A stretch of 64,000 nucleotides of DNA from positions 62,001 through 126,000 of the forward strand of contig NZ_CDCG01000016.1 in the NCBI RefSeq assembly GCF_000819845.1. The letters run 5' to 3'. The position numbers were made by a program, and so were the translations under genes. The notes beneath the pieces were generated by a model. That model searched no databases and was not told the origin of the DNA. It was given only the letters and a program-made list of their open reading frames with translations. Origin of the DNA: Aeromonas enteropelogenes (GTDB lineage Bacteria > Pseudomonadota > Gammaproteobacteria > Enterobacterales > Aeromonadaceae). Shown piece after piece: positions 1 to 64,000 of this stretch (the first letter of the stretch is position 1; the number at the start of each line of letters is the position of its first letter).

Positions 1-307
1 CCTTGTTCAAGGTAAACTGCTCCATCAAGCTGGCCTTGAGACGATCTTTATCCGGCTGGCGATCACCACAATAACGCTTGTTGGTGTGCTTGAGCCGCTC
101 CCCCGCCCGGCTGCTTAAGGCCCGCTCATAGAAGGTTTCTCCGAAACGAGCCTTGGCCTGCTTGTCACCGAGCAGCAGGGCGCTGTCCACTACTCCGTTC
201 AGGTAGGTAGAGCAGCTGGCCGAGGCTGCGTCCCGCTTGCACTCTTCCAGACCATCAGCCCAGACAAGGGGGCTGGCCAGCAACAGTAACAACCATGGTG
301 TTTTCAT
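1..307 (-). CDS. Small secreted protein, partial, possibly Rap1a/Tai-like
   Basis: The gene runs off the left edge; 102 residues are visible. The start is the ATG at 305-307, whose ATGA overlaps the nhaA stop by 4 bp, so translational coupling with nhaA is likely. The N-terminus is a typical signal peptide ([17 protein letters not shown]), so the product should be periplasmic or secreted. The mature part has Cys in ECK and [11 protein letters not shown] and another in RYCGD, a pattern resembling Rap1a/Tai immunity-type proteins. That family assignment is tentative because the C-terminus is missing. No secretion system or effector gene is visible, so an immunity role would be a guess. Confidence 0.6.
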
Positions 308-1494
308 AATCCCTCCGCATTTTGATCTCCCTCCCCCTTGGGAAGAGACAACCGCAGTGCCAGATAGCCAACCAGCGCTGCCATGGTGGAACCCGCCAGG
401 ATCCCGAGACGGGAGTAACTGCCATAATCCATCCCGCCATGCTCGAAGGCCAGCGATGCGATAAACATCGACATGGTAAAACCGATACCACAGAGAATGC
501 TGACCGCAAAAATCTGCTTGAAATTGACTCCATTCGGCAACTGGGCGATCCCCAGCTTGACCGACAACCAGCTGATGGTAAACACCCCGAGCGGCTTGCC
601 AACAAACAATCCCAGCATGATCCCCATGGGCACCGGGCTCATCAGGGAGGAGAGACCAATCCCCTCCAGCGAGACCCCAGCGTTGGCAAAGGCAAACAGC
701 GGCAGGATCAGGAAGGCGGACCAGGGGTGCAGCGCATGCTCCAGATGCTTGAGCGGCGACGCATAACGCTTGCCATTGAGCGGGATCATGAAGCCCACCA
801 CCACACCAGCCAGAGTCGCATGAACACCGGACTTGAGCACGGCCACCCAAAGTACCAGACCCACCACCATGTAGAGGCTAATCCTGTCCTCGCCACGGCG
901 GTTCATCCAGAACAGGATCAGGGTCGCCATGATGCCTACCGCCAGCGCTGCCAACGACAGCTGTTGGGTATAGAAGAGCGCAATGATGATGATGACCCCC
1001 AGGTCATCCATGATCGCCAGCGCCAGCAGGAACACCTTTAGGCTCACCGGCACTCGCTTGCCCAGCAGCGCCATCACGCCAAGGGCAAATGCAATATCGG
1101 TAGCGGCAGGGATCGCCCAGCCAGCGCGGGCTACTTCGTCCGAATAGTTGAAGAAGGCATAGATGAGGGCCGGAGCCAGCATGCCGCCTACGGCCGCAAT
1201 GGCCGGGAAGGTCGCCTGCACACGGGACGAGAGCGCCCCTTCCAGCATTTCGCGTTTGACTTCCAGACCAACCAGCAGGAAGAAAATCGCCATCAGGCCA
1301 TCGTTGATCCAGAGCAGCAGCGGCTTGTTGATGTCAAGGGCGGAGATACGTACCTGTACCTGGGTATCGAGGAATGCCTGATACCCACCAGCCAATCCTG
1401 TGTTGGCCAATACCATTGCCAGCAATGCCGCCATGATCAGAATAATCCCGGAGGCAGCCTCCAGTTTCAGAAACTTCTTGATTACGTCACTCAT
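304..1494 (-). CDS. nhaA: Na+/H+ antiporter NhaA
   Basis: Inner-membrane antiporter that expels Na+ in exchange for protons, giving pH and salt homeostasis. The 396-residue product follows E. coli NhaA closely. The paired aspartates of the ion-binding site are at D163-D164 (LAIMDDLG) and the TDIAFALG assembly helix is near residues 132-139; both match E. coli numbering. The start at MSDVIKKF was chosen by family alignment; an in-frame extension upstream to 1620 has no family support, and the ribosome-binding site at 1494 is weak. The gene lies downstream of yjaG but is separated from it by a terminator and about 395 bp, so it probably has its own promoter. No nhaR is visible. Confidence 0.95.
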
Positions 1495-1889
1495 GGTTAA
1501 AAAGTCCACAGTATTGCTTTTGTTTGAGTCTATAACGCGTAACAACTGATGGAAAATCGTTTCTTGTTGCTCAATACAACGGAAATACCGAAACGAAAAA
1601 CGGAGGCGCACAATTTCCATGCGCCTTTTCCATCCCCATTCACTACCGATAACCTAGTCATTAAAATGAATTTCCAGTTATTTTCATGAATAAACTCCAC
1701 TCTGGTTGGTACTGCTCCATCCAGGTTGTCACAGGCTTGCTCAAAGGCCCCATGAGCCGTCGCCGGAGTAGTTGAGTCATGTTCATCCTGGTGCGTTGGA
1801 AATCTTCGCAAGCAACAACATATGACGCGCCAGTCACACCTCCCCCTGACTTAAGGCTATACCCTGAGGCGGTAAATAAAAACTCGATA
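1495..1889. other. Non-coding stretch upstream of nhaA
   Basis: About 395 bp between nhaA and the terminator that follows yjaG. It should hold the nhaA promoter and leader. A 93-codon minus-strand reading frame (1530-1811) crosses it but has no recognisable similarity and no good ribosome-binding site, so I do not call a gene. I see no clear operator or riboswitch. Confidence 0.5.
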
Positions 1890-1890
1890 A

Positions 1891-1922
1891 AAAAAGCCAG
1901 TCAGGAGAATGACTGGCTTTTT
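1891..1922 (-). terminator. Rho-independent terminator after yjaG
   Basis: The inverted repeat AAAAAGCCAGTC (1891-1902) / GACTGGCTTTTT (1911-1922) has an 8-nt loop and a U-tract in both directions. It ends the yjaG transcript on the minus strand. Confidence 0.85.
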
Positions 1923-1961
1923 GATTGAGTGACGAAGGTGTCACCTCGAACTAAAGAGAGA

Positions 1962-2543
1962 TTACTCTTCCAGGCTGATGCCTATGTTGGAAACGCCCCC
2001 CTGGGAGGCAAACTTCTTGATGGCAAGGATGCGATCACTGTCGCGCTCGTGAGCAACCCGCTTGAGTAGTTCAACCTGAAACTCCAGCTCGGCCTCCATG
2101 TATTCGTGCTCGTAGAGCTCCTCTTCGCTCAGCTCGCGCTCTTCCAGCATATCGATAAAGCCGGCCACGGTACCAACCGAGGCATGGCTGGCGTCATTGG
2201 CTTCTTCCCCCACCCGGCAAATGACAGAGTTGTAGGCACACCCCAGCGCCACACAGGCATCCAGCGCCGGGTAGGCACCGTAAGATTCAAACTTGCGGGG
2301 ATCCGGAATGTGCGACTCGAAATCTTCGAGGATTGCCCCCAGATTGACCCGGGATCCCTTGACGGTGAGGTAGTTCCACATCTGGTCCAGCGCATGCCGG
2401 AAAGAAGCGGCATTGCCAAAACCGGAGGCCTGGCTGAACAGGGCATAGTTGGGGTACATGCGCTCTGCCAGCGCCAGGGTGTAGACGGTCTGCTGCCAAG
2501 GCTGTAGCTCGGCCAGTCGCTTATAAAACTTGTCACCAAACAC
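1962..2543 (-). CDS. yjaG: DUF416 family protein YjaG
   Basis: A 193-residue conserved cytoplasmic protein of unknown function. The core ERMYPNYALFSQASGFG, LTVKGSRVN and YGAYPALDACVAL matches E. coli YjaG segment by segment at nearly the same length. The start is a GTG at 2541-2543 with AGGATCC about 9 nt upstream; no in-frame ATG exists before the conserved core. It is followed by a strong terminator, so it appears monocistronic. The family has no established biochemical role. Confidence 0.85.
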   Translation of the reverse strand: MFGDKFYKRLAELQPWQQTVYTLALAERMYPNYALFSQASGFGNAASFRHALDQMWNYLTVKGSRVNLGAILEDFESHIPDPRKFESYGAYPALDACVALGCAYNSVICRVGEEANDASHASVGTVAGFIDMLEERELSEEELYEHEYMEAELEFQVELLKRVAHERDSDRILAIKKFASQGGVSNIGISLEE

Positions 2544-2706
2544 TGGAGTCGGATCCTTTGCAAAATGTGGGGCAGATTGTAGCCCACACAGGACGTGGCG
2601 AAAACGAAAATGCGCCCTGGTCGGCTATGTTGCAACATCAACTCGGGTAAGATGAGGGCAAGGGCGACATCTCGTTGCGCCGCGAATTCTGATAAGGAAC
2701 AAGAGT

Positions 2707-3651
2707 ATGAGCCAACGCACCCTTCTTTTGCTCAGCCAGGATAATGCTCACTACGAACGTCTGCTCAAGGCCGCCAACCTCCCTCACCTGCGCATTCTGC
2801 GGGCAGACAATCAGGCCGATGCGGAAAAACTGATCGGCGAAGCCCATATCCTGATGGCGGAACCGGCCCGCGCCAAACCCCTGATCACAAAAGCCCGCAA
2901 GCTGACCTGGTTGCAATCCACTTATGCGGGGGTCGACGTCTTGCTGGAGGCGGGTAGCCGTCGAGATTACCAGCTCACCAATGTACGCGACATCTTCGGG
3001 CCGCTGATGAGCGAATATGTATTCGGCCATCTGCTCAGCCTGATGCGTCAGCTGCCGCTCTACCGGGAGCAACAGAAGCAACGCCTGTGGCAGAGCCACC
3101 CCTATCAGGGTCTCAAGGGGCACACCATGCTGATCCTGGGTACCGGCAGCATTGGCCAGCATATCGCCCATACCGGCAAACACTTTGGTATGAAGGTGCT
3201 CGGCATCAGCCGATCCGGGCGGGAACGAGCCGGATTTGAACAGGTCTATCAGCTCCCTGCCCTGAACAAGCTGCTGGCCCAGGCCGATGTCATCGTCAGC
3301 GTGCTGCCTGCCACGCGGGAAACTCGCCACCTCTTCAATGCGGCCCGTTTCGAACACTGCAAGCCGGGGGCCATTTTGTTCAATGTGGGACGTGGCAGCG
3401 CGGTCCACTCCGATGATCTGCTTACCGCCCTGCGCACCGGCAAGCTGGCCATGGCGGTACTGGATGTGTTCGAACAGGAACCCCTGCCGGCTGACAGCCC
3501 GCTTTGGGGGCAGCCCAATCTGATCGTGACCCCGCACAACGGCGCCTACAGTTTCCCGGAAGATGTGGCCCAGATCTTCGTGCGCAACTATATCCGCTTC
3601 ATCGACGGTCAACCGCTGGAGGGCAAGATCGATTTCGACAAGGGATACTGA
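2707..3651 (+). CDS. D-isomer-specific 2-hydroxyacid dehydrogenase
   Basis: NAD(P)-dependent oxidoreductase of the D-2-hydroxyacid dehydrogenase superfamily, interconverting a 2-keto acid and a D-2-hydroxy acid; the substrate cannot be read from sequence. The 314-residue chain has the Rossmann motif GTGSIG at 145-150. The catalytic set is complete: R229 in NVGRG, E258 in FEQEP and H277 in TPHNGA. The start ATG has AAGGAAC upstream. The gene is isolated, with yjaG divergent on one side and a bidirectional terminator shared with mepM on the other. Confidence 0.88.
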   Translation: MSQRTLLLLSQDNAHYERLLKAANLPHLRILRADNQADAEKLIGEAHILMAEPARAKPLITKARKLTWLQSTYAGVDVLLEAGSRRDYQLTNVRDIFGPLMSEYVFGHLLSLMRQLPLYREQQKQRLWQSHPYQGLKGHTMLILGTGSIGQHIAHTGKHFGMKVLGISRSGRERAGFEQVYQLPALNKLLAQADVIVSVLPATRETRHLFNAARFEHCKPGAILFNVGRGSAVHSDDLLTALRTGKLAMAVLDVFEQEPLPADSPLWGQPNLIVTPHNGAYSFPEDVAQIFVRNYIRFIDGQPLEGKIDFDKGY

Positions 3652-3671
3652 TCCGGCCCCACCTCCCAATG

Positions 3672-3704
3672 AAAAAGGCCCCGCCTGTGTGGCGGGGCCT
3701 TTTT
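3672..3704. terminator. Bidirectional terminator
   Basis: AAAAAGGCCCCGCC (3672-3685), loop TGTGT, GGCGGGGCCTTTTT (3691-3704). It lies between the convergent dehydrogenase gene and mepM and has a U-tract for each. Confidence 0.9.
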
Positions 3705-3726
3705 ATTGCGTCAGCAAGAGATGATA

Positions 3727-5064
3727 TCAACTCGCCTCCAGCTCCTTGCGATAACTCTTCACCTGGGCCAGGAACTGACGGCGTTCCTTACCACTGAGCG
3801 CTTCGGCCATCGGCAACTTGGCTGTCATGGCATTGACCGGACGGTTGTTGATGCGCAGCTCGTAATGCAGGTGGGCACCGGTAGAGCGGCCGGTATTGCC
3901 CGACAGGCCAATCTTGTCGCCCATCTTCACCCGTTGGCCCGGCTTGACCAGCAGCTTGCTCAGGTGCAGATAGCGGGTCGCCAGGGTTCGTCCATGTTTG
4001 ATGACGATATAGGTGCCCGCCAACGGGTGACTGGTCGCCTTCTGGACGACGCCATCACCGGTTGCCAACACTGGCGTCCCTATCGGCAAAGCAAAGTCGG
4101 TGCCTTCATGGGGACGGATAGCCCCCGTCACAGGGTGTTTGCGCGCCGGGTTGAAGTTGGAGCTGATCCGGTAACGGCTGTGGGTGGGATAACGGCGGAA
4201 ACCGCGCTCCAGACTGTTACCCTCACCATCGTAATAGTTGCCATCTCCGGCAAGCCAGGCCGATACCGTCTTGCCCTGACTGGTCACTTCGACTCCCAGC
4301 AGCTGGCTGTTGCCCGTGCCCTTGCCTTCCACTGTTTCCTGACGCACCAGCACCTTGAATTTGTCGCCCTTTTTCAAGTCCTTGGCAAAGTTGAGCCGCC
4401 ATTGAAACAGGTTTGCGATCTTCTGGATGTGGTTGGCCGGAATGCCGGCATTACGGGCACTGACATAGAAGCTGCCGTTGATCACCCCGTTGTAACGCTG
4501 CGGCTGCCACTCCACCTTTTCGTTGAGCATGGAGGAGGTGTAGGCATCATCGCTGCGCGACATTACCAGTGTTTGCTTGATATTCAGACGGATCTTGAGT
4601 TGCTGCAGTATGTTGTCCTGATCGATCAGCAGCTCGATATTTTGCCCGGGTTTGAGACGAGCCAGATAGTTCTTGTTGTCAGCATCCAGCACCTTGTAAA
4701 GGGTGGTGGTAGAGAGTCCCAGATTGTTAAAGATCGCCGTCAGATTCTCGCCACTGCGGACCTGATAATCCTGCCACTGCGGGGTGGTATCGACCGGGAT
4801 GTCATCTTCGGGTGTGCTCGGCTCAACCAGCTCGTGATCCGGGATTTCGTTGAAATCGGTGTTGTTTTCGTTGGTTGCCGTACCGGCAGTATCAATTGGC
4901 AACTCAAGGCGCAATGGCCGTTCCAGGATATCGCCTGGTGCCGGGAGCAATGCGACGGCTGAAAGGGTCATGGCCGTCAGCATTACCATGGCATAAAAGT
5001 GTTTGCGGGGAACCGGTGGTTCCCAGTTGGCAGCCTGCGCGACCAAGGGACGGAGACGTTTCAT
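3727..5064 (-). CDS. mepM: Murein DD-endopeptidase MepM (M23 metallopeptidase)
   Basis: Cleaves D-Ala-mDAP cross-links to make room for peptidoglycan growth; acts in the periplasm, anchored by an N-terminal membrane helix (residues about 22-42). The 445-residue chain has a LysM/OapA-like region around 98-150 and a C-terminal LytM/M23 domain. The zinc ligands are present: H319 and D323 in HEGTDFA and H400 in HLHY. The start has AGGA 6 nt upstream. A 12-bp palindrome TTTAGATCTAAA (5078-5089) sits just upstream. In E. coli the orthologue adjoins znuA/znuCB; here the zinc genes are about 3 kb away, separated by the lap cluster. Confidence 0.93.
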   Translation of the reverse strand: MKRLRPLVAQAANWEPPVPRKHFYAMVMLTAMTLSAVALLPAPGDILERPLRLELPIDTAGTATNENNTDFNEIPDHELVEPSTPEDDIPVDTTPQWQDYQVRSGENLTAIFNNLGLSTTTLYKVLDADNKNYLARLKPGQNIELLIDQDNILQQLKIRLNIKQTLVMSRSDDAYTSSMLNEKVEWQPQRYNGVINGSFYVSARNAGIPANHIQKIANLFQWRLNFAKDLKKGDKFKVLVRQETVEGKGTGNSQLLGVEVTSQGKTVSAWLAGDGNYYDGEGNSLERGFRRYPTHSRYRISSNFNPARKHPVTGAIRPHEGTDFALPIGTPVLATGDGVVQKATSHPLAGTYIVIKHGRTLATRYLHLSKLLVKPGQRVKMGDKIGLSGNTGRSTGAHLHYELRINNRPVNAMTAKLPMAEALSGKERRQFLAQVKSYRKELEAS

Positions 5065-5324
5065 CCGCTATCCTGTGTTTAGATCTAAATAGTGTGAGTT
5101 GCGATGTCAGTTGTGACAAAACCGTATAAAACTGATTTTTGGACAAATAAAGATACAAAAAGTTCATCGCAATCTGCATGAACCTCACATTTTATGCATA
5201 ACCTTCCCTTATGGGCAGAAATGATCGCCTTTTTTAACGATTTTTTCTTATTTTTAAGAACTGGGTCAGACTCGATTCGGAACAAGGCACATAAATGTTG
5301 CAATAACTTTTCCATGGAGTGGAT

Positions 5325-6623
5325 ATGTCGCTAGCCAAATTGTTAAACAGAATGATTTTCGTTCTGTTTCTAATCGGTGCCGTTCTGCTGCTTCTGCTTG
5401 AGATCACGACCGTCCGCCAATCCATCATCGACCAGATGTCGGCCAATCTGGAAACGGCGATTACCGCCCTGGGTCTGGTACTGCAGGGCACCCTGCTCAA
5501 CGATGACAAGGTACTGGCCGAAACCATCGTCAATGCCATGTTCGATGGCGGTTTTGTCAGCGCTGTGACCCTGGTTGATCCCGATGGCCAAATACTGCTC
5601 AACAAGGTATTTCAATCCTCCCAGCAGAATGTGCCGTCCTGGCTCCCTTCGGTCATTGACATGCCACCTGTCAGGAGCGAACAAGAGCTGACCGATGGTT
5701 GGCGCATACTGGGCACACTGACGCTGGAAGGACACAGTGGTTATGCCTATCAGCATCTGTGGAATGCCATCAGCCGCACCGGCTTTGCCTTGCTGGCAGG
5801 GCTGCTGGTTTTTACCTTGGCGATCTCCTGGGCCTGCAAGCGACTGCTGCAACCACTGACAGAGATCAACCTGCAACTTGGCCGGCTTCGCAAGCATCAG
5901 TACAACAACACCTTGTCCACCCCCTGGCTGCACGATCTCAGAGAAGTGACATCCTCCATCAATCAACTGATCTCGGAACGAAAACGGGATCTGCTGCAAC
6001 AACGCCTCAAGATCACCCAACTGGGTAAACAGCTTCCTATGACACCTCACGTTCCGTTGCATGGAATGGTTTCACAAGCTAGAGGAGGCTATCTGCAAAC
6101 ATTTTTCTCGACCCAGGGAGAGATCCCCCTCTATCAACGATTCCTGCCTGAGCAAACAGTGTCAGCCGACAGTGAGCTCTCAGTTATCGAAGCGGCCCTG
6201 GCGCCATGGCTACAACAAAACGTCGAGGGCATCTCTTTGCCGCTTTCCCTGCTCAACCACCCACAATGGCCGGAAATAGCCCCCTTGCTGACCCAGGGCC
6301 GTGGCAAGACACTGGATTGGCGCTGGGATCTCCCCGCCTTTCCGAATCAAGGGCAGTCCCTCCTGCTCTCACTGCAAGAGCAGGGGGTTGAACTCGCTTT
6401 CAGCGCCATTCCTCTCAATGCGGACACCCTCAATCAACTCGATCCTCTCAATCCCGTGTTTATCTGCTGCCAGATAACAGAGGCTCCTCTTTACTGGCAT
6501 CTGGTCTCGCAAACTATGCATGCAGCCGGTTACACCCTGTTGGCCGAGGCGGGCGAGCTGGCTAAAGTAGACAAGTTGCGCAGTTGGGGGATCGACGGAT
6601 ATGCCAGGGAGGTTCAATCATGA
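5325..6623 (+). CDS. LapD-like inner-membrane receptor lacking GGDEF, with degenerate EAL-like domain
   Basis: The N-terminal half matches LapD/MoxY-type receptors: TM1 about 10-28, a periplasmic module (29-150) with NAMFDGGFVSAVTLVDPDG, TM2 about 152-170, then a HAMP helix pair to about 222. Canonical LapD continues with GGDEF and EAL domains and, when bound to c-di-GMP, sequesters the protease LapG. Here no GGDEF is present. The last 180 residues look like an eroded EAL fold: GVELAFSAIPLNADTLNQL and AAGYTLLAEAGELAKVDKL align with the late EAL strands, but no EAL signature or metal ligands are seen. I chose ATG 5325 (GGAG 5 nt upstream) over GTG 5319. It overlaps the next gene by ATGA. Confidence 0.75.
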   Translation: MSLAKLLNRMIFVLFLIGAVLLLLLEITTVRQSIIDQMSANLETAITALGLVLQGTLLNDDKVLAETIVNAMFDGGFVSAVTLVDPDGQILLNKVFQSSQQNVPSWLPSVIDMPPVRSEQELTDGWRILGTLTLEGHSGYAYQHLWNAISRTGFALLAGLLVFTLAISWACKRLLQPLTEINLQLGRLRKHQYNNTLSTPWLHDLREVTSSINQLISERKRDLLQQRLKITQLGKQLPMTPHVPLHGMVSQARGGYLQTFFSTQGEIPLYQRFLPEQTVSADSELSVIEAALAPWLQQNVEGISLPLSLLNHPQWPEIAPLLTQGRGKTLDWRWDLPAFPNQGQSLLLSLQEQGVELAFSAIPLNADTLNQLDPLNPVFICCQITEAPLYWHLVSQTMHAAGYTLLAEAGELAKVDKLRSWGIDGYAREVQS

Positions 6624-7549
6624 GAAGGATAAGCCTATTATTGGCCCTGCTTTGGCAACCGGCTGCCACGGCAGCCTCCGTCACCATTGGCACCGGGGGT
6701 GAACAGGGGATATACCATCAAATCATGGGGGAATTTTGTCGCCTGGCTCCGCAGTTGAACTGCCAGTTGCAAGCCACCTCCGGCTCACTGGAGAACTTGC
6801 AGCGCCTGAAGAGCAGCGACGTCTCTTACGCCATGGTGCAGTCAGACTGGCTCTACCAGGCCAGCCAGGGCGCAGGCCCTTTCACCGGCAAGCCACAACC
6901 CGAGTTGCGAGCCTTGTTCGCCACTCATGCTGAGCCTTTTACCATAGTGATCCGCGCCGATGGTGATATCACCAAACTGGAGCAGCTCAAACTTGCCCCC
7001 ATCGACATGGGATTGAAAAACTCCGGTACCCGCCAAACCGCTCTGGCGCTGTTCAACCTGCTGGGAATAAAAGAGCAGGATCTCGACCTCAAGAGCATGG
7101 CGAACCTGCCCGAGTCCCTGTGCAGCAAACAGATAGATGCCTTCGCCGTCGTCATGGGCCATCCGAACCGCCATGTACTCAATGCCGCCAAACGCTGCGC
7201 CATTAGTTTCTTGCCGGTAGATGGTGAGCTCAGGGAACAACTGATCCAAGACGTCAAATACTACCAGCGCAGTCAAATACCAGCCCGCATCTATCCGGGC
7301 AATCTCAAGCCGACCCCGACCTTCGCCATCGCCGCCACTCTGGTCACCAATGCCACTATGCCGGAAGAGGCAGTTTACCAGCTGACCAAGGCCATGGTGG
7401 ACCAGCAAACCAAGTTCAATGAACAGACCTATGGCTATGCCAATATGTTTTATCGGGCCCGCAACAAGACGGGTCCTGTGCTGAGCATTGAACAACACCC
7501 CGGTGCGGCGCGTTATTTTGCCGAGTTGAAAGCGGCCGGGAAACTATAA
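6620..7549 (+). CDS. Orphan TAXI-family periplasmic binding protein
   Basis: A 309-residue exported protein with a signal peptide ending near residue 18 (PAATAA) and the TAXI-type TRAP solute-receptor core (VTIGTGGEQGIYHQIMG, ATSGSLENLQRL, AMVQSDWLY). Family members usually feed a TRAP permease, but no DctM-type permease is visible here. The start at 6620 overlaps the LapD-like stop by 4 bp, so the two should be co-translated. With LapG encoded convergently, a sensory rather than transport role is plausible, as for NspS with MbaA in Vibrio. That role is inference. The 3' end overlaps the lapG 3' end by 6 bp. Confidence 0.85.
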   Translation: MRRISLLLALLWQPAATAASVTIGTGGEQGIYHQIMGEFCRLAPQLNCQLQATSGSLENLQRLKSSDVSYAMVQSDWLYQASQGAGPFTGKPQPELRALFATHAEPFTIVIRADGDITKLEQLKLAPIDMGLKNSGTRQTALALFNLLGIKEQDLDLKSMANLPESLCSKQIDAFAVVMGHPNRHVLNAAKRCAISFLPVDGELREQLIQDVKYYQRSQIPARIYPGNLKPTPTFAIAATLVTNATMPEEAVYQLTKAMVDQQTKFNEQTYGYANMFYRARNKTGPVLSIEQHPGAARYFAELKAAGKL

Positions 7550-8218
7550 CTGACGGCGTGGCGTGCGCAGATGTTCGCTGGAGAAGCGGGTCTTCATGGC
7601 AGTCCACTGCGCCAGCCTGTCTGCGCTCCCCGCCAGGGTTCCCTCCCGACGGGACTTCATGATCCAGATGCTTTTGGCATCGAAGCTGTAGACGGGAATA
7701 AGATCGGTGCGCTTGCTGCCTGGCAGGATCCGGCTGTTGATATTGTCGAGCACTAACGGGTCTGATTTGGGGGTCGGAAAATAAAGCGTCACCATGTGAA
7801 ACTGGTTGTATCTCACCGCCTTGACGTAGGCCAACCGCAACTTCCCCTCCGCTACCCCCAGCTCCATGAGTGTGTAGTATTTGGAAATGCTGTAGTCCTC
7901 GCAGTCTCCACCGCGGGCGCCGATAAATTCCAGCGGATTGGCCCAGTAATCCTCCATCCCCCACAGCTTGGGATCATCGCTGTAGGTCAGATTGTTGAAG
8001 TAATTGTTCACCAGCTCGAGCTTTTGCTGATCCGTGGTGCCGGCCCGCGGCGCAAGCAGGCGGGAGAATGCCTCGGCCCGCTGGATCGCCCTGCCGCCAT
8101 ACACCTCCTGCAACTTGGCCTGCAATTCGGGGCTGGCGATATAGTCAGAGAGACGAGAGGCCTGCACATTGTTCCCCAAAAGGGCCAACGCGCAGGCAGG
8201 GACGAGCCACCATTTCAT
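7544..8218 (-). CDS. lapG: LapG-type periplasmic cysteine protease
   Basis: Bacterial transglutaminase-like cysteine proteinase. Family members cleave the N-terminal retention module of giant LapA-type adhesins and release biofilm cells; LapD controls them by binding. The 224-residue product has a signal peptide (to about residue 20) and the full catalytic triad: C106 in RGGDCEDYS, H141 in YNQFHMVTLYF and D158 in LDNIN. The start MKWWLVPA has GGAG 8 nt upstream. No LapA-like adhesin is in the window. The gene is 73 bp downstream of znuA on the same strand, with a possible TATACT -10 box in the gap, so it could be expressed alone or by znuA read-through. Confidence 0.9.
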   Translation of the reverse strand: MKWWLVPACALALLGNNVQASRLSDYIASPELQAKLQEVYGGRAIQRAEAFSRLLAPRAGTTDQQKLELVNNYFNNLTYSDDPKLWGMEDYWANPLEFIGARGGDCEDYSISKYYTLMELGVAEGKLRLAYVKAVRYNQFHMVTLYFPTPKSDPLVLDNINSRILPGSKRTDLIPVYSFDAKSIWIMKSRREGTLAGSADRLAQWTAMKTRFSSEHLRTPRRQL

Positions 8219-8291
8219 ACCGGACACTCCATGCCAGATGCTGGAGGTCAGTATAGTAGGCGGGCCAAGCGCTATCGCGACAAGGACAGGC

Positions 8292-9206
8292 TTAACGGCA
8301 CTGGGCGAAGGCATCCGCCAATTGCTGCATGAACTGGGGATAGCCATCCGGACCGAGCGGCACCTGCTCACCCACTTCGTCCAGCAGCAATACCCTGGCC
8401 CCGGTATTGCGGGCTACCGACTCTATGACGGCGGGGGAAAACTGCGGCTCGGCATAGATGCAACTGGCCTGCTTCTCTTCCAGCGCCTTGCGGATCTCCA
8501 CCAGCGTTCTGGCTCCCGGGCGGCGTTCCGGACTCACGGTGAAGTGGCCCTTCGAACTCATGCCGTAATGGCGCTCCCAGTAGCCATAGGCTTCATGGAA
8601 CACGAAATATCCCTTCTGGTTCACCGCCTTCATCTGTTCAGCAATGATCTTGTCTTTGGCATCGACCTTGGCATCAAAGGCGGCGAGATTGGCCTCATAA
8701 CGAGACTTGTTGGCCGGATCCTGCTTGCCAAGCTCGACGGCGATGGCGCGAGCGATGACCTTGGCCTGGGTCGGTCCCAGCCAGAGGTGGGGATCGATGC
8801 CCTCGTGGTGATGTCCCTCATGGCCATCGTGGTCATGACCTTCATGTTCTTCATCTGCGTGCTCTTCATGCCCCTCCTGCCTGGCGTAGTCAAACAGCGG
8901 CATGCCCTCGACCTGTGTCAGGGTCAACACATGAGGATGGTTGGCCAGCGGTTTGGCCATGAAGCCTTCCAGTTCAGGACCGACCCACACCACCAGATCG
9001 GCGCCATTGATGCTGCGAATATCGGAAGGACGCAGGGAGAAATCATGAGGAGACGCGCCGGTTGGCAGCAAAACCTTGGGCTCGCTCACGCCGTCAGTGA
9101 TGGCGGCGGCGATAAAACCGAGGGGCTTGATGGTAGTCAGTACCTCGAGGGCACGAACGGGCAAACTCACTGCCAGCAGGGCAGTGATCAGGGCAAGAAT
9201 TCGCAT
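8292..9206 (-). CDS. znuA: Zinc ABC transporter, periplasmic binding protein ZnuA
   Basis: Captures Zn2+ in the periplasm and delivers it to ZnuB. The 304-residue protein has a signal peptide (to about residue 19), the cluster A-1 core GASPHDFSLRPSD, and a His/Asp/Glu-rich loop of roughly residues 110-137 typical of zinc-specific members, followed by DPHLWLGP. Later metal-site regions VFHEAYGYWE and SPERRPGAR are present. It is divergent from znuCB across a 95-bp spacer with two Zur-type boxes, so it should be induced by zinc starvation. lapG lies 73 bp downstream on the same strand. Confidence 0.96.
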   Translation of the reverse strand: MRILALITALLAVSLPVRALEVLTTIKPLGFIAAAITDGVSEPKVLLPTGASPHDFSLRPSDIRSINGADLVVWVGPELEGFMAKPLANHPHVLTLTQVEGMPLFDYARQEGHEEHADEEHEGHDHDGHEGHHHEGIDPHLWLGPTQAKVIARAIAVELGKQDPANKSRYEANLAAFDAKVDAKDKIIAEQMKAVNQKGYFVFHEAYGYWERHYGMSSKGHFTVSPERRPGARTLVEIRKALEEKQASCIYAEPQFSPAVIESVARNTGARVLLLDEVGEQVPLGPDGYPQFMQQLADAFAQCR

Positions 9207-9230
9207 TGGGGGTCTCGTCAGCAGGTGTCA

Positions 9231-9246
9231 GTGTGATAATATAACA
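9231..9246. promoter_or_regulatory. Zur box, znuA-proximal
   Basis: GTGTGATAATATAACA. Read on the other strand it is TGTTATATTATCACAC, very close to the E. coli znu Zur site as I recall it. It lies 25 bp upstream of the znuA start and would let Zur-Zn repress znuA. Confidence 0.75.
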
Positions 9247-9259
9247 AACCAATTTTTTT

Positions 9260-9272
9260 GTTATATTATAAC
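9260..9272. promoter_or_regulatory. Zur box, znuC-proximal
   Basis: GTTATATTATAAC is a perfect palindrome around a central T, matching the core of the gammaproteobacterial Zur motif. It lies 30 bp upstream of znuC. Confidence 0.8.
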
Positions 9273-9301
9273 TCTCACTGGCTGTAAACCCCGGAGTTGT
9301 C

Positions 9302-10066
9302 ATGACCCAACTGGTGGAGCTGAAAGAGGTCAGTCTGTCGTTCGATGGACGCTCTGTGCTCGACAAGGTCTCCTTTACCCTCAATAAAGGCAAAATTACC
9401 ACCCTGGTCGGCCCCAACGGGGCAGGCAAAAGCACCCTGAGCAAACTGGTGCTGGGCCTGCTCACCCCGGATTCCGGCGAGATCAACCGTAGCCGTGATT
9501 TACGGGTCGGTTATGTCCCCCAGCGCCTCTATCTCGATCCCACCTTGCCGCTGACGGTTCGCCGCTTCCTGCAACTGGGCAAAAACAGCCGCCTCTCCAT
9601 TGAGGAGGCTCTGGGCCGGGTCGGTGCCCAGGAGTTGCTGGACAACCGGATGCAGAAACTCTCAGGCGGCGAGATGCAGCGGGTGCTGCTGGCCCGCGCC
9701 CTGCTGGTCAAACCCGAGCTGCTGGTACTGGACGAACCGGTGCAGGGTGTCGACATCAACGGCCAGATCGAGCTCTATGCCCTCATCGGTCAACTGGCCG
9801 CCGAGCTCAACTGCGCCGTGCTGATGGTCTCCCACGACCTGCACCTGGTGATGGCCAGCACCCACGAGGTGATCTGCCTCAATCGCCACGTCTGCTGCCA
9901 TGGCGAACCGGAGAGCGTGGCGCGCCACCCCGAATTTGCCCGTCTGTTCGGGCGGCCCGAGCAGGAGGTGCTGGCGGTCTACACCCACCATCACCACTGC
10001 GACGGCGAACACCATCATCATGAACCGCAGGCTCCCGTCATTCGCCTGCCCTCTCTCAACAAATAG
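9302..10066 (+). CDS. znuC: Zinc ABC transporter ATPase ZnuC
   Basis: ATPase that powers zinc import through ZnuB. The 254-residue chain has Walker [10 protein letters not shown] at 37-45, the signature LSGGEMQR, Walker [13 protein letters not shown] and the switch histidine in SHDLH. The C-terminus carries a His-rich tail ([15 protein letters not shown]), common in ZnuC and possibly metal-responsive. GGAG lies 5 nt upstream of the ATG. znuB follows after 21 bp, and the pair is controlled from the Zur boxes shared with znuA. Confidence 0.96.
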
Positions 10067-10087
10067 CGCAAGCAATAGGACCTTCAA

Positions 10088-10867
10088 GTGGACAGCTTTC
10101 TGTTATATGCCCTCGCGGCAGGTCTCGGCATCGCTCTGCTGGCTGGCCCCCTCGGCAGCTTCGTGGTATGGCGCAAGATGGCCTATTTCGGCGACACCCT
10201 CTCCCACGCCTGCCTGTTCGGCATCGCGCTGGGCATCCTGCTGCAGGTGGATCTCACCCTGGCGGTGGTGGTCTGCTGCCTCGCTATGGCCATACTGCTG
10301 GTGATCATGAGCCGCAACCAGCAGGTGGCCACCGACACCCTGCTCGGCATCCTGGCCCACAGCGCCCTGTCGCTGGGTCTGGTTACCTTGAGCTTTATGG
10401 ACAACGTGCGGGTCGATCTGATGGCCTACCTGTTCGGTGACCTGCTCTCGGTACAGCCGATGGACCTGCTCTGGATCTATGGTGGCGGCGCCCTGGTGCT
10501 GCTCACCCTGTGGCGATTGTGGGATCCCCTACTCTCCATGACCATCTCGGAGGAACTGGCGCGGGTTGAAGGGATCCGGGTCGATGTGCTGCGCTGCGTG
10601 CTGATGTTGCTGATCGGGTTGGTGATCGCCGTGGCGATGAAGTTTGTCGGGGCTCTGATCATCACCTCGCTCTTGATCATTCCCGCTGCCACCGCTCGCC
10701 GCTTCAGCCAGACGCCGGAGCAGATGGCCGGCTTTGCCGCGCTGATCGGCTGCCTGGCGGTACTGGGCGGCCTCACTCTCTCCTGGTATCAGGATACCCC
10801 GGCCGGTCCATCGGTCGTCGTCTGCGCCACCAGCCTCTTTATCCTGAGCCAGTTCAAACGCGCCTGA
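10088..10867 (+). CDS. znuB: Zinc ABC transporter permease ZnuB
   Basis: Inner-membrane permease for Zn2+, the partner of ZnuC and ZnuA. The 259 residues form about eight hydrophobic helices; the ABC-3 family pattern is seen in [20 protein letters not shown] and [19 protein letters not shown]. It starts at a GTG with AGGA 7 nt upstream. The 3' end overlaps the convergent LysR gene by 14 bp, with no room for an ordinary terminator between them. Confidence 0.95.
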
Positions 10868-11771
10868 GCGGCTCGTTTTCCCCGGGGCGCAGGCTGGCCT
10901 GAGCCTCCTGCCAGAGCCACTGGCGCAGCCGGTTGATGGCGGGCTCATGGGCCCGCGATCGCTTGCAGACAAAATAGAAGTTATCCCCGGTCTCGAGGGC
11001 ATGCAGCGGCAAGCGCACCAGTCGGGGATCCTCCGGCTGCAGCATGTAGTCATTGATGAGTGCCACCCCCTGATCCCAGTTGGCCGCCTCCAGCGCCAGC
11101 AGGATGTGGCTGAAGTGGTGCATTCTTGCCTCGGGCGCAATCATCAGCCCGCCCGCCTCCGCCCAGCGCCGCCAATCCTCCCCCTTCTCCCTGTAAATCG
11201 CCTGGATGGAGAGCAACGGCAGCTGCCACAGGGCAGCAGGCCACTCCCCCTCCACCTGCTGCCACAGGCGCCGGCTGCACACCGGCATCAACCGCTCCCG
11301 ATAGAGCAGATCATGGACATAGCCGCGCCCCTCGGGGGAGACGGTGATGAAGCAATCCGCCACCCGATCAGAAAGCTCGGGATCCTCTGCCACCATCTCC
11401 AGGCTCAGATCCAGTTCGGGATAGAGTTGGCGCAGACCGGCCAGGCGCGGGATCAGCCACTTCACCGCAAACGAGCTGTAGACCGCGAGGCGCAGCCGCA
11501 TCTCGCCGCCACCACGCAGCTGCTCGCTGCACTGGGCGATTTGGGCCAGACCCGCAGCAATGCCCTCGAAATAGACCTCCCCTTGGGACGTCAGTGACAG
11601 CGCTCGCCCCTGGCGCAACAGCAGCCGTTCTCCCAGAAAATCCTCCAGCAAGCGGATCTGGTGGCTGACCGCGCTCTGGCTGACGTTGAGCTCAAGGGCC
11701 GCACGGGAGAAGCTCAACAAACGGGCAACCGCCTCAAAATATTGGACGGCGCGCAGGGGGGGCAATTTCAT
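10854..11771 (-). CDS. LysR-family transcriptional regulator (GcvA-like)
   Basis: A 305-residue LysR regulator: winged helix-turn-helix at about 1-62 ([23 protein letters not shown], shown here only as the family hallmark) and a substrate-binding domain from about 90. The N-terminus [20 protein letters not shown] resembles GcvA-type regulators. It is divergent from a DMT-family exporter with 91 bp between starts, so autoregulation and control of that transporter are the natural hypothesis. The ligand is unknown. Confidence 0.88.
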
Positions 11772-11862
11772 TATCCAAAAATCTCATAGATGGTTATTTT
11801 TTATCATTTTACTGGATAACTGCGCCCGGGCTACCCTTCTCTCCTCTGAAACGGGAGGCGGT

Positions 11863-12720
11863 ATGAATGCAGTCGGGATCGGCATCCTCTATCTGGTGCT
11901 GGGCAACATGGTGGCGGTTTTTTCTGATGCACTGGTCAAGGTGCTGGAACCGAGCCAGCCCATCTTTCAGTTTGTCTTTTTCCGCCAGCTCTCTGCCGCC
12001 ATCCTGCTGGCCCCCTGGCTGCTCTGGTCGTGGCGTCGCCACCCGCCGGTGGCACTCAAGTGGCATCTGCTACGAGCCCATATCTGGGCGGTCGGCGTCT
12101 GCCTGATGGTGATCGCCCTCACCCGCTTGCCGCTCGCCACCGCCAACGCCCTCTTCTACGCTGCGCCCCTGATGATGGTGCCGCTGGCGGTGTGGCTGGC
12201 GGGGGAGGCCATCTCGCGCCAGAAGGTGTTGACGGCCTTTATCGGCTTCGTCGGGGTGCTCATCGTGCTGCGCCCGACTGAGGTGAACTGGGCTGCACTC
12301 GCGGCACTCGGGGTGGCGTTCTCCATGGCGGTCAACAATTTGCTGATAAAGCGGATCCCGCTCAAGCAGCCCATCGCCCAGACCCTGTTCTTCACCAATG
12401 TGCTGAGCATGCCTTTCATCCTGGCGCTGGCCTTCTGGGAAGGGGGAGAGTGGCAGTGGCAGATGTGGTGGCCCGCCTTCGGCTCATCGGCACTCATCAT
12501 GGTCTATGCCGGATTGTGCGTGATGGCCTATCGCAAGGCGGAGGCGAGCAAGATCGCCTCGGCGGAATATACGGGCCTGTTGATGGCTGTCGCCATCGGG
12601 GTGTGGCTGTTTGACGAGCAGCCCGGCCTGCCGCTGCTGCTGGGCTGTCTGTGCATCATATTGCCGCTGGTGGCCATGGCCCGTGGCAAGCCAAAACCGC
12701 TGGCCGAACCTGCGGTCTGA
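11863..12720 (+). CDS. EamA/DMT-family membrane transporter
   Basis: A 285-residue inner-membrane protein with about ten predicted helices in two EamA repeats; such proteins usually export metabolites or amino acids. Helix-rich segments include ATANALFYAAPLMMVPLAVW and AEYTGLLMAVAIGVWLF. I chose ATG 11863 because GGGAGG precedes it by 4 nt; an upstream in-frame extension runs into the divergent LysR gene. Its substrate cannot be named. The divergent LysR regulator is its probable controller. Confidence 0.87.
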   Translation: MNAVGIGILYLVLGNMVAVFSDALVKVLEPSQPIFQFVFFRQLSAAILLAPWLLWSWRRHPPVALKWHLLRAHIWAVGVCLMVIALTRLPLATANALFYAAPLMMVPLAVWLAGEAISRQKVLTAFIGFVGVLIVLRPTEVNWAALAALGVAFSMAVNNLLIKRIPLKQPIAQTLFFTNVLSMPFILALAFWEGGEWQWQMWWPAFGSSALIMVYAGLCVMAYRKAEASKIASAEYTGLLMAVAIGVWLFDEQPGLPLLLGCLCIILPLVAMARGKPKPLAEPAV

Positions 12721-12733
12721 ACAAAACCTAGGG

Positions 12734-13324
12734 TCACACCAGCAGTGGAGCGACCCTCTTCCTCAGGTGCGGGAGCACATCCTGCTCGAACCAGGGATTT
12801 TTCCTGAGCCAGAAGGTGTTACGCGGTGAAGGGTGCGGTAACGGCAGCCAGCCGGGCCCGTACTCTGCCCAGCTGCGCACTGTTTCGGTCAGCGACCCCT
12901 TGCCCGACTCGCGCAGATAATAGTTTTGCGCGTACTGGCCGATGAGCAGGGTCAGCTCGATATTGGGCAGCAACATCAGCACCTTGTCGTGCCAGGTCGG
13001 GGCACACTCGGGCCGGGGCGGCAGATCCCCCGACTTGCCCTTGCCGGGGTAGCAGAGGCCCATCGGCATGATGGCGATGCGGGATTCATCGTAGAAGGTG
13101 GCCTTGTCCACTCCGAGCCAGTGACGCAGCCGGTCGCCGGACGCGTCGTCCCAGGGGATGCCGCTGGCATGAACCCGGGTACCGGGCGCCTGGCCGATGA
13201 TCAGCAGACGAGCACTCCCGGCCCCCCGGATCACCGGGCGCGGCCCTAGCGGCAGATGGGCTTCGCACAGACGGCAGGCCCTGATTTGCTCAAACAGGAT
13301 ATCGATACGTTGCATGGGGCTCAT
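12734..13324 (-). CDS. Uracil-DNA glycosylase superfamily protein
   Basis: About 196 residues with the superfamily phosphate-binding motif GQAPG (LLIIGQAPGTRVH), then GLCYPGKG and a C-terminal PHPSPRN resembling the second active-site loop. CRLCEAHLPLG near the N-terminus resembles the Cys-containing start of Fe-S cluster UDGs, but four cluster cysteines are not evident. The likely role is removal of uracil or other damaged bases from DNA; the exact subfamily is unclear. The start is uncertain: ATG 13324 is given, ATG 13315 with GAG 4 nt upstream is also possible. It is convergent with the DMT gene. Confidence 0.78.
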   Translation of the reverse strand: MSPMQRIDILFEQIRACRLCEAHLPLGPRPVIRGAGSARLLIIGQAPGTRVHASGIPWDDASGDRLRHWLGVDKATFYDESRIAIMPMGLCYPGKGKSGDLPPRPECAPTWHDKVLMLLPNIELTLLIGQYAQNYYLRESGKGSLTETVRSWAEYGPGWLPLPHPSPRNTFWLRKNPWFEQDVLPHLRKRVAPLLV

Positions 13325-13413
13325 AGTAACAGCTTTTCCCGGTTTCCCTCTTGTGAAAGCCAAACGAGACACATATCATCTCAACGCGCGTTTAATTTAA
13401 TAAACAGGTGATC

Positions 13414-14301
13414 ATGAAAAACTGGCTAGGTACAGGCACGGCCGCCCTCTCCTTCATTCTGTGGGGCATGCTGCCGCTCTATTATCAGTTCATGCCCGAG
13501 GTCAACATGTGGGAGCTCATCTCTCACCGGGTGCTCTGGTCCGTGGTGCTGCTGGGTGCCCTGTTCGTGCTGATCGGTCACAAGGTTCCCTGGGCCAGCC
13601 TGCGCGGCGAGCCACGCCAGCTTGGCCTCATCCTGCTGGCGGGCCCCGTCATGTCCATCAGCTGGTGCATGTTCACCTGGTGCCTGACCACCGGCCAGGT
13701 GCTGGCAACCAGCCTCGCCTTCTTCATGACACCCCTGTTCAATATCGTGTTCGCCGTGCTCTTCCTCAAAGAGAGGCTCACCCCGCAGAAGCACCTGGCG
13801 GTCGCCCTGGCGCTGGCGGGGCTCGCCTACATGCTGTTTTGCTACGGCCAATTGCCCTGGTTCTCCCTCATCATGGGTGCCAACTTCGCCCTCTATGGCC
13901 TCATCAAGAAGAAGATCCACTACGACACCGGCACCTGCCTCTACCTTGAAGCGCTGGTGCAGCTGCCCGTCGCCCTGTTGCTGATCGGCCTGCTGGCGTG
14001 GCAGGGCGAGGGAATGTTCGTCAATGGCGATCTGACCGACAAGCTGCTGCTGATCGGCAGTGCTCCCGCTACCCTGCTGCCGGTGGGATTGTTCTGCTAC
14101 GCCGTCGCCAGAACCCGGATGAGCACGGTGGGATTGTTGCAATATATCGAGCCGAGCCTCGCCTTCCTGATCGCCATCTACTGGTTTGGCGAGACGCCGG
14201 ATCCGGTGAAATCGGTGGGATTTGCCTTCGTCTGGGCCGGCCTGCTGGTCAGCCTGCTGCCGCTGCATCGCCTCAGACGACCTCAGGGGGCGGTGCGGTA
14301 G
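13414..14301 (+). CDS. rarD: RarD-type EamA-family transporter
   Basis: A 295-residue inner-membrane protein of about ten helices matching RarD: GTAALSFILWGMLPLYYQ, LLAGPVMSISWCMFTWC and LLQYIEPSLAFLIAIYWFGE. The family is annotated as chloramphenicol-sensitive protein, but the physiological substrate is unproven. I chose ATG 13414 with AGG 5 nt upstream; a GTG at 13408 is in frame. The 3' end overlaps the convergent binding-protein gene by 19 bp. Confidence 0.88.
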   Translation: MKNWLGTGTAALSFILWGMLPLYYQFMPEVNMWELISHRVLWSVVLLGALFVLIGHKVPWASLRGEPRQLGLILLAGPVMSISWCMFTWCLTTGQVLATSLAFFMTPLFNIVFAVLFLKERLTPQKHLAVALALAGLAYMLFCYGQLPWFSLIMGANFALYGLIKKKIHYDTGTCLYLEALVQLPVALLLIGLLAWQGEGMFVNGDLTDKLLLIGSAPATLLPVGLFCYAVARTRMSTVGLLQYIEPSLAFLIAIYWFGETPDPVKSVGFAFVWAGLLVSLLPLHRLRRPQGAVR

Positions 14302-15017
14302 GACTCCAGAACCTGGTGCCAGCGGGGATCCCTGTCCATCTGCTCGGCGATGTCGTTCAATCTGGTATGCAGATCGCGGCGAGACTTGGGCAGCAATATG
14401 TGGCGGGAATAGGTGGACTGGGCAAAGGGAGAGACGAACAGCTTGCCCTCGAACGCAGCATCCCGGGTGAAGAAGGCCAGCGCCGAGCCCGGGACCAGGG
14501 TCACATCGATACGGCCCCGTACCAGCATGCTGAAATTGCTCTTCACCTTCTTGGAATCATGGCGAATGACCTCTCCCCTCGCCACGGCCTCATCAATACC
14601 CTGGTAGCGATACCCCTCGACGCCCCCGAACACCAGCCCCTTGAGTGAATCCGGCCCGTGATAGATGACCGGCTTGTTCACGCTGGAGATGAGTTCGTTG
14701 GTATCGCGCATGATGGGCAGGGTCCAGAGGTAGCGTTCGCGCATGGGATCACCCATCCAGGCCGGATTGACCCAGGCAACCAGGCTGTCGAAGCCGGGAT
14801 CCGACATCTCCAGCGCCAGTCTGGCACGATTGACCGGCCAGAGCTCTATTCTGGGTTCACCCCCCAGCTTTTCATTGAGATACTTGACCAGCTCCCGACT
14901 CATCCCCGCATCAGGCCCGGTGTTGAAAGGGAGATGCTGATGGTAATCGTAGAGACGGAGCGTCTCTCCCATCGCGGGTGTCGCCAGTAGGAACCACAAC
15001 CAGAGCCAGAATCGCAT
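14283..15017 (-). CDS. Periplasmic solute-binding-like protein (PBP2 fold)
   Basis: A 244-residue exported protein: signal peptide to about residue 17, then a type-2 periplasmic-binding fold like the bacterial extracellular solute-binding family 3 ([31 protein letters not shown]). It has no adjacent permease or kinase. Such stand-alone proteins are common in Aeromonas, Vibrio and Shewanella and their ligands are mostly unknown. The start has GGGAGG 6 nt upstream. It is convergent with rarD. Confidence 0.78.
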
Positions 15018-15061
15018 TGCACCTCCCAAGGTTAGCCTTGAGTTTGGCACAGAGAACACGA

Positions 15062-15397
15062 ATGAAAAAATCCGCGGCACAGCCCGCCTTATCTTCTTCC
15101 CCACCCACCGACTGGTTCGTCTATATGGTGCGCACGGCCACAGGCGCCCTTTACACCGGGATCAGCACGGATCCGGGTCGCCGCCTGCGCCAACACCAAA
15201 GTGGCAAGGGATCCCGTGCCCTGCGTGGCAAGGGGCCGCTTATCCTGGCATGGCAACAACAAGTAGCAGACAAGGGCACGGCCCTGCGCATCGAATACCG
15301 TCTCAAGCAGCAGCCCAAAGCGGTCAAGGAGCGGCTGGTGCAGGAGCCCGCCTTCTGGCCAACCTGGTATCAGGAGTGGCAGTCCCGACACGTTTGA
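15062..15397 (+). CDS. GIY-YIG nuclease-superfamily protein (YhbQ-like)
   Basis: A 111-residue single-domain protein. [18 protein letters not shown] holds the GIY-YIG-type strands, followed by [20 protein letters not shown] and [16 protein letters not shown], the pattern of the YhbQ/UPF0213 group. Members are proposed DNA endonucleases; function here is not shown. The start ATG at 15062 is preceded by AGAGAA. It stands alone, divergent from the binding-protein gene and convergent with the psp operon. Confidence 0.85.
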
Positions 15398-15407
15398 GCG
15401 CAAACAT

Positions 15408-15433
15408 AAAAAAGGCCACTCTATTGAGTGGCC
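15408..15433 (-). terminator. Terminator of the psp operon
   Basis: GGCCACTC (15414-15421), loop TATT, GAGTGGCC (15426-15433), with six A on the plus strand at 15408-15413, which form the U-tract for minus-strand transcripts. It lies 40 bp after pspG. Confidence 0.85.
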
Positions 15434-15472
15434 AACAAAGGGAGTTCGGGAAGCATTAACAACACATGACAA

Positions 15473-15691
15473 CTAGAGGTAGGTGTTGGTGCGGCGCTTG
15501 CGGTTGCTGATGAGCCAGCAGACCACCAGTACCAGCAGCAGCCAGGGCGCCAGCTTGATGATGAGAGCAAGCATGCCGCCCAGGGCTCCCAGCAGCACGA
15601 ACAAACCGCTGACCAGCAACATGGCAATCAGGGTAAAGCCGGTCAGCGCCATGATCACCAACACCACCAGCAATACGAAAAATTCCAGCAT
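15473..15691 (-). CDS. pspG: Phage shock protein G
   Basis: A 72-residue inner-membrane protein with two or three hydrophobic helices. The segment GGMLALIIKLAPWLLL matches E. coli PspG almost exactly. PspG is an effector of the envelope-stress (Psp) response that helps hold the proton-motive force. In E. coli pspG is an unlinked member of the PspF regulon; here it directly follows pspC by 45 bp. AAGGAG precedes the ATG. Confidence 0.88.
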   Translation of the reverse strand: MLEFFVLLVVLVIMALTGFTLIAMLLVSGLFVLLGALGGMLALIIKLAPWLLLVLVVCWLISNRKRRTNTYL

Positions 15692-15736
15692 ATCTTGCTC
15701 CTTACAGAGGATGGGGCCGGCTCGCTGACCCTGCGG

Positions 15737-15943
15737 TCAATCCAGCCAGCGTTTCAATTCATAACGGGGTGGCATCACCAGCACTGCCAGCAGATAGGCG
15801 GCCAGAGTCACCGGCGGCAGCAGGATCAGGGCGATCAGGGCCACGATTCGCACCGTGACACGGGAGACCCCCAGCCGATTGGCAATCCCGGCGCACACCC
15901 CGGTCAGCTTGCGATGTACCAGATCCTTGGGCCAGGGGCGCAT
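15737..15943 (-). CDS. pspC: PspC-domain membrane protein
   Basis: A 68-residue protein, essentially one PspC domain (KLTGVCAGIANRLGVS followed by a hydrophobic helix). In enterobacteria PspC with PspB senses membrane stress and recruits PspA away from PspF. No pspB lies between pspA and pspC. I chose ATG 15943 because GGAGG is 7 nt upstream; a GTG at 15949 would leave only 1 nt. It begins just after the pspA stop. Confidence 0.85.
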   Translation of the reverse strand: MRPWPKDLVHRKLTGVCAGIANRLGVSRVTVRIVALIALILLPPVTLAAYLLAVLVMPPRYELKRWLD

Positions 15944-15945
15944 GA

Positions 15946-16608
15946 TCACACCTCCGCCTTCTGGCCTTTCAGGCGAGCCAGCTCACGCTCTATCTCGTCA
16001 TTGAGCTCCAGCTCGCGGAACTGGGCCTCAAGCGAAGGATTCTGGCCCAGGGTCGCCGCTTCAAGCTGGGCTTCCAGCTGATCGATCCGCCCCTGAAAAC
16101 CGTCGAAACGGGCCATCAGCTCGTGCATCCGCTGGTTGTCGACCTGGGCGCGGGCCCGCAGGCGACTGTGGGCAGTTTGCTCGCGCAGGGTCAGCATATT
16201 CTGCTTCTCGCGGGCCTCGGTCAGCTTGGCCGCCAACCGTTCGCTGTCGGCGGTCAGCTGGGCCAGCACCTCGGCCACTCGGGCCTTGTCCTGCTCCAGT
16301 TGCTCACAACGCTTGACCTCGGCCAGCTTCTCGGTGAGGGCGGCACGAGCCAGATCCTCACGCCCCTTCTGCAGGGCAAGCTCGGCCTTGGCCGACCACT
16401 CCTGGATCTGGTGCTGCAATGTCTGCTGGTGCCGCTCCAGCTGTTTCTGTTCGGCGATGATGCGGGCGGCCTGGGTACGCATCTCGACCTGGACCTGCTC
16501 CATCTCCTCGATCATCAGGCGCAACATCTTTTCCGGCTCTTCGCTCTTGTCGAGCAGGCTGTGCAGGTTGGCATTGATCACGTCGGTCAGGCGGCTGAAT
16601 ACGCTCAT
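15946..16608 (-). CDS. pspA: Phage shock protein A
   Basis: A 220-residue, almost wholly coiled-coil ESCRT-III/IM30 family protein that binds stressed inner membrane and, when free, inhibits the enhancer protein PspF. The N-terminal amphipathic helix MSVFSRLTDVINANLHSLLD and the EEPEKMLRLMIEEM motif are typical. The start has AGGAG 7 nt upstream. It is the first gene of pspA-pspC-pspG, with a sigma-54 promoter about 46 bp upstream and a palindromic enhancer candidate further up. pspF is not in the window. Confidence 0.95.
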   Translation of the reverse strand: MSVFSRLTDVINANLHSLLDKSEEPEKMLRLMIEEMEQVQVEMRTQAARIIAEQKQLERHQQTLQHQIQEWSAKAELALQKGREDLARAALTEKLAEVKRCEQLEQDKARVAEVLAQLTADSERLAAKLTEAREKQNMLTLREQTAHSRLRARAQVDNQRMHELMARFDGFQGRIDQLEAQLEAATLGQNPSLEAQFRELELNDEIERELARLKGQKAEV

Positions 16609-16653
16609 GGTCTGGCTCCTTGTTGATGGGATGGTTAGCTCTTCCCAAAGCAT

Positions 16654-16669
16654 TACAAGTGCCGTGCCA
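16654..16669 (-). promoter_or_regulatory. Sigma-54 promoter of pspA
   Basis: On the minus strand TGGCAC-GGCAC-TTGTA gives the -24 and -12 elements with the required 5-nt spacer, matching the sigma-54 consensus TGGCAC-N5-TTGC. Transcription should start about 12 nt downstream, near 16642. Confidence 0.85.
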
Positions 16670-16754
16670 AGATGTTTTTATGTTTCTTTACAATGAGATG
16701 GGAATTAATGACACTGAATAACCGGCAATGAGTTAGCGAATATCACCAACAAAA

Positions 16755-16769
16755 TGGTGAAATTCACCA
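16755..16769. promoter_or_regulatory. Candidate PspF enhancer site
   Basis: TGGTGAAATTCACCA is a perfect palindrome around a central A, centred about 120 bp upstream of the predicted pspA start. This is the distance range used by PspF upstream activating sequences. Assignment to PspF rests on position only. Confidence 0.5.
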
Positions 16770-16771
16770 AT

Positions 16772-16795
16772 AAAAAAGGGAGCCTGCGGCTCCCC
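16772..16795 (-). terminator. Terminator of plsC
   Basis: On the minus strand GGGAGCC-GCA-GGCTCCC followed by six T (the plus-strand A run at 16772-16777). It separates plsC from the psp promoter. Confidence 0.85.
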
Positions 16796-16816
16796 CTCAT
16801 TTTGCGCGACGAGGCG

Positions 16817-17545
16817 TCATGCGGCCTTGTGGTGGCCGAGCCTGCTGTCCAGTTCGGCCAGCTTCTCCTCCATCCGGCTGCGGCAGACCTCGGACAGCTC
16901 GCGGATGCCGGCGGCGCCGTGCTCCTTGCTGCATACCGGAGCCATCACCTCCAGCAGCACCTCGCCGTTGTCCCAGCGGTTGAGGTCGATCTGGCCAAAA
17001 TAGCTGGAGCAGACGATGGGCACCACGGGTACCTCGGCCTGCACGGCAGTATGGAAGGCGCCAGCCTTGAACGGCAGCAGGCCACGCCCCTGGGAGCGGG
17101 TCCCCTCCGGGAACATCCAGATGGAGGTGCCGCGCGCCTTGATGCGATCCACCACCTGGCCAATGGTGCCAATGGCGCGAGAACGATTGGATCTGTCGAT
17201 CAGTACGTTGCCGGAGAGCCAGAAGATGAGGCCGAAGAAGGGCAGCCACAGCAGACTCTTCTTGCCCACCGCCACCACGCCGGGTTGCACGGCGCCGGTC
17301 ACGGTGAAGATGTCGTAGTTGCTCTGGTGGTTGCAGACATAGACCGCCGGCCCCACCGACTTGACCGCCTCATCCACCGTCACCTTGACCCGGATCCCGA
17401 TCAGCGGGCACACCGCGTGATACATGCGGGCAAAGACATAGACGTTGTTGGGGTGACGCGGACGGGCCAGACAGAGCAGCAGACCGAACAGGAACCAGAA
17501 GACGAGCAGCAGACCAAGCAGCAGCACACGGGCAAGTTTGAGCAT
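16817..17545 (-). CDS. plsC: 1-acyl-sn-glycerol-3-phosphate acyltransferase
   Basis: Makes phosphatidic acid from lysophosphatidic acid and acyl-ACP/CoA at the inner membrane, the second acylation of phospholipid synthesis. The 242-residue protein has an N-terminal hydrophobic helix (6-26), the HX4D catalytic motif at H73-D78 (NHQSNYD) and the substrate motif FPEGTR at 145-150. Its promoter (TTGTTC, 17 nt, TATACT) carries a palindrome on the -35 element, suggesting fatty-acid-responsive repression. It has its own terminator. Confidence 0.93.
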   Translation of the reverse strand: MLKLARVLLLGLLLVFWFLFGLLLCLARPRHPNNVYVFARMYHAVCPLIGIRVKVTVDEAVKSVGPAVYVCNHQSNYDIFTVTGAVQPGVVAVGKKSLLWLPFFGLIFWLSGNVLIDRSNRSRAIGTIGQVVDRIKARGTSIWMFPEGTRSQGRGLLPFKAGAFHTAVQAEVPVVPIVCSSYFGQIDLNRWDNGEVLLEVMAPVCSKEHGAAGIRELSEVCRSRMEEKLAELDSRLGHHKAA

Positions 17546-17572
17546 CGAACACCTCGAATTTGAACTCGGCGC

Positions 17573-17609
17573 AGTATACTGATCCCCCTTTTAGCGAACA
17601 AGCGTTCGC
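17573..17609 (-). promoter_or_regulatory. plsC promoter with FabR-like operator
   Basis: On the minus strand TTGTTC (17596-17601), a 17-nt spacer and TATACT (17573-17578) form a good sigma-70 promoter. The -35 lies inside GCGAAC-AAGC-GTTCGC (17594-17609), an inverted repeat like operators of TetR-family fatty-acid regulators such as FabR and DesT. Confidence 0.6.
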
Positions 17610-17709
17610 CAGACAGAACTGACCAGGCTCACCGCCACGGCCGGGCCCCCGGCTTGCCCCGCTTGCCATTGCTCGCTAGGATGTGGCCATCTTGATGGAC
17701 GGGGCGAGC

Positions 17710-18084
17710 ATGATTCACCAACAACGCGTGGCGAAACACCTACTGCTGCTGGTCTGCCTGCTGGTGCTCAATTGTGCGGCCCAGCCGCTGGCCCGGCTGG
17801 CCCTGCTCGATCAGGCCATCGGCTGCCAGATCCAGCTCACCCAGGTAACGGGCGACGAGCAGGCCGAGGCCAGCCCCAGTCCGCAACCCACCAGTTGCCA
17901 GCTCAATGGCAAATGGCTGAGTGCCACCACCCTGCTCTGCATCGAACAGATCTTCTTTGCCGTCGCACTGCTGATCGCCCTGCTGGCGCCGCTCTGGCGC
18001 TACACGCCACCCTTGCCGCCCCCCAGGGCCATCTCGCCGCCGGAGCGGCGTCTGCACCTCACCCTCTGCGTCTGGCGGGAATGA
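17710..18084 (+). CDS. Small membrane protein at the ScsA position
   Basis: A 124-residue protein with an N-terminal signal or membrane helix (residues about 8-28), three Cys in the central part (GCQIQL, SCQLNG, LLCIEQ) and a second helix near 80-97, ending in a Pro- and Arg-rich tail. I do not recognise a named domain. It precedes scsB by 51 bp in the place held by scsA in the Salmonella copper-suppressor operon, so it is probably the local ScsA counterpart. The start is uncertain: ATG 17710 is given; ATG 17695 and GTG 17683 are in frame. Confidence 0.6.
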   Translation: MIHQQRVAKHLLLLVCLLVLNCAAQPLARLALLDQAIGCQIQLTQVTGDEQAEASPSPQPTSCQLNGKWLSATTLLCIEQIFFAVALLIALLAPLWRYTPPLPPPRAISPPERRLHLTLCVWRE

Positions 18085-18135
18085 GCCCGGCTGCGTTCTT
18101 CGTCAGTCATCACTCATTTTTGCGAGACCAAACAG

Positions 18136-20190
18136 ATGTCAAATCTCTTCAAGGCAACCCTGCTGCTGGGTTGCTTGCTGTGGCAATCCATAGGATTGGC
18201 CAGCGACACGGGCTGGCTCACCAGCCCCCAGAACGATCACGCCAGGGTGCGGTTGCAGGCCGACCGCAGCGCACCGGAGAAGGCCCGCATCCTGCTCGAT
18301 GTCGAACTCGAGTCAGGCTGGAAAACCTATTGGCACAGCCCGGGTGAAGGGGGGATTGCGCCCCGGATCCTGTGGGACGAGCCGGTCGAGGCATTCCAGT
18401 GGCACTGGCCCGCGCCGCGCCATTTCGAGGTGGCCGGCCTCAGCACCCAGGGTTACGAAAAGAGCGTAAGCTTCCCGCTCAACCTGAACTATCCCGCTGA
18501 CAAACCGCTCAAGGGGACCCTGCGCCTCTCGACCTGCAGCAATGTCTGCATCCTCACCGACTACCCCTTCACCCTCGCGGCCGGAGGCGAGGCGCCGGCC
18601 GGCTTTGATTTTGCCTATGCGAAGGCGGTGAGCAACCTGCCCCAGCCGCTGCCCGCCGATATCCGGATCAGCCTGGGTTATCAGCAAAACCAGCTGCAAG
18701 TGATGGCCGAGCGGCCCGCCGGCTGGCAGACACCGGCGCTCTTTATCGATGCCCTTGAAGGGGCGGAATTCGGCAAGCCCGAGCTTGAAGTGAAGGAGAC
18801 CACCCTGATCGCCCGAGTACCGGTCAGCGATGGCTGGCAGGGGGATGCACCTGACTTGCGCGGCAAGGCGCTCGGGGTACTGCTCACCAGCGGGGAGCAG
18901 GCCTGGCAGGGCCAGGCCCCCATCGGCGAGCCCCTCAGCCTGCCCGAACCGAGCCTGCCCCTGCTCTGGTTACTGGGGGCGGCGCTGCTTGGCGGCTTCA
19001 TCCTCAACCTGATGCCCTGCGTGCTGCCGGTGCTGGCCCTCAAGCTGGGGTCCGTGCTGCAAAACCAAGAGCGAAAACAAAGCGAGGTGCGCAAGCAGTT
19101 CCTCGCCGCCAGCGCCGGGATCATCGCCTCCTTCTGGGTGCTGGCAGCTATGAGCAGCCTGCTGCGCGCCCCAAGTTTCGGAATGAGTGGAGCAGTCGGC
19201 TGGGGCATCCAGTTCCAGAGCCCGACGTTCATCGGCTTCATGGTGCTGGTGACCCTGCTGTTTTGCGCCAATCTGCTGGGGTTGTTCGAGATCCGTCTGC
19301 CCAGCTCCCTCACCACCCGGCTCGCCACCCGCGGTGGCCAAGGTCTGGGTGGCCACTTCCTGCAAGGGAGCTTTGCCACCCTGCTGGCCACCCCCTGCTC
19401 GGCCCCCTTCCTCGGCACCGCGGTGGCGTTTGCGCTGGCGGCACCACTCGGCCAGCTCTGGCTCGTCTTCACGGCACTCGGTATTGGCATGAGCCTGCCC
19501 TGGCTGCTGGTGGCTGCCGTGCCGCGCATCGCGCTCTGGCTGCCCAAACCCGGCCGCTGGATGAGCCACCTGCGCCTCCTGCTCGGGCTGATGATGCTGG
19601 GCTCCAGCCTCTGGCTCGCCAGCCTGCTCGGCAATCATCTGGGCAGCACGACCACCGGCTGGCTGATGGTGGTCATGGTGCTGGTGCTGCTGGTAGGTGT
19701 CATCTGGCGTTACGGCATCCGGGGCTTCACCCTTGCCCTCTCCCTCTCGGCCCTCATCGGCGGAGCCCTGCTGCTGGGAGGCGCGTTCACCGTTCAGGGC
19801 AGCAACAGCGTCGATCGGGTAGTCTGGCAGCCTCTCTCGGAGCAAGCCATCACTGCGGCGCTGGCCCAGAAGAAACGGGTCTTCGTCGATGTCACCGCCG
19901 ACTGGTGCGTGACCTGCAAGGCCAACAAATACAACGTGTTGCTGCGCGATGAGGTACAAGAGGCCCTCTCGGCCCCCGATGTGGTAGCCCTGCGCGGCGA
20001 CTGGAGCAGACCCGACGACGCCATCGCCGCCTTCCTGCGCAAGCGCGGCGCCGCAGCCGTCCCTTTCAACCAGATTTACGGCCCCGGCCTGCCACAGGGG
20101 GAGACCCTCTCGCCCCTGCTCGACCAGGACGACCTGCTTACCCTGTTGAGCCAGGCGGGCCTCATCCGCCCCGGCATAACCCGATTCTAA
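18136..20190 (+). CDS. scsB: ScsB: DsbD-like membrane thiol-disulfide reductase
   Basis: Passes electrons from cytoplasmic thioredoxin across the inner membrane to periplasmic thiol proteins. The 684-residue chain has a signal peptide, an N-terminal periplasmic domain with C134 and C138 (CSNVC), a membrane domain with redox cysteines C295 (LNLMPCVLPV) and C421 (TPCSAPFLG), and a C-terminal thioredoxin domain with C591-x-x-C594 (ADWCVTC). This order and length match ScsB rather than the shorter DsbD. The partners ScsC and ScsD follow immediately. Confidence 0.92.
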   Translation: MSNLFKATLLLGCLLWQSIGLASDTGWLTSPQNDHARVRLQADRSAPEKARILLDVELESGWKTYWHSPGEGGIAPRILWDEPVEAFQWHWPAPRHFEVAGLSTQGYEKSVSFPLNLNYPADKPLKGTLRLSTCSNVCILTDYPFTLAAGGEAPAGFDFAYAKAVSNLPQPLPADIRISLGYQQNQLQVMAERPAGWQTPALFIDALEGAEFGKPELEVKETTLIARVPVSDGWQGDAPDLRGKALGVLLTSGEQAWQGQAPIGEPLSLPEPSLPLLWLLGAALLGGFILNLMPCVLPVLALKLGSVLQNQERKQSEVRKQFLAASAGIIASFWVLAAMSSLLRAPSFGMSGAVGWGIQFQSPTFIGFMVLVTLLFCANLLGLFEIRLPSSLTTRLATRGGQGLGGHFLQGSFATLLATPCSAPFLGTAVAFALAAPLGQLWLVFTALGIGMSLPWLLVAAVPRIALWLPKPGRWMSHLRLLLGLMMLGSSLWLASLLGNHLGSTTTGWLMVVMVLVLLVGVIWRYGIRGFTLALSLSALIGGALLLGGAFTVQGSNSVDRVVWQPLSEQAITAALAQKKRVFVDVTADWCVTCKANKYNVLLRDEVQEALSAPDVVALRGDWSRPDDAIAAFLRKRGAAAVPFNQIYGPGLPQGETLSPLLDQDDLLTLLSQAGLIRPGITRF

Positions 20191-20200
20191 GGAGAACCCC

Positions 20201-20947
20201 ATGAAACCGACTCTCAGCACCCTCGCCCTGTTTACCGCCCTCTCTGCCGGCATGCTGACGGCGCCGGCCCTGCACGCCGCTCCCTTTACCCCGGAGCAGG
20301 AGGCACGCATCAAGGAGCTCATTCGCGAAACCCTGGTGGCCAACCCGAAGATCCTCGACGAGGCGGCCGAATCCTGGGAGAAGCAGAACGCCGCGGCACA
20401 GGCGGCCCAGCTCGGCGACTTCATCAAGGGCAACAAGGATGTGCTGTTCAACAGCACCACCAGCCCGCGCCTTGGCGCCAAAAATCCCAAGCTGACCCTG
20501 GTGCTGTTCACCGACTACAACTGCCCCTACTGCAAGCAGTTCGATCCCCGTCTCACCAAGCTACTCAAGGCCTATCCCAACGATCTGGGGCTGGTGATCA
20601 AGTTGCTGCCATTCAAGGGGCAGAGCTCCGCCAAGGCGGCCCAGTACAGCCTGACCCTGTGGCAACAGGATCCGGCTCGCTTCCTCACCCTGCACGACAA
20701 GCTGATGAGCAAGCAGGGCATGCTGACCGAGGCGGACATCAACAAGGCGCTGGCCGCCACCGGCAACACGGCGCTCAAGCCCGATGCCAAGGCCACCGAA
20801 GAGCTGCGCAATAGCTTGCGCATCGGCACCATCCTGGGGGTGCAGGGCACGCCGGCAACGCTCATCGGCAACCAGCTGGTACCGGGGGCCATCCCCTATG
20901 AGGAGCTGGAGCAGCTGGTGAAAGACGAGCTGGCCAAGCTGGGGTAA
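20201..20947 (+). CDS. scsC: ScsC: periplasmic DsbA-fold thiol-disulfide protein
   Basis: A 248-residue exported protein with a signal peptide (to about residue 27), a helical N-terminal stalk (residues about 30-70, the trimerisation region in Proteus ScsC) and a DsbA-fold thioredoxin domain with C108-P-Y-C111 and the GTPATL cis-proline loop. The family acts as disulfide isomerase or reductase in the periplasm and protects against copper stress, kept reduced by ScsB. AAGGAG precedes the ATG. It sits between scsB (10 bp) and scsD (3 bp). Confidence 0.92.
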   Translation: MKPTLSTLALFTALSAGMLTAPALHAAPFTPEQEARIKELIRETLVANPKILDEAAESWEKQNAAAQAAQLGDFIKGNKDVLFNSTTSPRLGAKNPKLTLVLFTDYNCPYCKQFDPRLTKLLKAYPNDLGLVIKLLPFKGQSSAKAAQYSLTLWQQDPARFLTLHDKLMSKQGMLTEADINKALAATGNTALKPDAKATEELRNSLRIGTILGVQGTPATLIGNQLVPGAIPYEELEQLVKDELAKLG

Positions 20948-20950
20948 ATC

Positions 20951-21472
20951 ATGGCGACCACACCCACCCGGCCCCGCTGGCAACGCTGGGGCAAGGAGGC
21001 GCTCTGGCTGCTGCTGATGGCGCTGGTTATCTCCACCCTGCTGGATTTGTGGCGCAGTCCCACCCTGCCTGAGGGAGCCATGAGCGCCCCCATTACCCTG
21101 CAGGATGGCACCACCACGGATCTGGCAACACTGAGCCGGGGCAAGCCGCTGCTGGTCTACTACTGGGCCAGCTGGTGCGGGGTATGCCGTTTCACCACGC
21201 CGACCGTGGAGACCCTGTGGCAGGAGGGGGAGAACGTGCTGACAGTGGCGCTACGCTCCGGCAGCGACGCCCAACTGCGTGAAGGGATGGCGAAGAAGGG
21301 GCTCACCTTTCCCACCCACAATGACGAATCGGGAGCGCTCGCCGCCCGCTGGCAGGTGGGGGTGACCCCCACCTTCCTCATCGTCAAGGATGGGGAGCTG
21401 GTAAGCAGCACCACGGGCTGGAGTTCGGGGCTCGGGCTGACGCTGCGCCTGTGGTGGGCGAGCCTTTACTAA
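20951..21472 (+). CDS. scsD: ScsD: membrane-tethered TlpA-like thioredoxin
   Basis: A 173-residue protein with a single N-terminal membrane anchor (residues about 15-33) and a periplasmic TlpA-like thioredoxin domain with C76-x-x-C79 (WASWCGVC) and the VGVTPTF cis-proline loop. It is the last gene of the scs operon, three bases after scsC and followed by a clear terminator. In Salmonella ScsD contributes to copper and redox tolerance. Confidence 0.9.
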   Translation: MATTPTRPRWQRWGKEALWLLLMALVISTLLDLWRSPTLPEGAMSAPITLQDGTTTDLATLSRGKPLLVYYWASWCGVCRFTTPTVETLWQEGENVLTVALRSGSDAQLREGMAKKGLTFPTHNDESGALAARWQVGVTPTFLIVKDGELVSSTTGWSSGLGLTLRLWWASLY

Positions 21473-21493
21473 CCCGGCGCCACGCCAATTGCA

Positions 21494-21520
21494 AATGCCC
21501 GGCCATGCCGGGCATTTTTT
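21494..21520 (+). terminator. Terminator of scs operon
   Basis: AATGCCCGGC, loop CAT, GCCGGGCATT and a run of T ending at 21520, directly after scsD. Confidence 0.9.
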
Positions 21521-21771
21521 CAACCGCCGTCACAGATAGCACCTCTCGCCATTGCCAGAATGGTAACAATCGGCACTTACGCTGTGTCTGACGCCATTCG
21601 TCCGCCTGCCAACGAGCCCGGTGATGCAACTTGCTCGCCATATCATCGCCAATGCGTGGCGGTGCGGATCCGTTTCCGTTAAAATGACGGGTTTTTGCCG
21701 TGCCTGGTTTGCCAAGCCCGACCAGGCACCCGCAGTGTGAATTCCAAGATGCCAGTGAGGCAGGATCTGCC

Positions 21772-22056
21772 ATGAACAACTACTTTCGGGTGCTGGGCGT
21801 CAAGTCCAACGCCAGTGAAAACGACATCAAGAAGGCCTATCGACGGCTGTCGAACCAGTACCACCCCGACAAGCTGATCGGGGCCACTGACGACGAGAAA
21901 GAGCAGGCTGCCATCAAGCTGCACCAGATAAAGCAGGCCTATGAAGTGCTGTCCGATCCAAAGCAGCGGGCCGCTTTTATCAAGGATTTCAACAACGTCA
22001 TCGTGACCGATCCCGCTTCTGCCATGCAGGAGATGTGGGACCAATTCTACCCCTGA
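21772..22056 (+). CDS. Stand-alone J-domain protein
   Basis: A 94-residue protein consisting of one J-domain: YFRVLGVKSNASENDIKKAY, the HPD motif at H31-P32-D33 (NQYHPDKL) and QAYEVLSDPKQRAAF. The HPD stimulates ATP hydrolysis by a DnaK-type Hsp70. It lacks the G/F, zinc and C-terminal client domains of DnaJ, so client choice must come from partners. AGGA lies 6 nt before the ATG. It is the first gene of a tight four-gene run (gaps 6, 12 and 11 bp) whose other members I cannot name; these may be its clients or targeting subunits. Confidence 0.85.
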   Translation: MNNYFRVLGVKSNASENDIKKAYRRLSNQYHPDKLIGATDDEKEQAAIKLHQIKQAYEVLSDPKQRAAFIKDFNNVIVTDPASAMQEMWDQFYP

Positions 22057-22062
22057 GGCATC

Positions 22063-22593
22063 ATGCAAAAAAAATGGGATCAGGCACGACTCAAGGCCCT
22101 CTTGAGCGATGCCAGTGAAAATATCGAATCCTACCGGGATCAGGACGACCCCAAGGCGCTGGAACAGTTCACCGGCAAGATGAAGGCCCTGCTGCTGGCC
22201 GACATGAGCATGCTGGAGTTCATGCCCGAATACCTGCCACTCGCCCTCTATGGCCGGGTGCAGTTTCCGCCCAAGGCCAAACCGCAGTGGACCCGCTGGC
22301 TCACCAGTGGCGAGCAGCCCTCCTGGGACGAGTTCAAAGTGTCGGTGGCGTTCAGCAACGCCGAGCTGCCGCTGGTCAAAGCGGTGCGCGCCCAGAGCGA
22401 AGATCAGCTGATGGAAGCCTGCGCCGTGCTGTTCCAGCTCGACAATCCGCTGCCACGCGGCAGCCGCCGTGCCGATGATGACTATGAGCTGCGCGACGAC
22501 GAGGATGAAGACGGGGAAGATGCCGACGCCGACTACAATGGCGATGAGCGCGACGACGGCGATCAGGATATGTACGACGAAGTACGTTTCTAA
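22063..22593 (+). CDS. Unrecognised protein with acidic tail (J-domain operon gene 2)
   Basis: A 176-residue soluble protein with no signal peptide or membrane helix. Residues 1-130 look globular and helical ([39 protein letters not shown]). From about 137 to the end it is a strongly acidic low-complexity tail of Asp/Glu runs, as often seen in proteins that bind basic partners or stay soluble. I recognise no family. It starts 6 bp after the J-domain gene and is followed by gene 3. Confidence 0.75.
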
Positions 22594-22605
22594 TTGGGGC
22601 AACGC

Positions 22606-23373
22606 ATGAACAACAGTCTGATAGAAATTACCGCCATCGAGATCAAAGAGCTGGCCGTGGTCGAGCCGAAGCAGGCCAGCGAGAAGTTCGAACTGATCGC
22701 CAAGACCATGTCTGACGATCAGCTGGCAGAAGTGATTGAAAACATTGATATCGTTACCCTGACCCAGATCAACGGCCAGCACGACATCTCCTTCCCCTCC
22801 ATCATCTCCGAGCTGATGACCCCGGAGCGGATCCGCGACATCGTCTGCCAGCAGCCCCTCTACTGGGAAGAGGCGATCAAGAACAACGCCGACGAGCTGC
22901 AGCAGCACACCTTCGACTTCCTCAACTACCTGATCCGCACTCAGGAGAGCGAAGCCAAGCAGCGCGAGATCCTCGAGTGCGTCGCCGAAGACCCGGCCGG
23001 GCTCTTCTACCTCGCCATCCCCTTTATCGAGTTCTATCGCGGCGATCGCTACGAGGATGACGAAGGCTATCGCGACGTGCTGCACGCCGAGGAGGAAGAT
23101 CTCGAAGAGTCCCTGCGCTACAGCGAACGCCAGCAGAGCGAGGATGTCCACGACTACGCCTTGGATGACCCAAGAAGTCTGTTGATGCTCATCCGCGAGC
23201 TGGCTCCCGAGGTGGAGAAATCCATCAAGGCGTTGTTGCGAAATGAGCACTCCACCTGGGATGGCATCATCAACAAGTTCGCCGCCGAGCTGGTTATGCA
23301 GGCCAAAGAGAAGAACAAGGTCGAGGAAGACGAGTACGGCGACGTCGACGACATGTTCAGCTTTCTGGATTAA
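22606..23373 (+). CDS. Unrecognised soluble acidic protein (J-domain operon gene 3)
   Basis: A 255-residue protein, acidic and predicted mainly helical, without signal peptide, membrane segment or cysteine-rich motif. Repeated helix-loop units (KEILAVVEPKQ-like, ISELMTPERIRDIV, QQPLYWEEAIKNNADELQQH) give the impression of a helical repeat or scaffold protein. The C-terminus ends in another acidic stretch (VEEDEYGDVDDMFSFLD). I recognise no family. I chose ATG 22606 over a TTG 12 nt upstream; GGGGC lies 5 nt before it. Confidence 0.75.
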   Translation: MNNSLIEITAIEIKELAVVEPKQASEKFELIAKTMSDDQLAEVIENIDIVTLTQINGQHDISFPSIISELMTPERIRDIVCQQPLYWEEAIKNNADELQQHTFDFLNYLIRTQESEAKQREILECVAEDPAGLFYLAIPFIEFYRGDRYEDDEGYRDVLHAEEEDLEESLRYSERQQSEDVHDYALDDPRSLLMLIRELAPEVEKSIKALLRNEHSTWDGIINKFAAELVMQAKEKNKVEEDEYGDVDDMFSFLD

Positions 23374-23384
23374 GGAGCCCATTC

Positions 23385-24287
23385 ATGCAGTTAGTCATTC
23401 GCGATGCCAACCAGGGCCCCTTTCTCACCCAGGTGCTGCGCTTTGGCCGCGACAACGAGCGTTTGAGCCAACAGCAACTGGCCGCCATCAAGGGCAAGGC
23501 GGTGCTGATGAGCCTCAAATTCGCCGACAAGTACTACAACAAGTACAAGATGCACCTGCTGGAACAGGCCGCTCACGACGTCATCGGCGTGGTGAGCTTA
23601 GGGTTGCAGGAGCTCTCCCAGCGGGATCCGGCCAAGGCGCTGGCCCTCTTGCAGGCGCCGGAGGGGCCCATCAAGCCGTTCCAGAAAGGCTGGTCCATGC
23701 TCATCACCGTCAGCCCCAGGCAGACCGGCAACAGCCTCTACGGTGATGTGGATGCCCGCCTGCTGGACAAGATCTCCAGCCCCCCCGATGTGGAGGAGTG
23801 GCAAGGGTGGCAGGAGTACGAGAAGGCGCTGGCCGAGCACAACAAGAACCGATTGATGGGGCTTATCGACCAGCACTTCTTCGCCTGCGAGAACGATCAC
23901 CCTACCATGGAAGACAAGCTGGCCGAGGCCCTGCTCTATCGCATCCTCTGCGGCAAGGGCAGTGGCGCCGCCCCGCTCAAGGTGAAGCAGGATCTCAAGC
24001 GCAAGCTGGCGCGGGAGATTGAGCTCAAGGAGGAGTGGTACGACACCGACCATCTGGCGACCCAGCTCGCCCTGATGCTTGGCGAACTGCCCGCCGACAT
24101 GGCCGCGGCGATCCGCCAGGAGCTGAGCCCGGGCTTTGTCCCCAACCTGCTCCACACCCTGGGGTTTGTGCGCCAGTACCAGCTGCTGCAAAAAGAGAAC
24201 GCCTCGCCGGAGAAGCTCGACAGCTTCGAGATGCGCGCCGGCATCAAGCACCCGCTGCTAGGTTGGCCCCTCTATCACGACTTCTGA
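23385..24287 (+). CDS. Unrecognised soluble protein (J-domain operon gene 4)
   Basis: A 300-residue protein with a strong AAGGAG 7 nt before the ATG and an 11-bp gap from gene 3. It has no signal peptide, membrane helix or motif I can assign. Segments include LKFADKYYNKYKMHLLEQAAHDV near the N-terminus (helical) and a basic middle part KVKQDLKRKLAREIELKEEW. Codon usage and GC look like the surrounding core genes, so the operon seems resident rather than recently acquired. A perfect hairpin of the bracket repeat lies 37 bp downstream. Confidence 0.75.
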   Translation: MQLVIRDANQGPFLTQVLRFGRDNERLSQQQLAAIKGKAVLMSLKFADKYYNKYKMHLLEQAAHDVIGVVSLGLQELSQRDPAKALALLQAPEGPIKPFQKGWSMLITVSPRQTGNSLYGDVDARLLDKISSPPDVEEWQGWQEYEKALAEHNKNRLMGLIDQHFFACENDHPTMEDKLAEALLYRILCGKGSGAAPLKVKQDLKRKLAREIELKEEWYDTDHLATQLALMLGELPADMAAAIRQELSPGFVPNLLHTLGFVRQYQLLQKENASPEKLDSFEMRAGIKHPLLGWPLYHDF

Positions 24288-24604
24288 TAGCCAGCCTGCC
24301 AACAGGGCGCCCTCTTTGTAATCCAACGCCCGGCTTGCCGGGCGTTGTGCTATCCGGCAACCAGCACAATATTTCCCCCCTGAAATCAAAAACAGGCCAA
24401 GAGATCAGCACACATCAAACGACTGGTATTTTTCATCACAGCACGGAATAAATAAACACCGGGGGAAGCCGCAGGAAGGAGGATATCGGTCACAAAAGGG
24501 AGCCATTTGATTTTGGTATGCTCTCGATTAATATACCCGTGATTCACACTCACAGTTCAGTGCATTAATCCAAAACCGATCCACTATTATCCATGAGACA
24601 CATC
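24288..24604. other. Non-coding stretch before the bracketed gene
   Basis: 317 bp containing the first copy of the 33-bp repeat and then A+T-richer sequence leading to the secreted-protein gene. I see no reading frame of note. A promoter for the downstream gene is expected between about 24500 and 24590. Confidence 0.5.
24324..24356 (+). repeat. 33-bp bracket repeat, copy 1
   Basis: Starts with the perfect hairpin CAACGCCCGGC-TT-GCCGGGCGTTG and continues with TGCTATCCG. An identical copy lies at 25196-25228 in the same orientation, 872 bp away. There is no U-tract, so it is not a standard intrinsic terminator. Confidence 0.95.
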
Positions 24605-25045
24605 ATGAAAATGAAATACTTGGCGATCATCGCAGCTCTTTTCCTGTCGCACACCGCCAATGCCGGCCCCTATGGGGATGATCTTGCGAAATGCCTTGTA
24701 GAATCAACAACAAAAGATGACAGAACGTCTCTCGTCAAGTGGATGTTCGCCTCGGCATCGGCACATCCGGCCGTCAAATCCATCAGTAACGTATCACAAA
24801 AAGAACTGGATGATTCCAATGCCACGCTGGGCAAACTCTTTACCAAATTATTGACCAGTTCATGCCGGGATCAGGCAACCAAAGCACTGACTTATGAAGG
24901 AACCAATACCATCAGTACCAGCTTCCAGTTATTGGGACAGGTCGCCGCCAGCGAATTGTTTTCCGCTCCTGAAGTGCAGAAGGCCATGTCTGGTATTGAG
25001 AAAGGAATCGATAAGGCAGAATTTGAAAAGTTGATGAAAAAATAA
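24605..25045 (+). CDS. Small secreted protein of unknown function
   Basis: A 146-residue protein with a clear signal peptide (MKMKYLAIIAALFLSHTANA, cleavage before GPYGDD). The mature part has two cysteines, in AKCLVEST and SSCRDQA, likely disulfide-bonded, and helical segments (SLVKWMFASASAHP). I do not recognise the family. An ATG 12 nt upstream is also in frame; the given start has the better signal peptide. The gene is A+T-richer than its neighbours and is bracketed by two identical 33-bp repeats, suggesting insertion or recombination. Confidence 0.75.
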   Translation: MKMKYLAIIAALFLSHTANAGPYGDDLAKCLVESTTKDDRTSLVKWMFASASAHPAVKSISNVSQKELDDSNATLGKLFTKLLTSSCRDQATKALTYEGTNTISTSFQLLGQVAASELFSAPEVQKAMSGIEKGIDKAEFEKLMKK

Positions 25046-25195
25046 TTTGGCCAGAAGGGAGTACGGGGGAAATATCGTCATCTCCCGGATGAAATTAAAT
25101 TGGCCATGATTTATTGATCCGTTGGCTGGGTAACAGATCTCATGTTGCCGCTTAACGAATCCATCTTGCCTGTTACCTCCCCTCTCTCCTTATAA

Positions 25196-25228
25196 CAACG
25201 CCCGGCTTGCCGGGCGTTGTGCTATCCG
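25196..25228 (+). repeat. 33-bp bracket repeat, copy 2
   Basis: Identical over 33 bp to 24324-24356, with the same 11-bp-arm hairpin. It lies 17 bp beyond the tnaB stop and may also act as the 3' end structure of the tna transcript. Confidence 0.95.
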
Positions 25229-25244
25229 ATTTCTGCCTGCGCTA

Positions 25245-26459
25245 CTACCCGGTGAAGATGGGCAGCAGGTTTGCCATATTGAGCAGATGGAACAGCGCGA
25301 TCAGGATGCCAAACAGGATAACCCCCATCACCATGCCCTGGCCGCCCGGTGCCACGAAGCCCTGATCTCCCCCTTCGGCCTTGCGCGCCTTCATCACCAG
25401 CAGGGCCGGGACTATGCAGGTCCAGACGGTAGCGGCCGCTCCGGCGTAACCGATGGCGATGATAAAGCCGAACGGGAACAGGAGTGACATCAGGAGCGGC
25501 GGCAAAAAGGTCACGGCCCACGACTTGGCGCGGCCACGGCGACTGTTGTCGAACTTGAACAGATCCGCCAGGTAATCAAATACCCCGAGCCCCACCCCGA
25601 TAAAGGAGGAGAGAATCGCCGCCATGGAGAAGGCGTGCACCGCATGGTCGACCCTGCGGGAGTCGATCACCGACCCCAGCGCATTGAGCAACGCGTCCAC
25701 CTCGCCCCCTTGGGCGATGACGGGGCCAAACTGCTGGCGCGGCAGGTTGCCGAAGATGCTCACCAACCAGAGGATGTAGAAACCGAGGGCGATCAGGGTG
25801 CCCCCCAGAATGGCCCTCTTGGCCTTGTGTTCGCTCCCGTAATAGGCACGCATCGAGGCCACCGAGTGGTGATAACCGAACGAGGTCAGCGCCACCGGCA
25901 GCAGGGCCAGGGCGTAGGGGGCATACCCCATCTCCTGGTGCATGGAGTCAAACAACTGATCCACATTGACCCGCATCGCCAGCCCGGAGACCCCGAACAC
26001 GAAGCTCAACAGCATGAAGGCGATCAGCACCACCGAGATCCGGTCCACCGCCCGGGTCGAGTGCCACACCAGACTGGAGAAGAACAGCACAAACAGCACG
26101 GAGGCGATCTTGCTGTCGATGCCAAGCAGCCCATGCAGGATCAGCCCGGACGAGGTGATGTAGGCGTAGAGCAGGATCCCGCCAACAAAATAGACCGCCA
26201 GGTTGTTGAACATATTGACCCTGGATCCCAGCAGATCCCGGGTCACCGTATTGAAGGAGACGGTCAGCTCATAGCCCTTGAATGCCTCCAACAGCATCCA
26301 GCCCGAGACCGTCATCACTATCATGGTCAGGGTAATGACCAGGGTGGACCAGCTGGCCCAGGCCCCCGCCCCGGCGCTGGGCAGTCCCAGCATCCCTGCC
26401 CCGACACAGACGCTCGCTATGATGCAAGCGCCCCCCACTATGGATGGATTTTTGGCCAT
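25245..26459 (-). CDS. tnaB: Tryptophan permease TnaB (HAAAP family)
   Basis: Inner-membrane proton symporter that brings tryptophan to tryptophanase. The 404-residue protein has about eleven helices. The N-terminal IVGGACIIASVCVGAGMLGLP and the TSFGYHHSVASMRAYYG segment are hallmarks of the TnaB/Mtr/TyrP aromatic amino-acid permeases. I chose ATG 26459 preceded by GGGGGGAA. It follows tnaA by 82 bp in the usual tnaC-tnaA-tnaB order, so the substrate call rests on both family and context. Confidence 0.9.
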   Translation of the reverse strand: MAKNPSIVGGACIIASVCVGAGMLGLPSAGAGAWASWSTLVITLTMIVMTVSGWMLLEAFKGYELTVSFNTVTRDLLGSRVNMFNNLAVYFVGGILLYAYITSSGLILHGLLGIDSKIASVLFVLFFSSLVWHSTRAVDRISVVLIAFMLLSFVFGVSGLAMRVNVDQLFDSMHQEMGYAPYALALLPVALTSFGYHHSVASMRAYYGSEHKAKRAILGGTLIALGFYILWLVSIFGNLPRQQFGPVIAQGGEVDALLNALGSVIDSRRVDHAVHAFSMAAILSSFIGVGLGVFDYLADLFKFDNSRRGRAKSWAVTFLPPLLMSLLFPFGFIIAIGYAGAAATVWTCIVPALLVMKARKAEGGDQGFVAPGGQGMVMGVILFGILIALFHLLNMANLLPIFTG

Positions 26460-26541
26460 CGTATTCCCCCCTGTCTTGTTCCCTGAATGCAGATTCAAAA
26501 AAGGCACAGAATCTTCTGTGCCTTGCTTTGCTTATTGGTTG

Positions 26542-27999
26542 TTATGCTTCGGCCAGCTGCCTGGTCGTCGTCGCCGTATTCGGCGCCACCTCTTCAAGCC
26601 GGGCGGTGAAGTGACGCAGCACCGGCGGCTCATAGGTGAAGGCCAGCCCCTTGATATTGGCGGCGTTCTTTTTGACTTCCTGGAATGCCTCAATAATGAA
26701 ATCCATGTGGGTCTGGGTGTAGGTGGCGCGCGGTATGGTCAGGCGCAGCAGCTCGGCCGGGCAGGCCATCTGCTTGCCGGTGGCCGGGTCACGACCCTGT
26801 AGCAGGGAGCCTATCTCGACCGCACGAATGCCGGCGACCTTGTAGAGCTCGCAGGCCAGGGCGTGGGCCGGGAACTGATCCGCCGGGATGTGGGGCAGCA
26901 GCTTGCCCGCATCGACGAAAGCCGCGTGTCCCCCTGCCTGCTGGCAGACCACGCCGATCGCCTCCAGCCCGTCCACCAGATACTGCACCTGCTGGATGCG
27001 GTAAGCGAGCCAGTCCTGGCGCATGCCGTCGCGCAGGCCGACCGCCAGCCGCTCCATGGCGCCCCCTTCCAGACCGCCATAGGTGGGGAAGCCCTCCTGC
27101 ACCACGCACAGGGTGCGGCACTCGTTGTAAACGTCCAGCATCGACTCGTCCTTGAAGCAGAGCAGGCCACCCATCTGCACCATGGCGTCCTTCTTGGCGG
27201 ACATGGCGAGGCCGTCGGCATACTTGTAGGCCTCGCGGGTGATCTGCTCGATGCTCCAGTCGGCGTAGCCGGGCTCTCGCTGCTGGATGAAATAGGCGTT
27301 CTCGGCGAAGCGGGCGGAGTCCATGATCACCGGGATCTCGTATTGACGGGCGATGGCATAAACCGCCTTGAGGTTGGCAATGGAGACCGGCTGGCCCCCG
27401 GCCGAGTTGCAGGTGATGGTGCTGACGATATAGGGCACGTTGGCCGGACCCGCTTCCAGGATTGCCGCCTCCAGCTTGTCGAGATCGAAATTACCCTTGA
27501 AATCGGCGGTGACGCTGGTGTCGAACGCTTCCTTGGTATAGACGTTCTTTGCTACGCAGCAGTTGATCTGGGTATGACCCTGGGTGGTGTCGAAGAAGTA
27601 GTTGGAGAGCGCCACCATCTTGCTGCGATCCAGCCCTTTCTCCTGCTCACGCTTCTTGATGAGAACCGGAATGTAGATCTGCTCGGCGCCGCGCCCCTGG
27701 TGGGTCGGGATGGTCAGCTCGTAGCCGAAGATCTCCTGCACCGCCTTGCGCAGGGCGTGGAAGCTGCGGCTGCCACTATAAGCTTCGTCGCCGCGCATCA
27801 TGGCCGCCTGCATGTCCTGGGTGATGGCGCCGGTGCCGCTGTCAGTCAGCAGATCGATAAAGACGTCTTCGCTGTCGAGCAGGAAGGGGTTCATGCCGGC
27901 CTGCTTGATGGCGGCCTCGCGGTAGTCACGAGTGGTGCGTTTTACCGGTTCGATAACGCGAATGCGAAACGGCTCGGGCAGGTGTTTGAAATGTTCCAT
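26542..27999 (-). CDS. tnaA: Tryptophanase
   Basis: PLP enzyme that splits L-tryptophan to indole, pyruvate and ammonia. The 485-residue product aligns end to end with E. coli TnaA, and the PLP-binding lysine is at K270 ([10 protein letters not shown]), the same number as in E. coli. [23 protein letters not shown] and the C-terminal [17 protein letters not shown] are family signatures. I chose ATG 27999 with GAGG 6 nt upstream. Expression should be controlled by the tnaC leader peptide 179 nt upstream, so indole production is tryptophan-induced. Confidence 0.97.
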
Positions 28000-28178
28000 G
28001 GTAAACCTCGGCATTATTTTGGCGAACGGGATCGCCATCCGGCGCAAATTAAAGAGTGCGCAGGAAAATAGATAAATAGAGACCCGGCTTGGCTACAATG
28101 GCGACAAACCAGATATCAGAAACAGAATGTCAGCACAGGAAAATGTGCAGAAGGGGCCGCCGGCCCACAACGGAAGGC

Positions 28179-28253
28179 TTATTTGATTGGGAAGAAGAAG
28201 GCTATCTTGCGATCAAGATTGAACCATTTGCAGGAAGTGAATGTGCGATTCAT
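28179..28253 (-). CDS. tnaC: TnaC tryptophanase leader peptide
   Basis: A 24-codon open frame upstream of tnaA encodes a peptide with KWFN at residues 9-12, D14, K16-I17 and FFFP at 19-22, then I-K-stop. E. coli TnaC has KWFNID with the critical Trp12, Asp16 and Pro24. The Trp-to-Pro spacing of 12 is the same here, and the FFFP ending resembles Proteus vulgaris TnaC. In E. coli the nascent peptide with free tryptophan stalls the ribosome and blocks Rho, allowing tnaA transcription. GGGTGGG lies 4 nt before the ATG. Confidence 0.92.
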   Translation of the reverse strand: MNRTFTSCKWFNLDRKIAFFFPIK

Positions 28254-28463
28254 GGTGCCCACCCAGTTGAAAATAAAATGTCGATATGACCAGCTCATTA
28301 TGAACAGAAGGCATCCGGGTTCAATACGCCAGATAAGTAAACTGGGATCTTGATAACATTTTATACAACTCTTTTTGTAACGGGAGTGACGCTCGCCCCG
28401 TCACGGCATAGAGCCAAGCGCAGCCAAATAAAGTATAAACATAACAGGGGAAACCATAACGTA
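28254..28463 (-). promoter_or_regulatory. tna promoter region
   Basis: About 210 bp upstream of tnaC expected to hold the tna promoter. A+T-rich sequence with TATAAA/TAAAAT-like elements lies near 28350-28365. An inverted repeat GTGACG (28386-28391) / CGTCAC (28399-28404) with a 7-bp spacer looks like an operator but has the wrong spacing for CRP. No convincing CRP site was seen. Confidence 0.4.
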
Positions 28464-28490
28464 TTGTATTTAATGATTTTTTAAATACAA
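28464..28490. promoter_or_regulatory. A+T-rich inverted repeat upstream of tna
   Basis: TTGTATTTAA (28464-28473), 7-bp spacer, TTAAATACAA (28481-28490): perfect 10-bp arms. It could be a protein-binding site. It is not GC-rich enough for a terminator. Confidence 0.5.
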
Positions 28491-28492
28491 GG

Positions 28493-28540
28493 AAATATAA
28501 AAAGCCATCCGCCTACCGGGTGATTTCACCAACGGATGGC
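28493..28540 (-). terminator. Minus-strand terminator with no annotated gene upstream
   Basis: On the minus strand GCCATCCG (28540-28533), a 21-nt loop that can itself pair, CGGATGGC (28511-28504), then TTTTTATATTT. It looks like a functional intrinsic terminator, yet no minus-strand gene precedes it up to 28958. Confidence 0.65.
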
Positions 28541-28958
28541 CATCAGTCCATGTTAAATTTTGTTGCACTTGCAATCAGCTCGGTTCCCCCTCCTCCCCTT
28601 ATCAAGGACCATCAGATGCTCCTGTTCCTGGCAGCAAGATGACCGACTGATGGCCAACCTTTTATATCCCTCTGTATTCAAGAGATTAAGGTCAGGGGTC
28701 GTCACTCAATATAAAAAGAGAAAACCATAAATACGCTACCCATTGGAATGAGATGAGAGGTTATTAATCAATTGATAATTTAACAGACAGATTAAACCGA
28801 CTCGTTACGTGCACCATCATCGGCATTTCGTGATAAACAGCCTCCCCAACAAAAGCTCTGGATATATCCAGTCATCTTATCTACCCCCTTTGCGCAATTG
28901 TGCCGCCGGGCTCAGCGTTTATAATCCCCGCCTGATATGAAGTGGGGTATTTGACAAG
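28541..28958. other. Non-coding stretch, possible small RNA on the minus strand
   Basis: 418 bp without a convincing protein gene between the orphan terminator and the plus-strand gene at 28959. Read on the minus strand, 28560-28680 contains several GGA motifs (AAGGGGAGGAGGGGGAACC, CCAGGAACAGGAG) before the terminator. This fits an unannotated sRNA, but no promoter is certain. Confidence 0.35.
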
Positions 28959-29240
28959 ATGAGCAGAAAACCGGACCGCATTACCGCGATGCAGCAGATC
29001 ATCGATGCCGTCAAACAGGAGTTCCCCCTCTATCAGGCCGACACCTTCAAATGCGGCCCCGACAACACCTGCATCGGCTGCCCGAAGAAGCTGATGGAAC
29101 TGGTCGATACCGAGCTCTGCTACTGGCAATACCAGATCAATCGCGGCATCCCGCCCACCTTTGACGAGCTATCCAGCTTTGGCAAGATGTGCCGCAATAT
29201 CCGGCGGGCCCTGGTGCGCAATGGCAGGATCCCTGCCTGA
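28959..29240 (+). CDS. Conserved small cysteine-containing protein
   Basis: A 93-residue cytoplasmic protein with cysteines in KCGPDNTCIGCPKK plus two later (ELCYWQ, KMCRNI). The first three, C-x6-C-x2-C, could bind a metal or an Fe-S cluster. I recognise the pattern as a small hypothetical common in marine gammaproteobacteria but know no function. The ribosome-binding site is weak. It is followed by a clear terminator. Confidence 0.75.
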   Translation: MSRKPDRITAMQQIIDAVKQEFPLYQADTFKCGPDNTCIGCPKKLMELVDTELCYWQYQINRGIPPTFDELSSFGKMCRNIRRALVRNGRIPA

Positions 29241-29324
29241 CCATTTCGCTGCGTCATACACCTCTGATAGGGCTGGCGGAGTGAAGCCAGCGCTCCCGCG
29301 CCCTGCTTTGGCAAACCAGAATGG

Positions 29325-29351
29325 AAGAAGGAGCCTTATCGGCTCCTTCTT
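29325..29351. terminator. Bidirectional terminator
   Basis: AAGAAGGAGCC (29325-29335), loop TTATC, GGCTCCTTCTT (29341-29351), between the cysteine protein gene and the convergent small gene. Confidence 0.85.
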
Positions 29352-29380
29352 GTTATCTGTGGTGGCGCAGCCTGACCTGA

Positions 29381-29593
29381 TCAGGTCAGGTAGTAGCGCC
29401 ACATCCGCACCGGCTCCGAGTAACCAACCCGGATGCAAAACGGCGAGAGGTCCTGATTGGCCTGCTCCAGCGTGAGGGTCTGCTGGGCATCCTCCTCGCA
29501 CCACTGCACAAAATCGTCGCTGTTGAAGCTGTAGTGATCCCCGTGAAAGACCCCGTGGGCCTCGATCAGTCCGATGGCTTTGTCGATCTCCAT
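29381..29593 (-). CDS. Small hypothetical protein
   Basis: A 70-residue protein with GGAGG 6 nt before the ATG, which supports a real gene. It is acidic with two aromatic-rich segments (HGDHYSFNSDDFVQWCEED and VRMWRYYLT). There is no signal peptide, membrane helix or recognisable domain. It is convergent with the cysteine protein gene and shares a terminator with it. Confidence 0.65.
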   Translation of the reverse strand: MEIDKAIGLIEAHGVFHGDHYSFNSDDFVQWCEEDAQQTLTLEQANQDLSPFCIRVGYSEPVRMWRYYLT

Positions 29594-29839
29594 GATTGGC
29601 CTCCTGGCACTGTGCTGCTCCCTTTAAGCTTAGCGAGCAGGGGCGACTAGCGGGGTCTGAACATCCGCTCCATCAGCACTGTGTAGATAGGTAAAAAGGG
29701 CAAATAAGAGGGGGCTGGTAAGAGCAGGACAATAATAACCGATTTTCACGAATCGTCTAACTACACCGTACTAATCAGCTATAGGTCCCAGTTCGACATG
29801 ATTCTGTAATCCGCATCACACATTTTTCATACGAATCCC

Positions 29840-29859
29840 ATGTATAGTGCACTATACAT
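29840..29859. promoter_or_regulatory. 20-bp perfect palindrome (candidate operator)
   Basis: ATGTATAGTGCACTATACAT equals its own reverse complement over 20 bp. It is followed by TATAAT (29863-29868) and the zinc-ribbon gene start at 29889, so it sits where a repressor would block a promoter. Confidence 0.7.
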
Positions 29860-29888
29860 TTTTATAATAATCATGAGGGTTGATATTA

Positions 29889-30017
29889 ATGGCAACAATT
29901 TATAGAGCAAAGTGCTTAGACTGCAAGCATGAATGGACAAGTAGAGCAGGTTATGGCACACCTGACTACTGCCCGAAATGCCGTAGCCGTAAAGTGGCAT
30001 CGAGTCCAATCGGTTAA
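29889..30017 (+). CDS. 42-residue zinc-ribbon protein
   Basis: The short frame encodes two CxxC pairs, C9-L-D-C12 and C28-P-K-C31, spaced like a rubredoxin or zinc-ribbon knuckle (AKCLDCKHEW; DYCPKCRSRK). Such miniature ribbons bind Zn2+ and are common beside mobile or regulatory small genes. A weak GAGGG lies 10 nt upstream. The gene is A+T-rich compared with its surroundings and is followed after 23 bp by another small gene, probably one transcript under the palindrome at 29840. Confidence 0.7.
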   Translation: MATIYRAKCLDCKHEWTSRAGYGTPDYCPKCRSRKVASSPIG

Positions 30018-30040
30018 GTTAACCATAAGGTGGAGGTAGC

Positions 30041-30286
30041 ATGGGGTTCTGGGAATCTGCAGGGGATATAGCCAAAAAAGTAGGTAAGGCAGCCTTAGAA
30101 GAAGGGCAAGGAGCTCTTGAACGGTCTAGGCAGTACAGAGAAGAAATGCCCATGAAGAGTGATCGAGAACTAGCTCGTATATTCATAAACGAACGAGGTA
30201 GTTCACCATTAAAATCTGGCGCAGCCTTACAAGAACTAAAATCACGTGGCTATTCCAATATTCAAGAGATAAAAAACTTAATATAG
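30041..30286 (+). CDS. Small hypothetical protein in A+T-rich patch
   Basis: An 81-residue protein with a strong GGAGG 5 nt before the ATG. The N-terminal part is an amphipathic helix (MGFWESAGDIAKKVGKAALE); the rest (DRELARIFINERGSSPLKSGAALQELKSRGY) resembles short hypothetical proteins found in accessory regions of many Gammaproteobacteria. Function is unknown. Base composition is A+T-rich, unlike parC next door, suggesting horizontal origin with the zinc-ribbon gene. Confidence 0.7.
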   Translation: MGFWESAGDIAKKVGKAALEEGQGALERSRQYREEMPMKSDRELARIFINERGSSPLKSGAALQELKSRGYSNIQEIKNLI

Positions 30287-30390
30287 GACCATGCGTAAGC
30301 AAAATCACAGATTAGGCCTGACATTGCGAACTTAAATATTCATCACATATCACAAAAATCAATTAAACTTCAATAGTTAAAATTAATAAT

Positions 30391-30418
30391 AAGGGAGCAA
30401 CCAATTCGCTCCCTTTTA
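30391..30418. terminator. Terminator between the A+T-rich genes and parC
   Basis: AAGGGAGC (30391-30398), 9-nt loop, GCTCCCTT (30408-30415) with T-rich sequence on both sides. It serves the parC transcript on the minus strand and possibly the plus-strand small genes. Confidence 0.75.
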
Positions 30419-30422
30419 TTAA

Positions 30423-32714
30423 TTACCCTTCCTGGTTTTCCCCCGCTGTCGGTTCGGCACCGGCGACGGGTTCAATCTCTATTCTATCTACTCGCTGCAA
30501 ACCGCGGGGCAGCTTGGCGCCACGGCGGCCGCGCTCACCGCGGTAGTAGTCGAGATCCGAGGGTTTCAGGGTCAGCTTGCGCTTGCCGGCGAACAGGGTC
30601 ACCGACTGGCCCTGCGGAATAACGGCGGCCATCACCACAAACTCCTCTCGCGCCTTGACCCGCGCAGAGGGGATGCTGATGAGCTTGTTGCCCTTGCCCT
30701 TGCCGAGTACCGGCAGGGTACTCAGCGGGAACAGCAGCATGCGCCCCTCGTTGGAGATGGCCATGCAGAGATCGGTGTCCGGCGCGCCTATCTTCTGGGG
30801 CGCCATGACCATGCCACCTTCCGGCACGGTGAGCAGCGCCTTGCCGTTCTTGTTCTTGCCAATGAGGTCGTCATATTTGCAGACGAAGCCGTAACCGGCG
30901 TCGGAACAGATCAGATACGGTTCGCCCTCATTGCCCATCACCAGATGACGCACCTCTTCGCCAGCCCCCAGCGCAAAGCGGCCGGTGAGCGGCTCGCCCT
31001 GACTGCGGGCGGATGGCAAGGTGTGGGCCTCCAGCGAATAGGTACGTCCCAGGGTGGAGAGGAACACCGCCTGCTGGTTACTGCGACCGCAGGCGTGGGT
31101 GAGGTAGCTATCCCCCGCCTTGTAGGAGAGCCCCTCGGCATCCACATCGTGGCCCTTGGCCGCGCGCACCCATCCCTTGTCAGACAGGATCACGGTGACC
31201 GGCTCGCTCGGGGTGAGCTCCTTCTCGGTCAGGGCCACGGCGGTGGCGCGCTCCACCAGCGGAGTGCGACGATCGTCGCCGTACTTCTCGGCGTCCGCCA
31301 GCAGCTCTTTCTTGAGCAGGGTATTGAGACGACGCTCGGAACCCAGGATGAGTTCCAGCTTGTCGCGTTCTTCGGCCAGTTCGTTTTGTTCGGCGCGCAG
31401 CTTGAACTCTTCGAGCTTGGCCAGGTGGCGGAGTTTCAGCTCGAGGATCGCCTCGGCCTGGGTCTCGCTGATGTTGAAGCGCTCCATCATCACCCGGCCC
31501 GGCTCCTCCTCGGTGCGGATGATCTCGATCACCTCGTCGATGTTGAGATAGGCGATGAGCAAGCCTTCGAGGATGTGCAGGCGGGCCAGCACCTTGTCGA
31601 GGCGATACTGCAGACGGCGGCGCACCGTCTCACGACGGAAGCTCAGCCACTCGGTGAGGATGGTCTTGAGGTCTTTCACCTGGGGCCGGTTGTCCAGACC
31701 CAGGATGTTGAGGTTGACCCGGTAGTTCTTCTCCAGATCCGTGGTGGCGAACAGGTGGGCCATCAGCCCCTCTACATCCACCCGGTTGGAGCGCGGCACG
31801 ATGACCAGACGGGTCGGGTTCTCGTGATCCGACTCATCCCGCAGATCGGTGACCATCGGCAATTTCTTCGCCACCATCTGGGCGGCGATCTGCTCCATGA
31901 TCTTGGCGCCGGAGGCCTGATGGGGTAGCGCAGTGATGACGATGTCGCCATCTTCTTCGCTCCAGACCGCCCGCTGCTTGATGGAACCCTTGCCGGTCTC
32001 GTAGATTTTGCGGATGTCGTCGCGCGGGGTGATGATCTCGGCGTTGGTCGAGTAGTCCGGTCCCTGGATGTGCGCCATCAGGGCATCCAGCCCGGCAGTG
32101 GGGTTGTCCAAGAGCTCCACGCAGGCGTGGGCCACTTCCCGCGCATTGTGGGGCGGGATGTCGGTCGCCATGCCCACCGCGATGCCGGTCACCCCGTTGA
32201 GCAGGATGTGCGGCAGGCGAGCGGGCAGCACCACCGGCTCTTTCATGGTGCCGTCGAAGTTCGGCGTCCACTCCACCGTGCCCTGCCCCAGCTCGGAGAG
32301 CAGCAGCTCGGAGAAGCGCGACAGGCGCGCCTCGGTATAACGCATGGCGGCGAAGGATTTGGGATCGTCCGGCGCCCCCCAGTTGCCCTGACCGTCTACC
32401 AGCGGGTAGCGGTAGGAGAAGGGCTGGGCCATCAGCACCATGGCTTCGTAACAGGCGCTGTCGCCGTGGGGGTGGTACTTACCGAGTACGTCACCCACGG
32501 TACGGGCGGACTTCTTGTGCTTGGAGAGGGCGGAGAGCCCCAGCTCGCTCATGGCGTAGATGATGCGCCGCTGCACGGGCTTGAGGCCGTCGCCGATGTG
32601 CGGCAGGGCCCTGTCCATGATGACGTACATGGAGTAGTTCAGGTAAGCCTGCTCGGTAAAGGCGCGCATGGGCTGGCGCTCTACCCCGTCCAGACTGAGC
32701 TCTAGATCACTCAT
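30423..32714 (-). CDS. parC: DNA topoisomerase IV subunit A
   Basis: Breaks and reseals DNA to unlink daughter chromosomes, as a heterotetramer with ParE. The 763-residue chain matches ParC throughout ([34 protein letters not shown]). The quinolone-resistance positions are wild type: S86 and E90 here correspond to E. coli S80 and E84 ([10 protein letters not shown]). It is the last gene of a long minus-strand block, with a small monooxygenase-like gene between it and parE. Confidence 0.97.
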
Positions 32715-32777
32715 GTGGTGCTTCTCTTGGTTATTTGGGTCGCGGCCGTGGCCGCCAAAATCGTGGGCAAGGGCGCG

Positions 32778-33089
32778 TTACAGACCGTAATCGCGCTCCA
32801 CCCTTGCAATGCGTGTCTTGAAGGTGCGATACCACTGCTCGCGGCCGAGGCGCTGGGCCTCCCGGTGCTCGAGATCGCTCTTCCAGTGGCGGATCGACTC
32901 GAGATCGCGCCAGTAGGAGACAGTGATGCCCACCCCGTCACGGGCCGACTCCACGCCGAGAAAACCCGGCTGGGTGCGGGCCAGTGCCAGCATGCGTTCG
33001 GCCATGGCGGCGTAGCCCTCATCCACGTCGGTGCGCTGCGAGGTGAAGATCACCGCGTAGTAAGGGGGTTCCGGGGTATTGGCTATCAT
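32778..33089 (-). CDS. ABM-domain protein between parE and parC
   Basis: A 103-residue single-domain protein of the antibiotic-biosynthesis-monooxygenase (ABM) ferredoxin-like fold: YYAVIFTSQRTDVDEGYAAM, QPGFLGVESARD and ITVSYWRDLESIRHWK are typical. Members are small dimeric oxygenases or heme/quinone-related enzymes; the substrate is unknown. AAGGAG lies 6 nt before the start. It lies 20 bp after parE and 63 bp before parC, so it is probably co-transcribed with topoisomerase IV. Confidence 0.85.
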   Translation of the reverse strand: MIANTPEPPYYAVIFTSQRTDVDEGYAAMAERMLALARTQPGFLGVESARDGVGITVSYWRDLESIRHWKSDLEHREAQRLGREQWYRTFKTRIARVERDYGL

Positions 33090-33109
33090 CTGTGCTCCTT
33101 GTCCGGCAC

Positions 33110-34996
33110 TCACACTTCGGCGAGGTTGCCCTTCTCTTCCAGCCACTCGCGGCGATCACTGGCGCGCTTCTTGGCCAGCAGCATGTCCATCAGCTGCAGC
33201 GTCTCTTCCCCTTCGTCCATGGTGAGCTGCACCAGGCGACGGGTGTTGGGATCCATGGTGGTTTCCCGCAGTTGCTTGGGGTTCATCTCGCCCAGGCCCT
33301 TGAATCGGGTCACCATCACCTTGCCCTTCTTCTTCTCGGCCTCGACCCGCTGCAGCACGCCGTTCTTCTCGTCCTCATCGAGGGCGTAGAACACCTCCTT
33401 ACCGATATCGATACGATACAGGGGCGGCATGGCCACATAGACGTGGCCCTGCTCCACCAGGGCGCGGAAGTGCTTCACAAAGAGGGCGCAGAGCAGGGTG
33501 GCGATGTGCAGACCGTCGGAGTCCGCATCCGCCAGGATGCACACCTTGCCATAGCGCAGGCCACTGAGATCGTTGGAGTCGGGATCGAGCCCGATGGCCA
33601 CCGAAATATCGTGCACCTCCTGCGAGGCGAGCACCTGACCGGCCTCCACCTCCCAGGTGTTCAGGATCTTGCCGCGCAGGGGCATGATGGCCTGGAACTC
33701 GCGATCCCGCGCCTGCTTGGCGCTGCCGCCCGCGGAGTCACCCTCCACCAGGAACAATTCGCCTTGCATGGGATCGGCGCAGCCGCAATCGGTGAGCTTG
33801 CCGGGCAGCGCCGGGCCTTGCGTTATCTTCTTGCGCACCACCGTCTTGGCGGCGCGCATCCGGCGCTGGGCGCTGGAGATGCAGAGCTCGGCCAGCTGTT
33901 CGGCCAGCTCGGTGTTGCTGTTCAAGTAAAGGCTGAAGGCATCCTTCACCACACCGGAGACAAACGCCGAACTCTGGCGGGACGATAGCCGCTCCTTGGT
34001 CTGACCGGCAAACTGCGGATCCTGCATCTTGATGGAGAGGATGTAGGCGCAGCGATCCCAGATATCTTCCGGGGTGAGCTTGACCCCGCGCGGCAGCAGG
34101 TTGCGGAACTCGCAGAACTCGCGCATGGCGTCGAGCAGGCCCTGACGCAGGCCGTTGACGTGGGTACCGCCCTGGGCGGTGGGAATGAGGTTCACATAGG
34201 ATTCGGCGAGGCATTCGCCTCCTTCCGGCAACCAGCACAGGGCCCAGTCCACCGCCGACTGATCGGTGCTGAAGGTGCCGACGAAGGGCTGCTCCGGCAG
34301 GCAGGTGAACTGCTTGACCGCGTCGATGAGGTAATCCTTGAGGCCGTCTTCGTAGCACCACTCAAGCTTGATGCCGGTGTTCTTGTCGAGGAACTTGATG
34401 GTGAGGCCCGGGCAGAGCACGGCCTTGGCCTTGAGCAGATGTTCGAGCTTGGAGACCGAGAACCTGGGGGAGTCGAAATAGCTCGCCTGCGGCCAGAAAC
34501 GCACCCGGGTGCCTGTGTTGCGACGCCCGCAGGTACCTGTGATGGTCAGCTCCTGCACCTTGTCGCCACGCTCGAAGGCGATGTCATAGACCTGGCCGTC
34601 GCGGCGCACCGTCACCTCGACCCGATCGGAGAGGGCATTCACTACCGAGATACCCACCCCGTGCAGACCGCCGGAGAACTGATAGTTCTTGTTGGAGAAC
34701 TTGCCCCCCGCGTGCAGCTTGCAGAGGATGAGCTCCACCCCGCACACCCCTTCCTCCGGGTGGATGTCGACCGGCATGCCGCGGCCATCGTCGATCACCT
34801 CGAGGGACTGATCCTCGTGGAGGATCACCTCCAGATTGCGGGCATGCCCCGCCAGCGCCTCGTCGACGCTGTTGTCGATGACCTCCTGGCCGAGGTGATT
34901 GGGCCGGGTGGTGTCGGTATACATGCCGGGGCGACGACGCACCGGTTCAAGGCCATTGAGGACCTCAATGGCATCCGCATTGTATTGAGTAGACAT
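33110..34996 (-). CDS. parE: DNA topoisomerase IV subunit B
   Basis: ATPase subunit of topoisomerase IV. The 628-residue protein has the GHKL ATPase fold (NSVDEALAG, DDGRGMPV, GGLHGVGISVVNALS) and the TOPRIM region with EGDSAGG and DADSDG, where Mg2+ supports DNA cleavage with ParC. Its length is normal. It is followed by the ABM gene and then parC. Upstream lie the truncated GFA gene and nudix-yqiA-cpdA. Confidence 0.97.
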   Translation of the reverse strand: MSTQYNADAIEVLNGLEPVRRRPGMYTDTTRPNHLGQEVIDNSVDEALAGHARNLEVILHEDQSLEVIDDGRGMPVDIHPEEGVCGVELILCKLHAGGKFSNKNYQFSGGLHGVGISVVNALSDRVEVTVRRDGQVYDIAFERGDKVQELTITGTCGRRNTGTRVRFWPQASYFDSPRFSVSKLEHLLKAKAVLCPGLTIKFLDKNTGIKLEWCYEDGLKDYLIDAVKQFTCLPEQPFVGTFSTDQSAVDWALCWLPEGGECLAESYVNLIPTAQGGTHVNGLRQGLLDAMREFCEFRNLLPRGVKLTPEDIWDRCAYILSIKMQDPQFAGQTKERLSSRQSSAFVSGVVKDAFSLYLNSNTELAEQLAELCISSAQRRMRAAKTVVRKKITQGPALPGKLTDCGCADPMQGELFLVEGDSAGGSAKQARDREFQAIMPLRGKILNTWEVEAGQVLASQEVHDISVAIGLDPDSNDLSGLRYGKVCILADADSDGLHIATLLCALFVKHFRALVEQGHVYVAMPPLYRIDIGKEVFYALDEDEKNGVLQRVEAEKKKGKVMVTRFKGLGEMNPKQLRETTMDPNTRRLVQLTMDEGEETLQLMDMLLAKKRASDRREWLEEKGNLAEV

Positions 34997-35107
34997 GGAG
35001 GGCCTTGCGAATTGACGTTTGGAGGGAATCTTAACTGCTAGGCGGGATCAGGACAAACGCCCCGCACAGAAAGCTTGATCTGAATAGGCGCGCGGCCCGC
35101 TTTTGAC

Positions 35108-35224
35108 TCATCGGCGGGGCGCTACCACGCCGTCCGGCAAGCTGAGTTCCAGCACCAGGGCCCCGCAATCGCAGCTGGCCTTGTGCTTCACCTGAATGGG
35201 GGTATTGCCGATACGCTTGATCAT
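35108..35224 (-). pseudogene. Truncated GFA-family gene
   Basis: The 38-codon frame starts with a strong AAGGAGG and reads through SCDCGALVLELSLPDGVVAPRR, the first zinc-site and strand region of glutathione-dependent formaldehyde-activating (GFA) proteins. It then stops at TGA where the family continues with further Cys-containing motifs. None of the three downstream frames up to parE restores the rest of the domain, so this is a 3'-deleted remnant or a very short derivative. Confidence 0.65.
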
Positions 35225-35260
35225 CTTGCCTCCTTGCCACCAATCCACGTGCCGAGTGAA

Positions 35261-35884
35261 TCAATCGAACAGGGTATCGCCCCGCCCCTCTTGCACATGC
35301 CGGTGCAGGGTATGCAGCTGGGATTCCACCACCCGGTGGCGGGAGAGTGGGGGCAGTGCCTCGATGGGGAAATAAGCCGCCCCCCGGGTTTCATCGGTTT
35401 CGGTGAGCAGCTGGCCGCCGGTCACCTCGCACAGGAAGAAGGCCTTGTGAGCGTGGGGCAGCTGGGGCGGATGGGGGTGTTTGAGCTTGTCGAACAGGGC
35501 CAGCAGTTGCACCGCCCGGCACTCGAGGCCGGTCTCTTCCACTACTTCGCGCACCACGGCAGCAGCCGGCGAGTCGCCGATATCGCACCAGCCACCCGGC
35601 AGAGTCCAGCCGCCGTCGCAGCGCTCCTGCACCAGCAGGACCCGCCTTGCCTCATCCACGATGAAAGCACGCACATCCAGCTTGGGGGTGGGATAGCCAG
35701 TGTCGAGGGCGATCCAGTCGCTGATGGCCTCGGGGGCCAGCTCGCTCTGGCTGACAATAAGGGCTGCCGTGGCCGCTCTCAGCGCCTCGAAGCGGGCGAT
35801 ATCGAAAGGGTCTTTGGAGTAGGTGAGCCCCGCTTGCGCCGTGGCCAGTACCTGTTCGAGGAAGGCGGCCAGCGGCGGTTGCAC
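35261..35884 (-). CDS. NUDIX hydrolase with N-terminal extension
   Basis: A 207-residue protein with an N-terminal helical extension (about 1-65) of the type seen in Nudix_N_2 proteins, and a NUDIX domain with the box GGWCDIGDSPAAAVVREVVEETG. The usual Glu after GxxxE is Asp here, but the REVVEE core that binds Mg2+ is intact. Such enzymes hydrolyse nucleoside diphosphates linked to another moiety; the substrate is unknown. It lies between the GFA remnant and yqiA, whose stop is only 2 bp upstream of its start. Confidence 0.85.
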   Translation of the reverse strand: MQPPLAAFLEQVLATAQAGLTYSKDPFDIARFEALRAATAALIVSQSELAPEAISDWIALDTGYPTPKLDVRAFIVDEARRVLLVQERCDGGWTLPGGWCDIGDSPAAAVVREVVEETGLECRAVQLLALFDKLKHPHPPQLPHAHKAFFLCEVTGGQLLTETDETRGAAYFPIEALPPLSRHRVVESQLHTLHRHVQEGRGDTLFD

Positions 35885-35886
35885 GG

Positions 35887-36474
35887 CTAGAGCCCGAGGA
35901 AGCGGACGATTTGGGCGGGGTAGCGCTCGAACGCCACGAAGGCGTGGTTACCACCGCACTCCAGCGACAGGCGGGCGAAGCGGTACTCCTCCAGCGCCTT
36001 GCGATAGTCCAGCACTTCATCTTCCTGCTGTTGCAGCACCCAGAGCCGCTCGGGGGCGGTCACCGGCACCGCCAGCGCTCTCAGCTCGTCCATGTGCGCC
36101 GGCAACAGCTCGTAGCGCTCGTCGGTATAAGGATTGGTTTGGGGACCCAGATAGTCGCAGAGCAGCTCATGGGGACGCACCGCCGGATTGATCAAGGCCG
36201 AGCGGCAGCCATACAACTCACTGACTCTGGTCGCCATAAAGCCGCCGAGGGAGCTGCCCACGGCGCCGAGCCGCAGCGCAGTGCCATGGCGAGCGACAAG
36301 ATCCGCGATGGTCTGCTCGATGGCCGCCCAGGCCGCCGCCGGGGTATTGGGCTGGGCCGGGATCACCACCTCGATATCGGGCCTATGTTCTGCCACCCAG
36401 GACGCCATCTGCTGGGCCTTGGCGGAACCCGGCGAGGAGTTGAAACCGTGCAGGTAGAGGAGGACGGGTTTCAT
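35887..36474 (-). CDS. yqiA: YqiA-family esterase
   Basis: A 195-residue alpha/beta-hydrolase with LLYLHGFNSSPGS (oxyanion region), the nucleophile elbow GSSLGG and a terminal His in GGNHAF. E. coli YqiA shows esterase activity on short acyl esters. I chose the start MKPVLLYLHGF because an in-frame extension upstream would overlap cpdA. The order yqiA-cpdA-yqiB-nudF-tolC next to parE is that of E. coli. Confidence 0.92.
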   Translation of the reverse strand: MKPVLLYLHGFNSSPGSAKAQQMASWVAEHRPDIEVVIPAQPNTPAAAWAAIEQTIADLVARHGTALRLGAVGSSLGGFMATRVSELYGCRSALINPAVRPHELLCDYLGPQTNPYTDERYELLPAHMDELRALAVPVTAPERLWVLQQQEDEVLDYRKALEEYRFARLSLECGGNHAFVAFERYPAQIVRFLGL

Positions 36475-36484
36475 GCTGTGCTCC

Positions 36485-37309
36485 TCAGTAACCGGTGGCA
36501 TTGGGGTCGGGCACGAACTGGCCGACCGGCAGGCGCCACACCTGGCTGGCGATGCGGCCACCCGGGTAGAGGGTGAGGTAGCGCCAGCCCGGGCCGGACT
36601 CGTCCAACGCGAAACCATCGGAGAGCGGCTTGAACTGGATGCAGGTGGAGGGGCTGGAAATCAGCCGTACCCCGCGATGCACCTCGTCGAACTCCTGGTG
36701 AACGTGACCAAACAGTATGGTCTTCTGCTGCGGATGGCGGGCCAGCACGGCAAACAGGTCGTCGGCGTTCTTGAGGTTGTGCTGATCCAGCCAAGCGCAG
36801 CCCACCGGCACCGCCTGATGGTGCAGGGCGATGAGGGCGTGACGATCCGGATATTGGCGCAGGGCGTTGTCGAGAGCCTCCAGCTGGTGATCCCCGATCA
36901 TGCCGTGAGGTTTGCCGCGCACCTGGGTGTCGAGCAGGATCACCTGCCAGTGTTCGCCCACCAGCTGCTTGGCCTCGCTGATCCCGGCGGCATGCAAGTG
37001 CTCCGTCATCAGGGGGCTGTCGTCATGATTGCCGGGCAGCCAGTAGATGGGGCGAGAGAGCGGCGCCATCATGGTGGCGAAGCGCTGGTAGGACTCCGGA
37101 CTGTGATCCTGCGACAGATCGCCGGTGGCCAGGATCAGGTCGTAAGGGTGGGCGTTGGCCTGCACCTGATCCAGCACGGCGGCCAGGCTCTCTGCGGTGC
37201 GCACAGCCAGCAGCCGCCCCTCGGCGCTGGCGAAAAGATGGGTATCGGTAATTTGCAGCAGGTGCACACTGCCGTCCTGCGCCTGAGGTAGCTCTGTTTC
37301 CAAAATCAC
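36485..37309 (-). CDS. cpdA: 3',5'-cyclic-AMP phosphodiesterase CpdA
   Basis: Calcineurin-like metallophosphoesterase that hydrolyses cAMP and so tunes CRP activity. The 274-residue chain has the metal-binding motifs DTH (ITDTHLF), GDLSQD, GNHDD, and GHVHQE, plus WLPGNHD and LISSPSTCIQFKP typical of CpdA. The start is a GTG (37307-37309) with AAGAAGC upstream. It lies 16 bp downstream of yqiB. CRP-dependent operons in the window (mtl, possibly tna) would respond to its activity. Confidence 0.94.
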   Translation of the reverse strand: MILETELPQAQDGSVHLLQITDTHLFASAEGRLLAVRTAESLAAVLDQVQANAHPYDLILATGDLSQDHSPESYQRFATMMAPLSRPIYWLPGNHDDSPLMTEHLHAAGISEAKQLVGEHWQVILLDTQVRGKPHGMIGDHQLEALDNALRQYPDRHALIALHHQAVPVGCAWLDQHNLKNADDLFAVLARHPQQKTILFGHVHQEFDEVHRGVRLISSPSTCIQFKPLSDGFALDESGPGWRYLTLYPGGRIASQVWRLPVGQFVPDPNATGY

Positions 37310-37325
37310 GCTTCTTTATATTTGT

Positions 37326-37775
37326 TCAACTGGAGATATTGATCGGACTGGTACCATGTCTGAGACAAAATTTCAGCCATTCGGCCAGAAACAGATTTAC
37401 CTGCTCCTTTTCATCCCGCTGGTGCATCTTTTTATTGGGATAATCATAACGTGGTTGCAAACGAGAAATCTGTTGCGTTGCACACACTTCCGCCATTCGC
37501 ACATCATGATACAAACGAATCTCTATTTGTGCTTGCAGGTATTCGGGCAATTCGGGATTGTGCTGGCTCAGCAGCACCTCGCTGGTAAAGCGGCTCTCGC
37601 CACAGACGGTGAGCTGGAACTGCAGATCGTTACCGACCCGGTAGCGCCGCTCGGTCCCTACCTCCCCACCCGGGGGCAGCAGCTTCATCAGCGCCATATA
37701 GTTCACCTCGCAGGTGCGCTGCAGGGACATCAAATCAGGCACATAACGTTTGAACGGGCTCTGGACTAACGACAT
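37326..37775 (-). CDS. yqiB: DUF1249 family protein YqiB
   Basis: A 149-residue protein matching YqiB: RYVPDLMSLQRTCEVNYMALMKLLP at the N-terminus and IEIRLYHDVRMAEVCATQ further in. The function of DUF1249 is unknown. It is encoded between nudF (96 bp upstream) and cpdA and is conserved in that place across Enterobacterales and related orders. Confidence 0.9.
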   Translation of the reverse strand: MSLVQSPFKRYVPDLMSLQRTCEVNYMALMKLLPPGGEVGTERRYRVGNDLQFQLTVCGESRFTSEVLLSQHNPELPEYLQAQIEIRLYHDVRMAEVCATQQISRLQPRYDYPNKKMHQRDEKEQVNLFLAEWLKFCLRHGTSPINISS

Positions 37776-37871
37776 GTTGCAACTCCATCAATCCAATCCC
37801 ACGGGTAGTTGAACTCGCAAGCGAGCAGATCTGGCATGTGAATGCTGGCCTGAAGCCGGGTCATCGCCATC

Positions 37872-38513
37872 TCAGCGATCCGCCAGCCAGCGGGCGCGCA
37901 GCTCGCCATGATTGAGAGCCAGCCACTGCAGGGCGATGACGGAGGCAGCGTTGTCGATGCGCCCCTCCTTGAGCCAGGCATAGGCCTGCTCGCGGCTCAC
38001 CACGTGCACCCGGATATCTTCCCCCTCTTCCGCCAAACCGTGCAGTCCCTCGGCCTTGCTGGCATCCACCTCGCCCACATAGACCTCGATCCGCTCCGTG
38101 CTGCCACCCGGACTCACCAGATAGCTGATGGCGTGCTCGCAGCGACCCACCTCGATGCCGGCCTCTTCCACCGCTTCGCGACGTACTACGGCCTCGGCAG
38201 TCTCCCCTTCATCTATGATGCCGGCCACCAGCTCCAGCAGCCAGGGGGTGCGACTGGTTTCCATGGCGCCGATGCGAAACTGCTCCACCAGCACAATCTG
38301 GTCGCGTACCGGATCATAAGGGAGCAGCGCGGCGGCGTGGCCCCGCTCGAACAGCTCGCGGACTATGGGTTGATTCCAGCCACCAGCAAATAACCTGTGC
38401 TGCAAACGATAAACGTTCACCTTGAAGAAGCCGTTATAACCCGATGATTTTGAAATTATTTTTACGTCTTCGGCGGCATAATGCCGATCCTGCGGCAGGG
38501 GATGCTGTGACAT
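37872..38513 (-). CDS. nudF: ADP-ribose pyrophosphatase NudF
   Basis: Hydrolyses ADP-ribose to AMP and ribose 5-phosphate. The 213-residue NUDIX protein has the box GIIDEGETAEAVVRREAVEEAG and SPGGSTERIEVYVGEVD, both typical of NudF. GGGAG lies 6 nt before the ATG. It is divergent from tolC across a 309-bp spacer and heads the minus-strand block that runs to parC. Confidence 0.93.
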   Translation of the reverse strand: MSQHPLPQDRHYAAEDVKIISKSSGYNGFFKVNVYRLQHRLFAGGWNQPIVRELFERGHAAALLPYDPVRDQIVLVEQFRIGAMETSRTPWLLELVAGIIDEGETAEAVVRREAVEEAGIEVGRCEHAISYLVSPGGSTERIEVYVGEVDASKAEGLHGLAEEGEDIRVHVVSREQAYAWLKEGRIDNAASVIALQWLALNHGELRARWLADR

Positions 38514-38822
38514 ACGAGGCTCCCGTTAGCTTGACTTGAATCTGTTTGACCATAAAATCCGAGGAACATGAATGAACATTCATTCACTCTCTGCACCAAG
38601 GTCAATGAGGGGTGGATTTTAGCAGCCACAGACCATTTGGCTAGGCACAGGGGGGAGAAAATAGCGTTCGGTTCTTGACGTTCCCGTCACTGGACCGGAG
38701 ACTCTTGGCATTAAATTTTGCTAACTAGTAGAGTGATTAAGCTGCAATCAAGCTTGGTCGGTGACAATATTTGCCCTCTTCCAGCAACCATTTTGGGTTA
38801 CTACATAAGGTTAAAACGATCT
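38514..38822. other. nudF-tolC divergent regulatory region
   Basis: 309 bp with promoters for both genes. It holds the 18-bp palindrome at 38569-38586. Towards tolC, TTGGCA with an 18-nt spacer and TAGAGT (about 38706-38735) is a possible sigma-70 promoter. Confidence 0.5.
38569..38586. promoter_or_regulatory. TetR-type operator candidate upstream of tolC
   Basis: TGAATGAA-CA-TTCATTCA: perfect 8-bp arms with a 2-bp centre, the size and shape of TetR-family operators that control efflux genes. It is 56 bp from the nudF start and about 240 bp from tolC. Confidence 0.55.
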
Positions 38823-40145
38823 ATGAAAAGAACACTCTTGTCCGTCATGGTGTTGCTGGGCGTCAGTGCCGGTGCCCATGCCGAGAACCTGCTCGACATC
38901 TACCAACAGGCCCAGCTCAAAGACCCGCAGTTGTTGCAATCCAAGGCAGTACGCGACCAAGCCTTCGAGAAGATCAATGAATCCCGCGCAGCCCTGTTGC
39001 CCCAGATCAACCTGGGCGCTGGTCTGAACTACCTGCAGAACAAGAACGATACCCAGACCGGTACCACCGCCAGCGGCTCCCTCTCTCTGGATCAGTCCAT
39101 CTATCGTCGCAGCAACTGGGTCAACCTGGATCTGACCGAGAAGAGTGCCACCCAGTCTGACGTCGCCTACAACCTTGAAATCCAGAACCTGATGCTGCGT
39201 ACCGCCCAGGCCTATTTCAACGTGCTCAAGGCGATGGACACCCTGGAATTCGTGCGTGCCAACAAGGTGGCCGTAGAGCGTCAGCTGGAGCAAACCCAGC
39301 AGCGTTTCGAGGTGGGTCTGACCGCCATCACCGACGTGCATGAAGCCGAAGCCTCCCGTGACCAGGCGCTGGCGGACGAGATCAGCGCCGAGAACGAGCT
39401 GGACAACAGCTACGAGACCCTGCGCGAGCTGACCGGTATAGACCATCGTTCGCTGGATGTGCTCAACACCGAACGCTTCAGCCCGCAGAAGACCGCTTTT
39501 GGCTCCGACAAGTGGCTGGAGCTGGCGCTGGACAAGAACCTGCAACTGCACAGTGCCCGCATCGCGAAAGACATCGCCAAGGAACAGATCGATCTGGCCA
39601 AGACCGGCCACGAACCGACTCTGGATCTGGGTGCCGGTCTCTCCGCCAGCAACACCGACTACAAGGATGAAGTGATCAACCCCGAGAGCAATGGCAACCA
39701 GGCCAATGTCGGGCTGACCTTCAAGCTGCCCATCTACAGCGGCGGCGCCACCAGCTCCCAGGTTAAACAGGCACAGTTCAACTATGTGGCCGCAAGCGAG
39801 CTGCTGGAGAAGAACTTCCGCTCGGTGCAGAGCACGGTGCGCTCTTCCTACAATAACGTAAACGCCAGCATCGGCTCGGTACGTGCCTACAGCCAGTCCG
39901 TCATCTCCGCCGACAGCGCCCTGAAGGCGACCGAAGCCGGTTATGAGGTCGGTACTCGTACCATCGTCGACGTGCTGGACTCCACCCGCAAGCTGTACGA
40001 CGCCAAGCAGAAGCTCTCTGCCGCCCGTTACAACTACATCCTCAACATCCTGAGCCTGAAACAGGCGGCCGGCATCCTGGAAGAGCAGGATCTGGTAGAA
40101 GTGAACCAGGGACTGATGCCCGCCAGCGCCAAACCCAAGGCCTGA
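38823..40145 (+). CDS. tolC: Outer-membrane channel TolC
   Basis: Trimeric outer-membrane exit duct for tripartite drug-efflux pumps and type I secretion. The 440-residue product has a 20-residue signal peptide (ending AHA, mature ENLLDIYQQA) and two OEP repeats; ESRAALLPQINLGAGL, RTAQAYFNVLKA and STRKLYDAKQKLSAARYNYILN are family signatures. The start MKRTLLSV was chosen because it gives a normal signal peptide; AAGG lies rather far (12 nt) upstream. A strong terminator follows. Confidence 0.95.
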   Translation: MKRTLLSVMVLLGVSAGAHAENLLDIYQQAQLKDPQLLQSKAVRDQAFEKINESRAALLPQINLGAGLNYLQNKNDTQTGTTASGSLSLDQSIYRRSNWVNLDLTEKSATQSDVAYNLEIQNLMLRTAQAYFNVLKAMDTLEFVRANKVAVERQLEQTQQRFEVGLTAITDVHEAEASRDQALADEISAENELDNSYETLRELTGIDHRSLDVLNTERFSPQKTAFGSDKWLELALDKNLQLHSARIAKDIAKEQIDLAKTGHEPTLDLGAGLSASNTDYKDEVINPESNGNQANVGLTFKLPIYSGGATSSQVKQAQFNYVAASELLEKNFRSVQSTVRSSYNNVNASIGSVRAYSQSVISADSALKATEAGYEVGTRTIVDVLDSTRKLYDAKQKLSAARYNYILNILSLKQAAGILEEQDLVEVNQGLMPASAKPKA

Positions 40146-40163
40146 TAGCATTACCCGGATATG

Positions 40164-40191
40164 AAAAAGGCGACCACAAGGTCGCCTTTTT
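40164..40191. terminator. Bidirectional terminator tolC/hldE
   Basis: AAAAAGGCGACC (40164-40175), loop ACAA, GGTCGCCTTTTT (40180-40191), between convergent tolC and hldE. Confidence 0.92.
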
Positions 40192-40246
40192 GCTGCCCGT
40201 TGCCAGGTCAGGAAGCCGGGCCAGCCTTAGCGGGCCCCGCTCGACC

Positions 40247-41674
40247 TTAACCGCGTTCGCGGATGGTCTTGATGATGTCGGTAGTGGAGCAGCCGTCTTC
40301 GAAGTTGAGAACACGCACTTCGCCACCGTTGGCAGTCACCTCGGCGTAACCGGCGATCTCTTCCGGCTTGTAGTCGCCCCCCTTGACCAGCAGATCTGGC
40401 AGGATCTCGGCGATCAGACGCTGCGGCGTGTCTTCACCAAACGGCACAACCCAGTCCACGGCACCCAGCGCAGCCAGCACCGCCATGCGACGCTCGGTGG
40501 GGTTGACCGGACGGCCCGGCCCCTTGAGGCGGCGCACCGACTCGTCGGTGTTGACCGCCACGATCAGGCGATCCCCCAGCTTGCCGGCATTGGCCAGATA
40601 GGAGACGTGACCAGCGTGCAGGATGTCGAAGCAGCCATTGGTCATCACCACCTTCTCGCCGCGCAGGCGGGCGGCGCGCACGGCCACCTTCAGCTGGGCC
40701 TCGGACATGACGCCGAAGCCGGTCTCCTGCTCGGTGTAGAGCGCGTTGGCCAGCTCCACCGGGCTGACGGTGGAGGTACCCAGTTTGCCGACCACGATGC
40801 CGGCAGCCGTGTTGGCCAGGGCACAGGCTTCATCCAGGCTCTTGCCTGCCGCCAGTGAGGTAGCCAGGGTGGAGATCACTGTATCGCCGGCACCGGTGAC
40901 GTCATAGACCTCGTGAGCCTGGGCCGGCAGGTGCAGCTCGGGCTGCCCTTCACGGATCAGGGTCATGCCGTTTTCGGAACGGGTCACCAGCAGGGCATCC
41001 AGCTCGAAACGCTTGACCAGTTCCAGGCCTTTGGCGACCAGCTCGTCTTCGCTCTTCACCTTGCCTACCACGGCCTCGAACTCGGACATGTTGGGGGTCA
41101 GCAGGGTGGCGCCACGATACTTCTCGAAGTCGGTTCCCTTGGGATCGACCAACACCGGGATACCGGCGGCGCGGGCACGCTTGATCATGCCGGGCACGTC
41201 GTTGAGGGCACCCTTGCCATAGTCGGAGAGAATCATCACGTCGGAGTTCGGCAGCGCCTGCTCCACCTTGCCCATCAGCAGGGACGCATCGACCGCATGG
41301 AAGCCCTCTTCAAAGTCGAGGCGCAGCAACTGCTGGTTGCGCGACAGCACCCGCAGCTTGGTGATGGTCGGATAGTCGGCCAGACGCACGAAGTCACAGG
41401 CGACCTTGACGCCGGCCATCTGGCCAGCCAGGGCATCGGCCGCCTCATCCTGACCGGTCAGGCCCAGCAGCACAGCCTGGGCACCCAGCGCGGCGGAGTT
41501 GAGGGCCACGTTGGCAGCGCCGCCCGGGCGCTCCTCGATGTGCTCAACCTTGACCACGGGCACCGGTGCCTCGGGCGAGATCCGGCCGGTGGGGCCATGC
41601 CAATAGCGGTCAAGCATGACATCGCCAACGACCAGAATGCGGGCTTTTTCAAACTCGGGCAGGGTGATCTTCAT
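40247..41674 (-). CDS. hldE: Bifunctional heptose kinase/adenylyltransferase HldE
   Basis: Makes ADP-D-glycero-D-manno-heptose precursors for the LPS inner core. The 475-residue protein has an N-terminal ribokinase-type domain (about 1-318; [22 protein letters not shown]) and a C-terminal nucleotidyltransferase domain (about 340-475; [16 protein letters not shown]). Its length and domain order match E. coli HldE. It is divergent from an lpxL-type gene, so two steps of LPS assembly share a promoter region. Confidence 0.96.
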
Positions 41675-41878
41675 CTGTATAGACTCTCAAAACCTGAAAA
41701 ATCAGCCGCCGATTTTATCACACTCTTTTAGCCGGTGTAGAAAAAGCCGAACGCGGTTGCCAACCCTTGTCACGTAAAGCGGACGCAACGACCCCTCTGA
41801 CCAGCGCACGGCCATTCGCCCACTCGCCCCCTTTTCGGATAGAATCTCCCGATTGTGTTTGCGAACAAGAGATTAGCC

Positions 41879-42802
41879 ATGGCACACGACAACGCTCCCC
41901 GCCTTGAGCCCCGCCTGTTTCATCCCCGTTACTGGGCCAGCTGGTTCGGCCTCTCCCTGCTTTGGCTGCTGACACTGCTGCCGTGGCGCAGCCAGATGTG
42001 GCTGGGGCGCCACCTCGGTCGTCTCGCCGCCAAGGTGCTCAAATCGCGGGTCAGAATTGCCCGCCGCAATCTGGAGCTGGCAATGCCCGAGCTGACCAAG
42101 GATCAGCGGGAGAAGCTGCTTGTGCAGAATTTCGAGAGCGTCGGCTGCGCCATCTTCGAAGTGGGCATCGCCTGGTTCTGGCCGGACTGGCGGATGCGCA
42201 ACCTGATGAAGGTAGAAGGAGAAGAGCACGTCATCGCCGCCGTGGAACAGGGCCAGGGCATGCTGTTGCTCTCCTGTCATTTCCTGACTCTGGAGCTCAA
42301 TGCCCGCTGCTTCGGTCTGGTACGTCCCGGGGTCGGCGTCTATCGCCCCAACACCAACCCGGTGCTGGAATATGCCCAGTACCATGGCCGCTGTGCCTCC
42401 AACAAATACCTGGTGGATCGCACCGACGTGAAGGGGATGATCAAGGCGCTGCGCAACGGCGACGCGCTCTGGTACGCGCCGGATCACGACTACGGTGCTC
42501 ATGCCAGCGTGTTCGTACCCTACTTCGCGGTGGAGCAGGCCGCCACCATCACAGGCACCGCCACCCTGGCGCGGGTGAAGAACACCGTCACCCTGCCCTG
42601 CTACAACATCCGCACCAAAGAGGGCTACACCCTGCACATAGGGGCACCGCTGGCCGATTACCCCACTGGCGATGACCTGGCCGATGCCGCCCGTGCCAAC
42701 AGGGAAATAGAAGCCGCCGTTCGGCAGGCGCCGGAGCAATACATGTGGCTGCACCGCCGCTTCAAGACCCGCCCCTCCCCCGAGGACGCCGGCTTCTACT
42801 AA
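41879..42802 (+). CDS. lpxL: Lipid A lauroyl-type acyltransferase
   Basis: Inner-membrane acyltransferase of the LpxL/LpxM/LpxP family that adds a secondary acyl chain to Kdo2-lipid IVA. The 307-residue chain has one N-terminal membrane helix (about 22-38) and the catalytic HX4E motif at H134-E139 (CHFLTLE). YRPNTNPVLEYAQYHGR and PDHDYG are typical LpxL features. LpxL is preferred over LpxM by overall resemblance, but the acyl chain cannot be proven. It is followed by an 18-bp-arm terminator. Confidence 0.88.
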   Translation: MAHDNAPRLEPRLFHPRYWASWFGLSLLWLLTLLPWRSQMWLGRHLGRLAAKVLKSRVRIARRNLELAMPELTKDQREKLLVQNFESVGCAIFEVGIAWFWPDWRMRNLMKVEGEEHVIAAVEQGQGMLLLSCHFLTLELNARCFGLVRPGVGVYRPNTNPVLEYAQYHGRCASNKYLVDRTDVKGMIKALRNGDALWYAPDHDYGAHASVFVPYFAVEQAATITGTATLARVKNTVTLPCYNIRTKEGYTLHIGAPLADYPTGDDLADAARANREIEAAVRQAPEQYMWLHRRFKTRPSPEDAGFY

Positions 42803-42820
42803 CGCCCCCTGTGATAAAAA

Positions 42821-42860
42821 GCCCATAAAAAAACCGCCTGCTGGCGGTTTTTTTATGGGC
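42821..42860 (+). terminator. Very strong terminator after lpxL
   Basis: GCCCATAAAAAAACCGCC (42821-42838), loop TGCT, GGCGGTTTTTTTATGGGC (42843-42860): an 18-bp perfect stem including the A/T tracts. Confidence 0.92.
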
Positions 42861-43129
42861 CTTCCACGAACCTCGATGCTCTCTCTCATCGCCCTCATCA
42901 AACGGCCTTTGGCAAGAGAAATCGACGCTCACATAAATCCCTTTCTCCCCTCTGCAAGTAACACCTGATGCTAAACGAACGAGACCTAGTTACTTAGGGC
43001 AAAAACTGAAAGTGGGTTACAAATTTATTGATTCATTGGTGAGCAGGATTTGATCGCCAGAAATCGATTGCTACCACCCCGAATAGTTGCACTCGCCAGC
43101 AAGCCTCGTTTGGATGCAAAAATTAAATT

Positions 43130-43145
43130 TGTGATACAGATCATC
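43130..43145 (+). promoter_or_regulatory. CRP site 1 upstream of mtlA
   Basis: TGTGA-TACAGA-TCATC: one perfect half-site and 3 of 5 in the other, correct 6-bp spacer. Confidence 0.6.
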
Positions 43146-43174
43146 TATTTCAGTATCTTGCGCAAACGATAAAT

Positions 43175-43190
43175 GGTGATATCGATCACA
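43175..43190 (+). promoter_or_regulatory. CRP site 2 upstream of mtlA
   Basis: GGTGA-TATCGA-TCACA: nearly perfect CRP palindrome with a 6-bp spacer. Confidence 0.75.
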
Positions 43191-43247
43191 AAAAATGGGA
43201 GTAAAAAACAGGAAATGTCGAAATGTAGCCGAATTACATAAATTTAA

Positions 43248-43263
43248 TGTGATCGGCGTCACT
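43248..43263 (+). promoter_or_regulatory. CRP site 3 upstream of mtlA
   Basis: TGTGA-TCGGCG-TCACT: 9 of 10 half-site bases match. As the nearest site it would be the activating one for a start near 43297 (class II) or 43317 (class I). Confidence 0.75.
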
Positions 43264-43310
43264 ATGAATAGATGTGCCACCCCGGGGTATGTGAGATGTA
43301 GATCACAAGA

Positions 43311-43439
43311 CACCCCGTTTTCAGCCTAATTTGATCGCAAGCTGGTAGATTGAAGTTGCTTAGACGACTAGGGATGGGGGTTCGGCAAAACCCGTCATCC
43401 CGACTACTACTTTCAATCAAACAGGCTTAAAACGGGGTG
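43311..43439 (+). promoter_or_regulatory. Structured mtlA leader that pairs with the ribosome-binding site
   Basis: CACCCCGTTTT (43311-43321) is exactly complementary to AAAACGGGGTG (43429-43439), which contains the likely mtlA Shine-Dalgarno GGGGTG. After one mismatch the helix goes on with AGCCT (43323-43327) and AGGCT (43423-43427). Inside lie GATTGAA/TTCAATC (43348-43354/43412-43418) and a hairpin GGGATG-G-GGGTT...AACCC-GT-CATCCC (43371-43401). The layout suggests translational control of mtlA, by an unknown signal. Confidence 0.65.
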
Positions 43440-43444
43440 CCGTC

Positions 43445-45373
43445 ATGTTATCACCGGATACCAAAGTCAAGATACAGAATTTTGGACGCTTCCTGTCCAA
43501 TATGGTCATGCCCAACATAGGCGCCTTCATCGCCTGGGGGTTCATTACCGCCCTCTTCATCCCCACCGGCTGGCTGCCGAGCGAAACCTTGGCCAAGCTG
43601 GTCGGCCCCATGATCACCTACCTGCTGCCGCTGCTGATTGGCTACACCGGCGGCAAGCTGATGGGTGGTGAGCGGGGCGGCGTGGTGGGCGCCATCACCA
43701 CCATGGGGGTCATCGTCGGTACCGACATCCCCATGTTCATGGGTGCCATGATGGTTGGCCCCCTCGGCGGCTGGGCCATCAAGCGCTTCGACAAGGCGAT
43801 GGACGGACGCGTCAAGAGCGGTTTCGAGATGCTGGTCAACAACTTCTCCGCCGGTCTCATCGGCATGTTGCTGGCCATCCTCGCCTTCTTCGTGATCGGT
43901 CCCTTCGTCAAGGTGCTCTCCGGCATGCTGGCGGGCGGTGTCGGCTTCCTGGTTGACAACAACCTGCTGCCCCTCACCTCCATCTTCGTCGAACCGGCCA
44001 AGATCCTGTTCCTCAACAACGCCATCAACCACGGCATCTTCTCGCCGCTGGGGATCCAGCAGGCCACCGAGCAGGGTCGTTCCATCTTCTTCCTGATCGA
44101 AGCGAATCCGGGCCCTGGCATGGGCGTGCTGCTGGCCTACATGGTGTTCGGTCGCGGCGCCGCCAAGCAATCTGCCGCCGGCGCCTCCATCATCCACTTC
44201 TTCGGTGGCATCCACGAGATCTACTTCCCGTACGTACTGATGAATCCGCGCCTCATTCTGGCCGTCATCGCCGGTGGCATGACAGGGGTCTTCACCCTGA
44301 CCCTGTTCAACGCGGGTCTGGTCTCCCCGGCGTCTCCGGGCTCCATCTTCGCCGTGCTGCTGATGACACCCAAGGCTTCCCTGGTGGGCGTGCTGCTCTC
44401 CATCGCCGCCGCTACTACCGTCTCCTTCCTGGTCGCCGCCGTCTTTGTCCGTGCCCAGCAGCCGGAAGCCGACGAGGCCGATGCGCTGGATGAAGCCACT
44501 CGCAAGATGAAAGCCATGAAAGGCGGCAAACCGGAAAGCGCCCCCGCCAAGAAGAGCAATGGCGAACTGATGGCGGTACGCAATATCGTGGTTGCCTGCG
44601 ATGCGGGCATGGGCTCCAGCGCCATGGGTGCCGGCATGCTGCGCAAGCGGGTGCAGGCCGCCGGTCTCGACATCAGCGTGACCAACCGCGCCATCGATCA
44701 GCTCGATGATCAGGTGGACTGGGTCATCACCCACAAGGATTTGACCGAGCGGGCCCGCCGCCATGCGCCGAATGCTCATCACATTTCGCTCACCAACTTC
44801 CTCGACAACGCGCTCTATCAGGAGCTGGTACAAAGCCTGACCCAGGCCCGCGCCGCCAACGACGACGTGGCCAACCCCAGGCTGCTGGTGGCTGCCAACG
44901 ATGACAACTATGAGCAGCAGGAGCCGGAAGTCTTCACCCTGAGCCTGCAGGACGTTCATCTGGGCCTCAAGGCCGACAACAAGGAAGAGGCCATCCTGGC
45001 GGCCGGCAAGCTGCTGGCGGAGCGGGGCTATGTGGCACCGGACTACGTCAACGCCATGCTGGAGCGCGAGCAGCTGGTCTCCACCTATCTCGGCGAGTCC
45101 ATCGCCGTGCCCCACGGCACCATCGCCGCCAAGGAGCACGTCAAGCGTACCGGCATCGTCATCTGCCAGTATCCGGCCGGCGTTCCGTTCGGTGAGGCGG
45201 CGGACGAGGTGGCACGCCTGGTGATCGGCATCGCCGCCCGCAACGACGAACACATTCAGGTGATAACCCGCCTGACCAATGCACTGGATGAACCCGGTCT
45301 CATCGACCAGTTGGCCAGCACCACGGATCCCCAGGCTTTCCTGGATCTGCTGGGTGCCGAACAGGCTGCCTAA
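43445..45373 (+). CDS. mtlA: PTS mannitol transporter subunit IICBA
   Basis: Imports and phosphorylates mannitol to mannitol 1-phosphate. The 642-residue protein has a membrane IIC domain (about 1-345), a IIB domain with the phospho-cysteine C385 (CDAGMGSS) and a IIA domain with the phospho-histidine H557 (VPHGT), as in E. coli MtlA. GGGGTG lies 5 nt before the ATG and is inside a long-range leader helix. CRP sites upstream imply catabolite control. mtlD follows after 37 bp. Confidence 0.97.
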
Positions 45374-45410
45374 TCATCCTTCATCGTCTTTGGTTATAGA
45401 GGTTAACATC

Positions 45411-46559
45411 ATGAAAACTTTACATTTTGGTGCAGGCAATATCGGTCGTGGCTTCATCGGCAAACTGCTGGCGGATGCCAGCCACCAGGTCACCTTCGCC
45501 GACGTCAACGAGACCCTGATCGACCAGCTCAACCACCGTCAGGAGTACAGGGTCCACGTGGTAGGGGCAGACCAGAAGCTGGACGTGGTGCGCAACGTCG
45601 CCGCCGTCAGCTCCGCCGGTCATGAGGTGATCGCCCGTCTCATCACCGCCGATCTGGTGACCACGGCGGTCGGTCCCAACATTCTGGACAAGATTGCCAG
45701 CACCCTGGCCAAGGGGCTACAGGCACGCTTCGATGCCGGTAACCTGACTCCGCTCAACATCATCGCCTGCGAGAACATGGTGCGCGGCACCAGCCACCTC
45801 AAGCAGGAGGTACTCAAGTACCTGCCGGTCGCGTATCATGCCACCCTCGAATCCTGCGTCGGTTTCGTCGACTCGGCGGTGGATCGCATAGTCCCGCCCA
45901 CGGCCGCGGCCAACGACGATCCGCTGGAGGTAACGGTGGAGAGCTTCAGCGAGTGGATCGTCGACCAGACCCAGTTCAAGGGCGAGCTGCCCCAGGTAGC
46001 AGGCATGGAGCCCACCGACAACCTGATGGCCTTCGTCGAGCGCAAGCTGTTCACCCTCAACACCGGCCACATCGTCACCGCCTACCTCGGCAAACTCAGG
46101 GGCTATCGTACCGTGCGCGAGGCGATCGAGGATCCGGTGATCCGCAGCAAGGTGCGCCGCGCCATGGAAGAGAGCGGCGCCGTGCTGGTGAAACGCTACG
46201 GCTTCGACCCGCGTCTGCACGCCGCCTATATCGAAAAGATCCTGGCCCGTTTTGCCAACCCCTATCTGGTGGACGAGATCGACCGGGTTGGCCGTCAGCC
46301 GCTGCGCAAGCTGGCGGCAGGGGACAGGCTGGTGAAGCCACTGCTCGGCACCCTGGAGTACGGCCTGCCCAATGATCACCTGCAGGAAGGGATCGCCGCG
46401 GCGCTGCACTATCGCAACGCCGATGATCCCCAGGCGGTGGAATTGCAGACCCTGCTGGCGGATCTGGGCCCGGCCAGGGCACTGGCCCGGGTGACCGGAC
46501 TGGAGGCCGACAGTGAGATAGTGGGCACCATCGTCGCCCGTTACGAGAGCATGAAGTGA
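45411..46559 (+). CDS. mtlD: Mannitol-1-phosphate 5-dehydrogenase
   Basis: Oxidises mannitol 1-phosphate to fructose 6-phosphate with NAD+. The 382-residue chain starts with the Rossmann motif [16 protein letters not shown] and contains [13 protein letters not shown] and [11 protein letters not shown], all typical of MtlD. GAGG lies 8 nt before the ATG. It is the second gene of mtlA-mtlD-mltR. Confidence 0.96.
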
Positions 46560-46628
46560 TCGGAGGGGCGCTCGCTGTGATCACAAGCCATTGAAGGATC
46601 GGCCAATCCGCCCCATATGACAGCAACC

Positions 46629-46651
46629 GGGAGAGAGGCCTTCTCTCTCCC
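46629..46651 (+). repeat. Hairpin between mtlD and mltR
   Basis: GGGAGAGA, loop GGCCTTC, TCTCTCCC, without a U-tract. It may stabilise the mtlAD message or reduce read-through into mltR. Confidence 0.5.
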
Positions 46652-46675
46652 AAGTCAGCAGGACCCAATGAAGTT

Positions 46676-47197
46676 ATGACCACACACCAGGAAGATGAAG
46701 TACTGGAACGACTAAACGAGCAGGATGGCCCCAGAGGCTTCTTTCTCGAAGCCGTCACCATCCTGGAAGAAGCGGTCGACTCCCTGATGCGACAAGCCTT
46801 TCGTCAGGAGGAGTACGCCGTCAAATACGCCATCGAACCCTTGCTCAACCAGAGCGGCCCCCTCGGTCAGTTGGAGGTACGGCTCAAGCTCATCTTCGCC
46901 CTCGGCCTCATCTCCCTCGAACGTTATCAAGATCTTGAAGCCTATCTGAAGTTCCGCGATTTTCTGGTGCGCGACCCCAAGGACTACCGATTCTGCGACA
47001 AACCGGTTCGTGATCTGCTCGAGCGCCTGCACGGCATCAACTCCGGCAGCATGCTCTCCCAGGAGCCCCCCGCAGACGAAGCGGATTGGCCCTTCTACCA
47101 GATGCAACTCAACCGACTCGATCAGATGGTGCGCTCCGCACTGGTGCTGGCGATCGCAGACTGCGTCAACGAGCTCCACAAGGAAAGCCCCATCTAA
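46676..47197 (+). CDS. mtlR: Mannitol operon regulator MltR/MtlR
   Basis: A 173-residue all-helical protein matching the mannitol repressor family (RGFFLEAVTILEEAVDSLM, LGQLEVRLKLIFALGLIS). In E. coli and Vibrio it lowers mtl expression but has no recognisable DNA-binding motif, so its mode of action is debated. It follows mtlD by 116 bp with a hairpin in between, and ends before a probable terminator. Confidence 0.92.
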   Translation: MTTHQEDEVLERLNEQDGPRGFFLEAVTILEEAVDSLMRQAFRQEEYAVKYAIEPLLNQSGPLGQLEVRLKLIFALGLISLERYQDLEAYLKFRDFLVRDPKDYRFCDKPVRDLLERLHGINSGSMLSQEPPADEADWPFYQMQLNRLDQMVRSALVLAIADCVNELHKESPI

Positions 47198-47219
47198 TCA
47201 GGCCCTGCGGCCCGAGCCA

Positions 47220-47247
47220 GGCGACAAGGAGTCGCCCTCCCTTTTTC
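47220..47247 (+). terminator. Probable terminator of mtl operon
   Basis: GGCGAC (47220-47225), loop AAGGA, GTCGCC (47231-47236), then CTCCCTTTTT. Confidence 0.7.
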
Positions 47248-47368
47248 CGGCATGTCCCATTGCCGTTTTCTCCCTGCCATCGTCTCTGTTCCTCACTCTA
47301 CGGGGTGTCAATCCGACCATGAACCCCACTACACTAGCTCCAGGTCCATCTCCTGAATCGAGGTCTTC

Positions 47369-49156
47369 ATGATCGCTCTCTCCCTGGCTGGCATCGCTCT
47401 AGTCTCCGTGCTGGCCCAATGGCTTGCCTGGTCACTGCGGGTGCCTGCCATCCTGTTTTTGCTGCTGACCGGCCTCACGCTGGGGCCGGTCAGCGGCCTG
47501 CTCGACCCGGATGCCCTGCTCGGGGATCTGCTATTCCCGCTGGTATCGCTGTCGGTCGCCATCATCTTGTTCGAGGGGGCGTTGACCCTGCACCTGAAGG
47601 AGCTCAAGGGGATCGGCAAGGTGGTACGCAACCTCTGCTCCACCGGCATGCTGGTGAGCTTCGCCGTCATCGGCAGCGCCGGTTACTTCCTGCTGGGACT
47701 GGACTGGCGGGTCGCCATGGTGCTCGGCGCCGTGCTGGTGGTGACGGGGCCGACCGTGATCGCCCCCATGCTCAACGTGATCCGCCCCACCCGGGAGGTG
47801 GACCGCATCCTGCGTTGGGAGGGGATCGTTATCGACCCCATCGGCGCCCTGTTTGCGGTGCTGGTGTTTGAGGCGGTGCGCCTCGGCAGCCAGGGGGATC
47901 TGGTCAGCCACACCCTGCTAGCCCTGGCCAAGACGGTGGGCATCGGCACCCTGACCGGGGTGGCGGCAGGCTGGTTCACTACCCTGCTCATGCGCAAGGA
48001 CTGGCTGCCGGTCACCTTGCACAAGTTCGGTGTGCTGGCGCTGGTGCTGATCACCTTCACCTTCTCCGACTGGCTCAGCCACGAATCCGGCCTGCTGGCG
48101 GTGACCGTGTTCGGCATCTGGCTCGCCAATCAGGAGGGATTGGATCTGGAGGAGGTGCTGGCATTCAAGGAGGACCTCGCCGTTATCCTCATCTCCAGCC
48201 TGTTCATCCTGCTGGCGGCCCGCCTCGATTTGGCCCAGCTCTGGCAGCTCGGCCCCATGGTGCTGGCGCTGCTGTGCGTGGTGCAATTCATCGCCCGCCC
48301 GCTCTGCATCCTGGTCTCGACCTGGGGGTCGGATCTCTCCTGGCGCGCGCGGGCCCTGCTCGGCTGGATAGCACCGCGCGGCATAGTGGCGGCGGCGGTC
48401 AGCGCCTCCTTTGCTATCAGCCTCCATGAAGCCGGTATCCCGGATGCGGACAAGCTGGTGCCCCTGGTGTTTGCGGTGATCATCTCCACCGTGGTGCTGC
48501 AGAGCCTCACCTCGGCACCGCTGGCAGAGCTGCTCCAGATGCGCCAAAGCGCCCCCAACACCCTGCTCATCATAGGTGCCAACTCGGTGGCGCGGGCCAT
48601 CGGCAAGGCGCTGGCGGATCAGGGGGTGCCGGTTCAGCTCTGCGACCCGGCCTGGGAGTTCTGCCGCCAGGCGCGCATGAGCAACCTGCCCTGCTACTTC
48701 GGCAATCCCCAGTCGGAACATGCCGAGCTGCATCTGCCCCTCACCAGCATCAGCAACGTGCTGGCCCTCTCCCCCAACCGCCACAACAACGCCCTCGGGG
48801 TGCTGCATTTTGCCCACCTCTACGGGGAGGAGAGGGTCTACTCCCTGCGTTCCAGCGAACAGCACGGCAAGGCGAATCGGGAGAGTGCCACCTTCCGCGC
48901 CCGCCAGAACCTGTTCGGGTCCGAGGTCACCTACGCCCGCCTGAGCAGCCTGCTGAGCCGCGGCGGCCAGATCAAGGGGACCCGCCTGAGCGAGGCGTTC
49001 GACTGGGCGCAATATCAGGAGGCCAACCCGGGCGCCATCCCGCTGTTCCTGCTGGATGCCAAGGGTACGCCCCAGATAGTGACGGGGCCGGTCAGCCCGG
49101 ATGCCGGTGAGTTGCTGATCGCCCTGCAACCGCCAAAAGAGGACCCCTTGCCGTGA
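47369..49156 (+). CDS. CPA1-family cation/proton antiporter with C-terminal RCK-like domain
   Basis: A 595-residue protein: about twelve membrane helices (1-390) of the Na+/H+ exchanger fold (ILFEGALTLHL, VVTGPTVIAPML, WEGIVIDPIGALFAVLVFE) and a cytosolic C-terminal TrkA-N-like nucleotide-binding region (LLIIGANSVARAIGKALADQGV). The transport domain resembles NhaP-type exchangers; substrate ions (Na+, K+ or other) are not decided by sequence. GAGG precedes the ATG. Its stop overlaps the start of the DnaJ-related gene (GTGA). Confidence 0.88.
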   Translation: MIALSLAGIALVSVLAQWLAWSLRVPAILFLLLTGLTLGPVSGLLDPDALLGDLLFPLVSLSVAIILFEGALTLHLKELKGIGKVVRNLCSTGMLVSFAVIGSAGYFLLGLDWRVAMVLGAVLVVTGPTVIAPMLNVIRPTREVDRILRWEGIVIDPIGALFAVLVFEAVRLGSQGDLVSHTLLALAKTVGIGTLTGVAAGWFTTLLMRKDWLPVTLHKFGVLALVLITFTFSDWLSHESGLLAVTVFGIWLANQEGLDLEEVLAFKEDLAVILISSLFILLAARLDLAQLWQLGPMVLALLCVVQFIARPLCILVSTWGSDLSWRARALLGWIAPRGIVAAAVSASFAISLHEAGIPDADKLVPLVFAVIISTVVLQSLTSAPLAELLQMRQSAPNTLLIIGANSVARAIGKALADQGVPVQLCDPAWEFCRQARMSNLPCYFGNPQSEHAELHLPLTSISNVLALSPNRHNNALGVLHFAHLYGEERVYSLRSSEQHGKANRESATFRARQNLFGSEVTYARLSSLLSRGGQIKGTRLSEAFDWAQYQEANPGAIPLFLLDAKGTPQIVTGPVSPDAGELLIALQPPKEDPLP

Positions 49157-49731
49157 GCACCGGCACGCCTCCAGGCAACCCGCTGCTCGCTCCCCTGCTG
49201 GCACTGCTGCAACAGGCGAGCGGCAGCTACAAGGTGCACGAGTTGCTGGCCGAACTGCGCCGGCAGGGGGCCATCCCCACCCTGTCCGAGGATGAGCAAC
49301 TGCAGCTGTTTCGGGTCAACTTCCTCATCATGAACGCCCTCTACCAGCTGCAGGAGGAGCTTTATGAGGAGGGATGGTGGCTGGTGATCAGCACCCTGGA
49401 TATCCGGCTGGAGGCTCGTGCTGGCAAGTCGACGGATGAAAAGACAATGGCGCACAACCACTCTCTTCGCGACTACTACTGCGACTGGCAGGTGTTCTGG
49501 CAGACCGACCGGGAGGAGGTAGAGGCACTGCTCAACCGCTTCTGGCAGGGCTTGGATGGCGAGGAGAACCGGCGGGAAGCGCTGGCCCTGTTCGGGCTTG
49601 CGGCCGATGCGACCCGGGAGACCATCCGCCAGCGCTGGCGGGTACTGGCACTGCGCCACCACCCGGATCGGGGCGGGGATGCAGAGGCCTTCATGCGCAT
49701 CCGCTGGGCCTGGGAGTGCCTGCGAGAGTGA
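49153..49731 (+). CDS. DnaJ-related protein with C-terminal J-domain
   Basis: A 192-residue protein with an N-terminal DNAJ_related domain (about 10-110; LLALLQQASGSYKVHELLAEL, FRVNFLIMNALYQLQEEL) and a C-terminal J-domain with the HPD motif (RHHPDRGG). Such proteins are presumed Hsp70 co-chaperones. The start GTG overlaps the antiporter stop by 4 bp, so the two are translationally coupled, an unexpected pairing. It is the second J-domain protein in the window. Confidence 0.88.
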   Translation: MSTGTPPGNPLLAPLLALLQQASGSYKVHELLAELRRQGAIPTLSEDEQLQLFRVNFLIMNALYQLQEELYEEGWWLVISTLDIRLEARAGKSTDEKTMAHNHSLRDYYCDWQVFWQTDREEVEALLNRFWQGLDGEENRREALALFGLAADATRETIRQRWRVLALRHHPDRGGDAEAFMRIRWAWECLRE

Positions 49732-49796
49732 GCCCTTTGCGGCTCTTTGGTGCCGGACATAAACTGAAGAGGGATATTCCTCCACAGGAGCGCATC

Positions 49797-50045
49797 ATGA
49801 CCGTCAGTGAACTTCGCAAGCTCTATCAGCAACAGACCCTGCAAGAGGCCGAGATCCTGCACGACATTGCCATTCCCGGCTGGATCATCGAGTTTCGCGG
49901 CAAGGATGGCTCTCTGTTCGAGCTGACTGACACCCTGGGTTGCCCCATCAGCTTCGGCACGGTCGAACAGGCCCGCGAGCATGTCCACCTGGTGGCGGAC
50001 TGCCCGGTACAGGTAGAACACCTCTACCGCTTCTTCGAGCGCTGA
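49797..50045 (+). CDS. Small conserved hypothetical protein
   Basis: An 82-residue cytoplasmic protein with CAGGAG 6 nt before the ATG. It has a mixed alpha/beta pattern (SELRKLYQQQTLQEAEILHD, then WIIEFRGKDGSLFELTD). I recognise no domain. It lies 65 bp after the DnaJ-related gene and is followed by a strong terminator, so it may end that transcript. Confidence 0.7.
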   Translation: MTVSELRKLYQQQTLQEAEILHDIAIPGWIIEFRGKDGSLFELTDTLGCPISFGTVEQAREHVHLVADCPVQVEHLYRFFER

Positions 50046-50059
50046 GCGCCCCCAACCAG

Positions 50060-50087
50060 AAAAAGGCTCCTTGAAGGAGCCTTTTTT
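50060..50087. terminator. Bidirectional terminator
   Basis: AAAAAGGCTCCTT / AAGGAGCCTTTTT with the hairpin centred at 50072-50073, between the small gene and the convergent MscS-like gene. Confidence 0.9.
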
Positions 50088-50611
50088 CATTCCGGTTGCA
50101 GCGGTTCCGGCTCCTTGCCCTCCAGTCGCCTGACCGGTTTTTGCAGGATCAGGTTGGCGGGATAGGTGACCAGATCGCCGTTGTCATCACGCACCCGCAC
50201 ATAGAAGAGACCTATCTCGGTGATGACGCCGGTGACGGAGTCATCCTTGTCGAGGATGCGGATCCGGTCGCCAATCCGGTAGGGAAAGGCGAAGAAGATG
50301 GTGATGCTGGCGGTGATATTGGAGAGGATCGACCACTGGGCCACCATGGCCACCCCCAGCACGGCGAAGAAGGAGGAGGCCAGCACCACCAGCCGGGAGA
50401 AGTCGAGCCCCCACACCCCGGCCAGGATCAGCAGGGTGGCGCACCCTTGCAGGAAGTGGAACACATGGGCCACGTAGATGACCCGGTTCTCGCTTACCTG
50501 CTTGGTCTGGGCCAGCGCCAGCAGGCTCTTGCGAATGATCCGCCGCAGCAGGGCATGGGCCAGCAACAGCAGCAGGGTGAGGCCGATGGATTGCCACATG
50601 GTCAGGCTCAT
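50087..50611 (-). CDS. Small MscS-like mechanosensitive channel
   Basis: A 174-residue membrane protein: three helices (about 7-22, 45-70, 72-95) and the MscS beta-domain (YRIGDRIRILDKDDSVTGVITEIGL, VTYPANLILQKPV). It is much shorter than MscS, lacking the C-terminal alpha/beta vestibule, but keeps the pore-lining helix region (VAMVAQWSILSNITASITIF). It likely opens on membrane tension during osmotic downshock. It starts 3 bp after the zntB stop, so the two are an operon. Confidence 0.85.
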   Translation of the reverse strand: MSLTMWQSIGLTLLLLLAHALLRRIIRKSLLALAQTKQVSENRVIYVAHVFHFLQGCATLLILAGVWGLDFSRLVVLASSFFAVLGVAMVAQWSILSNITASITIFFAFPYRIGDRIRILDKDDSVTGVITEIGLFYVRVRDDNGDLVTYPANLILQKPVRRLEGKEPEPLQPE

Positions 50612-50614
50612 GGG

Positions 50615-51580
50615 TTACCACCAGCGTTTGTGCTTGAGCCAGACCGCCAACCCGACGGCCAGCGCGGTCAGGGAACCGCAGAAAATCCAGAAGGCGGTCG
50701 GGCTGTCAGCCCCCGGGATCCCCCCCAGGTTGATGCCGAACAGGCCGGTCAGGAAGCTGGCGGGCAAAAACAGCAGCGCCATCACCGACATCTGATAGGC
50801 GCGACGGTTGGTCGCCTCCGCCATCAGGTTGTTGATCTCGTCCGCCAGCACAGCGGTACGCGCCACCCCGGCATCCAGATCGTCAAGCCAGCGCCGCAAC
50901 CGATCGGCGATGTCGAGCAGGCGGCGCCTGTCATCCTCGTCCAGCCAGCTGATCTTCTCGTTGGCAAGGCGCGCCACCAGATCCCGCTGGGGCGAGAGGT
51001 AGCGGCGGATCATGATGAGCTGCTTGCGGATCAGCGCCAGCCGGCCGTTGGCGGGCAGATCCCGGGTCAACACCTGCTCCTCCAGATCGAGGATCTGGTC
51101 GTGCAACTCCTCGACAAACTCCCCAGCCCGATCGGTCAGGGCATCACACACCTCTACCAGCCAGTCGGCCGGGGTGTCGGCGCCGCCCCCCAGCTTCAGC
51201 TGCTCGAAGACATCTTTTTCCGACAGCAGCGGCCGCCGCCGACTGCTGATGATGAGGTCCGGCGTGATGAAGATCCGCAGCGCCACCATCTCTTCGGGCC
51301 TGTGATCCTTGTTGTGATTGATGCCGCGCAGGATCAGCAGCACCGTCTCCCCCATCCGCACCAGCTTGGGGCGGTTGCTCTGGCCGAGCAGGGATTCGCG
51401 CGCCGCATCGCTCAGCAGCGGGGTCTGCAACAGCCAGCGTGCCGCCTCCGGATTGCCGTAATCCAGATGCAACCAGCCGGGTTCCTCCGCCGGCACCTCG
51501 CTGCCTGCCGCAAGCGGGGTCATGCCCCCCTTGCCATCCAGGGTCAGGGCATAAATCACATCACTGGGCACCCGATCCAT
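50615..51580 (-). CDS. zntB: Zinc transporter ZntB (CorA family)
   Basis: A 321-residue CorA-type protein: long cytoplasmic domain and two C-terminal helices, with the GxN motif in FGINLGGIPG at the periplasmic mouth. LVEVCDALTDRAGEFVEELHDQILDLEE matches E. coli ZntB. ZntB moves Zn2+ across the inner membrane (import coupled to protons in recent work). I chose ATG 51580, with GAGGAG 5 nt upstream, over a TTG further up. With znuACB this is a second zinc-transport system in the window. Confidence 0.9.
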   Translation of the reverse strand: MDRVPSDVIYALTLDGKGGMTPLAAGSEVPAEEPGWLHLDYGNPEAARWLLQTPLLSDAARESLLGQSNRPKLVRMGETVLLILRGINHNKDHRPEEMVALRIFITPDLIISSRRRPLLSEKDVFEQLKLGGGADTPADWLVEVCDALTDRAGEFVEELHDQILDLEEQVLTRDLPANGRLALIRKQLIMIRRYLSPQRDLVARLANEKISWLDEDDRRRLLDIADRLRRWLDDLDAGVARTAVLADEINNLMAEATNRRAYQMSVMALLFLPASFLTGLFGINLGGIPGADSPTAFWIFCGSLTALAVGLAVWLKHKRWW

Positions 51581-51698
51581 CTCTTCTCCTCGCTGATTCA
51601 ATCTCTGTGGCCCAGCTTACACCAAAGGCAACCCCGACTCAGCCCGCCCCTGTGATACCATGCCCGCTCGCGTTTTTTTGCCTACAGGAAACCACGCC

Positions 51699-52151
51699 AT
51701 GCCGATCTGGGTTGATGCCGATGCCTGCCCCATTCCCATCAAGGAGATCCTCTACCGCGCCGCTCACCGCGCCCAGGTGGTGACCACCCTGGTAGCCAAT
51801 CAGGGGCTGCGGGTGCCGCCCTCCCCCTTCATCAAGACCCAGCAGGTGGAGAAGGGATTCGACGTGGCGGATCATGTCATCGCCCAGCAAGTCCAACCCG
51901 GCGATCTGGTGATAACGGGGGACATCCCCCTCGCCTCCTGGGTGATCGAAGCCGGCGGCGAGGCGCTCAATCCCCGCGGCGAGATCTACACCCGCGAGAC
52001 CATCAAGGCGCGGCTCGGCATGCGCAACTTCATGGAGGAACTGCGCTCGGCCGGGGTTCAGACCGGCGGCCCGGCCCCCCTCAACGCCGCCGACAAGCAG
52101 CGTTTCGCCAACGCCCTCGACAAGTGGCTGATCCGCGGCAAGCTGGGGTGA
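51699..52151 (+). CDS. yaiI: YaiI/YqxD family protein (UPF0178, DUF188)
   Basis: A 150-residue protein with the family N-terminus [34 protein letters not shown] and NPRGEIYT. The conserved acidic residues give a PIN-like nuclease impression, but no activity is established for this family. The start at MPIWVDAD agrees with family members. It is divergent from zntB. Confidence 0.9.
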
Positions 52152-52202
52152 CCCTGGCGCTCTACCCCGTTGCCTGCAAAAAAGCACGCCGCCCGTTTCG
52201 CG

Positions 52203-52219
52203 CTTAATTCTTTCTTAAG
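52203..52219 (+). promoter_or_regulatory. PmrA/QseB-type response-regulator box
   Basis: CTTAAT-TCTTT-CTTAAG is a perfect direct repeat YTTAAK-N5-YTTAAK, the recognition pattern of PmrA/BasR and related OmpR-family regulators. It lies 53 bp before the PepSY gene. A possible -10 TAGCCT is about 11 bp downstream. Confidence 0.7.
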
Positions 52220-52232
52220 CCTCACGAACTAG

Positions 52233-52263
52233 CCTTGTGGATGTTTGACTGACATCCACAAGG
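52233..52263 (+). repeat. 12-bp-arm inverted repeat covering the PepSY gene ribosome-binding site
   Basis: CCTTGTGGATGT (52233-52244), loop TTGACTG, ACATCCACAAGG (52252-52263). The 3' arm includes four bases of the Shine-Dalgarno AAGGAG (52260-52265). If the transcript starts upstream of the 5' arm, the hairpin would mask translation. Confidence 0.7.
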
Positions 52264-52271
52264 AGCCCGTG

Positions 52272-52541
52272 ATGAAACTCTCCCCCCTGTTGTTGCTGAT
52301 CCCCCTGTTCAGTGCCGCCGCCCTGGCCGAACCCCAATGTACCCAGACCGACAAGGCCAGCTGGCTGAGCGAGGCCGATGCCCAGCAGCAGATCAAGGCG
52401 ATGGGTTACGAGATCAAGAAGTTCAAGGTCACCGACACCAACTGCTACGAGATCTACGGTTGGGACAAGGAGAAGCGCCGTGTCGAGATCTACTTCGACC
52501 CGACCGATCTCAAGAAGGTGAAAGAAGAGATCGACAACTGA
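52272..52541 (+). CDS. Small periplasmic PepSY-domain protein
   Basis: An 89-residue exported protein: signal peptide (MKLSPLLLLIPLFSAAALA) and one PepSY domain (ADAQQQIKAMGYEIKKFKVTDTNCYEIYGWDKEKRRVEIYFDP, beta-alpha-beta) with two Cys. Such proteins are often induced with OmpR-family two-component systems. AGGAG lies 6 nt before the ATG. It precedes the cytochrome b gene by 46 bp, so the two likely form an operon behind the CTTAA-type box. Confidence 0.88.
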   Translation: MKLSPLLLLIPLFSAAALAEPQCTQTDKASWLSEADAQQQIKAMGYEIKKFKVTDTNCYEIYGWDKEKRRVEIYFDPTDLKKVKEEIDN

Positions 52542-52587
52542 CGTCCCGACGGGCCGCACCCCGCGGCCCTCTCTATGGAGCCTTGCC

Positions 52588-53148
52588 ATGACCAACTGGA
52601 CTGAAACCCGGGTATGGGACCCCGTCATCCGGGTATTTCACTGGCTGACGGTCACCCTCTGTCTGCTCAACTTCTTCGTGCTGGAAGAGGGCAGCCGCAA
52701 CCACAGATATGTCGGCTATGCCCTGGGTGCCCTGCTGCTGATCCGGCTGTTGTGGGGACTGGTCGGCTCCTACTATGCCCGCTTCGGCCAGTGGTGGCCC
52801 ACCCCGGCCCGGGTGCGTGCCTATCTGCGCCAGCTGCTGCAGGGGCGCCATCCCTATTACCTCGGGCACAATCCGGTTGGCGCCCTGATGATCTGGCTGC
52901 TGTTGCTGTCGCTGCTCGGCACTATCGTCACCGGCTGGCTCACTACCTGGGATGCTTTCTGGGGCGAGGATTGGCTTGAGGAGCTGCACGGCGTCATCGC
53001 CAACACCCTGATGGCGGCGGTGGGCGTCCATGCTGCCGTGGTGATCCTGACCGATCGCCTCACCCGCAGCGATCTGCTGCGGGCCATGGTGCTCGGCAAA
53101 AAACGGGTGCCCCTTCACGTCCAGGTGGAAGATCCGCGCAACGAGTGA
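52588..53148 (+). CDS. Cytochrome b561-type membrane protein
   Basis: A 186-residue four-helix membrane protein of the prokaryotic cytochrome b561 / Ni,Fe-hydrogenase cytochrome b type. Candidate heme ligands are H18 (RVFHWL), H39 (NHRYVG), H134 (ELHGV) and H148 (VGVHAA). Family members shuttle electrons between quinols and periplasmic acceptors. The partner is probably the PepSY protein upstream; the pair recurs near two-component genes in related bacteria. Confidence 0.88.
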   Translation: MTNWTETRVWDPVIRVFHWLTVTLCLLNFFVLEEGSRNHRYVGYALGALLLIRLLWGLVGSYYARFGQWWPTPARVRAYLRQLLQGRHPYYLGHNPVGALMIWLLLLSLLGTIVTGWLTTWDAFWGEDWLEELHGVIANTLMAAVGVHAAVVILTDRLTRSDLLRAMVLGKKRVPLHVQVEDPRNE

Positions 53149-53177
53149 CCGGGCCGGCCTGCCGGCCCCGGTTTTTT
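53148..53177 (+). terminator. Terminator after cytochrome b gene
   Basis: ACCGGGCCGGC / GCCGGCCCCGGT with one bulged C, then six T (53172-53177). Confidence 0.85.
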
Positions 53178-53236
53178 GCTGCAATCCCCGGGGACACTGG
53201 TAAGATGCGCCGCCGTTTCTCCACACCGTGACAACC

Positions 53237-53737
53237 ATGACCGCCCATGGGCACCTGCTGTTTTCCGTTACCTGCACCCTGCTCGCCCACAAATTCCAGC
53301 TCACCCCGGCCCTGGCCGATGCCAGCCTGTGGCACGCCATTCCCGCGGCACTGGCCAGCGCCCTGCTGCCGGATCTCGATCACCCCAAATCTGTGCTGGG
53401 ACAGCGGCTGCCGTGGATCTCGAAGCCGCTATCCCGGCTGTTCGGTCATCGCGGCTTCACCCACAGTCTGCTGGCGGTGGCTGTGGCCATCTGGGGGCTG
53501 AACCAGAGCCTTCCCCCCGATACCCTGCCGGTTGGTGTCAAGGATGCCCTGATCGTCGGCTATCTCAGCCATCTGCTGGGGGACTGGCTCACTCCGGCCG
53601 GTATTCCGCTGCTGTGGCCCGGCAAGCGGCGCTACCGGTTGCCGGGCTGGCCCCTTAAAAGTGGCGGCGCCCTCGAGACCGGTTTTTGCACCCTCACCCT
53701 GCTGGTGGCGGGTTGGTGGTGCGGCTGGCGCCTATGA
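53237..53737 (+). CDS. ydjM: YdjM-like membrane-bound metal-dependent hydrolase (DUF457)
   Basis: A 166-residue membrane protein matching YdjM: MTAHGHLLFSVTC, LLPDLDHPKSVLGQRLPWISKPL, GHRGFTHSLLA and GYLSHLLGDWLTPAGIPLLWP. The His and Asp residues in these loops form the family metal site. In E. coli ydjM is an SOS gene; no clear LexA box was seen here. I chose ATG 53237 over GTG 53228 by family agreement. It is convergent with nupC. Confidence 0.88.
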   Translation: MTAHGHLLFSVTCTLLAHKFQLTPALADASLWHAIPAALASALLPDLDHPKSVLGQRLPWISKPLSRLFGHRGFTHSLLAVAVAIWGLNQSLPPDTLPVGVKDALIVGYLSHLLGDWLTPAGIPLLWPGKRRYRLPGWPLKSGGALETGFCTLTLLVAGWWCGWRL

Positions 53738-53765
53738 AAAAGCCCCCGGCCGAAAAGCCGGGGGC
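53737..53765 (-). terminator. Terminator of nupC
   Basis: On the minus strand GCCCCCGGC-TTTTCG-GCCGGGGGC followed by five T (plus-strand A run 53737-53741). Confidence 0.85.
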
Positions 53766-53790
53766 CTGACAATCGCAAGGCAGCGAATGA

Positions 53791-54996
53791 TCAGATCATG
53801 ATGCCTGCGATCACGGCGGAGAGCAGGCTCACCAGGGTGGAGCCGTAGACCAGCTTGAGGCCGAAGCGGGAGACCATGTTGCCCTTCTCCTCGTTGAGCG
53901 CCTTCACCGCACCGGCGATGATGCCGATGGAGCTGAAGTTGGCGAACGACACCATGAAGATGGAGAGGATGCCGACGGTGCGCGGCGAGAGATCGGCGGC
54001 GATCTTACCCAGATCCATCATGGCCACGAACTCGTTGGTCACCAGCTTGGTCGCCATAATGGAGCCCGCCTGCAGCGCTTCACTGCCCGGGATGCCCAGG
54101 ATCCAGGCGATGGGGTAGAAGATGTAGCCCATGACGTGCTGGAAGTTGACGCCAAACGCCATCTCGAACAGGTAGTTGATGAGGGCGATCAGGGCGATGA
54201 AGCCCACCAGCATGGCCCCGACGATGACCGCCACGGTGAAACCAGCCATGATGTACTCCCCCAGCATCTCGAAGAAGTTCTCCTTCTTCGGGGTGTGGTG
54301 CTCGTCCCCCTCGGCCAGCGCCTTGGCGTCGGTCACCGTGTTGTCCGGCTCGTAGGGGTTGATGAGGGACAACACCACGAAGGTGCTGAACATGTTAAGC
54401 ACCAGGGCGGCCACCACGTAACGCGGTTCGATCAGCTGCATGTAGGCGCCGACGATGGACATGGAGACGGTGGACATGGCGGTCGCCGCCAGGGTGTACA
54501 TCTGCTTCTCGTTGAGGTGCGGCAGTATCTTCTTGAGAGCAATGAAGTTTTCAGACTGGCCGACAATCATGGCGCTGATGGCGTTGAAGGATTCCAGCTT
54601 GCCCATGCCGTTGATTTTGGCCAGCACGGTACCGATGCCGCGAATGACCAGCGGCAACAGACGGATGTACTGCAGGATGCCGATCAGCACCGAGATAAAG
54701 ACAATGGGCATCAGCACCATCAGGAAGAAGGAGAAGGCCCCCTCGTTGACCAGGCCGCCAAACACGAAGTCGGTTCCCTGTTTGGCAAACTCCATCAGCT
54801 TGGTGAAGCCGGCAGCAAAGCCTCCCACCACTGCCAGACCCACTTCCGAGTTCAGCATGAACCAGGCCAGCGCCAGCTCGACCACCAGCAGCTGGATGAT
54901 GTAGCGCACCTTGATCTGTTTCCAGTTGTGGCGGTTGACCAGCAGCGAGAGCGCAAGGACCATCGCGAGTCCGAGCACGAAGTGAAGATATTCCAT
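53791..54996 (-). CDS. nupC: Concentrative nucleoside transporter NupC
   Basis: Proton- or sodium-coupled nucleoside importer. The 401-residue protein follows E. coli Nup[44 protein letters not shown] and [21 protein letters not shown]. These hold the nucleoside- and ion-binding residues of the CNT family. I chose ATG 54996 by alignment; a GTG at 55008 is in frame and neither has a strong ribosome-binding site. Regulation may involve the palindrome at 55112. Confidence 0.94.
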
Positions 54997-55503
54997 AACC
55001 TGTAGCACCTGGGTGAATTGTAATTTTCGACCGGCGCCATCATAGAGATTCGTATATTTAAAAATCAGAGAACCATCACACTCCCACTCAATAAGCGGGA
55101 GCTTGCTATGGTAAAAACGTTTTTAAATTAATCTTGAAAAATCCGTTTTTAACACCCTGAGCAAAAAACACCAAAATCGTGCAAATTCAATACGATAAAT
55201 TATTAATCAGATAACATTTATTGAGCTTTGATATTTTTAACCCTGTTTAAACAGGAGCCGAAACATTCCTTTATTTAAACAAGACATCAGCAAAACGTTT
55301 ATCTTATATAACCAAACACCTTTTATTTAATTTCTTCGCAGCTGCCGTTGGCGTGCCATCAAACTCTGGCAGATAAACCAATGACACCGTCAACAGCCCC
55401 TCGGTCAACCGTTCAAATTTCCGCCACATCGGACGTCACATTCTGGTATGATGCGCCCCCTTGCGCGCCGCGCACCCCGTTTTCCGTGAAATAGAGTCCT
55501 TTT
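54997..55503. other. A+T-rich nupC-dbpA divergent region
   Basis: 507 bp of A+T-rich non-coding sequence. It contains the palindrome TAAAAACGTTTTTA (55112-55125), whose AAACGTTT core recalls PurR/CytR-class operators, and several A/T runs. I see no small gene. Promoters of nupC and dbpA must lie here. Confidence 0.5.
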
Positions 55504-56883
55504 GTGAACAACAGCGAATTTAGCAGCCTGAACCTCTCCTCCGCCCTGCAAGAGAACCTCGCCAGCCTAGGTTATCTGCAGATGACCCCGATCCAGGCCC
55601 AGAGCCTGCCTCTGGTGCTCGATGGCAAAGACTTGATCGCCAAGGCAAAAACCGGCAGCGGCAAAACCGCCGCCTTCGGTCTCGGCCTGCTGGCCAGCCT
55701 CGACGTCAACCGGCTCGAGGTGCAGGCACTGGTGCTCTGCCCGACCCGCGAGCTGGCGGATCAGGTGGCCACCGAGATCCGTCGCCTGGCCCGCACCCTG
55801 CCAAACGTCAAGCTGGTGACCCTGTGTGGCGGCACCCCGACCGCACCGCAGTCGGCCACCCTAGGCTTTGGCGCCCACATCGCCGTCGGCACCCCGGGCC
55901 GGGTGCTCAAGCATCTGGAGCAGGGCACCCTCGATCTGGATTGCCTCAAGACGCTGGTGCTGGACGAGGCGGATCGCATGCTGGACATGGGCTTTGACGA
56001 AGACATCAACCGGGTCATCGGTTATGCACCGCGGGATCGCCAGACCCTGCTCTTCTCCGCCACCTATCCGGAGGGGATCGCCCAGATGAGCCGTGGCGTG
56101 CAGCGTAACCCGGTCGAGGTGAGCGTGGAGTCCCTGCACCAGGAGAGCGCCATCGAACAAAAGCTCTATGAAGTGCCGACCGGCCAGCGTCTCGACGCCC
56201 TCACCTGGCTGCTGAGCCACTATCAACCGGCCTCCTGCGTGGTGTTCTGCAACACCAAGCGCGCCTGTAACGATGTGGCCGACCACCTGGCCGCCAAGGG
56301 CTTCTCGGCGCTGGCGCTGAACGGCGATCTGGAGCAGCGCGAACGGGATCAGGTGCTGGTGCGCTTTGCCAACGGCAGCGCCACCATACTGGTGGCTACC
56401 GACGTGGCGGCCCGTGGCCTCGACATCAAGGAGCTGGGCGCCGTCATCAACTATGAGCTCACCTATGACCCCGAGGTGCATGTGCACCGTATCGGCCGCA
56501 CCGGCCGCGCCGGTCAGCAGGGTCTGGCCCTGAGCCTCTATCAGCCGAACGAAGCGCAGCGCGTCAACCTCATCGAGGAGTACCAGCAGGCACCGCTGCC
56601 ACAGGGCGATCTCGATGCCATCGGCCGCACTATCAAGCCGCTTGCGCCCCAGATGGTGACTTTCTCCATCGACGCGGGTCGCAAGACCAAGGTGCGGGCC
56701 GGGGATATCCTGGGCGCCCTGACCGGCGAGGGTGGCATTGCCGGGGCAGATGTGGGCAAGATCCAGATCGCCGAGCAGTACTCCTACGTCGCGGTCAAGC
56801 AGAGCGTGGCCAAGGCGGCGCTCAAGCGGCTGCAGGAAGGCAAGATCAAGGGACGCAGCTACCGCGCCCGCAAACTGGGCTAA
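55504..56883 (+). CDS. dbpA: ATP-dependent RNA helicase DbpA
   Basis: DEAD-box helicase that acts on 23S rRNA during 50S assembly. The 459-residue protein has AKTGSGKT, PTRELADQ, LDEADRMLD, SAT (FSATYPEG), and HRIGRTGRAG, and a C-terminal DbpA RNA-binding domain (GDILGALTGEGGIAGADVGKIQI) specific for hairpin 92. The start is a GTG at 55504. It is monocistronic, ending in a clear terminator. Confidence 0.95.
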   Translation: MNNSEFSSLNLSSALQENLASLGYLQMTPIQAQSLPLVLDGKDLIAKAKTGSGKTAAFGLGLLASLDVNRLEVQALVLCPTRELADQVATEIRRLARTLPNVKLVTLCGGTPTAPQSATLGFGAHIAVGTPGRVLKHLEQGTLDLDCLKTLVLDEADRMLDMGFDEDINRVIGYAPRDRQTLLFSATYPEGIAQMSRGVQRNPVEVSVESLHQESAIEQKLYEVPTGQRLDALTWLLSHYQPASCVVFCNTKRACNDVADHLAAKGFSALALNGDLEQRERDQVLVRFANGSATILVATDVAARGLDIKELGAVINYELTYDPEVHVHRIGRTGRAGQQGLALSLYQPNEAQRVNLIEEYQQAPLPQGDLDAIGRTIKPLAPQMVTFSIDAGRKTKVRAGDILGALTGEGGIAGADVGKIQIAEQYSYVAVKQSVAKAALKRLQEGKIKGRSYRARKLG

Positions 56884-56894
56884 GCCCGACGAGC

Positions 56895-56925
56895 ACAGGC
56901 GCCGGCATGGCGCCTGTTTCATTTT
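56895..56925 (+). terminator. Terminator of dbpA
   Basis: ACAGGCGCC (56895-56903), loop GGCAT, GGCGCCTGT (56909-56917), then TTCATTTT. Confidence 0.85.
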
Positions 56926-56957
56926 CACCAAGGTCGCAAGACGACAAGACAGAGACC

Positions 56958-57248
56958 ATGACCCGGACAACTGAGCCACAGATAAGCTGCCAGAACTGCG
57001 AAGCCTGCTGCTGCCGCCTGGAAGTAATGCTGCTGACCGACACAGGGGTGCCGGATCGCTACATCGAAGAGCGGGAGGGCGAAGTGCCCGTGATGCAACG
57101 CTTGGACGATGGCTGGTGCGCGGCGCTCGATCGCAATACCATGATGTGTCGCATCTATGATGTGCGCCCCCTGATCTGCCGCGAATTCGAAATGGGCGAA
57201 CCCGACTGCATCGACGAACGGGACAAGTGGTTTATCAAACTCGGTTAA
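56958..57248 (+). CDS. YkgJ-family cysteine cluster protein
   Basis: A 96-residue protein with CQNCEACCCRLEV near the N-terminus and further cysteines in GWCAALD, MMCRIYDVRPLICREFEMG and PDCID. This CxxCxxCC...C...C layout defines the YkgJ / zinc- or iron-chelating (CxxCxxCC) family; metal and function are unproven. I chose MTRTTEP as the start. It overlaps the convergent gene at 57245 by 4 bp. Confidence 0.88.
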   Translation: MTRTTEPQISCQNCEACCCRLEVMLLTDTGVPDRYIEEREGEVPVMQRLDDGWCAALDRNTMMCRIYDVRPLICREFEMGEPDCIDERDKWFIKLG

Positions 57249-57637
57249 GAAGGTGAGCGGGCCAGCTGCGCCTCGAGCCAGGTGATGGCAGCCTGTTCGC
57301 ATTCGCAGTAGTGCACCGCCTTGAAGGGTACGCCGGCGAAGACCTGATCGGCCAGATAACGCTTGAAGCCTCCCGACAACACCACCGCCAGATACTGGCA
57401 ACCGCTGCCGGCGCACCAGTCAAACTGGCGATGAAAGCGGTGCAGCACTTCGGGGCCGGCCGCCTCGAACTCGGTGATAACCTCGACTATGCCCCAGGGG
57501 CCGCCTTGCAGTTCCGCCAGCGCATCGCGGAAGCGGGCCTCGTAGGCTATGGCTCCCGCCAGATTGAAGGCACCACTCGGGCGGCATATAAGCATCTGCC
57601 CCCTGCGTTCCATTGCAAACTTGCCGTGCGGCTGCAT
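57245..57637 (-). CDS. Conserved hypothetical protein, possibly STAS/SpoIIAA-like
   Basis: A 130-residue soluble protein with GGGAGGAA just before the ATG. Its pattern (MLICRPSGAFNLAGAIAYEARFRDAL, then GIVEVITEFEA, YLAVVLSGGFKRYLAD) resembles the SpoIIAA-like/STAS alpha-beta fold, but no family hit can be asserted without a search. It is divergent from the PepSY transmembrane gene across 288 bp that contain a Fur-like site. Confidence 0.65.
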   Translation of the reverse strand: MQPHGKFAMERRGQMLICRPSGAFNLAGAIAYEARFRDALAELQGGPWGIVEVITEFEAAGPEVLHRFHRQFDWCAGSGCQYLAVVLSGGFKRYLADQVFAGVPFKAVHYCECEQAAITWLEAQLARSPS

Positions 57638-57682
57638 TCCGTTCCTCCCTGACCGGCGCCACTCCAGTGGCTATTGCTATAA

Positions 57683-57701
57683 GATAATGATTTACATCAA
57701 A
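57683..57701. promoter_or_regulatory. Fur-like box
   Basis: GATAATGAT followed by TTACATCAAA: the first nine bases match the Fur consensus half exactly and about 13 of 19 match overall. It lies 225 bp upstream of the PepSY transmembrane gene and 46 bp from the divergent start. Confidence 0.5.
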
Positions 57702-57925
57702 AAATCTACAGCATCGAAAACACTATCCGGTTCCCATACTGCCACAGCCCCCATGGCGACCCCTTGCTTCCACTCATTATGATCTTTATCAACAATCTCT
57801 TTTCATTTCACGCAAGGGTCCGACCAGAGATGTGGCATTGCCGTTAACAAAACGTTGCTGTTATCATCCGCGGCCATAAAACACTCCACCAGCAGGAATG
57901 TTGGTCATCGACACAAGGAATCGAG

Positions 57926-59323
57926 ATGAAAAACAGGGATGCCCATTACTACCAACGGATCTGGCGCTGGCACTTTTATGCCGGCCTGTTTGTCGCCCCC
58001 TTCCTGATCCTGCTCTCCCTGACCGGCATCATCTATCTGTTCAAGCCTCAGCTCGACAACCTGATGTACCCCGAGCTGATGAAGGTGACCCCGACGGCCC
58101 AGACCCTGAGCGCCGATGAGCTGCTGACCCGAGCGATGGCTGCCATGCCGGATGCCAGCCTGCGCAAATACCTGCCGCCGGCAAGCCCGGATGCCAGCGC
58201 CCAGCTCATCGTCATGCAACAGGGCCAGGAGCTGACCCTGTTCATGGATCCCGCCAGCGGCGACCTGCTCGGCACCATGGACAACAAGTGGAACCTGCAG
58301 GCGGTGGCGCGCGCCCTGCACGCCGATCTGCTGCTCGGCACCACGGGGGATCGGCTGATCGAGCTGGCCGCCGGCTGGGGACTGGTGCTGCTCATCAGCG
58401 GCCTCTATCTCTGGTGGCCGCGCAAGGGACCGGGCATGGGCGGCATCCTCTGGCCCAGAATGCACCAACGTGGCCGCCTCTGGTGGCGTGACCTGCACGC
58501 TGTGGTCGGCTTCTGGGGGGCCGGCTTTCTGCTGCTGTTGCTGCTGAGCGGCATGACCTGGACCGGTTTCTGGGGCGATCAGTTTGCCAATGTGTGGAAC
58601 CGCTTCCCCGCCGCCATGTGGAACCAGGTGCCCAAATCGGCCCCCCTTGCCCGCAGCCTCAACCAGGCTCATGAGCAGACAGTGCCCTGGGCGGTGGAAA
58701 ATACCCCCATGCCGGATTCCCGGATGGTGGAAGAGGGCCATGATCATGGCGCCATGGACCATGGCAGTACCCACGACGGCGTGGTGATGGCCAGCCGGCG
58801 CATCCCGCTGCAACAGGTGGTGGAGATTGCCCGCGAGCGCGGGGTCAGCCCGGGTTACAGCATCACGCCGCCGGCGGGGGATCGCGGTGTCTTCACCATC
58901 GCCCTGTTTGCCGACGACCCGCGCAACGATGCCACCCTGCACATCGATCAATACAGCGGCAAGGTGCTGGCCGACGTGCGCTGGCAGGATTACGGCCCGG
59001 TGGCCAAGACGGTGGAGACCGGCGTCATGCTGCACATGGGCAAGCTCTATGGCTGGCCTCACCAGCTCGCCATGCTGCTCATCTGCCTCATGGTGCTGGC
59101 CAGCGCGGTGAGCGGCCTGTGGATCTGGTGGTGCCGTCGCCCGCAGGGCCGCCTGGCCGCCCCGCCGCTGCCCGCCAGCCTCCCCCCCATGCGTGGCGCC
59201 ATCGCCCTGCTGATCCTGCTCGGCATCTGCTTCCCGCTGGTGGGCGCCTCCATGGTCGCCATCTGGCTGCTGGACAGCCTGATCTTCTCCCGCCGCGCCC
59301 CCAAACTGGCGGAGATCGGCTAG
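57926..59323 (+). CDS. PepSY-associated transmembrane protein (PiuB-like)
   Basis: A 465-residue inner-membrane protein with four helices and PepSY_TM architecture: WRWHFYAGLFVAPFLILLSLTG, a first PepSY loop, SGLYLWWPRKG, WRDLHAVVGFWGAGFLLLLLLSGMTW, a long periplasmic part with a second PepSY region, then LHMGKLYGWPHQLAMLL and SGLWIWW. Conserved His residues fit heme or iron handling; relatives are ferric-siderophore reductases or uptake factors. A His/Asp-rich insert (EEGHDHGAMDHGSTHDG) lies near residue 275. AAGGA precedes the ATG, and a Fur-like box lies upstream. Confidence 0.88.
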   Translation: MKNRDAHYYQRIWRWHFYAGLFVAPFLILLSLTGIIYLFKPQLDNLMYPELMKVTPTAQTLSADELLTRAMAAMPDASLRKYLPPASPDASAQLIVMQQGQELTLFMDPASGDLLGTMDNKWNLQAVARALHADLLLGTTGDRLIELAAGWGLVLLISGLYLWWPRKGPGMGGILWPRMHQRGRLWWRDLHAVVGFWGAGFLLLLLLSGMTWTGFWGDQFANVWNRFPAAMWNQVPKSAPLARSLNQAHEQTVPWAVENTPMPDSRMVEEGHDHGAMDHGSTHDGVVMASRRIPLQQVVEIARERGVSPGYSITPPAGDRGVFTIALFADDPRNDATLHIDQYSGKVLADVRWQDYGPVAKTVETGVMLHMGKLYGWPHQLAMLLICLMVLASAVSGLWIWWCRRPQGRLAAPPLPASLPPMRGAIALLILLGICFPLVGASMVAIWLLDSLIFSRRAPKLAEIG

Positions 59324-59360
59324 GCCCCACTCTCACGACCGAGTGACAATGCCATTCAAT

Positions 59361-59390
59361 AGCAAGGGCTCCCGATGGGGAGCCCTTGCT
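59361..59390. terminator. Hairpin between PepSY_TM gene and small gene
   Basis: AGCAAGGGCTCCC (59361-59373), loop GATG, GGGAGCCCTTGCT (59378-59390). Perfect 13-bp stem but poor U-tract; it serves convergent transcripts. Confidence 0.7.
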
Positions 59391-59402
59391 GCTTCAGTCC
59401 GG

Positions 59403-59621
59403 CTATTTCATCGCCTCGACCAGCCGGAGGATCTTGCTGGCCTTTTCGAAGTGATCGAGCCTGTGGGTCTGGATCCACCAGGTCGCCGCCTCCATCAACA
59501 ACTCGGGATCCTCATTCTTGTTGGCGAAGAAGGCATAGAAGGAGAGCCCGACCACCTCCCCCTTTTGCGCAATTTTCTGCTGGCAGACCTGGATGATTTT
59601 CTCTCTGAGTGAGTCGCGCAT
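59403..59621 (-). CDS. Small conserved protein (DUF6500-like)
   Basis: A 72-residue protein, MRDSLREKIIQVCQQKIAQ then GLSFYAFFANKNEDPELLMEAATWWIQTH. I recall this pattern from a DUF6500-type family of unknown function, but this needs a search. I chose ATG 59621; an in-frame ATG at 59654 is less likely. It lies between two hairpins and is convergent with the PepSY_TM gene. Confidence 0.65.
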   Translation of the reverse strand: MRDSLREKIIQVCQQKIAQKGEVVGLSFYAFFANKNEDPELLMEAATWWIQTHRLDHFEKASKILRLVEAMK

Positions 59622-59674
59622 GGCGGCTTTCCCTGCTTGGTGAGTGGCATGCAAGGCAGCATACCCCAGCCAGC

Positions 59675-59704
59675 AAAAAGGGCCCCCGTCCGGGAGCCCT
59701 TTTT
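59675..59704. terminator. Terminator of menA
   Basis: AAAAAGGGC (59675-59683) / GCCCTTTTT (59696-59704) with an inner CCCG/CGGG pairing. It ends the menA transcript on the minus strand. Confidence 0.85.
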
Positions 59705-59726
59705 CATTGCCAAAACGGGTCGCGAC

Positions 59727-60632
59727 TCAGGAGAGCGCCAGCCCGATGGAGAGCAACAGGCTGTAGAGGAAGGCGCTGATGGCAGTCTTCTTGAGGGCGC
59801 CTGTCAGCACCTCGCCATCGAAACTCTCTCGCAGAGTTCTGGCCGCATCGGTCAGTGGCTTCATGGCCGGCAGGAAGATCCAGGGCCAGAAGCTGGCCGG
59901 CTGGGTCAGGATGAAGAGTACGGTCGCCAGCACGGCAGATCCCAGCAGCACCCAGTGATAGGCGATGGCGCGATTGCGACCGAGGCGCACTGCCAGGGTG
60001 ATCTTGCCGCTGGCGGCATCGGTTTCGATGTCGCGCACGTTGTTGATGTTGAGCACGGCGGTGGCCAGCAGGCCACAGGCGGCCGCGGGTAACAGCAGAT
60101 CCCACTGCAGGGTCTTGGTAAAGAGGTAGTAGGAGCCGAGCACCCCCAGCAGGCCGAAGAAGAGGAACACCGAGATATCGCCAAAGCCGCGATAACCGTA
60201 AGGAGTCTTGCCCACCGTGTAGGTCACCGCAGCGACGATGGCCGCCCCGCCCAGCACCACAAACGCCAGGATCTGCAGCCACTGGCCGCCGAAGGCGCAG
60301 CCTAGCAGCGACAGGCCGCTCGCCACCGCCGCCAGCGCGGTCAGCGCCATCGCCACGCACATCTGCTTGCGGGTGATGAGGCCGGAGACCACGGCCCGCT
60401 GGGGACCGATCCGCTCGCCGTTGTCGGCACCGGAGACCGCATCGCCGTAGTCGTTGGCCAGATTGGAGAGGATCTGCAGCAGGATGGCGGTCAGCAGGGA
60501 GAGCGCCATGATGGTGCCGTCGAAGGCCCCGCGGCTGGCAGCCAGCCCGGAACCCAGGAGAATGGACGAGCAAGCGAGCGGCAATGTTCGCAAACGAGCC
60601 GCCAGCAACCATGTAGATAAGGTATTTGTCAT
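59727..60632 (-). CDS. menA: 1,4-dihydroxy-2-naphthoate polyprenyltransferase
   Basis: Prenylates DHNA to demethylmenaquinone at the inner membrane. The 301-residue UbiA-family protein has about eight helices and two aspartate-rich motifs: NLANDYGDAVSGAD (first, polyprenyl diphosphate binding) and NNVRDIETDAASGK (second). I chose ATG 60632; the upstream extension begins with TTG. It is divergent from menF, so the late and early steps of menaquinone synthesis share one intergenic region. Confidence 0.95.
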   Translation of the reverse strand: MTNTLSTWLLAARLRTLPLACSSILLGSGLAASRGAFDGTIMALSLLTAILLQILSNLANDYGDAVSGADNGERIGPQRAVVSGLITRKQMCVAMALTALAAVASGLSLLGCAFGGQWLQILAFVVLGGAAIVAAVTYTVGKTPYGYRGFGDISVFLFFGLLGVLGSYYLFTKTLQWDLLLPAAACGLLATAVLNINNVRDIETDAASGKITLAVRLGRNRAIAYHWVLLGSAVLATVLFILTQPASFWPWIFLPAMKPLTDAARTLRESFDGEVLTGALKKTAISAFLYSLLLSIGLALS

Positions 60633-60840
60633 ATTGTGATGGCCAAACAATCGGATATTGATCGTGTTAAGGGTTATCGAACCGGATTTGGGTATACTGG
60701 GCCCCGGAAGTGAAGCTCCCTCGGGCGATTTACATGGACGAATGGGCAGATAATATATAGGAAATCATCGCCCTTTGGCATAAACCTACGGCATCCTGCT
60801 ACGGGATCGGTCGTTACTACCCGGTTCAGACACTACATCC

Positions 60841-62160
60841 ATGTTGGCTCAGACCCATATCAAGCAACAACTGGACGCCCTGCGTCACAACAACGTCAGC
60901 GGCTTCGTACGACTGCGCGTAGGGATCGAGGTTCGCTCCTTCCTGGGCTGGCTCGCGGCGCAGACTCTCTACCCCCGCATCTATTGGCATGCCCGTGGCC
61001 AGGATCGCCCCGAGTATGTTGCCCTGGGCGCCATCCACGAACTGACCGAGCCCGATGCCATCCGCCAGGTCTGCACCAACACCAGCCAGTATCATGACGA
61101 CAGCCCCCGCTACTATGGCGGCGTGGCGTTCGATCCGGCCCAGCCGGGCTGGCAAGGGTTTGGCGCCTGCCGCTTCGTGCTGCCCCGCATCGAGCTGGTG
61201 CGCCGCGGCGAGTGTGTCAGCCTCTGCCTCAATCTCTGGCTGACCAAAGAGAACCTCGAGTCCGAGCTGGCCGCCGCCGAAGCCGCCCTCGACGCCCTGC
61301 AGCCGGAAGCGCCCCTGGCACAGCTGCAAAAGCAGCGCTGGCAGCGTCAGGATTGCCCTGAGCCGGCCCAGTGGCAGCGCCTGGTGGAGCAGGTCACCTC
61401 CCCCGAATTTCAGGCCCACACCCCCAAGGTGGTGCTCTCCCGCGAGAGCGTGCTGACCAGCCACCAGGGCGGCGAGGATGTCTGCCCCTGGGTCATGCTC
61501 AACCAGTGGATCGGCCATGCCCAGGACTGCTTCCACTTCGGCTTCCAGTTTTCCCCCGAGCAGGCCTTTATCGCCTGCTCCCCCGAGCGCCTTTACCGAC
61601 GCGAGGATCGCCACCTCTTTAGCGAGGCGCTGGCAGGCACCATCCGCCGCTCCGGCGACGAGGCGACCGATGCAGCCCTGGCCGCCGAGCTGCTGGCCGA
61701 CAGCAAGAACCGGCTGGAGAATCGGCTGGTGCATGCCGACATCCTGAGCCGCCTGGCCCAGCTGGCCCACGACGCCACCCTGACCGAGCCGCGCATCCTG
61801 AAGCTGCGCCTGCTGCAGCACCTCAAATGCGACATCGAGGCCGAGCTCAAGCCCGGCGTCTGCGACTGGCAGCTGCTCGAAGCCCTGCACCCTACCCCTG
61901 CTGTGGGCGGCGCCCCGCGCGAAGCGGCGCTGGCTTTCATCCGCGAAAACGAACCCTACGAGCGCGGCTGGTATGCCGGGGCCTGCGGCATGTTGAGCCG
62001 GGAGACTTCGGAGTTTGCCGTCGCCATTCGCAGTGCCCGCATCCAGCCTGGCAGCGTCACCCTGTTTGCCGGCGCCGGCATAGTGGCAGGTTCCGAGCCC
62101 GCCGCCGAGTGGGCCGAGCTCGACAACAAGATCGCCAATGTGCTCTCCCTGCTGGGATAG
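60841..62160 (+). CDS. menF: Isochorismate synthase MenF
   Basis: Converts chorismate to isochorismate, the first step of menaquinone synthesis. The 439-residue chorismate-binding enzyme has [50 protein letters not shown] and [10 protein letters not shown], the usual chorismate- and Mg-binding segments. A TATACT -10 element lies near 60695. menD follows 34 bp downstream. Confidence 0.95.
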
Positions 62161-62194
62161 CCGTTCATCCTCTTTCCAACCCGCGAGAGCGCTT

Positions 62195-63940
62195 ATGTCC
62201 GCCAGTGAAGTGTTTGCGAGCACCGTCTTTCCCACTCAGCACGCCACCTTCAACCATGTCTGGTCCTCCCTGCTACTGGAGGAGCTTTATCGCCTCGGGG
62301 TGCGCGATATCGCGCTGGCCCCGGGTTCGCGCAGCGCCCCGCTCACCATGGCCGCCGCCGCCCACTCCGGGTTTCGCCGCCATCTGCATTTCGACGAGCG
62401 GGGTCTGGGCTTCATGGCGCTGGGGTTGGCCAAGGGCAGCAACCGCCCGGTAGCGGTGATCATGACGTCGGGCACCGCGGTCGCCAACCTCTGGCCCGCG
62501 GTGGCCGAGGCCCAGCTCACCGGCGTGCCGCTCATCATTCTCTCCGCCGACCGCCCCCACGAGCTCATCGACAACGGCGCCAACCAGGCCATCGACCAGC
62601 AGGGGATCTTCGGCCACTACCCCGTTTTTCAGCAGAGCCTGCCAAGCCCCACCCCCACCATCCCCGCCGCCTTCGTGCTGAGCTCGGTGGATCAGGCTCT
62701 GGCACAACAGGCACGCACGCCTGGGGTGGTACACATCAACTGCATGTATCCCGAGCCCCTCTACCCCGGCGACCAGTATCAGGATTTTGCCGCCTATCTG
62801 GCCCCCCTCGGCGACTGGCTCACCTCGGTTCGCCCCTGGAGCCCCTGGCAGCTGGGTGAGCAGAGCTGCCTGCCCCAGGCCGGCTGGAGCGAGCTGCAAG
62901 GCAAGCGCGGCGTCATCATCGCCGGGCGGATCTCCCACCCCGACCAGGCGCAAGCGGTGGTCGAGCTGGCCGAGCGCCTCGGTTGGCCCCTGTTGGCGGA
63001 TATCCAGAGCCAGATCCGCTTCGATGCTCGCAACCTCATCCACATGGATTTGGCGCTCAACGATCCCGGCTTCGTCGCCGAACTGGGGCGCGCCGAGGTA
63101 TTGCTGCAATTTGGCGCCCGCCTGGTCTCCAAGCGCCTCGGTCAGTTTATCAAGCGCCATCCCTGGCAGGATTACTGGCTGGTGGATCCGCAGCCGGCCC
63201 GGCTCGACCCCGACTACCGGCTGCGCAACCGCCTGCTCTGCAGCGCCAGCGCCTTCGTGGCGGCTCATCCGGTCGCAGCCACGGCGACTCCCTGGCACCG
63301 GCTGGACGCCCTGCAACAGAAGGCGAGTCGGCAGATCGCCGCCGCCTGCGAACGCTTCTCCGAATTGGGGGTGTGCCATCGCCTCAACCGGCTGATCTGC
63401 GGTCAGCTGTTTGTCGGCAACAGCATGCCGGCCCGGCTGATGGATATGCTGGGCACCCCGGGCCAGGGGCCGAGCCGGGTGATGACCAACCGCGGCGCCT
63501 CCGGCATCGATGGCCTCATTGCCACCGCCTACGGCTTCGCACAATCGGTCGAACAGGGCAGCGCCGAGCCCACCACCCTGCTACTCGGGGATCTCAGCGC
63601 ATTGCACGATCTCAACAGCCTGGCCCTGCTTGGCAAGGCCAGCCGACCGCTGGTGGTGATCCTGCTCAACAACGATGGCGGCAGCATCTTTCGCATGCTG
63701 CCGGTGCCCACCGAAGGGGAGCTGCTGGAGAGCTACTACCGGCTGCCCCATGGCCTGTGTTTCGAGCATGCCGCCGCCATGTTCGGCCTCGCCTATCGTG
63801 CGCCGGACAGCCTGGCCGAGTTCGAGCAGGCCTATACCGAGGCGCTCGGTGCCGGCGTCACCCTGATCGAGATCCGGGTGCCGAGCGAACAGGTGGCCGA
63901 TGATCTCAAGGCGCTGGGGGCCGCCATCCGTGGCGCCTGA
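62195..63940 (+). CDS. menD: SEPHCHC synthase MenD
   Basis: ThDP enzyme that joins isochorismate and 2-oxoglutarate to give 2-succinyl-5-enolpyruvyl-6-hydroxy-3-cyclohexene-1-carboxylate. The 581-residue chain has [11 protein letters not shown], the catalytic Glu region [21 protein letters not shown], and the ThDP motif [12 protein letters not shown]...NNDGG. The start MSASEVF was chosen over an upstream in-frame ATG that lies within menF. menH begins inside its 3' end. Confidence 0.95.
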
Positions 63941-64000
63941 ACAGCCCCAACGGCCGCACACCCTGGTGCTGCTGCACGGCCTGCTGGGGGATGCCGCTGA
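63930..64000 (+). CDS. menH: SHCHC synthase MenH, partial
   Basis: Begins at GTG 63930, overlapping the menD stop by 11 bp, and runs off the right edge after 23 codons. The visible part, [14 protein letters not shown], is the strand and oxyanion turn of the MenH alpha/beta-hydrolase, which makes SHCHC from the MenD product. The call rests on this motif and on the menF-menD-menH order. Confidence 0.85.

Follow-up and report, generated by a model that had tools for sequence, protein, structure and literature searches.

The LapD-LapG pair is the textbook example of inside-out control of an adhesin protease by c-di-GMP, and LapG cleaves adhesins at AAG-type sites. In the pair, as known from Pseudomonas fluorescens and from CdgS9 of Legionella, a c-di-GMP receptor is combined with an adhesin protease, and excerpts of two studies describe how c-di-GMP-bound LapD holds LapG via the GW loop of its periplasmic dimer (PMC4359373; PMC3032553). 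Other systems resemble parts of this arrangement. A periplasmic binding protein drives a membrane receptor in the NspS-MbaA system of Vibrio cholerae (PMC11575326, in part), and in the DvhD-DvhG system of Desulfovibrio vulgaris a LapG-type protease is under a membrane receptor of another architecture, which combines dCache with an HD-GYP domain that binds c-di-GMP; the excerpted text of that study mentions no separate binding protein (PMC13090378). Among TAXI proteins, VcGluP is found with VcGluQM and BP0403 with GltS, and the overlapping genes of the latter pair provide a precedent for a TAXI with a non-TRAP partner (PMC12344293, in part).

Here we analyzed a 64,000-nucleotide stretch of DNA from Aeromonas enteropelogenes (the window), which contains a locus with the following features.

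3727-5064, minus strand: flanking gene, mepM-like
5325..6623, plus strand: LapD-like receptor gene, 432 aa, without GGDEF; in 35/37 genus genomes
5400..5768, plus strand: LapD/MoxY periplasmic (LapG-docking) domain, residues 26-148, Pfam LapD_MoxY_N
5697..5702, plus strand: Gly125-Trp126, the LapG-docking GW motif (GWRI in the window receptor), invariant in 33/33
5769..5999, plus strand: membrane helix 2 and HAMP-like linker, residues 149-225; predicted helices at 138-189 and 199-235
6078..6617, plus strand: reduced EAL-fold domain, residues 252-431, with conserved EAL residues lost
6620..6623, plus strand: ATGA shared by the stop of the receptor gene and the start of TAXI, seen in the sequence
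6620..7549, plus strand: orphan TAXI solute-binding protein, 309 aa (TIGR02122, 216 bits)
7544..8218, minus strand: LapG2, LapG-type periplasmic cysteine protease, 224 aa, triad C106, H141, D158 (PF06035)
7544..7549, no strand: tail-to-tail overlap of TAXI and lapG, 6 nt, from coordinates
8292-9206, minus strand: flanking gene, znuA

Compared with LapD-LapG, this module has no GGDEF domain and an EAL domain that is shrunk or absent, its receptor gene is coupled to a TAXI gene, and its lapG is convergent rather than just upstream of lapD. Unlike LapD-LapG, the locus has no adhesin or type I secretion gene among the neighbours read. The receptor domain and the binding-protein family also differ from those of NspS-MbaA, and whereas MbaA has c-di-GMP enzyme activity, the proposed output here is control of a periplasmic protease, seemingly without c-di-GMP. 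The window TAXI has its sequence family and pocket residues in common with VcGluP and BP0403, but its partner is a LapD-type receptor instead of a transporter, and it carries group-specific residues. A search of the open-licence literature, with subscription papers outside its scope, returned no description of a LapD-TAXI-lapG module. We favor the reading, with a probability of roughly 55%, that the locus is a stand-alone paralogue of the adhesin-release switch LapD-LapG, with an input that has shifted from the cytoplasm to the periplasm and is gated by TAXI. A regulatory-site scan gave no promoter-like sites (1.8 expected) and five terminator-like sites (3.6 expected).

The LapD-type periplasmic module proposed from the sequence was confirmed by a match to LapD_MoxY_N (114.6 bits, residues 26-148), and LapD homology covers the first 223 of the 432 receptor residues. 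The NCBIfam equivalog of LapD, NF045673, aligned over 3-223 with a score below its cut-off (87 vs 1020 bits). Two membrane helices followed by a HAMP domain had also been proposed; a first membrane helix is followed, behind the periplasmic domain, by a second one and a HAMP-like linker that are helical in the model, but Pfam returned no HAMP match in the window receptor. The LapG-docking Trp of the GW loop is present in 33/33 receptors. Canonical LapDs are mostly GWxQ, and the motif and its docking role have been described (PMC4359373, in part). In 12/12 TAXI-linked LapDs, the Gln of GWxQ is not kept and is replaced by I or M. We evaluated this replacement as the mark of a private LapD-LapG pair and found it weak, because the Gln is also missing from 6/24 other LapDs. 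The positions that separate linked from other proteins number two in LapDs and four in LapGs, and no more.

LapG2 matched Peptidase_C93 (PF06035) with 50 bits against a cut-off of 27, and its structural matches include 4fgo (E 2e-46) and 4u65. The convergent orientation of lapG and its complete C-H-D triad, both noted previously, were verified, and the triad is invariant in 25/25 loci. LapG2 did not reach the cut-off of NCBIfam equivalog NF045674 (191 vs 320 bits). Another contig of the same genome carries a canonical set in the order lapG-lapD-adhesin, with a lapD frame of 642 aa and a TolC-like gene upstream; the canonical LapD is 32% identical to the window receptor over residues 25-215. 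The original prediction had counted against itself a complete GGDEF-EAL LapD elsewhere that pairs with the lapG of this locus. A complete LapD does exist, but its partner is its own lapG, which is 48% identical to LapG2, together with an adhesin.

Three adhesins with a retention_LapA module are encoded in the genome, each with at least two AAG motifs near the N-terminus, which makes them candidate substrates of LapG2. Matching adhesins to the module by presence or absence led nowhere: LapA-type retention modules occur in all 37 genus genomes (1 to 4 matches per genome), with or without the module and with G009 and G029 included, and no adhesin tracking the LapD-TAXI-lapG module was found among these 37 genomes.

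We surveyed 75 genomes of the family, of which 37 are Aeromonas. The LapD-like protein was found in 35/37 Aeromonas genomes, and the partner LapG (77-91% identity) and TAXI (49-83%), with the window's own genome set apart, occur in the same 35; all three are jointly missing in the same two genomes, G009 and G029. Canonical LapD is present in the same genus genomes, except for G030, which is 80% complete. A further genus of the family carries the triad in two of three genomes (G061 and G063) with the same layout, and in G063 about 650 bases separate TAXI from lapG. Gene order and strands are identical in 30/30 loci (the best-scoring 30, the window's own included), and the 6-nt end-to-end overlap of TAXI and lapG recurs in the coordinates of these loci. 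In an overlapping set consisting of the window and 27 named Aeromonas loci, the order is kept in 26/28; 27/28 named relatives found are Aeromonas. One of the two exceptions is a contig end (A. piscicola). The other is A. cavernicola, in which lapD and TAXI remain paired at another site (38% and 48% identical to those of the window) and lapG (87% identity) lies on a separate contig from the pair, beside a znuA-like gene. The coupling of receptor to TAXI gene that had been claimed from the ATGA overlap therefore stands, both in the overlap itself at 6620..6623 and in the surveyed gene order, and the two genes form a translationally coupled operon. No relative was found on viral contigs.

Quick, midpoint-rooted trees were built for LapD (12 TAXI-linked and 24 others) and LapG (12 linked and 24 others) from rows hand-picked to span lineages, with several long branches flagged. 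The TAXI-linked LapDs cluster (SH-aLRT 99), as do the linked LapGs (SH-aLRT 100), which are joined by a third, unlinked LapG from A. sobria. The 12 LapD-linked TAXIs split from six other TAXIs, all six from Aeromonas (100/99). We are highly confident that a distinct TAXI-linked LapD/LapG subfamily exists.

We compared dN/dS in the same 22 Aeromonas genomes for the LapD-like receptor and canonical LapD; 24 canonical LapDs were fetched, and two species were dropped because their LapD-like copy is divergent (A. cavernicola) or broken (A. piscicola). Canonical LapD shows a median dN/dS of 0.03-0.06 in every part (55-139 usable pairs), with 0.047 in the periplasmic domain. For the LapD-like receptor (167-225 usable pairs per part), the median is lowest in the periplasmic domain (0.061); it rises to 0.20 both in the first membrane helix and in helix 2 plus linker, and to 0.22 in the EAL remnant. 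Mean amino-acid divergence of the periplasmic domain is 0.094 in the LapD-like receptor vs 0.098 in canonical LapD, and that of the EAL part is 0.344 vs 0.144. The divergence pattern agrees with dN/dS and is independent of synonymous saturation. Over 25 loci, dN/dS is 0.114 for TAXI and 0.091 for LapG2. From dN/dS and divergence by part, we conclude that the periplasmic end of the receptor is its most tightly constrained part, and transmission across the membrane seems less demanding in the LapD-like receptor than in LapD.

Relaxed constraint in part of the receptor could also indicate a functionless, decaying lapD-lapG duplicate, as could the in-frame stop that interrupts the LapD-like gene in A. 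molluscorum (G019), the A. piscicola (G020) gene split in two by contig ends and the absence from 2/37 genomes. We rejected decay as the main reading and hold it to be very improbable, because the periplasmic domain (0.061), TAXI (0.114) and LapG2 (0.091) are under strong purifying selection; furthermore, the module is retained in 35/37 genomes.

The eroded EAL domain without GGDEF, another feature of the original prediction, was borne out. The Pfam profile detected no GGDEF domain in the window receptor, whereas the canonical paralogue does match, and the EAL sequence profile was matched by 0/20 receptor homologues. A Lys and an Asp that are invariant in 19 canonical LapD EALs align, in an alignment of remote sequences, to Cys and Gln in the window receptor. 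The EAL fold is retained with confidence in the predicted structure of the cytoplasmic domain. Based on these features, the c-di-GMP input to the LapD-like receptor looks lost. The EAL remnant nevertheless probably has some role in Aeromonas, because it is under purifying selection (dN/dS 0.22) and has a confident fold.

Relatives with less of the receptor were found in an evenly sampled set of 394 genomes of the order (E<=1e-30). Among the matches listed, beyond which rarer layouts may have been missed, three genomes of one distant genus have short LapD open frames of 184-192 aa, which encode a helix, LapD_MoxY_N (87-89 bits), a second helix and then a stop (179-180 aa). A short LapD followed by TAXI occurs in 3/4 genomes of this genus, accompanied by a LapG from the linked clade. 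The short-LapD stop and the TAXI start share one base in two of these genomes; in the remaining one, TAXI begins two bases after the stop. The lapG gene is convergent beside TAXI in two of the short-LapD genomes, and two genes lie between them in G148. Full-length LapD is also present in 4/4 genomes of the distant family, and short LapD is missing in G129. At class level, an even sample of 369 genomes (E<=1e-20) contained no further short-LapD member. Five other short LapD frames were excluded as members. Those from the class sample were G648, which runs off the contig end, G784, which is frame-broken, and G670, a truncated LapD that stands alone, as the 6 kb read contains neither lapG nor TAXI; those from the order sample were G180, which is close to a contig end, and G239, which is frame-broken.

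The earlier idea that c-di-GMP may have been replaced held up in that the sensor input looks lost and a related lineage is without any cytoplasmic domain. We tentatively propose, as part of a TAXI-gated, messenger-free reading of adhesin control that we place jointly at slightly under even odds, that the c-di-GMP sensor was lost stepwise, from a full LapD through the shrunken EAL of Aeromonas to no cytoplasmic domain. It is improbable that the remodelled EAL uses new residues to bind a nucleotide, whether c-di-GMP or another, in which case the receptor would be a conventional inside-out LapD whose sensor has diverged and which TAXI modulates. Such binding would fit the confident fold and purifying selection (0.22) but not the change of the invariant Lys and Asp to Cys and Gln, the lack of GGDEF or the missing domain in the distant lineage. 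Alternatively, c-di-GMP could govern indirectly, if the LapD-like protein, by contacts between EAL domains or HAMP parts, pairs with canonical LapD and takes on the state of the latter. The excerpted text of PMC3032553 has LapD acting via dimerised EAL domains, the EAL fold is kept, and canonical LapD co-occurs in the genus (G030 excepted), but the HAMP and cytoplasmic parts through which the proteins would pair are the relaxed ones and are nonexistent in three genomes, which leaves this alternative doubtful as well, to much the same degree.

The window TAXI matched TIGR02122 with 216 bits against a cut-off of 84, and its closest solved structure is 8s4j, also a TAXI (E 2.4e-47). Based on length and residue spacing compared with PMC11574862, we infer that 8s4j is VcGluP, the glutamate-specific TAXI of V. 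cholerae. Excerpts of that study report Tyr45 and Gln93 as key residues and a negligible contribution of Tyr200, which is present in 20% of TAXIs (PMC11574862). Equivalents of Tyr45, Gln93, His123 and Glu125 and both disulfide pairs were found in 25/25 Aeromonas TAXI loci and the Ser75 equivalent in 24/25; the same four residues are present in 12/12 linked TAXIs across lineages. Unlike the V. cholerae glutamate binder, linked TAXIs have replaced the equivalents of Tyr200 and Met201. The kept pocket residues and the negligible role of Tyr200 suggest that the ligand could be, and most likely is, glutamate or a related amino acid. Thirteen TAXI positions are near-invariant in the linked group (11-12/12) with a residue found in 0/6 other Aeromonas TAXIs, and they represent candidates for a docking surface or an altered ligand preference. 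These group-specific residues include Gln34, Glu38, Ala101-Ala104, Arg223, Tyr273, Asn275 and Phe277; His103, also among the thirteen, corresponds to His123 and is shared with 8s4j.

The description of this TAXI as an orphan without a TRAP partner was upheld. No TRAP permease was seen beside it, where the neighbours are the LapD-like gene and lapG, and the one fused permease of TAXI type that scores above cut-off in the genome is on another contig, where it adjoins a different TAXI; two weaker permease matches elsewhere in the genome are below cut-off. The presence of this fused permease is compatible with TAXI being an uptake passenger, e.g., an extra binding protein for a TAXI-type TRAP permease elsewhere, while the LapD-like protein serves as a constitutive tether or buffer for LapG2 that is set by expression level. 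The relaxed membrane and cytoplasmic parts would likewise be consistent with a loss of transmembrane signalling by the receptor. However, among the examined members TAXI accompanies the LapD-like gene, and genomes that lack this gene also lack TAXI, the linked TAXIs group apart from permease-partnered TAXI, and G063 (94% complete) has the triad with no fused permease match, and we consider the passenger-and-tether explanation unlikely.

In the TAXI-gated switch that we favor, the LapD-like dimer would retain LapG2 at the inner membrane in the way known from the structure of the LapD-LapG complex. TAXI, open or closed on its ligand, would dock on the periplasmic domain of the receptor and alter its grip on LapG2, in whichever direction the response may run. 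Freed LapG2 would then cut at least one LapA-type adhesin encoded elsewhere, and attachment would respond to a solute outside the cell with no part for c-di-GMP. In the most parsimonious view, the holding of LapG2 would be unchanged and the signal formerly supplied by the EAL domain would now come from TAXI. In its most specific form, a TAXI carrying glutamate or a similar compound would tell the LapD-derived platform to hold or release its dedicated LapG with no second messenger, a version to which we give a little less than an even chance.

We also examined distance correlations between the parts. In a first version with two control genes, the LapD periplasmic domain and TAXI gave the highest value (partial r 0.68-0.70). 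With canonical LapD as the control, the same pair gave a partial r of 0.41, the maximum among other pairs of the locus was 0.58, for LapG2 and the EAL remnant, and pairs that include canonical LapD gave 0.20-0.39. Coevolution of TAXI and LapD by this measure was set aside as unspecific, and the correlation is no evidence of TAXI-LapD contact, because other pairs correlate as strongly. The original prediction of ligand-gated adhesin control is therefore partly supported, by a c-di-GMP input that looks lost, a coupled TAXI and the lack of a TRAP partner, but it draws nothing from the distance correlation. Our confidence in the full mechanism is near one half because the correlation is unspecific, the EAL remnant is conserved and no adhesin tracks the module.

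As judged by sequence comparison, a second copy of the adhesin-release switch is present in most Aeromonas species and a few relatives. To our knowledge, a ligand-gated, messenger-free form of LapD-LapG would be the first known, if the gating is shown. The small size of all parts, and the existence of a lineage whose receptor has 180 residues and no cytoplasmic domain, make a clear test possible. If this reading is true, the LapD output domain can be driven from outside, and a nutrient would have a direct link to attachment in a genus that is widespread in water and counts pathogens of fish and humans among its members.

The genes for the LapD-like receptor, the TAXI protein and LapG are not bound to adjoin, because two other genes separate lapG from the TAXI/short-LapD pair in G148 (L160:2743-6809), a genome of a distant genus of the same order in which the short LapD consists of a LapD_MoxY_N domain between two helices. 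In A. cavernicola, lapG lies on a different contig from the displaced lapD-TAXI pair and still adjoins a znuA-like gene; the divergent flank of that pair carries a second, unlinked TAXI gene (L050:455-3640). In A. molluscorum (G019, L058:1613-2941), the lapD-like gene is interrupted by an in-frame TAG within the part that encodes the periplasmic domain, and the neighboring TAXI and lapG frames are both open. G670, which belongs to another family of the class, encodes a solitary, truncated 220-aa LapD (L179:2231-2893). Neither lapG nor a TAXI gene was found in the 6 kb read near it, and the genes beside it resemble, by eye, those for cation efflux and cytochrome c maturation.

The genome that contains the window also encodes a further orphan TAXI protein on contig C13 (L047:6827-8110), in which the Pfam match stops at residue 305 of 428 and the C-terminal tail of approximately 120 residues is rich in Pro, Ala and Thr. 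No permease gene was seen adjoining it in the stretch read around the gene. Similar TAXI matches within long open frames (about 430-740 aa) were found repeatedly in many Aeromonas genomes.

We also identified a third lapG in A. sobria (G028, L128:4114-6679), the product of which is 64-66% identical to LapG2, the LapG-type protease of the window, and clusters with it in a quick tree. Inspection by eye revealed a membrane-protein gene directly upstream, with an intact EAL domain, and a transposase-like gene close by. Perhaps this third lapG encodes a mobile LapG that is partnered with a phosphodiesterase.
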